Positions 1 through 54,853 of a DNA stretch of 54,853 nt are shown in pieces. The translations under genes and the position numbers were made by a program. The notes beneath the pieces were generated by a model. It worked only from the letters and a program-made list of their open reading frames with translations. It made no database searches and was not told the DNA's origin. The stretch lies in NCBI GenBank assembly GCA_944390765.1, contig CALXQM010000022.1:1-54853 (forward strand), given 5' to 3'. The DNA is from an uncultured Alphaproteobacteria bacterium. GTDB taxonomy: Bacteria > Pseudomonadota > Alphaproteobacteria > UBA3830. Position 1 is the first letter of the stretch; each line of letters begins with the position of its first letter.

Positions 1-154
1 CTTCTTTACCGCATTTCTTGATAATATTCCCTACTTTTGTCGCTCTTTCTGTCTGCAAATCCAATACATATTTCGCACAAAGTAACAATACCGGTATTAC
101 AACCGTCATCAGTATCGCTATGTAGCCATGACTATGATTCCTTTTGATATTCAT
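1..154 (-). CDS. TadG/TadE-like pilus-assembly protein, N-terminal fragment (cut by window edge)
   Basis: The reading frame starts at the ATG at 154-152 on the minus strand and runs off the left edge, giving about 51 residues. The product begins MNIKRNHSHGYIAILMTVV, then continues hydrophobic (residues 12-27), followed by a charged segment with a lysine cluster. A short basic leader, one membrane segment and an Asp (D32) after it is the usual N-terminus of TadE/TadG pseudopilins of Flp pilus systems, where the segment anchors the protein in the inner membrane. No clear ribosome site is seen upstream. The family call rests only on this N-terminus and is tentative; it could be another single-pass membrane protein. 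Confidence 0.4.
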   Translation of the reverse strand, partial: MNIKRNHSHGYIAILMTVVIPVLLLCAKYVLDLQTERATKVGNIIKKCGKE

Positions 155-320
155 AAAGGAGAACATCGATTTAAGTATTCTGTTATCACAAAGAATTCTT
201 TTACTTTTTTTAAAATTCTTAAACAGCTTACTAAAATCTATCATAGGTAATCCAAAACTTTACAATCGAAAAGTTTATCATGAATTTATTAAATATTTGG
301 TTAATATAAGTTGGAATAGA

Positions 321-473
321 TTCTCACGCTCACTACGTTCGCTCAGAATGACGCGAGAGTGGGTGTTCGCTCAGAATGACGAAAGGAGTGGAAACGTTTA
401 GAATGACGAGAAAAGGGAAGGGATAATCGTTTAAAATAACGCAATATGTGAGAAATAATTGCTTGGAATAACG
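321..473. repeat. Degenerate tandem repeat, REP-like (unit about 28-35 bp)
   Basis: The gene-free stretch 155-536 contains five decaying copies of a unit ending in GAATGACG: 337-353 and 365-381 are identical (GTTCGCTCAGAATGACG), followed by diverged copies at 396-408, 429-441 and 461-473. The first copy is preceded by a longer element at 321-353 that resembles the dispersed GTCATTCTGAGCGAA-type repeats seen in many bacterial genomes. A diverged relative lies at about 21401-21440. No gene is supported in this stretch. Confidence 0.6.
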
Positions 474-536
474 AAACTAAAATTTAATAATTCTAATGTT
501 TTTTTGTTAATAATTAATAATACTTAGCTTCCTATA

Positions 537-1244
537 TTAATAATTGCAATAAACAGCTTTAGCTGGTGTTGTAATAATTCCTGATATAAATTCAAGAAGA
601 GTTGCAAAAGGCGAAGTAATTTTTGTAATACGAGATGGAGAAAATAAAAAACCTTGTCCTATATCTATACCTGCATTTAAAACATAATCTAACTGTTCAT
701 TATTTTCTATTCCTTCAGCAACAACTTTACAGTTAAACTCATGTGAAAGATTTGTTATAGATTTTAATACAGAGTAGAAATGTGTATTTCTAGGTGCTTT
801 TTGAATAAATGTTTGATTAATTTTTACAATATCTATTGGAAAATCGCAAAGATAGGAGATAGTAGAATACCTTACACCAAAATCATCCAAAGCGATTTTT
901 ATATTATTTTGATGAAGTAATTTTATAACTTTTGTCGCACTGATAATCAAATTTGGATGAGTTTGTTCGCTAATTTCTAATACAATATTATTAGGATTAA
1001 TTTTAAATCTATCTAAAGACTTCATAAAATTATTAGCAAACTTCAAGCTAATAACATCTTTTATAGTCATATTTATATATAATTGAAAATTATTAATGTC
1101 TAGCTCATAATTACATATACAATTAATAATGTCTAAAGCACTTGGAAATTCATTCTTATGTTTTCTATTATATAAGACCTCATATCCAAGCACTAATCTG
1201 TTATTTAAAGATACTAATGGCTGTAATCTTATATTATCAATCAT
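537..1244 (-). CDS. Stand-alone EAL-domain protein (c-di-GMP phosphodiesterase-like)
   Basis: The 235-residue product is essentially one EAL domain, the fold that hydrolyses cyclic di-GMP to pGpG. The signature is EVL (22-24) rather than EAL. The metal and catalytic positions look kept: E22, N58, E90, D120-D121, K141, E177 in AEGIE and Q197 in GQGF. Loop 6 reads DFGVRYS instead of the usual DFGTGYS, and the KID motif is KIN. There is no sensor, GGDEF or membrane segment, so regulation must come from elsewhere. It lies 54 bases downstream of mutL on the same strand. Activity is plausible but the loop changes leave a purely c-di-GMP-binding role possible. Confidence 0.85.
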   Translation of the reverse strand: MIDNIRLQPLVSLNNRLVLGYEVLYNRKHKNEFPSALDIINCICNYELDINNFQLYINMTIKDVISLKFANNFMKSLDRFKINPNNIVLEISEQTHPNLIISATKVIKLLHQNNIKIALDDFGVRYSTISYLCDFPIDIVKINQTFIQKAPRNTHFYSVLKSITNLSHEFNCKVVAEGIENNEQLDYVLNAGIDIGQGFLFSPSRITKITSPFATLLEFISGIITTPAKAVYCNY

Positions 1245-1298
1245 TAAAAATTAACCTTTTTGAAAGTGATATATATAGTAAATTTTATTTACAATTTA

Positions 1299-3155
1299 TC
1301 AATATCTTTCGAAAAATTTATTTAAAATTTTATAATTTATCGTTATATATGAAGGTCTTCCATGACAACATTGTGCAATATTTGGAGTTTTTTCCATCTG
1401 CCTTAATAAAGAATCCATTTCTTCAATTGATAATTTTTTACCTGCTCTTAAACTACCGTGACATGATATAGTTGATAGCATTAATTGAATTTTTTCTTGT
1501 AAAGTTTGAACATTACCAAAAGTTTCTAATTCATCCAAAATATCATTTATGAGAGGTTTTACATCACAGTGTCCTAAAATAGATGGCAAAGCTTGAATCA
1601 TAATCATATCTGAAGTAAGTATCTCATATATTATTCCGAATTTGTTAATTAATTCTTTGTTTTTCTCTAGTAATTCTAATTGAGATTGTTTTATTGGATA
1701 CATTTCTGGTAATAAAAGATTCTGAGATTCTAATTTAGAGAATGATTGAAGTTTTTCTAAAGTAATTCTTTCTGCAGCAGCATGCTGGTCAACAATTATT
1801 AGATTATCATTATTTGCAGCTACAATATAAGTATTAGCAATTTGATATAAAGGATTTCCTAAATCAATTTCATTAGAAGTATCTTGTTCAAATACAGTCT
1901 GTTCAGTATTTTTTTGTATTGATAATTTGCTCAAATTATAAGCTGTATATGGATTGTTTTCATCTGTCTTTTTAGGTTCAGATAAATGGTAATTTTCTAT
2001 TTTATGTGGTTGATATATAGAAGCGCCAAAGTCTTTAGTATTGATTTTTTCGATTTTAGAAAAATTTGATATAGAAATATTAGATGGAACATAAGAAGCA
2101 CTATTTTTATCTGAAAAGTTCTGGGAAATATTGTCATAAAAATTATGTATAGTTTCTGTGGTTGATTTTTTAGAGCCAAAAGAAGAAATTGCCTTTTTTA
2201 ACTCCGTAATTAAAAAACTCCTTACCTTATCACTATTTCTAAATCTTATTTCTATTTTGCTTGGATGAGCATTAACATCAACATCAGAATAGGGTAGGGA
2301 AAAAAACAATATAGCAACAGGAAATCTTCCATGAGGAACTAAACCTGAATAAGCTACTTTTAGAGCTGATGTAAAAATTTTATCTTTCACAAATCTATTA
2401 TTTACAAAAAAATATTGATATAACGACGATGATTTATTAAATGTTGGTACTCCTATAACTCCGCTTAATGAAAAATTATCCTGCTTGATATCAACAGGGA
2501 AAACATTTTCGAAAAATGTAGTTCCAAATATATTACAAATACGTTGATTTAAATTATTTTCAACAGGATAAGAAATAATTTTTTTATTATCCTCTTGAAA
2601 AGTAAAGGATATTTTATTAAACGCTAAAGCAATTCTATTAAAAGTTTGAAGACATGCATCACTTTCAGTAGCATCTGATTTTAAAAATTTCAAACGGGCA
2701 GGTGTTGCGAAAAATAAATCTTGTACTTCAACAGTAGTACCTTTTATTCTTGTTGATGGAAGTATGCTACATTGTTCTTTTCCATTTGATTGTAAACACC
2801 ATGCTTCATTTGTATTTGAATTTGAAGATGTGATTGATACTCGTGCTATTGATACTATTGATGGTAGAGCTTCTCCTCTAAAACCGAAAGTATGAATATC
2901 AAATAAATTTTCATTTGATAATTTAGATGTTGCATGGCTAAGTATACATAGTTGTAACGAATCTTTATCCATACCAATACCATTATCACTAATAGAAATA
3001 AAACTTTTACCAGCATTAATGATTTTAACGTTTATTTCAGTTGCTCTGGCATCTATTGCATTTTCCATTAATTCTTTTATTACTGATGATGGTCTTTCAA
3101 TTACCTCACCTGCTGCTATTTGATTTATTAAATTTTGAGATAATATTTTGATCAT
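1299..3155 (-). CDS. mutL: DNA mismatch repair protein MutL
   Basis: MutL links MutS mismatch recognition to strand removal. The N-terminal GHKL ATPase shows IAAGEVIERP (13-22), ELMENAIDA (28-36), SDNGIGM (56-62) and GFRGEALPS (91-99). A variable linker follows, then the dimerisation and endonuclease domain with DQHAAAERITLE near residues 456-467. This fits the DQHA(X)2E(X)4E nuclease motif of MutL proteins from bacteria lacking MutH. CHGSLRAG and CCHGRPSYI near the C-terminus complete the metal site. The frame opens at 3170, but the ATG at 3155 has a GGAG about 7 bases upstream and matches family starts. The protein is 618 residues, a normal length. Confidence 0.97.
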   Translation of the reverse strand: MIKILSQNLINQIAAGEVIERPSSVIKELMENAIDARATEINVKIINAGKSFISISDNGIGMDKDSLQLCILSHATSKLSNENLFDIHTFGFRGEALPSIVSIARVSITSSNSNTNEAWCLQSNGKEQCSILPSTRIKGTTVEVQDLFFATPARLKFLKSDATESDACLQTFNRIALAFNKISFTFQEDNKKIISYPVENNLNQRICNIFGTTFFENVFPVDIKQDNFSLSGVIGVPTFNKSSSLYQYFFVNNRFVKDKIFTSALKVAYSGLVPHGRFPVAILFFSLPYSDVDVNAHPSKIEIRFRNSDKVRSFLITELKKAISSFGSKKSTTETIHNFYDNISQNFSDKNSASYVPSNISISNFSKIEKINTKDFGASIYQPHKIENYHLSEPKKTDENNPYTAYNLSKLSIQKNTEQTVFEQDTSNEIDLGNPLYQIANTYIVAANNDNLIIVDQHAAAERITLEKLQSFSKLESQNLLLPEMYPIKQSQLELLEKNKELINKFGIIYEILTSDMIMIQALPSILGHCDVKPLINDILDELETFGNVQTLQEKIQLMLSTISCHGSLRAGKKLSIEEMDSLLRQMEKTPNIAQCCHGRPSYITINYKILNKFFERY

Positions 3156-3269
3156 AAATATCTCCATCAAGTATAATAATACTGTAAATTATAATATCAA
3201 TTTTTAATTTATTTACCAAATGTTTATAAATGTTTTTATAAGATATTTTAATAGTAATAGGTTAAGTGT

Positions 3270-4451
3270 ATGAAAATTATTGTTTTAGGGAAAAAACTAG
3301 AAAGGTACCTGTTTGAAATTATAAAAATTTCAAATGTGATGAAAATAAAAATGGTTTTTTTCAAAGATAATATAAATACTAATATTGAATCTAATGATGT
3401 AATTATTACAGATGATGTTTCTATAAAGAAAATATCACAAGATTTATCAAATAAAATTATTACCGTTACTTTCTCTCCTAAATATAATAAAATTTTTAAT
3501 AATGAAGAGATAATTACTGCTTCAGAAATTTCAAATATAATTGGATTATTATCTTCAGAAAGTTCTTTCCCAATTATTTGTGATGCCTTAAGTAAACAGA
3601 TATTTGGTTTAGCTTTAAAAGTAGCAAAATATGATGCTACTGTTCTTATTTCTGGAGAAACAGGTACAGGCAAGGAAATTTTAGCAAAATATATTCATAT
3701 GAATAGTGGTAGAAATAAACAGAAATTTATTTCTATGAATTGCTCAGCTATTCCTGAAAATTTATTAGAATCTGAACTTTTTGGTTATGAAAAAGGAGCT
3801 TTTTCTGGTGCATTTCAACAAAAAATAGGCAAATTTGAGGCTGCAAATAATGGAACTATTCTATTAGATGAAATTAGTGAAATGCCGTTAATTTTACAAG
3901 CAAAATTATTAAGGGTTTTACAGGAAAGAGAAATTACAAGACTGGGAAGTAACGATAATATAAAGATTAATTTGAGAATTATAGCAACAACGAATAAAAA
4001 ACTCGAAGATGAGGTAGCTCAAGGGAGGTTTAGAGAGGATTTATTTTATAGATTAAATGTAATTCAAATCAATTCTCCTCGTTTGAATGATAGAGTTAAT
4101 GACATTAAGCCATTAGCCAATTATTTTTGTGATAAATATTCTAAACATACGAAACATTTATCTAATGAATATTTAAACATGTTAGAAAACATTCAATGGA
4201 AAGGTAATATTCGAGAATTGGAAAATTTTATACATAGGGATGTTATTTTATCAGATGAAAATGAAATACTCCCTTTAACAATACAGAATGATATTTCCAA
4301 AAAGACATTATATGAGATAGAAAAAGAAGCTATATTAAATAGTTTAAGTAGAAATGATGGAAATCGTTTATTAACGTCCAAAGAACTTGATATTTCTGAA
4401 AGAACATTGAGATACAAATTAGCTGAGTACCGAAAAGCTATAAATGAATAA
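3270..4451 (+). CDS. flbD: FlbD-like sigma-54 transcriptional activator
   Basis: The 393-residue protein has a response-regulator-like N-terminus (1-110) without the phosphorylatable Asp pocket, a sigma-54 AAA+ domain, and a C-terminal Fis-type HTH (about 350-390). Walker A is GETGTGKE (129-136), Walker B is ILLDE (197-201) and the arginine-finger region FREDLFYRLN is present. The sigma-54 contact loop is GAFSGA (176-181) instead of GAFTGA. The MKIIVLGKKL start and the degenerate receiver resemble Caulobacter FlbD, which controls flagellar class III/IV genes. No flagellar genes lie in the window, so the symbol rests on domain pattern. It is divergent from mutL. Confidence 0.75.
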   Translation: MKIIVLGKKLERYLFEIIKISNVMKIKMVFFKDNINTNIESNDVIITDDVSIKKISQDLSNKIITVTFSPKYNKIFNNEEIITASEISNIIGLLSSESSFPIICDALSKQIFGLALKVAKYDATVLISGETGTGKEILAKYIHMNSGRNKQKFISMNCSAIPENLLESELFGYEKGAFSGAFQQKIGKFEAANNGTILLDEISEMPLILQAKLLRVLQEREITRLGSNDNIKINLRIIATTNKKLEDEVAQGRFREDLFYRLNVIQINSPRLNDRVNDIKPLANYFCDKYSKHTKHLSNEYLNMLENIQWKGNIRELENFIHRDVILSDENEILPLTIQNDISKKTLYEIEKEAILNSLSRNDGNRLLTSKELDISERTLRYKLAEYRKAINE

Positions 4452-4641
4452 AATTTTTCTTAAATTTTATTTGTATTGTATATTTTTTATCTTCTATTAA
4501 GAATAAAATAAATTTATTATCAGTTTTTTGTTGTTTTAGTTTTTGTCTCTCGTATCTATGAATATGAGTTATCTTTTTATTGCTTAATGAGAAAAAAATA
4601 TGAAAAAAGTCATGATATGAATAGGATTTATAGCATTTGAT

Positions 4642-5628
4642 ATGGTGTGTGGGATGATAAATCTGTATGATTCAAATGCAAATAATAATCAAATTATTAG
4701 AAGAGATGAAATAAATAATATTGCAAAAAAAAATGAAGGAATAAGCGAAGCTGAGCTTAGCGAAAGAGTTAATTGGCGAACAGTATGCCCTTCTTTGTTG
4801 ATAACTGAGAATCAAGTAAGTGTTTTAATTAAAGAATATTTTCGTACTGACAATAGGATGATACAAATAGGAGATCCAATTGCACGTAGATATCCATTGC
4901 AAAGAGTAATTTTGGGATATGAACATAATTTATCACAAGGGTATTCATATCCGGTTCAGAAGTTATATGTACATATAGATGATATAGAATACGCAAATCA
5001 ACAAGGAGATATTGTTTTAGATGATGAGTATATAGATGAAAAAAGCAAAATAAAACATCAAGAAAGGGTTGTAAATAAATATGAAATGGATGATAAACAT
5101 CTTCAAGCAAGGCAGTTGAGTGAAATTTTCATTACAACAGAGAATGGAGAAGAGGTAATCGATGAAGCAAAGGTGAGAGAAGGTGAGCCATTTGTAGGAT
5201 ATCAAGAAATAGAACCAAATAAATGGAAGAGACCTAATGGAACAATATTTACCAAAAATGATGAAAAATCTTATGCGTTAATGCTTTTTAATCCTAAACA
5301 AATTGTGAGTTATACCAATAGCAAAGAATTTAATGGTAGAAAAGAGACAGTATTTACAAATGATGATGAAGAATATTTTTACGAAAGTAAAAAAGAGACT
5401 TTTAAAGATGAAGAATGGAAAAGACCTGATGGGACTCCATTTGTGAAAAGAACAGAGGATTGGGAAAGAGTTGCAAAACCGAAATCGCCTGGACATGTAA
5501 CCCTCGATGAAGTAAAATATATGATTATTGAAAATTGGATAACTTTTGTATTTATAAAAAACCCTCTTCCAAGAGTATCGAATTATCCAATAGTACCTTA
5601 TTCTATTTTCCAAATTTTTAAGAAGTAA
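4642..5628 (+). CDS. Protein of unknown function with two WKRP-GT repeats; probable signal peptide cut off by an in-frame TGA
   Basis: The 328-residue product has no family I recognise. It is acidic and polar and carries two copies of a short motif: EPNKWKRPNGTIF and DEEWKRPDGTPF, about 60 residues apart. The open frame begins at 4642 with no clear ribosome site. In the same frame, an ATG at 4600 opens MKKVMI, then TGA at 4618-4620, then IGFIAFDMVCG leading into this frame. That upstream stretch looks like a secretion signal interrupted by one nonsense codon, so the gene may be a pseudogene, or the base may be a sequencing error. A perfect terminator follows 4 bases after the stop. Confidence 0.6.
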   Translation: MVCGMINLYDSNANNNQIIRRDEINNIAKKNEGISEAELSERVNWRTVCPSLLITENQVSVLIKEYFRTDNRMIQIGDPIARRYPLQRVILGYEHNLSQGYSYPVQKLYVHIDDIEYANQQGDIVLDDEYIDEKSKIKHQERVVNKYEMDDKHLQARQLSEIFITTENGEEVIDEAKVREGEPFVGYQEIEPNKWKRPNGTIFTKNDEKSYALMLFNPKQIVSYTNSKEFNGRKETVFTNDDEEYFYESKKETFKDEEWKRPDGTPFVKRTEDWERVAKPKSPGHVTLDEVKYMIIENWITFVFIKNPLPRVSNYPIVPYSIFQIFKK

Positions 5629-5631
5629 AAT

Positions 5632-5660
5632 AAAACGCCCTTTTGTTAAAAGGGCGTTTT
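5632..5660. terminator. Bidirectional rho-independent terminator
   Basis: A perfect 13-bp inverted repeat (AAAACGCCCTTTT / AAAAGGGCGTTTT) with a 3-base loop lies between two convergent genes. A and T runs on both sides let it act on both strands. Confidence 0.9.
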
Positions 5661-5681
5661 ACAGTTATTAATGGAGAAAAT

Positions 5682-6389
5682 TTAATCTCTTCTTGAACCT
5701 AATAAACGTAAGATGTGTAAGAAAAGATTTATGAAATCTAAATAAAGAGTCAATGCTCCGAAAATAGCTTTTTTATTTGTAATATCTTGAGAATCGGATT
5801 CAAAATAATAACTCTTAATATTTTGTGTATCAAAAGCTGTTAGCCCAGTAAATATTAGTACTCCAAGAATTGAAATAACAAAATTTGTAGTAGAACTTCC
5901 AATAAAAATATTAACAATACTTGCTATAATGATACCAAATAGTCCCATTATAAGGAATGAACCAAATCCTGTTAAATCTTTTTCAGTAGTATATCCATAA
6001 ATTACCATAGACAAAAACATAGATGCTGCAATAAAAAATGTCGAAGCTATACTTTCCCCAGTATATACAACAAAAATTGGCGCTAATGATGCCCCAATAC
6101 AAGCGGAATAGATATAAAACCAAGTTGTTGCTACTTCTGCAGATATATGAGTTATACGGGCAGATAAATAAATTACAATACCTAATGGAACTAATAAAAG
6201 TAACCATTGTAATCCTGTTGTAAATAGTACACTCATAATAGTTGGAGATGTGCTAACCAATAAGGAAATTATTGCAGTACAAACTAAACCAATGGACATA
6301 TGAGTAAATACTGACAACATATATTTTCTAAGACCAATATTAATTGCGTTGGCAGCATCCTTATAAAATGATGTTATATTCTCCTTCAT
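5682..6389 (-). CDS. Bax inhibitor-1/YccA family membrane protein
   Basis: The 235-residue protein has seven hydrophobic segments and the family ending: GLTAFDTQNIK near residues 183-193 and GALTLYLDFINLFLHILRLLG near the C-terminus, with a charged GSRRD tail. BI-1/YccA proteins are inner-membrane proteins linked to calcium leak and to control of the FtsH protease; the precise role in bacteria is unsettled. The ATG has GGAG about 6 bases upstream. The gene stands alone between a bidirectional terminator and the divergent patatin gene. Confidence 0.93.
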   Translation of the reverse strand: MKENITSFYKDAANAINIGLRKYMLSVFTHMSIGLVCTAIISLLVSTSPTIMSVLFTTGLQWLLLLVPLGIVIYLSARITHISAEVATTWFYIYSACIGASLAPIFVVYTGESIASTFFIAASMFLSMVIYGYTTEKDLTGFGSFLIMGLFGIIIASIVNIFIGSSTTNFVISILGVLIFTGLTAFDTQNIKSYYFESDSQDITNKKAIFGALTLYLDFINLFLHILRLLGSRRD

Positions 6390-6632
6390 AACAATCTCCG
6401 TAATTCATAATATAATGATAACAAATTGTATAAGAAAATGCTATAAAAAAACGGAAATATTTTTATTTTTTAAGTAAACTTATATTTTTTAATCTTTAAT
6501 TATATGAATAAGTTTCTGATTTTTTTTCTAATTAACTAAAAATTAATAATGAAGTGATAGCATCATACTAGGTTTTTATGCAGTACGAATAGAATTATAT
6601 TGCATAATGATAATTTTGAATGATGGAAGGTA

Positions 6633-7691
6633 ATGAAAATGTCAAAAGAAAATGAAAAGAAAATAGTCAATGACGGCAAAAAACATATAACTGTTGCTAT
6701 GCAAGGAGGAGGAGCTCATGGAGCTTTTACTTGGGGAGTTTTAGATCGTCTTTTGGAAGAAAAAGATTTAGTTATTGAGGGAGTATCTGGAGCTAGTGCC
6801 GGTGGTATGAATGCTGTTTGTACCGCTCAAGGTATTATGGAAGGCGGAAATGAAGGCGCTAGAGCAATGTTGAAGAAATACTGGGATATTAATTCTGAAG
6901 CAGGAAAATCAAGTATATTTAAACCGGGAGTTCTTGATGTTCTCGCTGGTAAATATACAATGCACAATTCTCCAGGCTTTGTATTTTATGATTTTCTATG
7001 TAAAATCCTTTCCCCATATCAGATGAATCCACTGGGTCTTAATCCATTAAAAGATATTGTTAAAGAATTATTTGATTTTGATAAATTAAATGAATTTGAT
7101 GGAGTTAGAATCTTTTTATCTGCTACACATGTTTATACTGGTAAAATTAAGGTATTTAGCAATATTCGTAAAGAATTGAGTGTAGATACAATGTTAGCAA
7201 CAGCCTGCTTACCAACTATATTCAATGCTGTAATGGTTAAAGGAGAATATTATTGGGATGGCGGTTATACTGGCAACCCTGTTATGTATCCATTAATCTA
7301 TGATTGCAATCCTCAGGATATTTTGCTTATCAAATTAAACCCAACTCATCGTAATAGATTACCAATTACAGCAGGAGAAATTGGTGATAGGATGAATGAA
7401 ATTACAAATAATACATCTATTATGAGAGAAATGAGATCCATGCATTTTATCGGCAAATTGGAAGATGAGAAAATTATTCAACCAGGAACACTGAAGAGAA
7501 TGTATGTTCATTTAATTGAAGATGAGGAAGTATTTCAAGATTTAGGTTGGTCATCTAAATTAAATACAGATAAAGAATTCTTAAAACATCTTTTTGATGC
7601 GGGACGTGTAGCTGCTGATAAATGGATGACAAAGAATTATGATAAAATTGGAAAAGAGACTACAGCAAATCTCGAAGAAGAATTTATATAA
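6633..7691 (+). CDS. Patatin-like phospholipase
   Basis: The 352-residue protein shows the patatin Ser-Asp dyad: oxyanion loop GGGAHG (25-30), nucleophile elbow GASAG (53-57, Ser55) and DGGY near residue 210. These enzymes hydrolyse acyl esters of phospholipids. There is no signal peptide, so the protein is cytosolic or exported by another route. The start has GAAGG upstream. Bacterial patatins range from poly-hydroxybutyrate-linked housekeeping enzymes to host-acting toxins, and sequence alone does not separate these. An AT-rich hairpin follows before the ABC permease gene. Confidence 0.92.
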   Translation: MKMSKENEKKIVNDGKKHITVAMQGGGAHGAFTWGVLDRLLEEKDLVIEGVSGASAGGMNAVCTAQGIMEGGNEGARAMLKKYWDINSEAGKSSIFKPGVLDVLAGKYTMHNSPGFVFYDFLCKILSPYQMNPLGLNPLKDIVKELFDFDKLNEFDGVRIFLSATHVYTGKIKVFSNIRKELSVDTMLATACLPTIFNAVMVKGEYYWDGGYTGNPVMYPLIYDCNPQDILLIKLNPTHRNRLPITAGEIGDRMNEITNNTSIMREMRSMHFIGKLEDEKIIQPGTLKRMYVHLIEDEEVFQDLGWSSKLNTDKEFLKHLFDAGRVAADKWMTKNYDKIGKETTANLEEEFI

Positions 7692-7700
7692 TTGAAAAGT

Positions 7701-7725
7701 GGAGAGAAAATTTATTTTTCTCTCC
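7701..7725 (+). terminator. Hairpin after the patatin gene, possible attenuating terminator
   Basis: GGAGAGAAAA (7701-7710) pairs with TTTTCTCTCC (7716-7725) across a 5-base loop. No further T run follows, so termination may be partial and the downstream ABC genes may be co-transcribed. Confidence 0.5.
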
Positions 7726-7784
7726 TGATATTGATTGGTCATATTTTAAAACTTACCAAACAAAAAATGTTTATGGAGAGAGTC

Positions 7785-8654
7785 ATGTCAATAATGGATA
7801 GTATTTTAAATGTTTTTGCCTTAGGACTAGCATTTGCTCCTGTTGGCTTAAGTGTATTATTATCCAAAAAAATATTAAAAATATCAGATCTAACGTGTGA
7901 AGCTAGTTTTGGTTTAGGCGGATGTTCATATGGTATTATGGTGATATTTGGAATAAATCCATTATTTGCAATGATATTATCCATGATGTTCGGTTATATT
8001 TCAGGTTTAATGACTTCGTCTATGATGAGTTATATAAGATTTAATTCTTTAGTAGCCAGTATGATTACGGCAGGTATTATACAAACAATTTTATTAAAAA
8101 GTAATTCAATAAGGGGTCTAAATGTTTGGGTACAAAATTCATTATTAGGACAAATGTCAGCGATAAATAATTTACTGCTTAGCGGTTTTATTGTTTTAAT
8201 AATTACTTTTTTGCTTTTTAGAATTATCAATTCTGAATATGGTTTAGGAATGAGAATCTTTGGTAGTGGTCGTATTGTATCAGAATCTCTAGGAATCAAT
8301 AGCATTAATGTATTAAATTCGGGGTTAGGGATAAGTAATATGTTAAGCGCGTTAGGTGGGATATTAACAGTTCAAATTACCGGAGAATTCCCTATTGGTA
8401 TAGGGAATGGATGTTTTATTTTTGGTCTGGCTTCTATGATGTTAGGTGAAAAAATAACAAAATCAGATAGTATTAAATCAATATTAATAGGTTGTTTTTT
8501 TAGTTCTATAATTATGCAATGTGTAATTAAATTTATTACATATTATGGTTATGATCTAGGAGAGGAATATAGAAGTATTATTTTAGCTGTAACATTGATT
8601 TTCTTGGTTGCTTTTAAAAAAGGAAACCAGGAATTAACAAAAGAGAATGTTTAG
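7785..8654 (+). CDS. ABC transporter permease (TrpX/branched-chain type)
   Basis: From the ATG at 7785, with GGAGAG just upstream, the 289-residue product is a polytopic membrane protein with about eight to nine hydrophobic segments. It has the permease fold of the YtfT/LivH/TrpX group (BPD_transp_2). Its pattern, with 'SDLTCEASFGLGG' early, 'GLGMRIFGSG' in a cytoplasmic loop and 'ESLGINSINVLNSGLGISN' following, fits the amino-acid-type permeases found with ABC_sub_bind lipoproteins. It is translationally close to the ATPase gene that follows. No substrate-binding protein is encoded nearby, so the substrate is unknown. Confidence 0.8.
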   Translation: MSIMDSILNVFALGLAFAPVGLSVLLSKKILKISDLTCEASFGLGGCSYGIMVIFGINPLFAMILSMMFGYISGLMTSSMMSYIRFNSLVASMITAGIIQTILLKSNSIRGLNVWVQNSLLGQMSAINNLLLSGFIVLIITFLLFRIINSEYGLGMRIFGSGRIVSESLGINSINVLNSGLGISNMLSALGGILTVQITGEFPIGIGNGCFIFGLASMMLGEKITKSDSIKSILIGCFFSSIIMQCVIKFITYYGYDLGEEYRSIILAVTLIFLVAFKKGNQELTKENV

Positions 8655-8664
8655 GAGTAATTTC

Positions 8665-9456
8665 ATGATTAATATAGAAGACATATTTGTTGTGTTTTAC
8701 GCTGGTACACCACTAGAAAGAGTCGCATTGCGAGGAGTAAATTTTTCTGTAAAAGATGGAGAGGTTGTTTCAATTTTAGGAAATAATGGTGCAGGACGTA
8801 CTACATTATTAAGATTTTTAGCAGGACATATTACATTAAATTTTGGAAGATTATGGTATAATGGGAAAGATATTACTTCCCAATCTTTAGAAGAAAGATC
8901 TAATATATTTTCATCAGTGTTTTTTAATGATAATGTTTGTACAGCAGGAGATTTAACGGTTCTAGAAAATTTAGCTGCAGCAACAATACACCATCAAAAA
9001 CAAAGTTTTTTTAGACCTGCAATAGTTCCGAGTATGAAAGATAAATTTTATGATCAACTTAAAAATTTAAATTTTATGGAAATGGAAAAATTTATAGATG
9101 AAAAAGTATGTAATTTAGCTAAGCCATACAAACAAGTTTTGGCATTATTAGTTGCAGTCATAAAAGGAGCAAAAGTTCTGCTTATTGATGAACATTCAAC
9201 AGGATTAGACGTTGATACATCTAAAGCCTTACTTGAAACGACAGAAAAAATTATTCGTTCGAAAAAAATTACTACTATCATGGCTATTAATGATCCAGAA
9301 TTTGCTTTAAAAAGATCAGATAGAGCCATAGTCTTAAACTATGGACAGGTTGTAGCAGATTTTCAAGGAAAAGAAAAAGAAAAGTTAAAATTAGAAGATT
9401 TATTTTTATCATTCAATAAAAAACCAGAAGTTTTTGATAAAAAATACATCTCTTAA
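8665..9456 (+). CDS. ABC transporter ATP-binding protein with degenerate motifs
   Basis: The start at 8665 is chosen because AGGAG lies 7 bases upstream; an earlier in-frame ATG at 8647 would overlap the permease. The 263-residue product is a single ABC ATPase domain. Walker A reads GNNGAGRT (39-46), with Arg in place of the nucleotide-binding Lys, and the LSGGQ signature is replaced by LAKPYKQ. Walker B LLIDE is intact. These changes predict weak or absent ATP hydrolysis. The gene is the partner of the permease before it. Either the transporter is slow or it has become regulatory or is decaying. Confidence 0.85.
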   Translation: MINIEDIFVVFYAGTPLERVALRGVNFSVKDGEVVSILGNNGAGRTTLLRFLAGHITLNFGRLWYNGKDITSQSLEERSNIFSSVFFNDNVCTAGDLTVLENLAAATIHHQKQSFFRPAIVPSMKDKFYDQLKNLNFMEMEKFIDEKVCNLAKPYKQVLALLVAVIKGAKVLLIDEHSTGLDVDTSKALLETTEKIIRSKKITTIMAINDPEFALKRSDRAIVLNYGQVVADFQGKEKEKLKLEDLFLSFNKKPEVFDKKYIS

Positions 9457-9513
9457 GATTTGAAATTATTTATTAATTATGTAATTATATCTCTAATGTG
9501 AGATGGATATTAT

Positions 9514-9590
9514 CGGAGCGTGGCTCAGTCTGGTAGAGCATTGCCTTCGGGAGGCAGGGGTCGGAGGTTCGAATCCTCTCGCTCCGACCA
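9514..9590 (+). tRNA. tRNA-Pro (anticodon CGG)
   Basis: A full 77-base cloverleaf with encoded CCA. The acceptor CGGAGCG pairs with CGCTCCG, and the anticodon loop TTCGGGA gives CGG, as in the classic bacterial tRNA-Pro for CCG. The T loop is GTTCGAATC. Confidence 0.97.
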
Positions 9591-9628
9591 TCTTTTTTAA
9601 AAAATCAGAGAATAGGAAATAAACTATT

Positions 9629-10891
9629 ATGAAAATAGATAAAAAAATAAAGATTATAATAATATCTGTGATTTTAGGAATAATGCTTGGGCTTATTTTT
9701 ATTCGGTTTATAAAAAAATCTGATATATTGAATCCATTAAAACAAAATGAAATAAAAGTATCTGAAAAAATTCAAAATCAAGAAAAAAATAAGAGGAAAA
9801 AAGAGAGTAGTATATTTAAAAAAATTCAATTTTGGAGAAAAGATAATGTAAAAATATCTGAAGAACCTCAGAGCGTTATGGTTTATAAAGCATGTTTTGG
9901 TCCAATAGAAAAATACATAAATACAATAGGTACACTAGTTCCTAATGACTCTGTAGAATTAAAATCAGAAGTCAACGCAAAAATTGATAAAATTTTTTTC
10001 AATGAAGGTGCATTAGTGGAAAAAGGAGAATTATTAATCCAATTTGATGAATCTTTGGCTAAAGCTGAAGTTGTTGATGCTACTGCAAGATACAAAAAAG
10101 CAAAAACTGAATATGATGCTTTAGATAAGCTCGCAGATAGAGGAGCTGCTTCAAAAATTAATAGAAGTCGTGCTCTTGCTGAAATGGAAGTTAGTTCAGC
10201 TAACCTCAATTCAGCAAAGACAAAATTAGAAAAGCACAAGATTTTCGCTCCTTTTAGTGGGCGTATAGGTATTAAAGATCTTAGTGAAGGACAGTTTATT
10301 CAAGCCGGAGGAGATCTAATTAAATTAGTTGATTATTATCCTATGAAAGTTGATTTTTCTGTAGCTGAAGCAGATGTTGATAAAATTTATGTATCTCAAG
10401 AAATTTCTATTTTTATTGGCGGAGATGAGCAACAAGAATATGCTGCAAAAATTTCTGCTATAGAACCTGAAAGTGATCGAGCTAATCATTCGTTTAAAGT
10501 AAGAGCAATATTAGATGTATCAGAAGATATAGCTGTTAATTCTCAAATTTTAAAACCAGGGCGATTTGTAAAAGTTAAAATTGCTATAGACGATGAACAG
10601 CAAGGAATAATTATTCCTGAAAGTGCTATTGAAAAAGCAGGTAATGAAGATATGGTTTATATAGTTTCTGATGGAATGGCTATGCAACGTATAGTTACTG
10701 TTGGAATGAGAAAAGATGGGAATGTCGAAATTATTACAGGAATTAATGAGGGGGATTTAGTGATAATAAAAGGGCAACAAGGTGTTAGTGATGGTAGAGC
10801 AGTCATTATTCGAGATAATGCAAGTACGTCTGAAGTGATTGATGAATTTAAAAAATATTATAAAAATCAAAACAAAAATAATAAACGGTAG
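9629..10891 (+). CDS. RND efflux membrane-fusion (periplasmic adaptor) protein
   Basis: The 420-residue protein has an N-terminal membrane anchor (about 9-28), a charged linker rich in Lys and Glu, then the HlyD/AcrA core: a split lipoyl half-motif (DSVELKSEVNAKIDKIFFNEG), an alpha-hairpin (about 150-210), FAPFSGRIGI for the second lipoyl half, and a beta-barrel domain. It bridges an inner-membrane RND pump and an outer-membrane channel. The RND pump gene starts 11 bases downstream, so the pair forms one operon. No outer-membrane channel gene (TolC-like) is present in the window. Confidence 0.95.
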   Translation: MKIDKKIKIIIISVILGIMLGLIFIRFIKKSDILNPLKQNEIKVSEKIQNQEKNKRKKESSIFKKIQFWRKDNVKISEEPQSVMVYKACFGPIEKYINTIGTLVPNDSVELKSEVNAKIDKIFFNEGALVEKGELLIQFDESLAKAEVVDATARYKKAKTEYDALDKLADRGAASKINRSRALAEMEVSSANLNSAKTKLEKHKIFAPFSGRIGIKDLSEGQFIQAGGDLIKLVDYYPMKVDFSVAEADVDKIYVSQEISIFIGGDEQQEYAAKISAIEPESDRANHSFKVRAILDVSEDIAVNSQILKPGRFVKVKIAIDDEQQGIIIPESAIEKAGNEDMVYIVSDGMAMQRIVTVGMRKDGNVEIITGINEGDLVIIKGQQGVSDGRAVIIRDNASTSEVIDEFKKYYKNQNKNNKR

Positions 10892-10902
10892 TAGAGGTAT
10901 AT

Positions 10903-13900
10903 ATGGAATTAACAGAAGTATGTATTAAACGACCTGTATTTTCCTCGGTTTTAACTTTATTAATAGTTATAATTGGTTTGGTTTGTCAATGGCAACTTCC
11001 AGTACGTAAAAAACCAAGAATTGAAAAATCTATTATTACAGTTTCTGCAGAATATAGAGGAGCAAGCCCAAGAGCTGTTGAAACTCAAATTACAAAGGTG
11101 TTAGAAGAACAGTTTTCTACTATTGCAGGAATAGACTCGATTACTTCTAGTAGTAAAAATGAACAAAGTGAAATAGTATTAGAATTTAATTCTTCTCGTA
11201 ATCCTGATTCTGCAGCTTCTGATGTCAGAGATAGATTATCTCTGGCTAAAGTTTATTTACCATGGGGGAATCCTGAACCTACTATTAGTAGAGACGACCC
11301 CGATGATAAGGGGGGAATTGTTATTGCTTTTACAAGTAATAAAATAAGCGTTGATGATCTTCATGATTATATCGATAGATATGTTAAATCACGTTTTGAA
11401 GTTATACAAGGTGTAGGAAAAGCTATTATTTCAGGCGGAAATGTAAAAAAGATGAAAATTTTTCTAGATCCGCAGAAATTAGCTGCATATGGATATAACC
11501 CTGCCGATATCATGGAAGCAGTTAGAACTCAACATGTACAAAAACCATGTGGAAGATTAGTAAGTAGAGATAGAGAATATATGTTGATTCTCGATGGAGA
11601 GTTAAATAATGCCAAAGAAATGAATGAACTTATTCTTCCTAATCGTAATGGTAAAAGTGATGTTATTCGAATTAAAGATATAGGACGAGCTGAGTTAATA
11701 CCAGAAGATATCCGTTCAGGATCTTGGTTTAATGGTAAAGAATGCGTTGTATTAACTATTACAAAGCAATCTAATGCAAATCCTGTAGAGTTGAGTGCTA
11801 ATATTAAAAAAGCAATGCCAGAAATACAAGATTTACTTCCAAGTGGAACTCAAATGATTATTGCTATTGATGAAGCAAGAGATATTAGTGCTTCTATGAA
11901 AAACGTGTATAGAGCAATATTTGAAGCAACATTTCTGGTTATTATTGTTGTGTTTTTATTCCTTTGGTCTTTTAGAGCAACATTGATTCCTATAGTAACG
12001 ATTCCCGTGTCTTTATTAGGTACATTTGCATTATTAGCTTTATTTGGTTTTTCTATTAATACATTCACATTATTAGCTATGGTATTAGCGGTGGGATTAG
12101 TCGTTGATGATGCTATTGTTGTTTTGGAGAATATTCATAAATATATGGAAAAAGGACTAAACAAACTGAATGCTTCCATAGTTGGTTCTAATGAAATTTT
12201 CTTTTCTATTGTTGCTATGACTTTAACACTGGCTTCAGCTTATATTCCAATAGCCTTAACTCCAGGTGATTTAGGAAGAAGTTTTCGTGAATTTGCTTTG
12301 ACTCTAGCTGGTGCTGTTATTATTTCTGGATTTATTGCTTTGACCTTATCCCCTATGATGTGTTCTAGATTACTAAGTATCAGTAGAAGACAAAAAGCCA
12401 AAGGTAGGAGTAAAAAAATAGCTGATAAGCAACAAGAAATTTTAAAATATATGGATAATATTTACTTTAACTGGTTAGGTTATGCTTTGTCACATAAAGC
12501 TATTGTCTTGTCTATAGGGGCTACTGTTGCTCTTTTAGGTATAATATGTATGTATAAAATTCCATCTGAGAGTAAACCTGTGGAAGATCAATGTTATGTA
12601 CAGCTCGATGGCAACGCACCTATAGGAGCAAGTTATGAATTTGTAAAAGAGAATGCTATGCGTATTGATAAAGTTATTGCACAGACTCCTTTTGCAGAAT
12701 ATCGTTATATTAATGCAGATCCTAGCAAAATAGAAGGTGGAATTTGGTTAACAGATTGGGATAAGCGCAATTTATCAGTAAAAGAAATTGCGGATAAAAT
12801 GAATCCATTATTAAATAAAATTCCAGGAATTAATTGCACTTTATCGCCAGGTTCAAGTCAATCTGATAAACCTATTGTGAATTTTATTCTACAAACTAAT
12901 CAAGATTTTGAGTATCTTGAAAAACATGGTTTCATGTTCCTTTCTTATTTGCGTACGAATTATAAAGGATTTGATAATATTTTAACATCTCTCGTACCGA
13001 GACAAAGAGAGTATGTCATCAAAATAGATCGAGAAAAAGCATCGTCTTTAGGAGTATTAGTTCAAGATATTGCTGATACTATAGGTTGTTTAGTAAGAGG
13101 AGAAAAAGTCGGGTGGATCACAAGGGAATCAAAACGAGATGAAATGTTTATTCAAGTAGAAGAAGATAAAAGGCGTACGATAGAGGATTTATCTGGTATT
13201 TTTGTTAGATCTAGAATGAATTCAGGTAATTATCTGCAAGATGGATATAAAATGGTTCCTGTATCGGATTTGATTACAGTTACAGAGCGTTTGTCTCCAA
13301 CTAACTTATATCATTTTAACAAAATGCTCTCCGTTAGTGCATATGGATACTTGTCGGATGGAACAAGTCTTGGTCAAGCAGTAGATGATTTAAATAATAT
13401 AAAAAATACTAAGCTTCCTTCAACAATTCAATTAACTTTTTCAGGTTCTACTAAAACATATTTAGAAGAAAATTCTTTAATTATATTTATTTATGCTTTA
13501 GCTTTAATTTTCGTATTTTTAATATTAGCAGCTCAATTTGAGAGCTTTTTAGATCCTTTAATTATTATGTTTTCTGTTCCTTTTTCTATCACCGGAGCTT
13601 TGATAGTATTATGGATTGTTCCGGAAGGAACTTTAAATATTTATTCCAAAATAGGCTTAGTAACTCTTATTGGTCTAATTACTAAACATGGAATTTTAAT
13701 AGTTGATTTCGCTAATAGATTGCGTGCTAAAGGTAAAACAGCTTTCGATGCTGTACATGAAGCAGCTTATATGCGTTTAAGACCTATCTTAATGACAACG
13801 TTTGCAATGGTAATAGGAAATATTCCTTTGGCTTTAGCTTCAGGAGCTGGTGCAGCAGCAAGAAGACAAATAGGATTTGCTATTGTTGGTGGAATGTCAA

Positions 13901-13989
13901 TAGGCACTTTATTTACTCTTTTTATAGTGCCTGTAATGTACTTATTGTTTTCAAAAATTAGAAAAATAAATCCTGATATATATAATTAA
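10903..13989 (+). CDS. RND-family efflux pump permease (AcrB/MexF-like)
   Basis: The 1028-residue protein has the normal length and layout of RND pumps: 12 membrane segments and two large periplasmic loops. The TM4 proton-relay pair is seen in GLVVDDAIVVLENI near residues 397-410. The TM10-TM11 region contains the expected KHGILIVDFAN and RLRPILMTT motifs. It exports drugs, detergents or metabolites by proton antiport with the adaptor encoded just upstream. Substrate range cannot be read from sequence. Confidence 0.96.
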   Translation: MELTEVCIKRPVFSSVLTLLIVIIGLVCQWQLPVRKKPRIEKSIITVSAEYRGASPRAVETQITKVLEEQFSTIAGIDSITSSSKNEQSEIVLEFNSSRNPDSAASDVRDRLSLAKVYLPWGNPEPTISRDDPDDKGGIVIAFTSNKISVDDLHDYIDRYVKSRFEVIQGVGKAIISGGNVKKMKIFLDPQKLAAYGYNPADIMEAVRTQHVQKPCGRLVSRDREYMLILDGELNNAKEMNELILPNRNGKSDVIRIKDIGRAELIPEDIRSGSWFNGKECVVLTITKQSNANPVELSANIKKAMPEIQDLLPSGTQMIIAIDEARDISASMKNVYRAIFEATFLVIIVVFLFLWSFRATLIPIVTIPVSLLGTFALLALFGFSINTFTLLAMVLAVGLVVDDAIVVLENIHKYMEKGLNKLNASIVGSNEIFFSIVAMTLTLASAYIPIALTPGDLGRSFREFALTLAGAVIISGFIALTLSPMMCSRLLSISRRQKAKGRSKKIADKQQEILKYMDNIYFNWLGYALSHKAIVLSIGATVALLGIICMYKIPSESKPVEDQCYVQLDGNAPIGASYEFVKENAMRIDKVIAQTPFAEYRYINADPSKIEGGIWLTDWDKRNLSVKEIADKMNPLLNKIPGINCTLSPGSSQSDKPIVNFILQTNQDFEYLEKHGFMFLSYLRTNYKGFDNILTSLVPRQREYVIKIDREKASSLGVLVQDIADTIGCLVRGEKVGWITRESKRDEMFIQVEEDKRRTIEDLSGIFVRSRMNSGNYLQDGYKMVPVSDLITVTERLSPTNLYHFNKMLSVSAYGYLSDGTSLGQAVDDLNNIKNTKLPSTIQLTFSGSTKTYLEENSLIIFIYALALIFVFLILAAQFESFLDPLIIMFSVPFSITGALIVLWIVPEGTLNIYSKIGLVTLIGLITKHGILIVDFANRLRAKGKTAFDAVHEAAYMRLRPILMTTFAMVIGNIPLALASGAGAAARRQIGFAIVGGMSIGTLFTLFIVPVMYLLFSKIRKINPDIYN

Positions 13990-14001
13990 TAAATATATTT
14001 G

Positions 14002-14029
14002 CTAAATATAAAAAAAAATGTATATTTAG
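14002..14029 (+). terminator. Weak AT-only hairpin after the RND operon
   Basis: CTAAATATA (14002-14010) and TATATTTAG (14021-14029) form a 9-bp stem between the pump gene and nusB. It is purely A/T and lacks a strong T run, so it is only a possible terminator. Confidence 0.35.
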
Positions 14030-14078
14030 TACTACTTTTGTAAAAAGAATTTCATAATTTATAGTTCACAGGTTAATT

Positions 14079-14534
14079 ATGCAAGAGAAAAGAAGATTTA
14101 AGAGTGGATTAAGAGGATTTACTAGACTATATGCAGTCCAAACATTATATAGAAATCAAATGGAAGGAGGTAATTTAGAATCTTTAATTAAGGAAGCAAA
14201 AAAAGAAGTTGATGTTATCATTAGTGAAAATTACTCTGTTCATGAAATTGATTTGAATTTTTTTATAGAATTAATATCTAATACTATTCAAAATTTGAAT
14301 GAAATTGATAAAATTATAAAAAGACATATGTCAAAGCATTGGTCATTTTCTCGTTTAGATAGAGTTATGCAATCGTTGATTAGATTAGGAACATGTGAAT
14401 TAAAATTTCTAAAAAACATACCACCTACAGTTATATTTAATGAATATATAGAAATAGCCAAAGCATTTTTTGAAAAAAATGATGTTGCCTTTTTAAATGG
14501 TATTTTAAATACAATATCTAATGAAAGTAATTAA
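14079..14534 (+). CDS. nusB: Transcription antitermination factor NusB
   Basis: The 151-residue all-helical protein contains RLYAVQTLYRNQM near the N-terminus and, near the C-terminus, RLDRVMQSLIRLGTCEL and PPTVIFNEYIEIAKAFFE, the diagnostic NusB signature. NusB binds boxA RNA with S10 and prevents early termination in rRNA operons. It is followed by rpsD, another translation-related gene, in the same direction. Confidence 0.96.
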   Translation: MQEKRRFKSGLRGFTRLYAVQTLYRNQMEGGNLESLIKEAKKEVDVIISENYSVHEIDLNFFIELISNTIQNLNEIDKIIKRHMSKHWSFSRLDRVMQSLIRLGTCELKFLKNIPPTVIFNEYIEIAKAFFEKNDVAFLNGILNTISNESN

Positions 14535-14622
14535 ATGTTTTGTAAAATTATATAACTCTAATTGACTTTTTTATAATATCTATTAACATTCATAAGACTA
14601 ATTACGTTTAAAGGGTATTTTT

Positions 14623-15237
14623 ATGAGCAGAAGAATTGCAGCAAAACATAAAATAGATAGAAGACTTGGAGTCAATCTTTGGGGAAGTGCGAAAAGTCCT
14701 ATAAATGAAAGGAATTATGCGCCTGGACAGCATGGTGTTAATAGGAAAAAACCTACAGATTATGGTATTCAATTATTAGCTAAGCAAAAGTTAAAAGGAT
14801 ATTACGGTAATTTAAATGAACGCCAGTTTAGAAGAGTTTATCAAAAAGCTTCCAAAATGAAAGGTGATACTAGCCAAAATATTATTGCCTTATTAGAGCG
14901 CAGATTAGATGCAGTAGTGTATCGTATGAAATTTGCAAGTACAGTATTTGCATCTAGACAATTGATAAATCACGGTCATATTATAGTTAATGGTAAACAA
15001 GTGAATATTCCTTCTTATTTAGTAAATGAAGGAGATATAATTGAGATTAGAGAGAAGTCTAAATCAAATACTGTTATAATTGAAGCAATACAATCTACTG
15101 AAAGGGATATTCCAATCTATATGGAAGTTGATTTTAAAGCTCTTAAAGGAAAATTCATAAATATTCCAAAATTAGAGGATGTTCCTTATCCAGTTGTTAT
15201 GGAACCGAATATAGTAATTGAGTATTATTCGAGATAA
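14623..15237 (+). CDS. rpsD: 30S ribosomal protein S4
   Basis: The 204-residue protein has the S4 N-terminal domain and the S4 RNA-binding domain ([15 protein letters not shown], then [22 protein letters not shown]). S4 nucleates 30S assembly on 16S r[14 protein letters not shown]-type sequence near residue 33 is typical of the short alphaproteobacterial form, which lacks the zinc-binding cysteines. A tRNA-Thr gene follows 25 bases after the stop. Confidence 0.97.
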
Positions 15238-15262
15238 ATAATAGGGCGTTTTGCTTCTTTAT

Positions 15263-15338
<76 letters not shown>

Positions 15339-15430
15339 GATGGTTTATATTGAATTGAGATCTGGTTAGGTAAAATGGTTTGCAAATGGTGTTTTTTAAG
15401 ATAATATAGTAATTTGCATTGGGGTCTGTT

Positions 15431-17212
15431 ATGGAGACATATAGAACACATAATTGCGGTGAGCTGAGGGTTTCTAATGTAGGAAATATAGCCAAATTAT
15501 CTGGTTGGGTACATAAAAAAAGGGACCATGGAAATCTTCTTTTTATTGATTTGAGAGATCATTATGGAATTACTCAGTGTGTCGTCGACAAAAATAGTAA
15601 TGCATTTGATGATGTTGAAAAAATACGACTTGAAAGTGTAGTTACTATTGAGGGTAAAGTATTAAAAAGATCGGATAATACTATAAATGACGAAAATCCA
15701 ACAGGCGAAATAGAAGTAAGAATAGATAAATTTACTATTTTATCTTTTGTTGAAAGTTTACCTATGGCGGTAAGCAGTATATCTGATTTATCGGAGGATA
15801 CTCGTTTAAAATATCGTTTTATAGATTTACGAAGAGAATCCGTACATAAAAATATCATATTACGTTCTAATGTTATTGCTACTATTCGTGAAAAAATGAT
15901 TCAACAGGGATTTCTCGAAATCAATACACCTATTTTAACATCTAGCTCTCCAGAAGGTGCCCGAGATTTTTTGGTACCAAGTCGTTTACATCCTGGGCAA
16001 TTTTATGCTTTACCTCAAGCTCCACAGCAATTTAAACAGTTACTAATGGTTGCTGGATTTGATAAATATTTCCAAATAGCACCATGTTTTAGAGATGAAG
16101 ATAGTAGGGCGGATCGTTCTCCTGGAGAATTTTATCAGTTGGATTTTGAAATGTCATTTTGTACACAAGAAGATGTATTTAATGCTATCGAACCCGTAAT
16201 TTACGAAGTTTTTAAAAAATATTCAAATAAAACAGTATCAAGTTATCCATTTAAACGTATTAAATACTCTGATTCTATGCTTCATTATGGAAGCGATAAA
16301 CCTGATTTAAGAAATCCTTTATTGATAGAAGATGTTAGTGATATTTTTTTGCAATCTGGATTTGCCGTGTTTTCTAATATGGTAAGAAAAGGTGGAGTAG
16401 TACGGGCTATAGCCGTTAAAGATATGAATAATCAGCCTCGCAGTTATTTTGATAAACTTAATGATTGGTCAAAAACAGTTGATATGCCAGGATTGGGTTA
16501 TGTTCTATTTAATGCTGAAAATATAAAAGGACCTATAGCTAAATTCTTAACAAATGAACAATTAAAAACTTTGAAAATAAGAACTCATTTAGAGAAAGAT
16601 GGGGTGATATTTTTTATTTGCGATTTAGAAAGTAAAGCTAATAAATTTGCAGGATTGTTACGTCAAAAACTTGGAAAAGATTTGAATTTGCTCTCAGATG
16701 GATTTGAATTTTGTTGGGTGGTGGATTTTCCTATGTATGAATTAAATGAAGATAGTGGAAAAATTGAATTTTCACACAATCCGTTTTCAATGCCTCAGGG
16801 AGGTATGGAATCTTTATTAAAACAAGACCCACTTGTTATCAAAGCTTATCAATATGATATGGTTTGTAATGGTATTGAATTGTCGAGTGGGGCTATTCGG
16901 AATCATCTTCCAGATCTTATGATAAAAGCATTTGAAATTGCAGGTTATGATGCTGAATTTGTTAAATCTAAATTTAAAGGTATGTTCAATGCATTTAAAT
17001 ATGGTGCTCCACCACATGGTGGTTGTGCTCCAGGTATAGATAGAATGATTATGCTGTTAGCTGATGAGCCTAATATTAGAGAAGTTATTGCATTTCCATT
17101 AAATCAACAGGCTCAAGATTTAATGATGAATGCTCCATCAGTAGTTAGCGATACACAACTAAAAGAACTTCATATTAAAGTGGAATTGCAAAAAAATTAC
17201 AAAATAAAATGA
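15431..17212 (+). CDS. aspS: Aspartyl-tRNA synthetase
   Basis: The class II synthetase charges tRNA-Asp, or tRNA-Asp and tRNA-Asn in the non-discriminating bacterial form. From the ATG at 15431 the product is [13 protein letters not shown], which matches known AspRS starts. An OB-fold anticodon domain comes first ([19 protein letters not shown]), then the catalytic core: motif 2 [19 protein letters not shown], the bacterial GAD insertion, and motif 3 [14 protein letters not shown]. The 593-residue length is normal. Its stop overlaps the next ATG by four bases (ATGA), coupling it to a sugar ABC transporter gene, an unusual neighbour. Confidence 0.97.
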
Positions 17213-18585
17213 AAATTTTAAAAAAAATATTTAATTGTATATGTATATTGGGGGTTTTTACAACATATGTAGATTGTATAACTTTACGTATTACTTGCAG
17301 AGCTAAGGGTATTGAATTAGAGTTATTTAAAACAGTCATAAGAGAATGGGAAAAGCAAACAGGAAATAATGTTGAGATTGTTGTTCTTCCTCATTCAAGT
17401 AACGAATGTTTAGCGTTATACAAGCAATGGATAGGAGCTGAATCTTTTGATATTGATATATTACAAATGGATATTGCCTGGTTAGGTGTTTTCGCTGATA
17501 ATTTAGCTGATATATCTTCATTTTTTTCTAAAGAAGAAATAGATGAATTTAATAATGATTGTTTTCCTGCTATTCGTAATAATATGTATAGTGCAAATAA
17601 ATTGGTAGCATTGCCTGTTTATACCGACTGTCAGATCATGTATTATCGTAAAGACTTATTAGAGAAATATCATCGTAAAATACCACAAACATGGGTAGAT
17701 TTATTTGAAACAGCAAAGTTTATTCAAAATGAAGAAAGAAAATTAAACAATCGTTTTTATGGATATGTTTTTCAAGCTAAAGCTTTTGAGATGTTAACAT
17801 GTAATTTCATACAATTAATAGATTCTTTTGGTGGAAAAGTTATTGAAGATAAAAAGTCAGATATTAATTCGAAATCATGCGAACAAGCTTTAATATTTTT
17901 AATGAATTGCTTAGATAATATATCTCCTCATAGCGTTCTTAATTATTCGGAAGAAGAGGCTAGGGGGTTATTTCAAGCAGGCAATGCATTGTTCATGAAT
18001 AGTTGGCCATATGCTTGGTCATTAATGAATGATTCATCTACATCTGTTTCAGGTAAAATTGGGGTTATACCTATTCCTAAATGTGATGATTTAATTGGAA
18101 AACCATCTGGCGTATTAGGAGGTTGGTTTTTTGTTGTAAATAAATTTTCAAAACATACAAAGTTTGCTGCTGAATTAATTAAATTTTTAACTAGCAAACA
18201 ACAACATAAAATAAGAGCTAAATACGCTTATGCTCCTGCTTATATGAGTTTATATAATGACAAAGATATTTTAAAAATTAATCCTTTTTTTATTACATTG
18301 AAACAGTCGTTAAATAATGCTGTTACAAGACCATCTATTGAATTTGGGAAAAGTTATCCTAGAGCTAGTACTGAGATTTTTAATTTAGTAAATACAGCTT
18401 TAACAGAAGCTATTGAAGAAAATAATAAAAATAAAATTGCTAAAAGATATCTTAACAGGTTAAATCGAAAACTAAATAAGATTCTAAATAGAAAAAATCG
18501 GAGAGAAGGAGCACATAAATCAATTGGAATTATTGAAAAATTTAAATATTATATGAAACGAACAATGTCATTTTTAGGATTATAA
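17209..18585 (+). CDS. Sugar ABC transporter substrate-binding protein (family 1)
   Basis: The 458-residue protein begins with a signal peptide (about 1-23) and has the maltose/trehalose-binding fold. The segment [34 protein letters not shown] resembles the alpha-glucoside and trehalose binders AglE and Thu[12 protein letters not shown] and the [16 protein letters not shown] segment are typical of the family. The last 50 residues are a basic extension not usual in the family. It overlaps aspS by four bases and precedes two permease genes, so the three form one import operon. The sugar is not certain. Confidence 0.88.
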
Positions 18586-18591
18586 TTATTT

Positions 18592-19515
18592 ATGTTTAAT
18601 ATAATGAAAAATAATAATTCAGAAAATATTCTTAAAAAAAGTCATAGAGAATGGCTATCCAATTGGGGATTTTTAGCTCCATGTTTATTTGTTTTGATAT
18701 TGTGCGCTGGATGGCCATTATTAAAGACGATTTATTTTAGTTTTACTGATGCAGAATTAGATAACCTCAATGATTTTTGCTTTATAGGCATTGATAATTT
18801 TGTGGATTTAGCTAGAGATCAAGATTGGTGGATAGCTGTTCGAAATACTTTTATTATTACTATCATAGCAGTGCCTTTAGAAACCATTTTTGGAATGATT
18901 ATTGCTTTAATTTTGCATCGTAATTTTAAAGGTAGAGGTTGGATGAGGGCAATTGTTTTAATTCCATGGACGATTCCTACTATCGTATCAGCTCGTATGT
19001 GGGCATGGATGCTAAACGATGTTTATGGAATTATAAACGAAATTTTAATTAATATTGGATTAATAAATGAACCAATACCATGGATTGCTTCTAATACTTT
19101 AAGTATACTATCTATTATTTTAGTAGATGTCTGGAAAACTACTCCATATATGGCTTTATTACTATTAGCTGGACTTCAATCATTACCTCAAGATTGTTTT
19201 GAAGCCGCAGAAGTAGACAGTATTCCTTTTAGAAAAACTTTTTTTAGAATTATTATTCCATTAATGAAACCAACTATTATCGTTGCTATGATTTTTAGGG
19301 GATTAGAAACATTTAAAATATTTGATCTAGTATATATTTTGAGTAGTGGAAATACTGCCACTGCAACAATGTCTACCTTTGCTAGAAAACATCTTGTAGA
19401 TTATGCAGACGTAGGATTTGGTTCAGCAGCGGCAACGTCATTATTGTTTTTTATTTTAATTCTAGCAATATTTTGGATACCATTTAATAAAAAAAGATTG
19501 AAAAAGTTAGATTAA
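18592..19515 (+). CDS. Sugar ABC transporter permease (MalF/ThuF type)
   Basis: The 307-residue inner-membrane protein has six membrane segments and the permease EAA loop, EAAEVDSIPFRKTFFRIIIPLMKP, which contacts the ATPase. The RNTFIITIIAVPLETIFGMIIAL stretch is typical of MalF-type subunits. An alternative ATG at 18604 lies four codons in. It follows the binding protein by 6 bases and pairs with the next permease. Confidence 0.93.
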   Translation: MFNIMKNNNSENILKKSHREWLSNWGFLAPCLFVLILCAGWPLLKTIYFSFTDAELDNLNDFCFIGIDNFVDLARDQDWWIAVRNTFIITIIAVPLETIFGMIIALILHRNFKGRGWMRAIVLIPWTIPTIVSARMWAWMLNDVYGIINEILINIGLINEPIPWIASNTLSILSIILVDVWKTTPYMALLLLAGLQSLPQDCFEAAEVDSIPFRKTFFRIIIPLMKPTIIVAMIFRGLETFKIFDLVYILSSGNTATATMSTFARKHLVDYADVGFGSAAATSLLFFILILAIFWIPFNKKRLKKLD

Positions 19516-19519
19516 TAAT

Positions 19520-20374
19520 ATGATTAGAGCTGAAAATAAGTGGAAATACAAAAGATTAATAAAAGATTTGATTTTTGTTATGATATGTATAGTTGTAGCA
19601 GTAATTTGTTTATTTCCTTTTTATTGGGCAATAGTGTCTTCTTTAAGAGATAGTGCTCATATATTTTCTACAGAGTTATGGCCAACACAGATAAGTTTCT
19701 CAAATTATAAGGAAGTAATTAGTGATAAGACATTTTTATGTTCATTTTGGAATTCTGCTATTATCGCAACGATGACAGCTTTAATATCTTTATTTGTATG
19801 TCTTTTTGCATCATATCCTTTAGCACGACATCAATTTCACGGACGTAAAAGGGTTCTTATGCTAGCGTTAAGTGTAACTACATTGCCTCAAGTCGCTGTA
19901 TTATCAGGAATGTTTGAGTTGATTCGTATTTTGGATATATACAATGAAAAATCGGCATTAATTCTCTCTTATATGATTATAACTGTACCATTTACATTAT
20001 GGACTATGACAAATTTTATGAATAGCATTCCTAAAGATATAGAAGAAGCCGCAATTATGGATGGAGCGAGTCAAAGTACTATTTTAATAAAAGTGTTTTT
20101 ACCTATATTATCTCCAGCGATTGTTACTACTGGTTTGTTAGCTTTTATTGCGGCTTGGAATGAGTTTCTTTTTGCTTTAACTTTTACTCTTACGAATCAA
20201 GCTAGAACAGTTCCTGTCGCCTTGGCTCTTTTTAGTGGAGCAAGTCAACATGAAGTCCCATATGGCTTAATTATGGCAGCAAGTGTGTTAGTAACTTTAC
20301 CTTTAGTAATTCTGGTAGTCATCTTTCAGAGAAGGATTATCTCCGGACTTACTGCTGGCTCTGTAAAAGGATAA
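19520..20374 (+). CDS. Sugar ABC transporter permease (MalG/ThuG type)
   Basis: The 284-residue protein has six membrane segments and the EAA loop EEAAIMDGASQSTILIKVFLPILSP, and ends with IFQRRIISGLTAGSVKG, the standard MalG-family tail. It is the second half of the channel. The expected ATPase gene (ThuK/UgpC type) does not follow; the next gene is a broken SPFH gene. The transporter must borrow a shared ATPase encoded elsewhere or be inactive. Confidence 0.94.
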   Translation: MIRAENKWKYKRLIKDLIFVMICIVVAVICLFPFYWAIVSSLRDSAHIFSTELWPTQISFSNYKEVISDKTFLCSFWNSAIIATMTALISLFVCLFASYPLARHQFHGRKRVLMLALSVTTLPQVAVLSGMFELIRILDIYNEKSALILSYMIITVPFTLWTMTNFMNSIPKDIEEAAIMDGASQSTILIKVFLPILSPAIVTTGLLAFIAAWNEFLFALTFTLTNQARTVPVALALFSGASQHEVPYGLIMAASVLVTLPLVILVVIFQRRIISGLTAGSVKG

Positions 20375-20451
20375 TCTGTCTATATTTATTCACATTTACT
20401 ATATATTTATATTTGTTATGGTATAGATAAAAAATACAACAGGAGCGTATA

Positions 20452-21351
20452 ATGATAGAATTTTCTTTCGTTTTATTATTAATATTTTTAATTTTACTAT
20501 TTAATGCTTTTTTTATAGTACAACAACAAAGTTGTGCTATTATAGAAAGACTCGGTAAATTTCATCGTATTGCTAGACCAGGATTAGGAGTACTAATTCC
20601 TTTTATTGATCATATTTTTACTAGATTATCATTACGTATTAGTCAGTTAAACGTTTCAGTTGAGACAAAAACAATTCGTAAATGTTGTGGTTTCTGTTCA
20701 ATATCAGGTATTGAATGATAAAGTTTATGAAGCCTGTTATATGCTACAAGATCCAGAAAATCAAATTAAAGCTTTCGTTTTTGATTTAGTTAGAGCACAG
20801 GTTCCCAAACTTATCTTAGATGATGTATTTTCAAAAAAAGATGATATAGCCAATGCAGTAAAAGCAGAATTAGAAGTGCCTATGAGTCATTTGGATATGG
20901 AATAATAAAAGCATTAGTGACGGATATAAATCCTGATTCTAATGTAAAATCCGCTATGAATGAAATTAATACAGCGCAAAGGCTTAGAATTGCTGCTTCA
21001 GAAAAAGGTGAAGCAGATAAAATTTTAAAAATAAAGCAAGCCGAAGCAGAAGCAGAAGCAAGTATACTACATGGTAAAGGTATTGCTGGACAAAGACAAG
21101 CTATTATAGAAGGTTTAGGTCAATCAGTTGATGAATTTATAAAGCAAATTCCTGGTGCTCAAGCTTCTCATGTCATGGATATGGTTTTAATGATTCAATA
21201 TATAGATACCTTAAAAGAAATTGGCACTAATTCTCAATCTAATGTAGTATTCGTACCTCATTCACCTGGAAATGTAGGGGATTTAGCCTCCCAAATTCGA
21301 GAAACAATTTTTGCGAGCAAAAATATAAAACAATCTCAAAAAATAAAATAA
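20452..21351 (+). pseudogene. SPFH/band-7 (stomatin, QmcA-like) gene with two frameshifts
   Basis: Three pieces in frames 1, 2 and 1 together encode one QmcA-like protein. The N-terminal membrane segment and QQQSCAIIERLGKFHRI lie in 20452-20700. The middle (FVNVVVSVQYQV to ELEVPMSHL) runs from about 20690 to 20890. The C-terminus (GYGIIKALVTDINPD to the end) runs from about 20895 to 21351. The breaks are near 20690, where a few codons of the expected ETKT-DN-V-FV junction are missing, and near 20893. The two shifts compensate. SPFH proteins organise membrane microdomains with FtsH. The gene is either decayed or carries two assembly errors; all three pieces remain well conserved. Confidence 0.8.
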
Positions 21352-21593
21352 TAATGGTATAAGTAGTAGATATCTCACGAAAGTCGAAATTTCCGCCTTA
21401 TGTCATTATATAAGTGAGTGAAACGAGTTTAAGAATCTAACATTCTTATATACATTTAATATCACACAATGAATTAACACATCACTAACTCAGATTGTGT
21501 TTCTCACTTTTTCATACCTTTTGCTATACTCTTCGTAATAGGTTTAATATTTTTTTAGTAGCAAGTATAAAGTTTACTTGCTACCTTTTATTT

Positions 21594-21968
21594 TTAAATT
21601 AGTTCAGCATCTTTCAAACCGAAATTTTCAAGAGAATTTAATTTTGCTTGAACGCATATGAATTGTAGTTCACTATTTCCTGTATTTACAATAGTTCTTA
21701 CTCCTTCAGGTAAAACTTTTATACAATCACCTTCATTAACTTTTATATCATTTTGATCGACTGTAAGCAGACCTTCTCCCTTTATAAATATATATATTTC
21801 TTCATTTTGTTTGTGCTTATGATTAAAAGGAGACCTATGATTTTGAGGTAAACAGTTAATTGAAATTTCACATGAAGTTAAATGTAATTTATCATGTAAA
21901 AAAGACTTTCCATTTTCAAAATTTATAATATCTGCTAATTTTCCAAGTTTGATTTTCTCATAATTCAT
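21594..21968 (-). CDS. Cupin-domain protein
   Basis: The 124-residue single-domain protein has cupin motif 1 with metal ligands H50, H52 and E57 (NHKHKQNEEIYIFIKGEG) and a second half ending VNTGNSELQFICVQA. Small cupins of this type bind a metal and often detoxify or sense small molecules; the substrate is unknown. It is divergently transcribed from an HxlR regulator 113 bases away, which makes it the likely target of that regulator. Confidence 0.9.
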   Translation of the reverse strand: MNYEKIKLGKLADIINFENGKSFLHDKLHLTSCEISINCLPQNHRSPFNHKHKQNEEIYIFIKGEGLLTVDQNDIKVNEGDCIKVLPEGVRTIVNTGNSELQFICVQAKLNSLENFGLKDAELI

Positions 21969-22081
21969 GATAATACCTTTAATTAATAACAGTATAAACT
22001 TTATATTTACATGATTTTTTTGTAAATTACTTACTTTTTAGTAACTATTTTTTATTTTATTATTATGTTATCATTAAAATT

Positions 22082-22405
22082 ATGTCCAAAGTACATGATT
22101 TAGAAAATTGTCCAGTTGCAGTAACAGTTAATTTGATAGGAAATAAGTGGAAACTGTTGATATTAAGAAATTTATTTAAAAAATCTTATAGATTTAATGA
22201 ATTAAAAAAATCATTAAAAGAAGTAAGTGCAAAAGTTTTGACTCAAAATTTGAAAGAAATGGTATCCAGTGGAATTATAGATAAAATATATTATGATGAA
22301 AAAATTTTGCACACAGAATATAAATTAACAAAATTGGGGGAAAGCATGTATCCTATTATAAAAACTTTGGAAGACTGGGGAATTCAATATTCAAAATCAA
22401 AATAA
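22082..22405 (+). CDS. HxlR-family transcriptional regulator
   Basis: The 107-residue winged-helix protein has the family pattern ENCPVAVTVNLIGNKWKLLILRNL and FNELKKSLKEVSAKVLTQNLKEM. The Cys at residue 10 sits where HxlR members such as YodB and HypR carry a redox-sensing cysteine. It is divergent from the cupin gene and probably controls it in response to reactive electrophiles (inference). Its last 22 bases overlap the end of a convergent phage-type gene, so the boundary of the prophage lies close by. Confidence 0.92.
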   Translation: MSKVHDLENCPVAVTVNLIGNKWKLLILRNLFKKSYRFNELKKSLKEVSAKVLTQNLKEMVSSGIIDKIYYDEKILHTEYKLTKLGESMYPIIKTLEDWGIQYSKSK

Positions 22406-23106
22406 GTGGAAAATCTGTATTTTACATAATCCAAATTATTTTTATTTAAATTTAAATTTTTCAACTCTAATTTTTCTAACCATTTGTTTATATTAACAAA
22501 TTTAAGCAAATATCTTAAATACCCCAGCGGAGATTTTATCAAACCTCGTGTTTTGGCTGTAACATACTCCTTCCATTTCTCCAATGTCTTGAATTTTTGT
22601 TTAAAAGTTGCATAAAAATACCGTCCCATCCATTTTTCAAAGGCAATGTTTGAGTGCAAAATTTCGTTAAAAATTTTTAACATATCCTGATTCGTGGTAT
22701 TTTTTGGTTTTTTGGACTGAGAATTTTTAACCTGTTTTCCATTTTTTTTGTTTTTCGAAAATTCATCACTAGATGATTTATTTGATTTTTTAATATTATT
22801 CGATTTTAATCGGATAATATTATTAGGATTTTTCCGATCTGGAAACTTGGTTCCTTTATTAAATACCCTAGTTTCTAATGGTTTTGGGTTTTCATCCATT
22901 AAAAATTTTGTTGCGATAAATAACCTATAATGCCTGTGCATTCCATCCCTACAGCAAGCCTTATCAATAATAATGTATCCCTTATTTTCAAGATATTTAA
23001 GTCTCTTCGAGACTGTTCCTTTAGTTTCACAATTAAATATCAGTTTTAACCCATTAGCATTAGTGTCCCAATATGTTTTCTTCTTTTTAGAACACCAAAA
23101 TTCCAT
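22384..23106 (-). CDS. Probable phage replication or DNA-binding protein (winged helix); true start uncertain
   Basis: The product has a winged-helix-like N-terminus (KGTVSKRLKYLENKGYIIIDKACCRDG), a long basic low-complexity middle (about 95-140, rich in Lys, Asn and Ser), and a C-terminal region with FEKWMGRYFYATFKQKF. This resembles phage replication initiator layouts, but I recognise no precise family. The ATG at 23106 has no good ribosome site. The frame stays open upstream to the ERF stop codon and reads like protein (NIDKIFNILNILKKQLKNWVKAGIYD), so the real start is probably near 23240 or reached by a frameshift at the A9 run there. It is the last gene of the leftward early operon. Confidence 0.55.
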   Translation of the reverse strand: MEFWCSKKKKTYWDTNANGLKLIFNCETKGTVSKRLKYLENKGYIIIDKACCRDGMHRHYRLFIATKFLMDENPKPLETRVFNKGTKFPDRKNPNNIIRLKSNNIKKSNKSSSDEFSKNKKNGKQVKNSQSKKPKNTTNQDMLKIFNEILHSNIAFEKWMGRYFYATFKQKFKTLEKWKEYVTAKTRGLIKSPLGYLRYLLKFVNINKWLEKLELKNLNLNKNNLDYVKYRFSTYFDFEY

Positions 23107-23274
23107 TTCTTCAAAAAATTCAATAACTCGATATCTTATCGAATTATCATAAATCCCTGCTTTTACCCAATTTTTTAGTTGTTTTTTTAAAATGTTTAAG
23201 ATATTAAATATTTTATCTATATTGAATTGTTCATTTCCTTTTTTTTTAATATGGGGCGCCTCACCCCATATTTG

Positions 23275-23910
23275 TTAAGCTGCTAAAAACAGCCCCTTCT
23301 CGCTATTGAATACACAACCTAATTTTTTAGCTACTTCATTCAATGGGCGTTTCCAGTCGTTTGTTGCGTATGTTTTTAATTCTGAAAATGCTTTATTTAG
23401 GGAGACAATATCTTTGATTTCATTGATAATGACATCAAATGACCTTCTTTTAGGTAGAGAATCTACTATTTCATCAATATCCTCTACTTCTTTTTCAATA
23501 AATTGAGGTACAGCTCTCTTTTTTGACGGTTCTTTGTCAACTACAGCATCCAGCATATCCGCCTCGACAATCTCAAATGCCATCATATATAGGTATCGCC
23601 TCATATAGGTGATAACCGCTCCTATTCCTTGAATAGCCGTGCAACCTTTCATTTCAATTTTAGCAATTGGTGCAGTATAGTCTATTTTTTCCTCCGGTTT
23701 TTCTGCATTAATAAACTCCAAATGCGCCTCCTCTTGACTCATATTAAAACGAGAACATATCTTGTGTTTTTCTAATATGTCCAGAACATACGGTATAAAA
23801 TCACTCAACTCAAAATATGTAAACTTCGCAAATGGATTTCTCTCACTTTTTTTCATTTCTTTATTTTTCAATTCGCACCTTGCGATAGCCATTTTTTCAT
23901 ATATATTCAT
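23275..23910 (-). CDS. ERF-family single-strand annealing recombinase
   Basis: The 211-residue protein has the ERF signature: NPFAKFTYFELSDFIPYVLDILEKHKI near the start, and GIGAVITYMRRYLYMMAFEI followed by acidic residues. ERF proteins bind single-stranded DNA and anneal homologous strands, and serve phage recombination and genome circularisation. The ATG is preceded by GAGGAG. The gene lies in an early leftward operon after two cysteine-rich proteins and a small membrane protein, and is the clearest mark that the island's left arm is phage-derived. Confidence 0.9.
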   Translation of the reverse strand: MNIYEKMAIARCELKNKEMKKSERNPFAKFTYFELSDFIPYVLDILEKHKICSRFNMSQEEAHLEFINAEKPEEKIDYTAPIAKIEMKGCTAIQGIGAVITYMRRYLYMMAFEIVEADMLDAVVDKEPSKKRAVPQFIEKEVEDIDEIVDSLPKRRSFDVIINEIKDIVSLNKAFSELKTYATNDWKRPLNEVAKKLGCVFNSEKGLFLAA

Positions 23911-23924
23911 AATTTTCTCCTCAA

Positions 23925-24098
23925 TTACTCTTCTTTATTTTTCTTATTTTTTTTGTTTTGAAAGTATTTTTTATCCCTCTCCCTCAAGGTATCTATCCGT
24001 TTTTCAATTTTATATTCCTCCCAAAATTCGCGTATAAAATAAATTAAAAGTCCTAAACACATTAATCCTAATATATATAGATAATATCTTCCATCCAT
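23925..24098 (-). CDS. Small single-pass membrane protein of the early phage operon
   Basis: The start at 24098 is chosen because GGGAG lies 8 bases upstream, and the codon overlaps the stop of the preceding gene (TAATG). The 57-residue product begins MDGRYYLYILGLMCLGLLIY, one membrane segment, followed by a highly charged tail ending in Lys-Asn-Glu repeats. No family is recognised. Its place between DNA-metabolism genes suggests a phage accessory role. Confidence 0.65.
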   Translation of the reverse strand: MDGRYYLYILGLMCLGLLIYFIREFWEEYKIEKRIDTLRERDKKYFQNKKNKKNKEE

Positions 24099-24346
24099 TA
24101 TGCTATCTCCCTTCTTAACCATGAACTAATAGAATTGTATCTAGACCACCATGTGTATTCTGACACCTGATGTCCCTCCCAATAATAAGCTACATTGCTC
24201 TTATCTTCTGTCTTATAACAATGGTGGGAATTCACCAAGTTGTTAGAAAGACAACACATATAACAGTTGTCCAATTGATTCGACGCAACACAATCAACAC
24301 TGTCATTGCATTTAATGCAATCTATACATCTTATATTATTAGCCAT
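24098..24346 (-). CDS. Small cysteine-rich phage protein
   Basis: The 82-residue product begins MANNIRCIDCIKCNDSVDC and contains CYMCC, with cysteines spaced three apart in places. Its end, AYYWEGHQVSEYTWWSRY, is like SYIWEDKQLTRNEWFNKF in the preceding gene, so the two are paralogues or share a C-terminal module. The frames overlap by 8 bases, and the gene is coupled to the next by TAATG. Function is unknown; the Cys pattern suggests metal binding or a stacked beta-helix. Confidence 0.75.
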   Translation of the reverse strand: MANNIRCIDCIKCNDSVDCVASNQLDNCYMCCLSNNLVNSHHCYKTEDKSNVAYYWEGHQVSEYTWWSRYNSISSWLRREIA

Positions 24347-24920
24347 TGACTACCTTACCTTTCATGTTAGTATTAATAAAGTATTTATTTTCATTAACCT
24401 TCATTTGATTTATGAACAACTTGGCTATTGAGTTCGCTATCTCAATAGCTCTGTTCTGTTTAAGCTGTCCAAATTTGTTAAACCACTCATTTCTCGTTAA
24501 TTGCTTATCCTCCCATATATAAGATAAACCTTTCTTAGCTTCCCCTTCAGATTTAACTCCATAGCAATATCTGCAATTTTTAATGTCTTGACAATCTATA
24601 CATAAATAGCAGTCGTGACACATCAAGCAATCCTCGCACTTTGTACACCTGTGACAGGTGTCACAATCTTTGCACTCCTCACAATCTACACAACCATCCA
24701 TGTCGTGACTATTTTTGCACCTAAAACTGTCAACACAATTTCTAGAAGTTTCGCATCTATAATTCCGATTTTCGTCGAAATCTTCCTCTGTCGCGAACTC
24801 CAACTCTTCCTCTAACGTCATTTCTCTCCCTTCATTCCAATACATTTCTTCAACCGAGTCATAACCTTTCCTCTTTGCCTCATATTCATCAAAATCATAA
24901 TCTATTTCCCCTGATTCCAT
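24339..24920 (-). CDS. Phage protein with a twelve-fold Cys-X-X tripeptide repeat
   Basis: The 193-residue product has an acidic N-terminus (about 1-55), then cysteines at 56, 62 and 68. Next come twelve cysteines spaced exactly three residues apart from 77 to 110 (CVDCEECKDCDTC and onward), then two more at 116 and 119. The tail shares a YxWE-K/HQ-W module with the next gene. A strict C-X-X register suggests a beta-helical stack or a poly-zinc scaffold; I know no assigned function. A perfect AAGGAGG ribosome site precedes it, and it heads the leftward early operon that includes the ERF recombinase. Confidence 0.85.
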   Translation of the reverse strand: MESGEIDYDFDEYEAKRKGYDSVEEMYWNEGREMTLEEELEFATEEDFDENRNYRCETSRNCVDSFRCKNSHDMDGCVDCEECKDCDTCHRCTKCEDCLMCHDCYLCIDCQDIKNCRYCYGVKSEGEAKKGLSYIWEDKQLTRNEWFNKFGQLKQNRAIEIANSIAKLFINQMKVNENKYFINTNMKGKVVNG

Positions 24921-24947
24921 TTTTAACCTCCTTTATTTAACTTATCT

Positions 24948-24987
24948 AAACTTTAACAAACTTTAAATTATTTGTAAATAGTTAAAG
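24948..24987. promoter_or_regulatory. Divergent control region with repeated operator-like motif
   Basis: AAACTTTAA occurs at 24948-24956 and again at 24958-24966, a 10-bp phase that puts both on one face of the helix. The inverted form GTTAAAG follows at 24981-24987. The region separates the leftward early operon from the rightward HTH gene, so it is a likely repressor-binding site. Confidence 0.4.
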
Positions 24988-25541
24988 GTAAATATTTTTA
25001 ATAAAAAGTTCTTGTATTTTTTGATAAAAACATATAAATTGTTATAACTATGTATAAATAGGTGTAATTTGGAAAATTTAGAAGAATATATTAACGCTAA
25101 CAATCTTTGTAAAATGCTTGATATTAGCCGAGTAACTCTCAATACATGGTTGAAAGAAGAAAAATTAAATTTTCCCAGACCTATTAAAATTTTTCGCAAA
25201 CTTCTCTGGAAGAAATCCGAAATCGAAGAATACCTCGAAAAATCCCGCAAATCCTGATTGAGGGAGGACGGGGCTTGCGCCCCTGTTTTTAGATCGTTTA
25301 TATTTTTAATCAGTAGTAGTTTTAATATATGAAGAATTTTCTCTTTATTATAACCAGTTTCTTCCCCATTGACAATACCATAGGCTAGAGTTTTTAGCCC
25401 TAGCCACCTGAGGTGAGATTTATTAAATGAAAAAATTTGAGATCTTAATAGCTTCAGCATATCCATTTTGCTACTCTTTTTCAAGTCCTTCTCCTCCAAT
25501 TCTATCATTTTTGTTTTATCTAATACTAATTGCCTGTTCAT
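24963..25541 (-). CDS. Phage accessory gene, probably truncated, reading through into the antisense of the HTH gene
   Basis: Translation from the ATG at 25541, which overlaps the stop of the small upstream gene (TAATG), gives a credible start, MNRQLVLDKTKMIELEEKDLKK, then a helical segment that reads as coding down to about 25310. Beyond that the frame runs through a terminator hairpin and then along the antisense strand of the HTH gene at 25069-25257, which is unlikely to be native protein. The original 3' end was probably lost when the HTH gene arrived. No family recognised. Confidence 0.4.
   Translation of the reverse strand: MNRQLVLDKTKMIELEEKDLKKSSKMDMLKLLRSQIFSFNKSHLRWLGLKTLAYGIVNGEETGYNKEKILHILKLLLIKNINDLKTGAQAPSSLNQDLRDFSRYSSISDFFQRSLRKILIGLGKFNFSSFNHVLRVTRLISSILQRLLALIYSSKFSKLHLFIHSYNNLYVFIKKYKNFLLKIFTFNYLQII
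25069..25257 (+). CDS. AlpA/excisionase-like HTH protein
   Basis: The 62-residue product begins with TTG, preceded by AGGTG at 6-7 bases. It has an HTH_17-type domain: NANNLCKMLDISRVTLNTWLKEEKLNFPRPIKI, then WKKSEIEEYLEKSRKS. Such proteins are phage excisionases or AlpA-like regulators. Its 3' end (25218-25241) is nearly identical to that of a second HTH gene at 25872 and is part of a repeat family in this region. A rho-independent terminator follows. Confidence 0.8.
   Translation: MENLEEYINANNLCKMLDISRVTLNTWLKEEKLNFPRPIKIFRKLLWKKSEIEEYLEKSRKS
25270..25290 (+). terminator. Rho-independent terminator of the first HTH gene
   Basis: GGGGC (25270-25274), loop TTGC, GCCCC (25279-25283), then TGTTTTT. 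Confidence 0.85.
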
Positions 25542-25714
25542 TATTTTCTCCACAAAATCTGATTTTTAGAAATATTAAAAATTGCTCGGATAAAACCGCT
25601 ATTAATAACATCTAAGCCTAAAACGTACTCAACTACGCCTTTATAATTCCTCGCAGTGAAAAGCTCCAATACCACCTTTTCTGCCTCCGTCATTGCTAGT
25701 CCGTATCTATACAT
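25541..25714 (-). CDS. Small phage protein (57 residues), unknown function
   Basis: A short gene with a good AAGGAG ribosome site and ATG at 25714. The product begins MYRYGLAMTEAEKVVLELFT and ends NISKNQILWRK. It looks like a small globular helical protein. The stop overlaps the next ATG (TAATG), giving a two-gene operon that runs leftward, divergent from the second HTH gene. No family recognised. Confidence 0.6.
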   Translation of the reverse strand: MYRYGLAMTEAEKVVLELFTARNYKGVVEYVLGLDVINSGFIRAIFNISKNQILWRK

Positions 25715-25732
25715 GTCGTGTCTCCTTAAACT

Positions 25733-25780
25733 AAATATAACGTTTTATAACACTTACAATTATTTTATAACTTATTATAA
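25733..25780. promoter_or_regulatory. Divergent regulatory region with TTTTATAAC direct repeats
   Basis: TTTTATAAC occurs at 25743-25751 and 25762-25770, with related ATATAAC just upstream and ATTATAAAC just downstream. The repeats lie 19 bp apart between the leftward 57-residue gene and the rightward HTH-RhuM operon, where an operator would be expected. The remaining stretch to 25859 is nearly pure A/T. Confidence 0.4.
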
Positions 25781-25871
25781 ACAATTATGTCAAGCTATAT
25801 TTTATTATTTTTTATTATTTTTTTTTATAAAATGTTATGATATTATATGTTGTTGTTAATTGGATGCTGAT

Positions 25872-26048
25872 ATGACAGAGCTTTTAGATCAAAAAGAATT
25901 AGGTGAATTTTTAGGAGTGTCTAAATTTATTATATGGCAGTTACAAAAAAAAGAAGATTTCCCAAAACCTGTTAAAATTATGTCTAAAAAAAAGTGGAAG
26001 AAAAGCGAAATCGAAGAGTACCTCGAAAAGACTAGAGAGAAAGCATGA
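25872..26048 (+). CDS. AlpA-like HTH protein, second copy
   Basis: The product MTELLDQKELGEFLGVSKF is an HTH_17-type DNA-binding domain, with the conserved tail WKKSEIEEYLEKTREKA. An in-frame TTG at 25860 is an alternative start; neither has a strong ribosome site. Its stop overlaps the ATG of the RhuM gene (ATGA), so the two are coupled. The last 36 bases are repeated at 28151-28190 with one mismatch, which marks it as a recombination point in the island. Confidence 0.75.
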   Translation: MTELLDQKELGEFLGVSKFIIWQLQKKEDFPKPVKIMSKKKWKKSEIEEYLEKTREKA

Positions 26049-26052
26049 AAGA
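26013..26052 (+). repeat. Direct repeat, left copy (HTH 3' end and ATGA junction)
   Basis: Forty bases match 28151-28190 with one mismatch. The unit spans the last codons of the HTH gene and the ATGA overlap with the next start codon. The first 17 bases of this unit are also close to 25225-25241 in the first HTH gene. Confidence 0.9.
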
Positions 26053-27079
26053 GTTTCAATTTTTGATTTATAAAACAGCAGATGAAGATGTTACTATTAA
26101 TGCAATTATTAAAGATGAGACTATTTGGTTGACTCAAAAAGCTATGGGAGAGTTGTTTGGAGTACAATCACCGGCTATTAACAAGCATTTAATCAATATA
26201 TACAAAGAAGGTGAACTCAATCAAAAAGCAACTATTTCCATTTTGGAAATAGTTCAAAAAGAGGGTAACCGAAATGTAAAACGTCAACAAACATTTTATA
26301 ACTTAGATGCCATAATATCAGTAGGTTATCGAGTTAATTCAAGAAGAGCAACACAATTTCGAATATGGGCGACTAATGTTTTAAAAGAATATATTAAAAA
26401 AGGATTTATTCTTGACGATGAACGCTTAAAACAAGGAAAAACGACTTTTGGTAAAGATTATTTTAAAGAATTACTCGAGAGAGTTCGTTCCATTAGAGCA
26501 AGCGAGCGCAGAATTTGGCAACAAATTACGGATATTTTCGCAGAATGTAGCATAGATTATGATAGAAATTCCAAAATTACAAAAGAGTTTTATGCAACTG
26601 TTCAGAATAAGTTTCACTACGCTATTACTAAACAGACTGCAGCTGAAATTATATATTGTCATGCAAATTACAATAAAGAGCATATGGGATTATCTACATG
26701 GAAGAATGCGCCTGAAGGTCGAATATTAAAATCTGATGCATTGATTGCGAAAAATTATCTTGATGAAAAGGATATTAAACGTTTAGAAAGAGCGGTTACA
26801 GGATATTTTGATTATATAGAGGGCTTGATAGAAGATGGACACACTTTCTCTATGGAAGAATTTTCGAGAAGTGTTAATGAATTTCTAGCCTTCAGACGTT
26901 ACGATATTTTACAAAATAAAGGTAAAATTTCAATGAAAATGGCAAAAAATAAAGCTAGTTTAGAATATGATAAATTTAATAAAACACAAAAAATTGAATC
27001 TGATTTTGATAAAGAAATCAAAAAATTCATAAACAAATCCGACATAGAAGAATATTTAAAGCAAAAAGTGAAGGAATAA
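26045..27079 (+). CDS. RhuM-family (virulence RhuM) protein
   Basis: The 344-residue product has the RhuM layout: a DNA-binding-like N-terminus (ETIWLTQKAMGELFGVQSPAINKHL), a KilA-N/antirepressor-like stretch (FYNLDAIISVGYRVNSRRATQFRIWATNVLKEYI) and a long helical C-terminus. RhuM proteins are widespread on mobile elements and are linked to defence and addiction modules; biochemical function is not settled. The start overlaps the HTH stop by ATGA. Its own 3' end (27035-27051) shares 17 identical bases with the second repeat at 28139-28155. Confidence 0.9.
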   Translation: MKEFQFLIYKTADEDVTINAIIKDETIWLTQKAMGELFGVQSPAINKHLINIYKEGELNQKATISILEIVQKEGNRNVKRQQTFYNLDAIISVGYRVNSRRATQFRIWATNVLKEYIKKGFILDDERLKQGKTTFGKDYFKELLERVRSIRASERRIWQQITDIFAECSIDYDRNSKITKEFYATVQNKFHYAITKQTAAEIIYCHANYNKEHMGLSTWKNAPEGRILKSDALIAKNYLDEKDIKRLERAVTGYFDYIEGLIEDGHTFSMEEFSRSVNEFLAFRRYDILQNKGKISMKMAKNKASLEYDKFNKTQKIESDFDKEIKKFINKSDIEEYLKQKVKE

Positions 27080-27127
27080 TTAAATATGGAGATATATAAT
27101 AGGTTAGTTGTTAAACAAAGGATTTAA

Positions 27128-27742
27128 ATGGAGAAGATTTCGATAAGAAAAATATTGCAGATACTTTATTACATTCAAAGTCACAGCAGAAATGAGCGAA
27201 ACAAGTACGCCTATATGTATTTATTGAAAATGATGTATTTTGCGGATAGACACCATTTAAGACATTATGGGTTAACAATTTCTTCTGATAAGTATAAAGC
27301 TATGCAATATGGACCGGTTGCAAGTGGTACCTGGGATATAATTAAAAAAAAGATGCCTAAGAACGCAAATAGTGCTGAATTAGAGTTATTACATGGAAAT
27401 ATAACAGATATAGATGAATATGATGTTACTATAGAACAACAGGCAGAAGATGAATTGTCTGAGAGTTGTAAAAATAGTTTAGATTTTTCATTGAAACATT
27501 TTGCAAAATTTAATCAGTTTGAATTAAGCAATATTTCTCATGTTTATCCAGAATGGTCTAAACACAAAGAAAAAATAATGAGAGAAAAAAGATATTGTAA
27601 TATATCACTAGCAGATTTTTTTAGCGATCCTGAAGATATTTCATATTTGCTACAGAAAGGTATATCAAAAGATCCATTTGAGGAAAATGATAAAAATTTC
27701 TTACATCTTTTAAAAGAGGGATTTTGTGAAGTTACCTGCTGA
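27128..27742 (+). CDS. Panacea-domain (SocA/DUF4065) antitoxin-like protein
   Basis: The 204-residue product begins MEKISIRKILQILYYIQSH and contains LLKMMYFADRHHLRHYGLTI and KAMQYGPVASGTWDII, the classic Panacea/DUF4065 signature. PanA antitoxins neutralise many unrelated toxins through this shared fold. AAAGGA precedes the ATG. The next gene overlaps its 3' end by 17 bases and is the expected cognate toxin. Together with RhuM it forms an addiction or defence cassette bounded by direct repeats. Confidence 0.88.
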   Translation: MEKISIRKILQILYYIQSHSRNERNKYAYMYLLKMMYFADRHHLRHYGLTISSDKYKAMQYGPVASGTWDIIKKKMPKNANSAELELLHGNITDIDEYDVTIEQQAEDELSESCKNSLDFSLKHFAKFNQFELSNISHVYPEWSKHKEKIMREKRYCNISLADFFSDPEDISYLLQKGISKDPFEENDKNFLHLLKEGFCEVTC

Positions 27743-28150
27743 TTTATTAGAAGTGGAGCAATGGAAAGCATTCATAGCTCCATTACCTTCAAATGAAAAA
27801 AGACATAGAATAATTATTTGTTATATTCAAGAAGATATTTGTAGATTTTTTTACGTCACTTCTCAGATTGAAAAAGCTAAAATAAGATCTAGATATGATA
27901 TTGGTTCTTTTGTCGAAATACATATGAATGAGTGGAAAGATGTGCTTACAAAAGACAGCTGTGTTGAATGTGGTAAAAGCAATATGAAAAAAATTTCTAT
28001 TAAAGAATTGAAGCTAATGTATGAAAATGATGAACTAAAAGTTTTGGGCAAAATTCCAGAAAATATTAAAAACAAAATTATACAAGGAATAAATGATTCA
28101 TATACTTATACACAATCAGAAAAAGAAATGTTTGGAAAAAATCCGACATA
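27726..28150 (+). CDS. Putative toxin paired with the Panacea antitoxin
   Basis: The 141-residue product starts at GTG, preceded by GAGGG. It contains RHRIIICYIQEDICRFFYVTSQ and GSFVEIHMNEWKDVLTKDSCVECG, a beta-rich pattern that loosely recalls the PemK/MazF SH3-like barrel with its TS and KDS positions. This is an inference, not a firm family match. The last codons (AAA AAT CCG ACA TAG) lie inside the right-hand direct repeat, so the present C-terminus was probably set by the recombination that made the cassette. Confidence 0.55.
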
Positions 28151-28190
28151 GAAGAGTACCTCGAAAAGACTAGAGAGAAAGAATGAAAGA
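28139..28190 (+). repeat. Direct repeat, right copy, mosaic of two parents
   Basis: Bases 28139-28155 match the 3' end of the RhuM gene (27035-27051) exactly over 17 bases. Bases 28151-28190 match the HTH repeat at 26013-26052 with one mismatch. In the third frame it still encodes KKSDIEEYLEKTREKE and an ATGA junction that opens a nine-codon remnant, MKEQEQRLKT-stop. Confidence 0.9.
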
Positions 28191-28257
28191 ACAAGAACAA
28201 AGATTAAAAACATAGGATATAAGTATAATATCACTTTATGAACTTGTGAATAATCTT

Positions 28258-28286
28258 TTGACTTTAAAATTTATTTTAGATAATAT
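28258..28286 (+). promoter_or_regulatory. Strong sigma-70 type promoter of the capsid leader
   Basis: TTGACT (28258-28263), 17 bases, TAATAT (28281-28286). This is near consensus with ideal spacing. Transcription would start near 28293, about 38 bases before the Cas12a-type repeat and about 280 bases before the capsid ATG. Confidence 0.75.
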
Positions 28287-28330
28287 GATTTTGTAGGGAG
28301 TGATAAGACACCTTATTGAAAGCATAATTG

Positions 28331-28349
28331 AATTTCTACTGTTGTAGAT
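28331..28349 (+). CRISPR. Solitary type V-A (Cas12a) CRISPR repeat
   Basis: The 19 bases AATTTCTACTGTTGTAGAT equal the processed direct repeat known for Francisella Cas12a crRNA. The stem TCTAC (28335-28339) pairs with GTAGA (28344-28348) around TGTT, and the AATTT 5' handle forms the pseudoknot side. No second copy exists within the window on either strand, so this is not an array. A Cas12a enzyme would be expected to cut just before the handle and hold the RNA with the following phage sequence (TTTGGTGTTGATGAG...) as guide. A strong promoter lies immediately upstream. See findings. Confidence 0.85.
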
Positions 28350-28572
28350 TTTGGTGTTGATGAGTCTTTATTGGAAGAACTACCTTTCAGGTCTGTTAGT
28401 AAATAAGCCTTATTATTTCCTCGCTCGTACGATTTAGTAGGATAAGGTCGTAGCTAAATGAGCCTTAAGGCTATGGATAATCTCGCAAGAGACCCAGATT
28501 AGTTTAGTCAAAATCCCCTTATAAAAAGTTCGATAAAATTTGATTTTTTGTTGAATTATAGAAGGGATAATT
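28350..28572 (+). ncRNA. Structured capsid-mRNA leader downstream of the Cas12a-type repeat
   Basis: The stretch between the repeat and the capsid ATG has no open frame but several stems: CCTTA/TAAGG (28408-28412 with 28443-28447) enclosing TCCT/AGGA (28418-28421 with 28439-28442), the palindrome AGCCTTAAGGCT (28461-28472), and TCTC-GCAA-GAGA, a GNRA tetraloop hairpin (28481-28492). I recognise no known RNA family. A GAAGGGATAA ribosome site ends it. Confidence 0.45.
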
Positions 28573-29594
28573 ATGGCTTTTGAATTAACTAATTCGTTTT
28601 TAGAAGAATTTGACTATATGTTCCATCCGTTTTTGGAACAACAAGGTTCTCAGTTATTGCAAGCAGTGACACAAGAACCGGTACAAGGCTCAGTGAAATA
28701 TATTAGGCAACAACAAGTTGGCGATGCACATTTTGTGACTGATACAGGCGGTATAACTGAATATACAAGTATTCAGTATGATAGGAGAAGGCTTAAGCCT
28801 AGACCATTTGCTTGTCCAATCACATTGAATGATTTCGATATGGTTATGCAAGGTACGCCAGATCCAGCTATGTTAGCACAACAAGCGGCGAACTCCTGTG
28901 GAAAACTAATCGACCAAATTATTATTCAGGGAATTGGCGGGACTAGTTATACTGAAGCTAGCGGGAAAAAACACTTCCAGGAGCAGATAAAGTGTCATCT
29001 GGGGCATCAGCTGCTGCAGTTGTTGCAAATTATGATAAAACTCAGACTATTGCTTGGAACGATTGTACATTAGGTGGCAATACAGATGATAATACAGCAT
29101 ATATCAAAGCGGGATTAAGCACGTCCAAACTAGTTAAAGCCTATCAAAAACTGCAGAGCAAGTATAATAATGGTCCAGTTATTTGTGTATGTTCAAGCTA
29201 TGCAGCTGCAACTGCAAGAGCAGATTATAGAGCCGCTAGCTCTGAGTTTAATGATATTCATGCACTAATGGCGGGGGTTAACAATCCATATGCTGGTATA
29301 GCAGCTTTTGTTATATCAGAGCAAGTTGATGGTGGAAAAAGCAAGGTTGGTGAGAATGGACAATACAATGCAAGTGGAATAAATGTCGAATATGCATATG
29401 TATTTTCAATGAATCAAATTAAACTCGGCGTATCTATGCCATTAACCTTAAAAAATGGGTTAAACGCAGAAAGATATTTGCAAAATGTCCTTATATATGA
29501 AGGCATGTATGATTGTACACGTATGTTTGAAGAATCCGTAGTTAGAATAGAGATTAACAAAAATCCAACATCAAGTGCAACTTGGGCAGCGTAG
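28573..29594 (+). CDS. Major capsid protein, interrupted by a -1 frameshift at an A6 run
   Basis: The two halves are in frames 1 and 0 and join at GGGAAAAAAC (28963-28972). A -1 shift on the A6 run gives one continuous 340-residue protein through SGKKTLPGADKVSSGASAAA. The N-terminal half (MAFELTNSFLEEFDYMFHPF, QYDRRRLKPRPFACPITLNDFD) and C-terminal half (CSSYAAATARADYRAASSEFND) read as a capsid protein of podovirus type. It heads the rightward virion block and is followed by tail tubular genes. Without the shift the product stops at 166 residues. The cause may be programmed frameshifting, polymerase slippage, decay or a homopolymer sequencing error. Confidence 0.8.
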
Positions 29595-29604
29595 GAGAAA
29601 TGAA

Positions 29605-30165
29605 ATGGCACTAACCAACACAAATTCAGAGTTAATAACAGCTTATATTAACAAACAAAGAACACGTACGATGAATTATCGAGGTTCTATGTTATGTACC
29701 TCAATTGAGGCTAAAACAACTGTCACTAAAGATGATGTAGGAAGCATATTTAACATAGCGTTAATGCCTTATACAGCGACATTAAAGCATTTTGAATTCG
29801 CGTTTGATACAGCTATAAAGGAATTAGCTTTCACAATTGGGATTGCCGGTATTAATAGGGATAATACGTTCACAGAAATCAAATCTGATTTGTTAACTTG
29901 GGAAGCAAGCGAGAAAGGCGCTTTAGTTCACACAGAAATAGTTGATGGAACTGTGCGCGTTAAGACTATATATGAACAATTATGTTCAGGTGATCCAATT
30001 TTGCCGATAGATGCTTTTGGTCCATATGTTAAAGACAAATATGGTGTATTGTATTTAAAAACCACAACTCAAGAAACTACCAATAGTCCAACACAAATTA
30101 GTATTAACATAGAGTATGTTGAAGCATCACCATCTATGGCATTATTAACTAAAACATCTGCATAA
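29605..30165 (+). CDS. Small virion structural protein
   Basis: From the ATG at 29605, with GGAG 7 bases upstream, the 186-residue product begins MALTNTNSELITAYINKQRT. It is rich in Thr and beta-strand sequence and has no recognised family. It sits between the capsid and tail tubular A genes, a position often held by capsid decoration or head-completion proteins, so that role is inferred from place only. Confidence 0.6.
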   Translation: MALTNTNSELITAYINKQRTRTMNYRGSMLCTSIEAKTTVTKDDVGSIFNIALMPYTATLKHFEFAFDTAIKELAFTIGIAGINRDNTFTEIKSDLLTWEASEKGALVHTEIVDGTVRVKTIYEQLCSGDPILPIDAFGPYVKDKYGVLYLKTTTQETTNSPTQISINIEYVEASPSMALLTKTSA

Positions 30166-30176
30166 ATGGATGATAA

Positions 30177-30788
30177 ATGAAGATATCGAGCAAAGTAGAA
30201 ATTTGCAATCTTGCGCTAGCAAGAATAGAACAGAACTCGATATCTTCCTTCGAGAAGGATACATCAGTACAAGGGCAATTTTGTAGGATGGTATACGAGC
30301 AAAGCAAATCTGCTTTGTTGGCTCAATACAATTGGACATTTGCTATTTATCCTGCCAAATTAAATCAAATTGATAATGGAGATGATGAGTTTAAAGAATA
30401 TAGTTATAAATATTTTTTGCCTGAAGGTTTTTTAAGATTAGTTTCTGTATACAATAATAATCAAGAAGAATTGATTAATATAACTAATAGAAAAAAGCCA
30501 TATGTATTAGAAGGGAAATATCTATTCACAGATGTCGACAATTGCAAAATTAAATATATAAAAGACATAGATACAGTCACTGACTTTTCACCAATGTTCA
30601 TTGATTGTTTTGTTTTAGATTTGTGCGTACGATTAACACGTATATTCAATAGCAGTACAACATTGCAACAGCAATTATTGATGGAATTTTCTCAGGCTAT
30701 TGAGAAAGCAAAAGTATCAGATTGCCAACAAACGACATTATCACAAATTAGCTCTTATCCTATAATGTTCTCAACATGGGACTTTTAA
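30177..30788 (+). CDS. Tail tubular protein A (T7 gp11-like)
   Basis: The 203-residue product has the tail-adaptor pattern: EICNLALARIEQNSISSFEKD, then CRMVYEQSKSALLAQYNWTFAIYPAKL. In T7-like phages this ring joins the portal to the tail nozzle. The tail tubular B gene begins directly after its stop codon, which supports the assignment. Confidence 0.85.
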   Translation: MKISSKVEICNLALARIEQNSISSFEKDTSVQGQFCRMVYEQSKSALLAQYNWTFAIYPAKLNQIDNGDDEFKEYSYKYFLPEGFLRLVSVYNNNQEELINITNRKKPYVLEGKYLFTDVDNCKIKYIKDIDTVTDFSPMFIDCFVLDLCVRLTRIFNSSTTLQQQLLMEFSQAIEKAKVSDCQQTTLSQISSYPIMFSTWDF

Positions 30789-33785
30789 ATGGCGCGTATT
30801 AGATACAATCACAATTCCTTTTCCATAGGAGTACTGTCAAAACGAATTCAAGGGAATACGGAATTTGAAGGCTATAATAATGCCTTGGATGAATGTGTGA
30901 ACTTTCAAATTCAACAAACTGGCGGTTTGTTTAAACGAGGTGGAACTAAATTTGTTGCAGAAACAAAATTAGGGGAAGCTATATTAGTTTTGTTTGCGTA
31001 TTCTGCAGAAGACCAATACATTTTGGAATTTGGAGAGAAATATATTCGATTTTTCACTAAATATGGGAAATTAGTTAAAGAAGATGGAACTGTTGTTGAA
31101 GTGGAAACGCCATTTTCAATAGCAGATGTTAAAGCAATGAAAACGTTTCAGGAGGGAAATGTTCTCAACTTAGTGACTAATCAAGGTATATTTTCATTAA
31201 CTCGAGAAGCAACAGATGAATTCAAATTATCTGACGCAATATTATATACAGCAGAGCCTTTAACCTTTATGAATAAGGAAAGAATAGCTTTAAAGCCAGA
31301 CAAAACATCTGGTGAAGAAACAAATCCTATAACGATAGTAGCTGTGAATCCTAAGAAGCCAGATGAAAAGCCAAATTCAAAATTTGCACCATTATTCTTT
31401 GAGACAGACAAAACTCATTCTTTAGTACTAACATATAGCATATTAAACCAAAGTCTAGGATATTATGAAGATAAAAAGTTCTATCTTGATATTCTAGATG
31501 TATTGGATGATACAGGGGGGTTTAAAAAAATAACTGCAATTATTAATAAAGATAGAACTGATGGGAATGCAACAGAATTGCCTACGACAGAGCAAGTATT
31601 GAAATGGCAGATAGGAAGTTTCACCTCTGATAGAGGAATGCCAAAAGCTGCTGCAATGTACGAAGGTAGGTTATTTTTAGCAAATAATTTGTCGTACCCT
31701 ACTGGGATATGGGGTTCGTCTAAATTATACAATGATTGGAGTGACTTTTATTGTAGCACTAATGACGCAGATGGTGTTCAATTTAGAATGAATGCAGCTC
31801 ATGCAGATGAAATACTCTGGCTGTCTTCTCAGTCTAAGTTATTTGCAGGTACCAGATGGGGAATATATATTGGAGGTTCCGCAACATTCAATGACGAAGC
31901 TATAACGCCTTCTAATTTTAGGCTAAGATTATTTGAATCTACGGGGGCATCTTCACTACAACCAGTTGTAGCATTAGATTCTGTATTTTTTGTAGATGTA
32001 TCTGGTCGAAACGTACATGAAATACATTTGTCTAATGAAACAGGAGCCTATGAAGCGACCAATATATCGTTATTAGCAAATGATTTAACATTATCCGGTA
32101 TAATTTCACACACTTGGCAACAATCACCAATTAATACATACTGGTGCGCAGTGGAAGACGGCTATTTGTGTTCATTAACATACCTAAAATCTAATGGAAT
32201 AATGGCTTGGGCTAAACATGTCATTAGCGGAAAGAATGTCAAAGTAGAAAACATTTGTGCAATGCACGGGGATAAAAATGATCTTATATGGATGGTTGTT
32301 CGCAGAGAAATAAATGGGGAATTTAAACGCTATATTGAATATTTAACTCCGTCATATGATCCAATGACACAAGAAGAGTTTAAGCAATTTTATGTAGATT
32401 CAGGAGTGACAAAAGAAATTAAATATAAAATAGTCAACTTCACGAGAGGCTCTAATCCAAGATTTAAAATTAAAATACAAGAAAACAAACAATCTATTCT
32501 AAATGCATTATATGTTAAGAATAATCAAAGATTAGAAATATGTTTTGGAATTAATCCACAAACAAAGTATCCACCTATAGATAATAGGAAAAAATATACA
32601 GCGACAAACACTCAAATTGCAACAGAAGAAGGAAGTACATTTTTATCGTTTGATTTATTTAATTCAATTTTAAAAAAAATTAATTCTCATTTGTTCCAAA
32701 CAGATCCAAAAGATTGCAATGCTCATATTTTTGTAAAACTTTCTAATATCTTTAAAGTTGTAAAAGTAGATTATGGATATCAGATATATTGTGACAATCA
32801 ATATTTAGATGTAGGTTCAATAGTTGTATTAATGGGAAGTTGCAATGACAACACAATTGATTACGACAAAATAGAAGATTTTAGTACATATGGGGCTGGT
32901 CGGTATAGAGTTGATTACAAAACCTCGGATTATATTATTTTGCATCATTTTTTAAATGATAGAAATCTTGACTTTCACGACAAGCAAACAGGAAAAGGGG
33001 AAATCTTTTTGTTAGCTAATGGAACTGAACAATCTAGCGAATTATTAGAAAGAATAGTTGAACCTGTTAATGCTAGTATTGAAATTGATGGAGAATGGCC
33101 ATATGGAGAACAGAGTTATCAGAGTGTGTATATCAACAAAGTATCGGGAGCAACACAACTTAATCAACAGAAATACACTGTTTGGTATAACAAAGAACAA
33201 AAGGTGTTAGAACTGAAAACTTTTAACAGCATTAATGATGATATAGACGCCTCTTCGTTTTCGCCATTTGACACGGTTAATCCCCAAGGAAACGTGTATT
33301 TTTATTTTAGTATAATGAACGGTTTAGAACATCTTGTTGGACAGGAAGTTGCTGTATGTGTAGATGGGAATAGTGTTTCTAATATGAATGTTTCTTCAGA
33401 TGGTAGATTATTTTTGGGGAGAGCAGCTATGTATGCTTCAGTAGGTTTGCCCATGAAATCATGGGTGAAAACGACACCATTTTCGGGAGGTTCTGTAGTT
33501 GGTTCATCTGTGGGAGCTGTTGGCGGCCAAAAATCAATGTGGATTCATTTGTATTATTCTTTAGGAGGGAAATATGGCTCTGAAAAGGAAAGAATATATG
33601 ATATCCCTTATACTAATTTCATCTCCGGTTTTAACCAAACTAAAAGTTTAATAACAGGTTTAGTTAAATGTCCTATTGTTAACTCACACGATGTATATGA
33701 CAGGAGCATATATATTGAACATAGTGAACCTTTGTCATTTAATATTTTATCTATAACTCAGGATATAGAAGTATCTGATAGTTAG
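30789..33785 (+). CDS. Tail tubular protein B, tail nozzle (T7 gp12-like)
   Basis: The 998-residue product begins MARIRYNHNSFSIGVLSKRI and GYNNALDECVNFQIQQTGGLFKRGGTKFVAET, characteristic of podovirus tail nozzle proteins, with the later WSDFYCSTNDADGVQFRMNA region. It is longer than T7 gp12 (about 794 residues), due to extra sequence in the middle. It forms the hexameric nozzle that opens during DNA ejection. It starts right after tail tubular A. Confidence 0.9.
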   Translation: MARIRYNHNSFSIGVLSKRIQGNTEFEGYNNALDECVNFQIQQTGGLFKRGGTKFVAETKLGEAILVLFAYSAEDQYILEFGEKYIRFFTKYGKLVKEDGTVVEVETPFSIADVKAMKTFQEGNVLNLVTNQGIFSLTREATDEFKLSDAILYTAEPLTFMNKERIALKPDKTSGEETNPITIVAVNPKKPDEKPNSKFAPLFFETDKTHSLVLTYSILNQSLGYYEDKKFYLDILDVLDDTGGFKKITAIINKDRTDGNATELPTTEQVLKWQIGSFTSDRGMPKAAAMYEGRLFLANNLSYPTGIWGSSKLYNDWSDFYCSTNDADGVQFRMNAAHADEILWLSSQSKLFAGTRWGIYIGGSATFNDEAITPSNFRLRLFESTGASSLQPVVALDSVFFVDVSGRNVHEIHLSNETGAYEATNISLLANDLTLSGIISHTWQQSPINTYWCAVEDGYLCSLTYLKSNGIMAWAKHVISGKNVKVENICAMHGDKNDLIWMVVRREINGEFKRYIEYLTPSYDPMTQEEFKQFYVDSGVTKEIKYKIVNFTRGSNPRFKIKIQENKQSILNALYVKNNQRLEICFGINPQTKYPPIDNRKKYTATNTQIATEEGSTFLSFDLFNSILKKINSHLFQTDPKDCNAHIFVKLSNIFKVVKVDYGYQIYCDNQYLDVGSIVVLMGSCNDNTIDYDKIEDFSTYGAGRYRVDYKTSDYIILHHFLNDRNLDFHDKQTGKGEIFLLANGTEQSSELLERIVEPVNASIEIDGEWPYGEQSYQSVYINKVSGATQLNQQKYTVWYNKEQKVLELKTFNSINDDIDASSFSPFDTVNPQGNVYFYFSIMNGLEHLVGQEVAVCVDGNSVSNMNVSSDGRLFLGRAAMYASVGLPMKSWVKTTPFSGGSVVGSSVGAVGGQKSMWIHLYYSLGGKYGSEKERIYDIPYTNFISGFNQTKSLITGLVKCPIVNSHDVYDRSIYIEHSEPLSFNILSITQDIEVSDS

Positions 33786-33843
33786 ATTTTGTAGTTAATA
33801 ATTAATTTAGATATAATAATCCTAGAATAGAAGGGAGCAATCA

Positions 33844-33918
33844 ATGATTATTGCAGGATTAACAGCACTTTTAGCGATTGTCGGCATAGTTGCACTCAAA
33901 GTTAATGGTATTCTGTGA
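33844..33918 (+). CDS. 24-residue membrane peptide of the lysis cassette
   Basis: A short frame with a strong AAGGGAG ribosome site. The product, beginning MIIAGLTALLAIVGIV, is almost wholly hydrophobic with a Lys near the end. It lies immediately before the holin-like gene, so a role as a holin partner or lysis timing peptide is plausible but unproven. Confidence 0.5.
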   Translation: MIIAGLTALLAIVGIVALKVNGIL

Positions 33919-33925
33919 GGTTAAT

Positions 33926-34183
33926 ATGGATACTATGTTTTATATTATATCGGCAATTTTAATTTTTTTAGGAATTGTTTTGATTGCATGTACAAAAATA
34001 TTTGGAGGCGATAAAGTGTTATCTTTTTTAAAAAGTGATTTAACGCAGGCTGTTATTGGTATAATAGGGGCTATTGTGATGTATTTCACACCGGATAGTA
34101 TAGATAAATGCATTGTGGCTGTTTTCTCTGCATTGGGAATAACGCCGTTAGTTTTAAGACCATTACTAGAAGATAAAAGATGA
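33926..34183 (+). CDS. Holin-like small membrane protein
   Basis: From the ATG at 33926, with GAGG close upstream, the 85-residue product has two hydrophobic segments (about 5-22 and 40-58) and ends in a charged LRPLLEDKR tail. Size, topology and the endolysin gene two places downstream fit a holin, which forms the membrane lesion that releases the lysin. The stop overlaps the next gene by four bases. Confidence 0.6.
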   Translation: MDTMFYIISAILIFLGIVLIACTKIFGGDKVLSFLKSDLTQAVIGIIGAIVMYFTPDSIDKCIVAVFSALGITPLVLRPLLEDKR

Positions 34184-34593
34184 TTTTGAAGGAGTTGATA
34201 ATACTCCTTCAAAATATATTTTATCTTCGAGGCGCAAAAGGCGAAGACAAATTAACTAATGATATAGCTTTAGAGCTTAAGGCTATGACTATAGAAGGGA
34301 AATTGAAATGTGTTTGGTTTCATGTCCCCAATGAAACCAAAATTAAAGATAAAAAAGATATCGTATCACTGCGAAAGAAGACATCTTTAGGTTTAATACC
34401 TGGCGCTCCTGATTTTGTGTTTCTATCACAAAATAAGCCGATTTGTGTAGAACTCAAAACTGATAAAGGCAGGCAATCGACAAATCAAAAGATGTTTGAA
34501 ATTTGGTGCAATGATAACCAAGTACCTTATTATATCGCTCGTTCAGTAAATGAAGTAAAAAAAATATTAATAGAAGAGAAATTGTTAAAATGA
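34180..34593 (+). CDS. VRR-NUC domain nuclease
   Basis: The 137-residue product shows the PD-(D/E)XK VRR-NUC motif: GAPDFVFL near residues 71-78 and CVELKTDKGRQSTNQKMF near residues 85-102. VRR-NUC nucleases cut structured DNA such as flaps and junctions. It starts at an ATGA overlap with the holin-like gene and ends with an ATGA overlap with the muramidase, so it is expressed late with lysis. It may resolve replicated phage DNA before packaging. Confidence 0.85.
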   Translation: MILKELIILLQNIFYLRGAKGEDKLTNDIALELKAMTIEGKLKCVWFHVPNETKIKDKKDIVSLRKKTSLGLIPGAPDFVFLSQNKPICVELKTDKGRQSTNQKMFEIWCNDNQVPYYIARSVNEVKKILIEEKLLK

Positions 34594-35129
34594 CTGATTC
34601 AGTGTTTTTAAGAGCTTTTAATTTCATGTTGGAAAATGAAGGTGGGTTTGTAGATGATCCAAATGATAGTGGAGGGGCAACTCATTATGGTATTTCAGAA
34701 AAATTTTTAAAGGCATGTTATAAGCGTGGGAGCATGTGGGCGGACATTAATAAGGATGGAAAAATAGATGAAAAAGACATTATTAAAATCAACAAAAAAC
34801 AAGCGCAAAAAATATATGAAGTTGAGTTCTGGAGCAAGGTTAAAGACATACCTAATGATTTGTTAGCAATTAAAGTATTTGACGCCTCCGTTAATATAGG
34901 TAGTAGAGAAGCCATTAAACGTCTACAAAAGGTTATAGGCGTGAAACAAGATGGAATTATTGGAAAACAAACTATAGAGGCAATTAAAAATATGAATATT
35001 AATCAAATATTCAATGATTATATAGAAAGCCTTAAATGCTATTACTACAAAATATGTTTTTGGTACAAACCAAAATTTGATTGCTTTCTCAAAGGCTGGA
35101 TTAACAGAGCCGAGAGGCTTCCTAAATAG
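34590..35129 (+). CDS. Endolysin, GH108 N-acetylmuramidase
   Basis: The 179-residue product begins with a GH108 domain: ENEGGFVDDPNDSGGATHYGIS (about 15-36), with the catalytic Glu expected at E17. The C-terminal peptidoglycan-binding part follows (RLQKVIGVKQDGIIGKQTIEAIK). It cleaves the peptidoglycan glycan backbone during lysis. There is no signal peptide, so it needs the holin. Confidence 0.92.
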   Translation: MTDSVFLRAFNFMLENEGGFVDDPNDSGGATHYGISEKFLKACYKRGSMWADINKDGKIDEKDIIKINKKQAQKIYEVEFWSKVKDIPNDLLAIKVFDASVNIGSREAIKRLQKVIGVKQDGIIGKQTIEAIKNMNINQIFNDYIESLKCYYYKICFWYKPKFDCFLKGWINRAERLPK

Positions 35130-35178
35130 GTTTTGGAGGAAGGCGACAATAAAAGTTATAATAAATTAAGGAGACAAT

Positions 35179-35427
35179 ATGCGCGATGCTTTAATAAATA
35201 TGTTGGCTAAAATGGCAGGATTTACGAAAATTCCTAAAAATCAACAAGAGTTCATATCAATGGTAGCTGATAATCCTAATTTTAAAGCTGAACTGCAAAA
35301 AGTCGAAAATATGGGAATTATTAAAAGAGATGAAAACGGTACTTTGAACATTATCGATCAAGATAGAGTTAATGGTATCGTTAGCAACTTTTTAATGAAT
35401 CTGTTTAGTATTTTCATCCATAATTAA
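35179..35427 (+). CDS. Small late phage protein, unknown function
   Basis: The 82-residue product begins MRDALINMLAKMAGFTKIPK and ends in a hydrophobic stretch (LMNLFSIFIHN). AAGGAG precedes the ATG. No family recognised. Its place at the end of the lysis cassette is compatible with a spanin-like or regulatory role, but nothing in the sequence proves this. A bidirectional terminator follows directly. Confidence 0.6.
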   Translation: MRDALINMLAKMAGFTKIPKNQQEFISMVADNPNFKAELQKVENMGIIKRDENGTLNIIDQDRVNGIVSNFLMNLFSIFIHN

Positions 35428-35455
35428 AAAGCCCTCTAAACAGAGGGCTTTTTTA
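35426..35455. terminator. Bidirectional terminator between the converging virion blocks
   Basis: AAAAAGCCCTCT pairs with AGAGGGCTTTTTT around a short loop. It separates the rightward block from the leftward genes and works on both strands. Confidence 0.9.
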
Positions 35456-35476
35456 GCTCAAATACTTTAACAATAA

Positions 35477-36163
35477 TTAGTATTTAATATTATAGTTAAT
35501 TAATGCTCTAACTACGAATCCTTTATTAATTTTTTTTGCTTTTATTCTTGCCCATTCGCCTGTATTCAAATTATACCATTGATATGACTTATTTTTCCCG
35601 AAATGATATTCTGCTTCCAATCTTGCTGAAAAATTATTGTAGAAGGCTTTCTCTAGTCCTAACCCAATAAATGGGCTATATTTTATTATATTAGAATTCT
35701 CGTTAGTCTCAACTAATATAGCTTTAATTTTGGAATATCCCATACCAGCTTTAAAATAAAATAAATTATCGTTATTAAATACGTATCCTAATCTAATCCC
35801 TAGTTGTGGATTAAATCCTTTGCTTTCGCATTTAATACTATTAAGAAAATAATCTTTTTTCTTAGAATTGGAAAGATCGACTAACGCTTCCAGACCTAAA
35901 TAATATTTCCCTTCAAATGCTTTTCCGCACCCTAATACTATGCTCCCCATAAAGCGATTAAAGTTTTTGCTATCCCTCCATATAAACAAAGGCACATCTG
36001 AGTGTTGTGCATCTGCATCCATATTTCTAAAACTTCCGCCAATACCAAGACCACCATATATTGCGTCAAAGCAATTTTGTTCTACTACTTTGTCTGATAG
36101 ATTTTCAGCACGTACGTTTAATGCACATACTCCTGCTAATGCTATTAAGCCAAACTTTTTCAT
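35477..36163 (-). CDS. Outer-membrane beta-barrel protein (phage-borne moron)
   Basis: The 228-residue product has a signal peptide (MKKFGLIALAGVCALNVRA, cleavage near 19-20), alternating beta-strand sequence, and a C-terminal strand ending in Tyr (ALINYNIKY), the beta-signal for BAM insertion. It is an OmpA/Omp25-like eight-stranded barrel. It sits between the two virion blocks with its own orientation, so it is best read as a moron expressed from the prophage. Surface change or blocking of superinfecting phages is a known role for such genes but is inferred here. Confidence 0.8.
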   Translation of the reverse strand: MKKFGLIALAGVCALNVRAENLSDKVVEQNCFDAIYGGLGIGGSFRNMDADAQHSDVPLFIWRDSKNFNRFMGSIVLGCGKAFEGKYYLGLEALVDLSNSKKKDYFLNSIKCESKGFNPQLGIRLGYVFNNDNLFYFKAGMGYSKIKAILVETNENSNIIKYSPFIGLGLEKAFYNNFSARLEAEYHFGKNKSYQWYNLNTGEWARIKAKKINKGFVVRALINYNIKY

Positions 36164-36324
36164 ATTTATCTCCTAAATTTCTATACGTATAATTCTAATA
36201 TTCTTATTTATTGTTTTTCATCTTTTATATTTTAATAATTTTTTAACTGTTGCAATGTTGCAATATTGTATCATTTTCACCAAATAGGAAAAATAATTTT
36301 GTGTTCTAGTTTAAGATAAGGCAA

Positions 36325-36341
36325 GGGGACAAATTGTCCCC
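36325..36341 (-). terminator. Hairpin after the scaffold gene
   Basis: GGGGACA (36325-36331) and TGTCCCC (36335-36341) form a 7-bp stem with a 3-base loop, just after the stop codon of the leftward virion operon. No strong T run follows on the minus strand. Confidence 0.5.
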
Positions 36342-36350
36342 TCCCTTATA

Positions 36351-37202
36351 TTAATACCCTTCCCCATTTTTCATAGCAATGAGGGTTCTGAACTCTGATT
36401 GCACTGATTTATATCTAGGGTCGTGCGGATTTGTTAGAATTCTTTGTGTTTCTGGATCAGCTTTCATTTGTTCAAGACGTAGTGACGCATCCATTGGCGT
36501 TAAATTATTATATCCTCTAGAACCACTATCCATAGAAAGTTCTCCTATCGTCGCTAGCAAATTCATCAAAGGCGGTGACATCCATACACCATCTAACTCT
36601 TGCTTAATTTGATCTGCCGATAATCCTGTCAATTGAGGCAATAAACTATTAACACAAGTATCTACTGCCTGTAGTTTAGATTGATAGGCATTTCCCCACA
36701 TTTGCGCTAATGTCTGGAAACCATCAACTGCCTGATTAACCATTGCTTCATCTTGGCGCGCTGTCATTTCATTGCAATAATTATACAAACCCTGCGCTTG
36801 TTCATTAGTTAGTCCAAGGTTATATGTAAAATCTTTAATATTATCAACTTCTTCATCTGATAAGCTATTCATTTGCATATCAGTTTGTATATTATAGCCA
36901 GAGACATCAGCAGGTATACCAGTTTGCTCCTGCATCATTGTTGCATATGTCTGCCAATCATATTGAGAAAAGTCAGCTACCTTCTTCCCAATTAAACTTT
37001 CTGCCCCCATATATGCTTTAAGAAGAGCTTCCGGGCTATTGAACTTGGACGCTGTTTGTTGATATTCAGGAGGCAAATTCGCTCTCCAATCACCAATATC
37101 ATAACTAACTTGGTTATTTCCATTTTGGAAATTACCACTAACATTTCCTTGATAGCTATTATTTGCAGTGCCTTCACTAATATTTGCAATGTTCTCATCC
37201 AT
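36351..37202 (-). CDS. Capsid scaffolding protein (T7 gp9-like position)
   Basis: The 283-residue product is acidic and Asn/Gln-rich, with an unstructured N-terminus and WRANLPPEYQQTASKFNSPEALLKAYMGAESLIGKKV, a pattern common to podovirus scaffold proteins. It lies directly downstream of the portal genes. In T7 the capsid gene would follow, but here the capsid lies 7 kb away on the other strand. Its start overlaps the stop of the preceding small gene. Confidence 0.75.
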   Translation of the reverse strand: MDENIANISEGTANNSYQGNVSGNFQNGNNQVSYDIGDWRANLPPEYQQTASKFNSPEALLKAYMGAESLIGKKVADFSQYDWQTYATMMQEQTGIPADVSGYNIQTDMQMNSLSDEEVDNIKDFTYNLGLTNEQAQGLYNYCNEMTARQDEAMVNQAVDGFQTLAQMWGNAYQSKLQAVDTCVNSLLPQLTGLSADQIKQELDGVWMSPPLMNLLATIGELSMDSGSRGYNNLTPMDASLRLEQMKADPETQRILTNPHDPRYKSVQSEFRTLIAMKNGEGY

Positions 37203-37462
37203 TAGAATGTCTCCTCTTCCCTAACTATATTATAAATAAAATTCCCTAAATCCTTTTCAGCCATTTGCATTACAGCTAAAAATACACTTCGTTTGCCTTC
37301 ATTATAAGCATACTCTAAAGCGTCCTTGCACGGAGCACCTAGATTGTTTAAACAAATATCCGCCAAATAATTAATTAATTCTTGTCCGTCATCTGATTTG
37401 ATTAGCCTCTCTATTGCAGCTTTTCTTGCTATTAATTTTTTATGTGCTTGCTCCGCCTTCAT
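37202..37462 (-). CDS. Small protein between portal and scaffold
   Basis: The 86-residue helical product begins MKAEQAHKKLIARKAAIERLI. It overlaps the portal gene by 23 bases and the scaffold start by one base. No family recognised. Its position suggests a role in head assembly. Confidence 0.65.
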   Translation of the reverse strand: MKAEQAHKKLIARKAAIERLIKSDDGQELINYLADICLNNLGAPCKDALEYAYNEGKRSVFLAVMQMAEKDLGNFIYNIVREEETF

Positions 37463-39122
37463 CTATTCCAGCCTCTTTCAATTTTATAAAATTATCCAAC
37501 ATTGCAGCTTCAGTTTGTGCTTGTTGCTCTGCTTGCTGTTGTTGCGCTCTAGCCTCTCTGATCTGTTGTACAACTTCATCTGAATTAATAACTTCTGGAT
37601 TAACACCATATATCCGAGCGTCCATCGCAATTAATTGATCCAAGTTAACTCTATCTAATACAGATGGATCTGTTTGAGCACACTGTATTGTTTTCTGTAC
37701 CAACAAATCACTATCAACAATTTGTTGTGTCCTTTGCATTTTAGCCATCTGTCCAGAAAATGTCACACGCAATGTTCCAATTGGATCTGGCAATTGTTGC
37801 GGATCTATTCCTAATGAATCGTATGGGAAAGCCGGCAATTGCCCTATTTGTTCCAGCAATTTTAAAGTTCTCAAAACTGTTTTGTTTAAATCTTCATTTT
37901 CCAACATCACTAATAGCGGTCTAATTCGGCTAAATGCTTGAATCTTCCTCTCATTGACCTCTGTTGCCGTCATATTTGTTGATTCCGCTGGAAAAATATC
38001 CCGCGCAACTAAACCTTCTTCTAAATCATTTAGCTTAATATTCAAGTACTCTAAACCAACAGAAACATTGCCACCAAATTGCATTTGTTGAAATGTAGGT
38101 CTACCATTGGCGTCTAATCCTTGCACAAACGCTCCAGGTGTTATCTGTCCTACTGGAAGTGATGTTATATCTTTGACTAATGTTATTGGCAGAGTAGAAA
38201 AGTCTATACCCTGCAATATACGTTTGCTTAATCTATTGATAGCAATAATATCAGGCATGCTATTCCATACATAAGAACGCCCATATATTTCTCCTGGAGT
38301 TATGAAAAACCTCGAAACAACATACGGACTGTATGCATGTAAGCCTATATCTACAATATGTTTATTCGTTCTATCTATTGTACATGAGGCATAATTAACA
38401 CTAGGTATTTTCTCTTTTAATGGATTAGGAATAACATATTCTACAAATTCCCATTTCTTTTTTAATGCTGTAGTATCTTCCTGCGCAGCATATCTAATCA
38501 TTGAAGGATGAAGATTCTCGCCCCACAAGGACATAGCTTGTTTCGCAGTTAACATCAGTCTGCGATAATAGGTATCAATATCACCGTATCCAGATGTCTC
38601 AATGTACATATCCTGCATAGATACTGTATTAAATTGAATCTTGCCATTATCTTTTCTTAGAATAATTTCGCGACACGCCGTACCTAAAGTAAACCAATCC
38701 AGATGAAATGAATATGTTGAGCTGTAGAAATTAGAATCTGGACTGCTAAATAAGTTGTACAACATTTCTTTGCAAGAGAATAACCAAGTTCTTGCATCAT
38801 AATTGTTATTTAAGCTTTCTTCACCAAATGTTAAATTTAACCATTGAACTGAAGGATCGCATGCTTGAGAACTAAGTAGAGAGACAACTTTATTTATTTT
38901 CCCTGAAATAACTGAGGAATGATTCTTAATCTTGCTACTGGCAGGTGCTCCTGTTTTCACTTTGTTCATATAATCGCGATAATCAGGAAATATTTGATCT
39001 TGTATAGCTTGCCATTTAACTTCCCAAGCACTACGAGATGTTTTCACATTTTGATATTTTTTGATAATCTGCTCTGGTTTGAAATATTGATTTAACAACA
39101 TTCCAACAAAATTTTGGCTCAT
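37440..39122 (-). CDS. Portal protein (head-to-tail connector)
   Basis: The 560-residue product fits the T7-type head-tail connector: KTSRSAWEVKWQAIQDQIFPDYRDYM near the N-terminus, then WFTLGTACREIIL, MYIETSGYGDIDTYYRRLMLTAKQA, and ITPGEIYGRSYVWNSMPDI near the middle. The C-terminus is a Gln/Ala-rich coil (AQQQQAEQQAQTE). It forms the dodecameric channel for packaging and tail docking. It overlaps the preceding gene by ATGA. Confidence 0.93.
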   Translation of the reverse strand: MSQNFVGMLLNQYFKPEQIIKKYQNVKTSRSAWEVKWQAIQDQIFPDYRDYMNKVKTGAPASSKIKNHSSVISGKINKVVSLLSSQACDPSVQWLNLTFGEESLNNNYDARTWLFSCKEMLYNLFSSPDSNFYSSTYSFHLDWFTLGTACREIILRKDNGKIQFNTVSMQDMYIETSGYGDIDTYYRRLMLTAKQAMSLWGENLHPSMIRYAAQEDTTALKKKWEFVEYVIPNPLKEKIPSVNYASCTIDRTNKHIVDIGLHAYSPYVVSRFFITPGEIYGRSYVWNSMPDIIAINRLSKRILQGIDFSTLPITLVKDITSLPVGQITPGAFVQGLDANGRPTFQQMQFGGNVSVGLEYLNIKLNDLEEGLVARDIFPAESTNMTATEVNERKIQAFSRIRPLLVMLENEDLNKTVLRTLKLLEQIGQLPAFPYDSLGIDPQQLPDPIGTLRVTFSGQMAKMQRTQQIVDSDLLVQKTIQCAQTDPSVLDRVNLDQLIAMDARIYGVNPEVINSDEVVQQIREARAQQQQAEQQAQTEAAMLDNFIKLKEAGIDEGGAST

Positions 39123-39733
39123 ATTCTACCTTTTCTTTTTTTAACAACATCTCGAATCGGTACAAATCTCTCGCGATTATAAATCGTCTTATATTTTGCT
39201 AAATTTCGAGTCAAATTAGCATTTAAAATATCCGCTATTCCTGATTGTTGCATTGCCTCTTCTGTTTTCATTTGAGCCTCTTGTCTCAATTGCTCAAAAG
39301 TTGGAACTGAAACAATTGGAGGACTTGCAGTTGCTATAACTGGATTAAATGATTGCCCAGCTTGAGAGCCATACATTGCTCCTAAACCCCCACCTATAGT
39401 ACCACCATACATATTAGCCATAGCGCTAATACTAGAGCCTATGCCCTCTCTTAAGCCAAATGTTCCAAGTGTTGGACCAACTCCTTTGCCGAGCCAAGCT
39501 CCTAATGCATTCCCAGCATATCCTCCCAGACCAGCACCTAAACCTCCTGCGACTGCACCTCTAAAGCCTCCTCTCATAGCTCCAGCCGCTGCACCACCCA
39601 GAGCTGCTCCCGCGGGGCCACCTAAACCAAAACCAACTATCGGTGCTATAACCGGTGCTACATGTTTAAAAACTCTACCTGCCGCTTTGAAAGGCGAAGT
39701 AACTATATTAACAGGATTAAAACTGCCTCCCAT
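39119..39733 (-). CDS. Glycine-zipper protein, probable membrane-active virion component
   Basis: The 204-residue product has about 100 residues of Gly and Ala (GGPAGAALGGAAAGAMRGG, and more to about residue 125), a glycine-zipper type segment, and a basic C-terminus (VVKKRKGRI). Such segments insert into membranes. It lies between the acetyltransferase-like protein and portal genes and is most likely packaged with the inner virion proteins that open a path through the cell envelope. No named family recognised. Confidence 0.65.
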   Translation of the reverse strand: MGGSFNPVNIVTSPFKAAGRVFKHVAPVIAPIVGFGLGGPAGAALGGAAAGAMRGGFRGAVAGGLGAGLGGYAGNALGAWLGKGVGPTLGTFGLREGIGSSISAMANMYGGTIGGGLGAMYGSQAGQSFNPVIATASPPIVSVPTFEQLRQEAQMKTEEAMQQSGIADILNANLTRNLAKYKTIYNRERFVPIRDVVKKRKGRI

Positions 39734-40177
39734 TTATCTCTCCCTAATAATCGACCATACTACTGCATGATCTCCATTTAAATAATACGCAGGCAATATA
39801 CCATCCCATTTAAAACCTAAATGTTTCATTAGCTTATCTAATTTTGGCTTGCCTAGCCTATAAGTTGCAGATACTCTTCGATAATTCGTCTTTAACTCTG
39901 CGATAAAATCTTTCATTATTTGGTATATATCTTTATTGAAATTTTTAACAAGTTCAGTTGCCATATATAGGCATATTTCACAATTTTGAGGATGTAAATC
40001 ACGACATAACAATATACCTAAAATTTGTTTTCCATCAATTAAAGTGAATGAACCTTCTTGTCCTTCTAAATAATAGAAAAAGCCAGGCTCAACTGCCATA
40101 GCTTCATTATAATCGGTTATATCATACCAATTCATATTAAAACCATGTCTAGAACGATACTTGATAAGTTTAGGCAT
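39734..40177 (-). CDS. GNAT-like phage protein (T7 gp13-like)
   Basis: The 147-residue product looks like an acetyltransferase fold protein of podovirus virion operons (DUF2833/gp13 group): AVEPGFFYYLEGQEGSFTLIDGKQILGILLCRDLHPQNCEICLYMA, then VSATYRLGKPKLDKLMKHLGFKWDG. In T7, gp13 is needed for correct virion assembly. It overlaps its upstream neighbour by 8 bases. Confidence 0.7.
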   Translation of the reverse strand: MPKLIKYRSRHGFNMNWYDITDYNEAMAVEPGFFYYLEGQEGSFTLIDGKQILGILLCRDLHPQNCEICLYMATELVKNFNKDIYQIMKDFIAELKTNYRRVSATYRLGKPKLDKLMKHLGFKWDGILPAYYLNGDHAVVWSIIRER

Positions 40178-40904
40178 TGTCGTTCCTCATTAAGATATTA
40201 TGGAAAAAATCGTCATGACCTCTTGCTATAGGCGCAGTACTCATAGCTTTTCCTTGCAATGATTTTTGCAACTTATTGACTGCATTAACTAACGCTTCTG
40301 GTTTGGAATTCACAGTGAGTCTTTGTGGTTGAGGTCTTTGTCTGAATAATGATGATATTTTGTGTATTCTATTAATTGTATCTTTTCTGTCTTGAATATT
40401 TTGCTTAAAAGCTTGAATTGTGAGTCTATTATTTCTATTTGTTATATCCTTTTGGAACTTTTCAACTTTAATTGCATTATCATATTTATTTTTTAGGTGA
40501 ATAAATTCTACAGAACTAATTAAATTGTTTAAACCTTGTGTCACTTGCTGTGCATATTGATTTCTAAGATTTGATAATTTTTGTTGAAATAATACTTCAG
40601 CAGTATAAGGGGTATGTCTATTATAATCTTCATATGCGCCACGATCGGCATATGGATTATCATATTCATTAATATTCCTATTGTATTGGACTCTAGTATG
40701 TATTCGATTGTTTAAATAAATTCTAAGGCCAAAGCCTTGACCATACCTACGTTGAACTCTCTCGGTTCTAATATTATCGAGATTTGAGCTGTTTTGAACT
40801 ATTGTATTAAGATTATTCCTGAGGGCTTGTGTGCGTTTATTATTAGCAACAGACGGATGATTCAATATTCCATTGATATAGTCAATCTGCTCTTGTCCGT
40901 ACAT
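40170..40904 (-). CDS. Inner virion protein candidate, Asn/Arg-rich
   Basis: The 244-residue product is rich in Asn, Arg and Gln with predicted coiled-coil stretches (about 105-185). It begins MYGQEQIDYINGILNHPSV. No family recognised. It is located between the tail fibre and the gp13-like gene, so it is most likely a virion or assembly factor. Confidence 0.6.
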   Translation of the reverse strand: MYGQEQIDYINGILNHPSVANNKRTQALRNNLNTIVQNSSNLDNIRTERVQRRYGQGFGLRIYLNNRIHTRVQYNRNINEYDNPYADRGAYEDYNRHTPYTAEVLFQQKLSNLRNQYAQQVTQGLNNLISSVEFIHLKNKYDNAIKVEKFQKDITNRNNRLTIQAFKQNIQDRKDTINRIHKISSLFRQRPQPQRLTVNSKPEALVNAVNKLQKSLQGKAMSTAPIARGHDDFFHNILMRNDNA

Positions 40905-40967
40905 GCTTTTGCCTTCTATATACGAACATTATAAAGTATCAACAATACAAATACCAAATACCGTTAT

Positions 40968-43900
40968 TTAGCTATTTAATAACGTCTTAAGAGTAGATAC
41001 ATCTACAGATAACGTCCCATCTTCTGACAGAACTAATCCACTTCCAATTTTAATTTCCACACTTTGAGACAAAACATTAGCACTCCAAGCTGTTTTGCCA
41101 TAATAACCTACAGCGACAAACATGTTATTCCCATATGCAATACTCTGCCACGCTCCATCTGATATAGAACCATCATTGAATGCCTTGCCATCTGTGCTCC
41201 AGGCTGTTTTGCCATTATTGCTAACGGCCACAAACATACCATTCCCATATGTGATACCAAACCAATTTTTAGCTGATATAGAACCATCAGTGAATGTCTT
41301 GCCATCTGTGCTCCAGGCTGTTTTGCCATCACTGCTAACGGCCACAAACATGTTATTCCCATATGTGATGCTATACCACATCCCGTATGATATAGACCCG
41401 TCAGTGAATGTCTTGCCGTCTGTACTCCAGGCTGTTTTGCCATCACCGCTAACGGCAACAAACATACCATTCCCATATGTAATGCTACGCCATCCCCAAG
41501 ATGATATAGAACCATCAGTGAATGTCTTGCCATCTGTGCTCCAGGCTGTTTTGCCATCAGAATTATTTATCGCAACAAACATGTTATTCCCATATGTGAT
41601 GCTATACCACGTCCCGTCTGATATAGACCCATCAGTGAATGTCTTGCCATCTGTGCTCCAGGCTGTTGCATTAGAATTGCTAACTGAGACATACATACCA
41701 TTGCCATATGTAATGCTAGTCCATGTGTTATTAGATATGCTTCCATCGCAGAATATCTTGCCAAACTGAGCCTCTCCTGCCACAGATAACGTTCCATCCT
41801 CTGTCACTGATAATCCAGTTCCAACCTTAATTCCACCTAGTGTAGATGCTGTTGCAGGCGGTAAAGTATATGTTCCTCCATTAACCGCAGAAATGACTCC
41901 ATTATCTACAGTTATAGTTGTACCATCTGGTTGTACAATTCCTAATTGTTCTGTAGTCGCAGGATATATTTCTATAAAATTATCATTTGTTATTCTAGCT
42001 TGCTTATTAGAGTCTATTGGCAGAATAATATCACTTATATTAACTTTCCTTAAAGTTGTATCATCAGAAAAGTATAATTCATCATCTATAATGAAAAAAT
42101 ATATACCAGATGCCGCTACGCTATTATAATCTGTATTTCTGACATATGTTGAAAATGTGCTGTCAATAGAATAAAAAAACCATCCATTCCAGTCAGACAC
42201 AAAATACATTCCTTTATATATAGCAATTTGAGCACCATTTACAGCATTATTAATATGCTTTTTTTCATAGTTAATACCATCCAAACTAAGCCATATATAA
42301 CTTCCAGAAACATATAAAGCCTTGTAATAGTTATTATTATTGCAAGTTAAATAGCTAGGATAAGTATCCGAACTTTCCCCTTCTTCATAACTAAAACTAG
42401 AACAACTTAAATCATTTGAATATGCTAATTTCTCTCCGTTAAAATCAGTTAAAATGACACGGTTTCCTATTTTGTAGGCATTCCGCCAATACCCATGTAT
42501 ACCTATACTAGAATTATTCCAACTAATACCATCATTAGATATGATACAATATTCTTGATCACACGTCACACACCATACTTGACCTGTCCAGATTATACTA
42601 CGACAAGGCGCTCCTACAACTTCTGATGAATAAGTGAAACCAGATACTTTATTCCAGCTCTCTCCATTATCAGAAGATTGATATAATGTGTTATTAGTCA
42701 AAGCCATAACTATATTATTTTTAGACGCTATAGATACATATTCATATTCTTCTTCCGTTAGCTCAGGCAGGTTTTTAATATCAAATGTTTTAAAAGTTCT
42801 GTCATATCTTAAAATTTTATGACCTGTAATTTTCCAAAAACAATATTCATCATTTTCAGCATATGGACCATCAATAGCAGCGCCATCTAATAAAGATGTC
42901 ACTTCTTTAATTTCTTCAATAGTTAATTTAATTTCATTAAATTTTTGTACCTTAACGGTTTCTGACGCCTCATTATATTCTATATTATCTCCTTCAAATG
43001 TTAACTTTTGTACTAAATCAGAATATTTTCCACTAAATACTACTTTAGGAAGGGCAAAATTTTGTTCATTTATTTGAATAGTCCAAGCTTCTAAAAGATC
43101 TCCTCCTATTGGACATATAAAAATATCATTGACTACACCACAAGCACTAGGATAAATCATATACATTGTACTAGCGATAGTTTCTGGTCCAGAATACAAA
43201 ATATTTTTCAAATCTTTTGTATATCCAAATCCTTTAATCATTGCCAATGGAAATGTATATATTCCATTATGATACAGCAAACTCGTGCTCATATAATATT
43301 CTTGTTTAGCCGTTTCCTGATCTATTGGATTAACGCAAGTCCATTGTGTTCCATCAATTGATTTGAAAAAACCTGTTTTTTCCGAATTAGCACCAAATGC
43401 CGCAAAACCATCCTCATCAGAGCACAAATTAATTGACATAAATTCTACAGGTTCCCATGTACCTGTCTTAGGTGAACCTGTACATTTATATGTCATAAAT
43501 TCACCTGTATTCCCAACCCATATTCCATTTTTCTCGCAAATCGAAAATGCTTGATCGAAAAAGTTAGTACATAAATTCCAGTTAAGACCATCAGAAGACC
43601 AAATAGCTTTTTCTCCATGGGCATTATCACCAGAAAATGCTAACCATATTTGCTCTGTTTCCGACCAAGTTATGATAGGATAACGCAGTTTCATTGGCAA
43701 TTCTGTTTCTGATAATGTCCAATCTTCACCATTATTATTTGAATATGCTAATTTTTTCCCTTCTAAAGCGAACATAAAACCTGTTTTTCCAGATACGCCC
43801 CAACTGGTTTCTCCAACTGAAGGCATATTGCGATAATTCCAGGATAGACCATCTGTTGTATAGGCTAATTCACTTTTATCCGCAGTATAATATACATTAT

Positions 43901-44801
43901 CTATGACTACAGATTGGGTATAATTGCTTTTTATAGTTGTACTTTTAAATTCTGGTACAACTATTTGGTTTAATTCAATTTCATTTTTTTCATTAATTTT
44001 AGCTTGAGTACCATCATTAATTTTATCCTGTTTTGTATCTAATTCAGTCTTATCCGCCTTCATATCATTTAAAGTCTTTCCCATGTTAGCCGATAGAGCT
44101 TTGTCGGTTGAACTGTCATTTAGATTATCTATTATTTCGGTTGTAAAAGCACTTCTATCTATGAACTCAACATCGCCGTCATCATTATCATTAAAAGCAA
44201 GAACTTTCCCTCGTCTATCAACAAGCTTTAATTCAAAAGTTGGATTTGAAGGCTCTCCTGAGCTTTGGCGCAAAGCGTTCTCCGCCGACTCTATGTTATC
44301 TACAAATGTTAAATAACCTTGCTGGTCGCATTTAAAAAATTTGTTTGCACGTTCAGTTGCCGACGCCATTAATAACGCGTTATCAGCTAAAACTTCATCT
44401 TTTGGCACCCTAATAGTTCTATTTTCAAACATGTTGTCTTGGCATATCATGGTTAATTTGTCTAATGCCTGTTCAGTTGTATCAGCAAATACTGTTTGAG
44501 AATCAAATTTAGTTTCTTGCGATAAGGGAACGTCGCGATAAATGCATAAATTTAATAGTTCAGAATATTCTTCTAAAATAACAATCGTTCCAAAAACACC
44601 ATTAGTACCATCTGAACTTTCAACTCTATAATCAGTATCTAATACAAGTATTTGAGAGGTACCGTCTTGAAAGCGTATTGACACTCTTATGTTTTCATCA
44701 TCATCTCCATACTGAAAATTAATGTTAAAAACATCATCAACATTGATTTCTGTTAATTTATAAGTGATTTTAGCTTCTTCTTCACGAACTTCTATTGTCA
44801 T
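40968..44801 (-). CDS. Tail fibre with T7-type anchor and Asp-box repeats
   Basis: The 1277-residue product has an N-terminal anchor like T7 gp17 (VFNINFQYGDDDENIRVSIRF, LCIYRDVPLSQETKFD, AFADTTEQALDKL-type), then a coiled segment (about 230-275), then many Asp-box motifs (SSDGLNWN, SNNNGEDW, SSDNGESWNK, SNDGISWNN) that indicate a sialidase-like beta-propeller. The C-terminal third has six repeats of about 38 residues with core TAWSTDGKTFTDGSIS (residues about 1015-1245). It is the host receptor-binding protein. The start overlaps the stop of the upstream gene by ATGA. Confidence 0.93.
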   Translation of the reverse strand: MTIEVREEEAKITYKLTEINVDDVFNINFQYGDDDENIRVSIRFQDGTSQILVLDTDYRVESSDGTNGVFGTIVILEEYSELLNLCIYRDVPLSQETKFDSQTVFADTTEQALDKLTMICQDNMFENRTIRVPKDEVLADNALLMASATERANKFFKCDQQGYLTFVDNIESAENALRQSSGEPSNPTFELKLVDRRGKVLAFNDNDDGDVEFIDRSAFTTEIIDNLNDSSTDKALSANMGKTLNDMKADKTELDTKQDKINDGTQAKINEKNEIELNQIVVPEFKSTTIKSNYTQSVVIDNVYYTADKSELAYTTDGLSWNYRNMPSVGETSWGVSGKTGFMFALEGKKLAYSNNNGEDWTLSETELPMKLRYPIITWSETEQIWLAFSGDNAHGEKAIWSSDGLNWNLCTNFFDQAFSICEKNGIWVGNTGEFMTYKCTGSPKTGTWEPVEFMSINLCSDEDGFAAFGANSEKTGFFKSIDGTQWTCVNPIDQETAKQEYYMSTSLLYHNGIYTFPLAMIKGFGYTKDLKNILYSGPETIASTMYMIYPSACGVVNDIFICPIGGDLLEAWTIQINEQNFALPKVVFSGKYSDLVQKLTFEGDNIEYNEASETVKVQKFNEIKLTIEEIKEVTSLLDGAAIDGPYAENDEYCFWKITGHKILRYDRTFKTFDIKNLPELTEEEYEYVSIASKNNIVMALTNNTLYQSSDNGESWNKVSGFTYSSEVVGAPCRSIIWTGQVWCVTCDQEYCIISNDGISWNNSSIGIHGYWRNAYKIGNRVILTDFNGEKLAYSNDLSCSSFSYEEGESSDTYPSYLTCNNNNYYKALYVSGSYIWLSLDGINYEKKHINNAVNGAQIAIYKGMYFVSDWNGWFFYSIDSTFSTYVRNTDYNSVAASGIYFFIIDDELYFSDDTTLRKVNISDIILPIDSNKQARITNDNFIEIYPATTEQLGIVQPDGTTITVDNGVISAVNGGTYTLPPATASTLGGIKVGTGLSVTEDGTLSVAGEAQFGKIFCDGSISNNTWTSITYGNGMYVSVSNSNATAWSTDGKTFTDGSISDGTWYSITYGNNMFVAINNSDGKTAWSTDGKTFTDGSISSWGWRSITYGNGMFVAVSGDGKTAWSTDGKTFTDGSISYGMWYSITYGNNMFVAVSSDGKTAWSTDGKTFTDGSISAKNWFGITYGNGMFVAVSNNGKTAWSTDGKAFNDGSISDGAWQSIAYGNNMFVAVGYYGKTAWSANVLSQSVEIKIGSGLVLSEDGTLSVDVSTLKTLLNS
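41080..41765 (-). repeat. Six tandem 114-bp repeats in the tail fibre gene
   Basis: The shared phrase GAATGTCTTGCCATCTGTGC recurs at about 41178, 41292, 41406, 41520 and 41637, spacing 114, 114, 114 and 117 bp. Conserved blocks are almost identical in DNA, including silent sites. The residues after DGSIS differ between units: NNTWTS, DGTWYS, SWGWRS, YGMWYS, AKNWFG, DGAWQS. Confidence 0.95.
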
Positions 44802-47737
44802 AATATATCTCCATACATGCCAGTCAGTTTCCGTTTTTTCTTTTTATTTGGAAATATTGGATTAGTGAAAGGTCTCGCCCACCAAAAATTCAACCCAGGA
44901 ACACTATTTCTAAATTGACGCCAGTTAACACTTCTATCAGGAATTAATATATCTCTAACAACTCTAAATATATTTTTAAACCAACTTATTGCTGGAAATG
45001 TATTAACAGGATCTCCATACTTAAGTACTTCTGCTCCAGTGAAAATTGCATCAACTATATAGTTGTCTAAAAATGAATAAGATACAACTTCTTTCCAAAA
45101 ATCAGGTGATGTAGGATCTGTTTCTTTATCATTAATTGCATCTTTAATATAACTTCTTAGTCCACTTAAAGTCAATGAAATAGCAACCGCTTGAGCAAAT
45201 CTGCTTTTGGCTATATCTCCACTCATTAAAGGTCTAAATATATGGTCATATACCATGAACGGATAACTCTTAAACATGTATATAGCAGAGCCTATACCAC
45301 TTCTTAAAAACCTAGGTACATCTCCAGCACCTGGAGTTAAGATAGTTTGATCTACAACTGTTTGTATTGAGGATATTAGTTGTTTATTAAGTTCTTCATC
45401 TTCAATATGTATAGGATCTATATAATATATGTTTTTATAATCTGCGCCATGACTATTCCATAATTTAACTAATGCTTTTCTTTGCTTCGATGTTATACCC
45501 ATCTTATTTAATAATTTTCTATCATTTTCCAAACAAGCATGTATAACATTGCTATATACTTCTTCTGCAACTGTTTCTTTTAGGGTTTGATTTAGATAAT
45601 CAATGCCAGTCCATTTAGATGTCTGTGTTGCAATCCAATCACCCAAAGTATTATTGTTAGGAACATACCCTAAATCTCTAAATCTATTCTTTTGAATCGC
45701 CCTGTCTAGAAAATTCAACCATGATTCTAATGTCTTTTTATCAGTTTTTCTCAATGTAGATTGAGGCAAAAATAATCTTTGAAAGGTTCGCCCTAAACCA
45801 TTTCTTAATACAGTCATAGCTGTATCAGGTATCATAGATAAGAATAACTGTCCTGCCATTGACGCAAATTGAACCCCTCTAGAATCAGCAATCCATTTCA
45901 ATACTCGATTATTTGCAAACAATCCTTTAGCAGTGAATGTACCTTTCAATAATGATTCAACATCATTCAGTAGTGATAGATTATAATTATATACTTCCCT
46001 CTTGGTTTCAGCAGGTGCTCTACCTTTAGACACGGTATGACCAATATCTCTTATAGCTTTCTCTTCATAAGAATTTTTTAATTCGTCCCACGATTGAAAA
46101 CCATTACGTACAGCAACTCTGTTCAATTCAGTTTCAACTACGACTTCTCGCATCTTTCCAACATGGTTAATAACTGGATCTATATCTATAACACCTAAAT
46201 CCAATAATACATCATCATGTATTGCGACTTCTCTTTGTTTGATTAATGCTTTTCCTAAAGCATCACTCCCAATATTGTTATCAGTGACCTTCGCAATAAT
46301 TGAATCAACAACATCTTCTAAGTCTTTATCCGTTATATTTTTGCTATTAATTTGTATTTCTCTGTTAATTAGAGTTCTTAACTTATCTATATTCTCATAA
46401 ATATTATCTATATTATATCTTCGATATAAATGTCTCTGTGCTGTTTCATTTGATAATTCAACATTATTTAAAATTAGAGAGTTTTTAAATTCCTGATCAC
46501 TCATATTAGCTATTTCTTGATTAACAGCTAATCTGTTCCCCTTTGTCTTAACACCACTTGTGCCAAAATATTCAGGTAATACATTATATTTTTTAGCTTC
46601 ACTCAAAATTTTTTCATTAAAATCCAAAATAGACTGAACGCTTTCAGAAATCTCTGAATCTAAAGGTACTTGGTCGTTAACTATTGCCTTGCTAACCGCT
46701 AAATTGAATTCTTTTTCTGTTCCTTTTTTTAATTCAACCCATTTTGTTCTTAATGCATTAACCTTTTCACTTAACTTCAACTGATTGCCAAAGAATAGAT
46801 TAAGATTTTCTTCAACTGAACGTTCTACTAACGTATCTCCATTGAAACTATATATTCTGTTCCTAAAAAGTTGCGGCGCTAATTTAGATAAAAATCCATC
46901 TCCTGAGTTCATCATCTGAAATTGAGGAGTAGCATTAAATATTTCCCAAATTAATCTAGAGGCTTTTCGTTTCACAGTACCTAAAAGACATTGTGATACT
47001 TCCGTTAAGTTATCTCCATCTAATTCAAACCATCTATCAAATTTAAAAATCAAACTATCTTTTATAGCTTCTGTAGTGCATTTAAATACAGATGATATTG
47101 ATTTAGCTGTACCAGCTAATATAGCACCTGAAATACCTCCCGCAACTGTATTTAAAGCTAAGTCTGTATACTCAAAATCATTATTAGCGGCAGCTCTTGC
47201 CGTATAATTGACACCACTAATAACTGAACCTTCAACAGCTGCTCTAACAACACCTGTTCCAAACTTCAAGACCCTACCAACAGGTATCCAATTAATTGGA
47301 TCAGCTAAACCTGTTGCCAATCCTATCGCTAATTCTCTCGCAGTACTTGTATTTTCTAAAATTTCTTTATCGCGTTTGTCTTCGCGATAATAATTAATCG
47401 CGGTTGTATATTGTTCACGATTCCTAACTCCTGAGAAAAAACTACGTTCTTCATTAGGAATATTGTCTGAATCCAATTGCTCATCTAAATGAAAGTCCGG
47501 ATCCTTTTCTTTTATCGCTAAAACTGCTTTAATTCCAGGAGTGAAATCAGGACGAAATCTATTTAAATCATAAGCCTTTTTTAATTGATACAAACTGTTA
47601 CTTTGACGAAACGACGCCCCTGCAACCTCAGCGGTATTATAATAATATTCTGGTTTAGGGTCAGGTTTTAAATCATCATGCCCCTCAGGCGACTGAAATT
47701 CCTCATCTTCCAAATCAGTAAGAGTATATTCAGCCAT
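44798..47737 (-). CDS. Large internal virion protein (T7 gp16-like)
   Basis: The 979-residue product is mostly helical with one hydrophobic stretch near residues 145-215 (ARELAIGLATGLADPINWIPV, then AVEGSVISGVNY) and a pro-rich basic C-terminus. Length, position beside the second core protein and overlap pattern fit the inner core proteins ejected to form the trans-envelope channel. No lytic transglycosylase motif is evident at the N-terminus, unlike T7 gp16. Confidence 0.75.
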   Translation of the reverse strand: MAEYTLTDLEDEEFQSPEGHDDLKPDPKPEYYYNTAEVAGASFRQSNSLYQLKKAYDLNRFRPDFTPGIKAVLAIKEKDPDFHLDEQLDSDNIPNEERSFFSGVRNREQYTTAINYYREDKRDKEILENTSTARELAIGLATGLADPINWIPVGRVLKFGTGVVRAAVEGSVISGVNYTARAAANNDFEYTDLALNTVAGGISGAILAGTAKSISSVFKCTTEAIKDSLIFKFDRWFELDGDNLTEVSQCLLGTVKRKASRLIWEIFNATPQFQMMNSGDGFLSKLAPQLFRNRIYSFNGDTLVERSVEENLNLFFGNQLKLSEKVNALRTKWVELKKGTEKEFNLAVSKAIVNDQVPLDSEISESVQSILDFNEKILSEAKKYNVLPEYFGTSGVKTKGNRLAVNQEIANMSDQEFKNSLILNNVELSNETAQRHLYRRYNIDNIYENIDKLRTLINREIQINSKNITDKDLEDVVDSIIAKVTDNNIGSDALGKALIKQREVAIHDDVLLDLGVIDIDPVINHVGKMREVVVETELNRVAVRNGFQSWDELKNSYEEKAIRDIGHTVSKGRAPAETKREVYNYNLSLLNDVESLLKGTFTAKGLFANNRVLKWIADSRGVQFASMAGQLFLSMIPDTAMTVLRNGLGRTFQRLFLPQSTLRKTDKKTLESWLNFLDRAIQKNRFRDLGYVPNNNTLGDWIATQTSKWTGIDYLNQTLKETVAEEVYSNVIHACLENDRKLLNKMGITSKQRKALVKLWNSHGADYKNIYYIDPIHIEDEELNKQLISSIQTVVDQTILTPGAGDVPRFLRSGIGSAIYMFKSYPFMVYDHIFRPLMSGDIAKSRFAQAVAISLTLSGLRSYIKDAINDKETDPTSPDFWKEVVSYSFLDNYIVDAIFTGAEVLKYGDPVNTFPAISWFKNIFRVVRDILIPDRSVNWRQFRNSVPGLNFWWARPFTNPIFPNKKKKRKLTGMYGDIL

Positions 47738-49779
47738 TATACACCTATTTTAAGAATATACTTAGTGCCATCTGTATCATATAGATACTCTCTTGAGGAT
47801 GGATTATCTTCATCTTCTAAATAATAAAGACTATACCTTGGAGAAGTTAAATCAACTGATTCTAAATAAATCTCCCTATCTTTAAGTTTGCCCTCTAAAT
47901 CTGGAATTATTAAAATATTCCCATTAGCTTGTATATTGTTCTCTTTCGCTATTTTCTTTAAAAAAGAATTTATATATTCTTGGATTTTTTCGTAGGATAA
48001 TCCTGTATTTTCAGGGGTTGGAGGATTAATTTCATACCTTTTAGTATTTTGATTATATTTAACCAAATTTCCCACTTGTCTTGCTGCAATTGATTGCGCT
48101 TGAACCTCTGAACCCGTACGAATAAAAGCTCTCTTAAAAGTGTCTCCTATTAATTGATTTAATAGTTGTTTGTCTGACGAATCAAAATCCAGGCGCCATA
48201 AAAAACCTAATCTTCTATCTCTATGCTCGCTAACATTAGCTATATTTGAATCATAAATTTGTTGAAAAACTTTTCTTAATTTGTCTTCATCTGAACCATA
48301 ATTTGTATTGAAGGTACCAGTATTCAACTCCTTAAATTCCTTGATAAACGAAGGATTTTTATCCTTAAAAAAATAAATATCTCTTAGTTTCTTAATTTCA
48401 TCTAATTTTTTATTTCCAGAAAATGAAGTGACAGCTAAATTCGCAAAATCTATACAGTCTTGATCCATGCCTTGAATGGCTGGAATATCTGTTCCAGATA
48501 AAGCAACACAAGCATCCATTATTTTTTCTGATTCATTTGATTGAACGATATTTTCGTATAACTCATTTTTTAGAGGATTATAATTTTTATTAAAAACTAT
48601 TTGGTGCTCTTGCAAAAAATGTACCTTTTCACAAAGAGTTTGAGGCTTTTCTCCTGAGGCTATACGCTTTTCATCTTCATTTTGAAAATATTGATTTAAA
48701 TAATTTATTTTGTCTTTATTCGATATAGAGACATTATCTTGATTATTTTTAATACATTCATCAATTAATATATTCGTATTATTATCTTGCACTTTTCGAG
48801 AATGATAACTATTTAATTGTTTTAAAAGTTTATGTTTATAAACATCTTCTAAATCAGAGGCAATTATATCGCCTTCAGATACACTACCTAAATCTATCCC
48901 TACCTGCATTTTATGAAATGTAGATAAATGCTCCGTCGCTAACGCTCTTTGATACATCGCTTGAGATTCTTTTGCTTTGTATGCCTGATGTTTTAGTTCT
49001 AATTCTGCCTGCTGTTGCAAATGACTAAACCTTTGCGGGGATAATCCATTCTGAAATTCCGTACCCGCAACTAAAGATACAGCATCACGAGGATTATTCT
49101 TAATTAAGCCTAATCCATAAGAATACAAAAACAATTCTTGTTTTTCTTTCTGAAATTTTTTAAAATCTGCTCCAGAAAGAATATTTCTCATTGTATCAAC
49201 CTGTTGGTTGTATTCAACACTTAAACTCGATACTTGAGAAGGATTTAAAGTTAAAGCATTAATTGTCGAGTTTAAGTGGGATTCTACAGTATTAATTGCA
49301 TAACCAGTATATATTTGTTTTTCAGTTTGAAAAGCATTATTTGCAATATCACCTTTTCTTGCTATGAATATTTGTTGCAACTTGTTTTTAACATTTGCAT
49401 TTGATGCTTGAGATATAGCAACTGACGTCAATTCATCATACTTTCCCGTAATATATTCTGTATATCCTTGAGCACTTGGATTGGAACTCAAAAATTGTTC
49501 TGATTCACTACGATAACTATTGTCTATATTAGCAATAGATTGCGATATTTCCATGTTATCGTATAGCTGCTGTTGCTCTTCCATGTATTTAGAGCCCATA
49601 GCTGCTAACGAGCCCAGAAAACTAATACGCCCTTGCCCACCTGCATTGTATAATGATTGATTCACACCTCGATAGTTAGGTATATATACACCAGTTTTTG
49701 GCAATCCTGAATGAGCTTGAGCGGTTCCTCGAACTGCTTCTGCCAATACTTCATTTTCTGGAACAATACTACGTCTCAT
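47737..49779 (-). CDS. Internal virion core protein (T7 gp15-like)
   Basis: The 680-residue product is highly helical, polar and coiled-coil rich, with no membrane segment. It begins MRRSIVPENEVLAEAVRGTAQ. Size and position between the gp14-like and gp16-like genes match T7 gp15. It overlaps its neighbours by a few bases, indicating one operon. Confidence 0.75.
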   Translation of the reverse strand: MRRSIVPENEVLAEAVRGTAQAHSGLPKTGVYIPNYRGVNQSLYNAGGQGRISFLGSLAAMGSKYMEEQQQLYDNMEISQSIANIDNSYRSESEQFLSSNPSAQGYTEYITGKYDELTSVAISQASNANVKNKLQQIFIARKGDIANNAFQTEKQIYTGYAINTVESHLNSTINALTLNPSQVSSLSVEYNQQVDTMRNILSGADFKKFQKEKQELFLYSYGLGLIKNNPRDAVSLVAGTEFQNGLSPQRFSHLQQQAELELKHQAYKAKESQAMYQRALATEHLSTFHKMQVGIDLGSVSEGDIIASDLEDVYKHKLLKQLNSYHSRKVQDNNTNILIDECIKNNQDNVSISNKDKINYLNQYFQNEDEKRIASGEKPQTLCEKVHFLQEHQIVFNKNYNPLKNELYENIVQSNESEKIMDACVALSGTDIPAIQGMDQDCIDFANLAVTSFSGNKKLDEIKKLRDIYFFKDKNPSFIKEFKELNTGTFNTNYGSDEDKLRKVFQQIYDSNIANVSEHRDRRLGFLWRLDFDSSDKQLLNQLIGDTFKRAFIRTGSEVQAQSIAARQVGNLVKYNQNTKRYEINPPTPENTGLSYEKIQEYINSFLKKIAKENNIQANGNILIIPDLEGKLKDREIYLESVDLTSPRYSLYYLEDEDNPSSREYLYDTDGTKYILKIGV

Positions 49780-50339
49780 TTCATCATTCCTTCTTTCAAA
49801 GAACCAATAGTAGAATTGCTAGAATTCACATTCATACTATTTAGATTCGAGCTAGCCATCATTGATTTAGCAAGATCTAAACCTCTTTTGACTGTCATTG
49901 CCGATTGAATCATTGATGAAAATGCTCCATATTTAGCTTGTTCAGCACTATTCATTGCACTACTCACCGCTTGATTTGCATTTAATTGATAGTTAATCTT
50001 TTGAACCTGAGCGTTAAAATAAGCATTCTGTGCTTCCGCTTGTCCCATAGTTGCTATTTCTCCAAGTACAAGCATTGGAGATCCATCCAATTCAACTCCT
50101 CTATTGCTCCAAGCAACTATATTTGAACCAAGCATTTTCTTTGTTTGATTCACTATAGCGTACATTGTTTCAGTTCCAGTTCTTTCAGCAACTTCCGCGT
50201 TCAGTTGACCTATCCGCTTATTTAGCTCTGCTTGTTGCAAATAAGAGTTCTCTTGTCTTCTATACTCATTTCTTTGAGATATATTAGAGAACAAAGTTAA
50301 GCCAAAAGAACCTAAACTTAAAATATCAGATAAATCCAT
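49776..50339 (-). CDS. Internal virion protein (T7 gp14-like)
   Basis: The 187-residue product contains MDLSDILSLGSFGLTLFS, a coiled segment with YLQQAELNKRIGQLNAEVAERTG, and NIVAWSNRGVELDGSPMLVLGE, a pattern common to podovirus core proteins of the gp14 type. It is the first of three inner virion proteins in order, as in T7. Confidence 0.8.
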   Translation of the reverse strand: MDLSDILSLGSFGLTLFSNISQRNEYRRQENSYLQQAELNKRIGQLNAEVAERTGTETMYAIVNQTKKMLGSNIVAWSNRGVELDGSPMLVLGEIATMGQAEAQNAYFNAQVQKINYQLNANQAVSSAMNSAEQAKYGAFSSMIQSAMTVKRGLDLAKSMMASSNLNSMNVNSSNSTIGSLKEGMMK

Positions 50340-50611
50340 TAGTACCTTGGTCTTGGTCTACGCATTCCAGGCATAGGACTTCCCATGCCTCCGCCATAGT
50401 CCGGAGGCATAACAGCTGGTCTCGCCACTGGACGTGTCCAATTTCCCATACCTCCGGGCTGTTGAGGTTGTTGGATAGGTTGCACTTGCTGTACCGGTTG
50501 TGCTGGCTGTGTTGCGGGTTTAGATTCGTTCTTCTTTTTCCCAAACAAACCACCTACAATGTTGCCAACCAACTTAAATGGTGCTGTGACTATTTTTTTT
50601 ACTGCTCCCAT
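50339..50611 (-). CDS. Small Pro/Gln-rich virion protein with a membrane-active N-terminus
   Basis: The 90-residue product begins MGAVKKIVTAPFKLVGNIVGG, an amphipathic segment, followed by a Pro/Gln repeat (PAQPVQQVQPIQQPQQP) and an Arg-rich end. It shares the KKIVTAPFKLVG style with the glycine-zipper protein at 39119 (NIVTSPFKAAGRV). No family recognised; a membrane-disrupting virion component is inferred. Confidence 0.6.
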   Translation of the reverse strand: MGAVKKIVTAPFKLVGNIVGGLFGKKKNESKPATQPAQPVQQVQPIQQPQQPGGMGNWTRPVARPAVMPPDYGGGMGSPMPGMRRPRPRY

Positions 50612-51054
50612 TAATAGCCTCCATAGCCACCACCACGACGTCTCATCAGCATTTGACGACCTTGATTAAACATACCACGTCCCATGCCTACCATATCACG
50701 TCCCATACCATACATTTGTTGACCCATTTGACCTAGTCTTCCCATGCCTGCGCCAAATTGACCAATTGCTCCGCCATAGTCTCCACGTCTCCAGGCGTCA
50801 CGCATTCCACCAAACATTTGTCGTCCTGTGTCCCACATCTGTTGACCTTGCTGGAACATCTGCTGTCCTTGATTGTACATCTGTTGCCCTTGCTGTTCCA
50901 TTTGAGATTGCTGTTGCTGTGGTTTTTTGTTTCCTCCAAAAATAGAACCTATCCCACTCACGATGTCTCCAACTATTGGCAGTTTCCCAACTATACTTCC
51001 TACTGCAGGCAAAATCTTCCCCGCTAATCCAGCAATACCAGATAATAAACTCAT
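50611..51054 (-). CDS. Low-complexity Gly/Gln/Met repeat protein
   Basis: The 147-residue product has an amphipathic glycine-rich start (GIAGLAGKILPAVGSIVGKL), then heptad-like repeats of GQQM with an aromatic next (GQQMYNQGQQMFQQGQQMW) and later GMGRDMVGMGRGMFNQGRQM, and ends in an Arg/Gly tail. The pattern resembles membrane-lytic capsid peptides of unrelated viruses in style only. It lies between terminase and the inner virion proteins. Confidence 0.6.
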   Translation of the reverse strand: MSLLSGIAGLAGKILPAVGSIVGKLPIVGDIVSGIGSIFGGNKKPQQQQSQMEQQGQQMYNQGQQMFQQGQQMWDTGRQMFGGMRDAWRRGDYGGAIGQFGAGMGRLGQMGQQMYGMGRDMVGMGRGMFNQGRQMLMRRRGGGYGGY

Positions 51055-51065
51055 TTTTCCTCCTA

Positions 51066-52349
51066 TTAATTCAAAACGCTATAATCTGCTCTAATAACTA
51101 TTTTATTCGAAAAATTAGGTTGAATCCAAATGTCTCGTGACATCGCTGCATATCTAAATGCATCTGCACAGTGACTGCTCTCATCATGCACCGTTTCATT
51201 TGTCTTTAATCCTGTTTTTCGATCAATTTTAAATTTAAACGTTTTTAATTTCTGCAAAGCTTCTGAACAAGTACTTCTATCGAACCTGCACGTCATTAAT
51301 AATTTTCGTGCTTCTTCTATACCTTCCTGCTCTGATCTCCTCGGCAACACTTCACATCGATATCCAAAAGAATTTAATGTCTCAACTACCGACGCTCCCC
51401 GTACGTTTCCGTGGGCACCATCATGGGGAAGTATCATCGTTTTATAACTATACGGCTTCTTCCCTATATAATCAGCATAGAAAGTCATGTCTTTTCCACT
51501 ATTTTCGTAATAATCAATGAAATTAATAATCCCATTATGCTTTTGAAAAAACCATAATGCTGTCGCATCACTCCAACCTAAGTCCCATGATATATATACT
51601 TGCTTGTTTGGATCCCATGTATAAGTATCGTGTATGTTTTTGTGCGCTAAAACGAACCTATCTATAAACTCCCCATAAACAGAACCTAATAGAACATTAG
51701 CATTAAAATCACATTCGTACTCTTGCGCATATTCTGCCGACGTTAAGTTGTTCCTCTGTTGCCAAAGATATTCAGATGAAAATACTTCACAATCAGACGC
51801 TTTAATCATATATGATTCCCACTCTGGATAATCAGGATTTGCGCCCAATTGAAACAATTCATGAAATTTGTTGTGCCCTTGCGGGGTACCTATAGCTATC
51901 ATTTCTCCATCACTTCCGGTTAACATAGGCAAGATAATGTTTCCAAACATCGACGCAGGCATGCTAGCACATTCGTCTAACACTATCATTTGAGGATGAA
52001 TCCCTCTATTTCTATCTTCCTTCTCATATGATAAAAGCAAAAGCTCTCTCACATCTCCCTCTCCTAAATAAAATCGATATATACCTTCATTTGTGTTGAA
52101 TTTGTATATCTTAGGGAAATCCGCTAAAAGCTCCCTCATAATAGGCTCTACCGTTTTTTTTGCTTGCTCTAATGTTGCAGAAAAAAACGCTACTCTAAAG
52201 TTACTTTTTTCTGACTTTAACAACTTTTCTAAAATATATTGACATACAGCATATGTCTTACCACAGCCTCTAGCCGCAACTATAACTTTCCTCTTGCTCT
52301 TAGAAAGCCATAAAAAACTAAATTCTCTTCTCGCCGTTATTTTTTGCAT
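51066..52349 (-). CDS. Terminase large subunit
   Basis: The 427-residue packaging motor has Walker A AARGCGKT (25-32), Walker B MIVLDE (121-126), coupling motif GTPQG, and an RNase H-like nuclease domain with WDLGWSDATALWFF and the later HCADAFRYAA Asp. It cuts and pumps DNA into the procapsid through the portal. It heads the leftward virion operon. A small divergent gene starts 52 bases upstream. Confidence 0.95.
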   Translation of the reverse strand: MQKITARREFSFLWLSKSKRKVIVAARGCGKTYAVCQYILEKLLKSEKSNFRVAFFSATLEQAKKTVEPIMRELLADFPKIYKFNTNEGIYRFYLGEGDVRELLLLSYEKEDRNRGIHPQMIVLDECASMPASMFGNIILPMLTGSDGEMIAIGTPQGHNKFHELFQLGANPDYPEWESYMIKASDCEVFSSEYLWQQRNNLTSAEYAQEYECDFNANVLLGSVYGEFIDRFVLAHKNIHDTYTWDPNKQVYISWDLGWSDATALWFFQKHNGIINFIDYYENSGKDMTFYADYIGKKPYSYKTMILPHDGAHGNVRGASVVETLNSFGYRCEVLPRRSEQEGIEEARKLLMTCRFDRSTCSEALQKLKTFKFKIDRKTGLKTNETVHDESSHCADAFRYAAMSRDIWIQPNFSNKIVIRADYSVLN

Positions 52350-52401
52350 TTTTATTTTTATTTTAATAAAATTTAACTGTGGTTCAAAATAGAAGGAAAT
52401 T

Positions 52402-52803
52402 ATGAAAAAACCAAACTTTCAAAAAATGGCTCTTTCGCCTGAATTAGAGCTACTTAAAGCTCTTAACGAAAAAAAAGCAACTAAAGCTCAAATTAAAGCT
52501 CTTGTAGAAGATATCAAAAAACATCTAGCAAGCTCTAATATAGCTACTATAGATAATTATCACGGAGTATATGGAAAAGCCGCAGCTCTAGCCTTGCAAA
52601 AAAATTATGCCTACTTCGATGAAGAAAAAATAATTGATGAAAAATTGTTTAAAATTTTGGACTTCATTGCGGATAATGCTCTAAAAAACAAAAAAATTAA
52701 AACCAGCCCTCAATTATTTCAATTTTTAGTTAATTATATAAAACCTGAAACTATCACTAATGATAATAGTGATAAAGTTATAGTCCTCGGTAATTTTTTT
52801 TAA
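52402..52803 (+). CDS. Small phage protein divergent from terminase, possible small terminase subunit
   Basis: The 133-residue product is helical and Lys/Ala-rich: LSPELELLKALNEKKATKAQIKALVEDIKKHL, then a C-terminal QLFQFLVNYIKPETI. GAAGGAAATT precedes the ATG. Terminase small subunits are often found here, but they normally run in the same direction as the large subunit, and no HTH is clear. The call is a guess from position. Confidence 0.5.
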   Translation: MKKPNFQKMALSPELELLKALNEKKATKAQIKALVEDIKKHLASSNIATIDNYHGVYGKAAALALQKNYAYFDEEKIIDEKLFKILDFIADNALKNKKIKTSPQLFQFLVNYIKPETITNDNSDKVIVLGNFF

Positions 52804-52861
52804 CGCAGAGCAAGCTACCGATAGTGATAAATTTTTAGTGAAAAAAAGATAGGAGGATATT

Positions 52862-53020
52862 ATGCCTTCTAGAGGTAGAACAAGAAATCAAGAACAAAAA
52901 CTTAACTATATAAATTTAAGTATATTTTCATCATTAAAAAACTCAATTAAGTTAAGAAGTTTATATCCATTTTCTAGAACTGTATATGGCTTATCATCCA
53001 TGGTAATAATAATTTTCTTA
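52862..53020 (+). pseudogene. 5' fragment of a phage gene, cut by the ATPase gene
   Basis: A perfect AGGAGGATATT ribosome site leads to an ATG at 52862. The product begins MPSRGRTRNQEQKLNYINLS, but from about 52906 on it runs antisense to the end of the ATPase gene and stops after about 52 residues. The basic start and strong ribosome site look genuine, so a gene was probably interrupted when the ATPase gene was inserted. Confidence 0.5.
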
Positions 53021-54141
53021 TAGCCATCATACAGCTTATTAAATGCCGCAATTTCTCTTTGTCTTGAGGATTTATCGATAACTGTGTATGATACTTGTAT
53101 ATAATATGTTTCTGATCCTGACTTAGCAACAAAATCTATTTCTTTGTTATCATTTTTACCAATGTCTACAACATATCCTCTGCGGAGCAATTCAAGATAT
53201 ACCAGATTTTCAATAGAATGCGTAATTTCAAGCTGTCTATAATTAAGTCTACTGTTTCGAATTCCTAAATCTGTAACGTAGTATTTATTTAAGGTCTTTA
53301 AATACGCTTTGCCTTTAATATCATATCTTTGCACTTTATGCATTAAGAAAGCATTACAAAAATATTCTAAATAATTCCCTACAGTATCAGACGTTACATT
53401 AGGGTACCCATTACTTTTTAAAGTGTTTGTTATCTTATTTGCACTTACATAAGAACCGATTTGAGAGCAGAGGAGATCGAATACTGCCTTTAACAAATTT
53501 TCATTTCTGACATTGTATCTATCAATAATATCTCTAAAAAGAGTAAGCTCACAAATATCATTCAAATATCGATATTTTTGTTCTGCGGAATTCAACTGAA
53601 CAACATACGGTAATCCACCCTCCATTAAATACTCATTTAATAATATCCTATCGTCATAAGTATTAAATGTATTTTTATAGGATTTATATTCTGCAAAAGA
53701 TAAAGGATATACCCTTATTTCAGTACTTCGTCCCCTGAATTTCGTATTAATATCCTTGGACAACATTTGAGCATTAGAACCTGTCACATAAACATCACAG
53801 TTTTCATCAATTCTTAGTCCATTTACGACATCTTCAAATTGGGGAACTAATTGGATTTCATCTAAAAAGACATAGTGTCTTTTGTTTTTATTTCTTATTT
53901 GTTCAACAATATATTTATAAAGTTTATCAGCCTCTCTATATTTTTTATTTTTATAAGTCTCCAAATCTATTTTTATAATCTGTTCTTCTTTAATTCCTTG
54001 ATTCAATAAATACTGATAAAAAATTTTAAACAAAAGTACCGATTTCCCTGCTCTTCTAATGCCAGTAATAACTTTTACTATATCAAGGTCTTTTTCTTTT
54101 ATCAGTCTTTCTAAAAAAACAGGTCTATTAATATATTCCAT
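52906..54141 (-). CDS. AAA+ ATPase with DUF4143 (AAA_14 family)
   Basis: The 411-residue product has Walker A GIRRAGKS (27-34), Walker B YVFLDEIQ (about 94-101), TGSNAQMLS (sensor 1) and an arginine-rich FRGRSTEIRVYPLSFAEY, followed by the DUF4143 domain with a PD-(D/E)XK-like end (EIDFVAKSGSETYYIQVSYT). These proteins are common in gut and host-associated bacteria and archaea, spread by horizontal transfer, and have no settled role. Here the gene is oriented against the phage gene it interrupts, so it is cargo rather than phage core. Confidence 0.9.
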   Translation of the reverse strand: MEYINRPVFLERLIKEKDLDIVKVITGIRRAGKSVLLFKIFYQYLLNQGIKEEQIIKIDLETYKNKKYREADKLYKYIVEQIRNKNKRHYVFLDEIQLVPQFEDVVNGLRIDENCDVYVTGSNAQMLSKDINTKFRGRSTEIRVYPLSFAEYKSYKNTFNTYDDRILLNEYLMEGGLPYVVQLNSAEQKYRYLNDICELTLFRDIIDRYNVRNENLLKAVFDLLCSQIGSYVSANKITNTLKSNGYPNVTSDTVGNYLEYFCNAFLMHKVQRYDIKGKAYLKTLNKYYVTDLGIRNSRLNYRQLEITHSIENLVYLELLRRGYVVDIGKNDNKEIDFVAKSGSETYYIQVSYTVIDKSSRQREIAAFNKLYDGYKKIIITMDDKPYTVLENGYKLLNLIEFFNDENILKFI

Positions 54142-54853
54142 TTTTCTGTTATTTAATTGATTTCACTTTATAATTTTATATTCTACTCGAAAAACTTTTA
54201 ATTTTCAAGTTTTTTTCGAATAGAATAAGATAAAAACTCCTACATAAAATACTTCTTTCTTTTCCAGAATATCATGAACTCGAACTTAAATAGAAGATTT
54301 TTTCACTAATCTTCAAAAACGCGCAGAAATGCCGTTTAGAACATCGAAATTTGTTTTTAGGTAATTCTTTTACCTATAAAAGCATTTTCTCTATTCTAAA
54401 TGCTGTTTAAATCCGTTTTATTTTTTAGAGATTGTTCTTTTTTCTTGGAAAAGCGATTTTTTCCCATCCTCTTTTTTGCAAATTGATTCAAAAAGCAGTT
54501 TTTGAAAATTAATTTAGGGGGTCTCCCCCCCCTCTTTATTAATTAATTTAAAAATTATCTTTAATTTTCATATAATTTAATTAGTTATTTTTTTAATTTT
54601 TAAAAAGATTTTTATAAAAAATCTTTTGTTTACGCCATTCGGGCTTTCAGCCCGAATAAAGTTGCTTAATTTTAAAGCAAATAGTTCAACTACTTGTTGT
54701 TACAGATAATTCACTAAGATATCCACAAAAATTGTGATACAATTAAATTGCTTAAAATAACCATTTGATTTAATTGAATATTTATATATTTTTTTACAAT
54801 TGCTTAAAAAACAATGAAAAATAAGCTTTATTTTATATTGAAAAATCAATATT
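54142..54853. other. Gene-free, AT-rich right end with hairpins and repeated TTGCTTAA
   Basis: No coding frame is supported. An imperfect inverted repeat at about 54180-54230 pairs TTCTACTCGAAAAACTT with AAGTTTTTTTCGAATAGAA. ATTCGGGCT/AGCCCGAAT forms a 9-bp hairpin at about 54637-54657. TTGCTTAA recurs near 54662, 54749 and 54802. These could be operator, promoter or replication signals for genes to the right. Confidence 0.4.

Follow-up and report, generated by a model that had tools for sequence, protein, structure and literature searches.

A single exact copy of the 19-nt mature crRNA handle of type V-A (Cas12a) CRISPR systems, AATTTCTACTGTTGTAGAT, lies in the capsid leader of a prophage, and with moderate confidence it is read here as a solitary-repeat RNA anti-CRISPR, a Racr-like decoy. 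This was one branch of an earlier note on the same DNA, and it is the best remaining reading of a solitary handle behind a promoter. In its support, the handle is exact and noncoding, a cognate Cas12a is found in the genus, a target is absent, and handles of this type are enriched in intergenic regions of viruses; in addition, the handle is missing from a paralogue of the leader and from related phages. Against it, the lysogen is without Cas12a, the handle has not been kept in three related phages that share the leader, and the match of 19-20 of 36 nt fails the published SRUFinder rule.

The handle in its leader RNA

The stretch of DNA analysed, here called the window, comprises 54,853 nt of contig C22, from a genome of 1.03 Mb that is 97% complete. 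Host genes make up the left side of the window and are followed by a prophage whose genes encode capsid, portal (Head-tail_con), terminase, tail fibre and endolysin. The features of the leader region are as follows.

28258..28286, + strand: sigma70-like promoter TTGACT-17-TAATAT of the leader RNA (from the sequence; paralogue block 92% identical)
28293..28525, + strand: structured capsid-leader RNA, ends approximate (paralogue 5′ of dnaK; homologous core in L008, L009 and L049)
28296..28307, + strand: 5′ arm of the leader's 5′ hairpin, GGGAGTGATAAG (MFE fold; pairs with 28409-28420)
28322..28387, + strand: 66-nt segment in the loop of the 5′ hairpin, containing the handle (unmatched between BLAST blocks)
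28331..28349, + strand: exact type V-A (Cas12a) mature crRNA handle AATTTCTACTGTTGTAGAT (identical to the array handles of G008 and G027)
28350..28373, + strand: would-be guide TTTGGTGTTGATGAGTCTTTATTG, directly 3′ of the handle (no protospacer found)
28409..28420, + strand: 3′ arm of the leader's 5′ hairpin, CTTATTATTTCC (MFE fold)
28475..28495, + strand: conserved core hairpin of the leader RNA, GGAYAAYCU-loop-AGRCCC (one match per phage piece)
28573..29594, + strand: major capsid gene (Phage_capsid_2), 3′ of the leader; a frameshift splits it into two ORFs

The handle is flanked by a RhuM/SocA gene cassette and by the Phage_capsid_2 capsid gene. A 40-bp direct repeat (98%), at 26013-26052 and 28151-28190, brackets the cassette just 5′ of the leader promoter, which suggests that the cassette was inserted. 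The break of the capsid ORF at 28573-29594 may reflect prophage decay, an assembly error or a programmed frameshift; since the capsid gene is frameshifted, the prophage is possibly decaying, a point against the decoy reading. Neither phages nor, in a search by single sequence, IMG/VR yielded a relative of this capsid.

The earlier note had described an exact type V-A repeat. The 19-mer on the + strand is indeed exact, but it is the mature handle and not a full 36-nt repeat. The 17 nt 5′ of the handle agree with the repeats of congeners at 5-6 of 17 positions, and the match to a congener repeat is limited to 19-20 of 36 nt. A full-length repeat was considered and rejected, as the 5′ half is unlike that of G008 and 16% of random sites score equally well. 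The handle is present as one exact copy in the window and in the whole 1.03 Mb genome, and a search of the window confirmed the absence of a second repeat. Cas12a processes its own pre-crRNA, and the handle of FnCas12a is the same as AATTTCTACTGTTGTAGAT.

Under Markov models of the composition of the window, 4e-6 chance copies of the exact 19-mer are expected per window, 2e-5 when the four ACT-N-TTG loop variants are allowed and 1e-4 if three loop bases may vary. When 398 genomes of the phylum were scanned, allowing at most one mismatch, the matches were to this genome and one other, which has a real 29-copy array; this is a loose control, many of the genomes probably being richer in G+C. No ORF of at least 60 aa covers 28331-28349, i.e., the handle is intergenic. 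In the folded 233-nt leader the stem TCTAC/GTAGA has a pair probability of 0.81-0.88, the mean with shuffled flanks being 0.50, so the hairpin noted previously is supported by the predicted fold in its leader context.

A promoter-like site is found 45 nt 5′ of the handle, within 250 nt. The promoter claimed for this position, TTGACT-17-TAATAT, is in place at 28258-28286 and is retained in a paralogous copy of the leader; its match to the consensus (9/12), however, is not above shuffle expectation, with 4 sites found and 2.5 expected. The description of the setting as a capsid leader was right as to position 5′ of the capsid gene and needs a correction as to kind: the leader is a conserved structured RNA, into which the 66-nt segment with the handle is set.

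The paralogue, with its own promoter, is located in the same genome at G000:C21:80071-80290 (L023 10072-10290), 5′ of dnaK. It stands alone, with no capsid gene beside it. BLAST aligns it with the window in two blocks, 28256-28321 (92% identical; C21:80071-80136) and 28388-28519 (89%). The unmatched sequence between the blocks is exactly 28322-28387, 66 nt in the window versus 6 nt (AGCTCG) in C21. The stem of the 5′ hairpin (28296-28307/28409-28420) has a pair probability of 0.41-0.55 in the window versus mostly 0.80-0.89 in the C21 paralogue, whose version of the stem has one mismatch.

Related phages with a homologous capsid leader are present in G023 and G027, both of the same host family, and in the IMG/VR contig L049. 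The leader core, GGAYAAYCU-hairpin-AGRCCC, occurs once per related-phage piece examined, each time 5′ of the capsid gene. Copies of the leader RNA lie at 28293-28525 of the window, L023 10108-10275, L008 about 1600-1800 (- strand), L009 1180-1440 and L049 2130-2320. The capsid leaders of the three related phages are without the handle; the alignment check proposed in the earlier note thus went against a hairpin kept in related phages. Because these three leader RNAs do without it, the handle was probably inserted, and on the simplest history it entered the 5′-hairpin loop in the lineage of this phage.

An Rfam search with the leader gave no match to any RNA family, and the exact core has zero matches in IMG/VR and GTDB contigs. 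The capsid-leader RNA with the GGAYAAYCU..AGRCCC hairpin, perhaps a three-way junction, is a candidate new phage RNA family. Other identities were rejected: 6S RNA was suggested by the size of the paralogue, but RF00013 has no match in the genus and cmscan finds no family; a hammerhead or other ribozyme found no match in the Rfam search; and the 66-nt insert as a coding remnant (ISTVVDFGVDESLLEELPFRSVSK) gave a best E of 3 in a tblastn search against phages.

Cas12a in relatives and the proposed decoy

For cas12a (PF18516), its absence from the window was confirmed and extended: it has zero matches in the whole 97% complete genome of the lysogen. The outcome for relatives differs from that for the host, as the PF18516 search finds cas12a in two of eight congeners (G007 and G008) and in G027 of the same family; the earlier note's first ground for refutation, a lack of type V-A systems in host and relatives alike, therefore does not apply. 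G008 encodes an intact Cas12a of 1233 aa beside arrays that carry the exact handle, in the form GGCTAACGCCTCATAAG-AATTTCTACTGTTGTAGAT; its array repeat is GGCTAACGCCTCATAAGAATTTCTACTGTTGTAGAT, and the closest solved structure to its Cas12a is that of ReChb (8qwd). G027, which also has one of the related phages, encodes a Cas12a of 1234 aa and has repeats with GGCTAATGCCTTATAAG followed by the same handle. No real match to the window was found among the listed spacers of G008 and G027, the best being 12 nt.

As a decoy, the element would act as follows. The prophage would transcribe the capsid-leader RNA from its host-type promoter, and the loop of the leader would display the exact handle bound by the Cas12a of sister species. 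Once the phage is in a relative that has Cas12a, this enzyme would bind the leader RNA, which would be abundant, and may cut it just 5′ of 28331. The cut leader would be retained as a crRNA with a useless guide and compete with the host crRNAs, resulting in inhibition. The timing may be poor for a decoy, because the leader heads the mRNA of the capsid, a late gene.

Handles in other viral contigs and rival readings

The comparison set consists of IMG/VR contigs with AATTTCTACTNTTGTAGAT, in all 103 stretches, and 66 distinct loci among the matches listed. Nearly all of these loci are single-copy, with a second repeat-like hairpin within 250 nt in about six. According to a simple ORF-based gene model, the handle is intergenic in 48 of the 66 loci (53 of 66 counting only ORFs of at least 80 aa), i.e., 73-80% versus 9% expected with about 91% of the sequence coding (binomial p <1e-34). 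Scaled from the 13-18 coding loci, about 1-2 intergenic loci are attributable to chance. Of 51 loci, 40 have the handle and the following gene on one strand (p = 6e-5).

Two anatomies are seen: in one, a terminator follows a small unit; in the other, the handle is inside the 5′ leader of a gene. The viral contigs L142:2659, L153:5703, L155:1624, L163:442 and L169:3545 (on the handle strand) display a stem loop ending in TGGATTRAAAC a few nt 5′ of the V-A handle and a terminator-like hairpin after it. The TGGATTRAAAC stem-loop motif has six occurrences in 480 kb, five of them in these contigs, and resembles type I-C repeats; the combined units may be double decoys, each acting on two types of CRISPR. 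The leader anatomy is represented by about 29 loci without a terminator, where the handle is within 110 nt 5′ of a same-strand gene. Handles in a comparable position thus recur among phages of unrelated context. The genes that follow are mixed: portal (twice), small terminase, tape measure, ERF annealing protein, tail and unknown.

When 52 intergenic cases were compared with a panel of seven V-A repeats, 3 had kept the 5′ half of at least one of these and 49 had not, 3/52 being a lower bound. Handle-only units being usual in viruses, the missing 5′ half in the window is a weak argument against function.

These data bear on the reading that the 19-mer arose by chance, or is a functionless remnant of a V-A array that ended up in the leader. 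It was selected in a large scan, where a rare coincidence is bound to turn up at some point, and the lack of the 5′ half, the host without Cas12a and the relatives without the handle all agree with such an origin. Against it are the rarity of the 19-mer, its correct strand and noncoding place, the identical handle with a cognate Cas12a in the genus, and the intergenic excess of V-A handles in viruses. As viral V-A handles are mostly intergenic, many of them in the 5′ leaders of phage genes, a chance or scrap origin is considered unlikely for the handle in the window.

A further reading is that of a Cas12a-responsive cis element, in which binding or cutting alters leader or capsid expression, as a sensor or by mRNA processing. 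It is still viable because the handle sits in a leader, a placement that recurs in the IMG/VR loci described above. In L106:890, L119:8340 and L120:912 the V-A handle is 11-13 nt 5′ of a phage start codon, beside the ribosome-binding site, and Cas12a bound there could, judging from this position, block translation. The handle in the window, however, is 224 nt from the capsid start, and the related phages do without it. The known genes downstream of leader handles are also unrelated, so there is no common regulated function. A cis element is thus rather doubtful for the window. In more general terms, it is put forward tentatively that phages may repeatedly build handle-only Cas12a landing sites into the 5′ leaders of structural genes, the mRNAs serving as sponges or being regulated by Cas12a. 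If this is true, phage structural mRNAs can carry anti-Cas12a decoys.

The earlier note had also proposed that the unit aims Cas12a at the sequence following the handle. As a single-unit crRNA, the prophage would supply a host Cas12a with 28350-28373 as its guide, directed at a rival phage or plasmid in the manner of viral mini-arrays, and a stretch of guide length does follow the handle. The searches argue against a guide with a target: no protospacer for the 24 nt after the handle was found in IMG/VR (exact 20-mer), among 72,556 plasmids or among 50,697 phage records, and 61 relatives, searched with as many as 3 mismatches allowed, gave nothing convincing. A second repeat is also absent. The best seed-plus-PAM site in G008, in G008:C87, pairs at 15 of 25 positions, lies at an ORF start and is at chance level. 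A match in G051:C127 to 28351-28389 (82% of 39 nt) is inside a pilus-like gene, has no TTTV PAM and is taken as chance. A single-unit crRNA is therefore improbable, and a dud guide fits best because there is no target in anything searched.

A CreR/CreA-like regulator, whose RNA guides Cas12a by a short seed to repress a promoter, is very hard to credit here: CreR is known with type V-A systems (PMC12737573) and a clear case is found in congener G007, but no site flanked by NTTV in the window reaches a seed run of 7, and the lysogen's own genome has no TTTV-plus-10-nt site. The G007 case is an observation in its own right. Contig G007:C117 (L091) has a lone V-A handle at 2774-2792 (+ strand), 5′ of cas12a, and a target site at 2684 (- strand). 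The guide CGGTGTGTT matches 9/9 at a site that is flanked by TTTA and lies 47 nt 5′ of the start of cas12a, as compared with 0 of 400 shuffled guides. In sequence terms this lone handle looks like a type V-A CreR autorepressor.

Comparison with known systems

CreR RNAs are regulators of cas operons (reviewed in PMC12737573). The window element resembles them as a solitary repeat-like RNA of the type read by Cas12a; it differs in that no seed-plus-PAM site is found in a promoter here, as one is in G007, and that its genome has no cas12a. Viral mini-CRISPR arrays serve inter-virus conflict (reviewed in PMC11656645). The likeness to these is a phage-borne V-A repeat followed by a stretch of guide length, whereas the window has a single repeat and no protospacer was found for its one would-be spacer, mini-arrays having at least one spacer, as a rule flanked by two repeats, with a protospacer in a related virus.

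The closest likeness of the decoy is to the Racrs, a kind already known. The solitary phage repeats RacrVA1-3 inhibit the type V-A system of Moraxella bovoculi in the laboratory (Camara-Wilpert et al. 2023, PMC10651486); the same authors allow other roles for some predicted Racrs. As in type V-A Racrs, the window has a solitary repeat mimic on a mobile element, intergenic, with a promoter 5′ of it and no cas genes, and the CRISPR subtype matches that of related hosts (G007, G008 and G027). It also differs from them. Whereas a Racr has a separate small RNA, the handle here is part of a conserved capsid-leader RNA, in whose loop it lies; the lysogen that carries it has no Cas12a, and it is a candidate decoy read from sequence; and the match is to the 19-nt handle and not to the full repeat, while the SRUFinder rule calls for coverage of at least 90% of a known repeat, at least 90% identity and a bit score of at least 41.1 (PMC10651486). 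The anatomy, a handle alone within a loop of a structured capsid leader, looks new, although published lists may already contain leader-embedded cases. If leader-embedded V-A decoys form a true class, a search by the published rule, which asks for full repeats, would miss most of them, and the RNA anti-CRISPR catalogue, compiled on the same demand, would omit its handle-only members.
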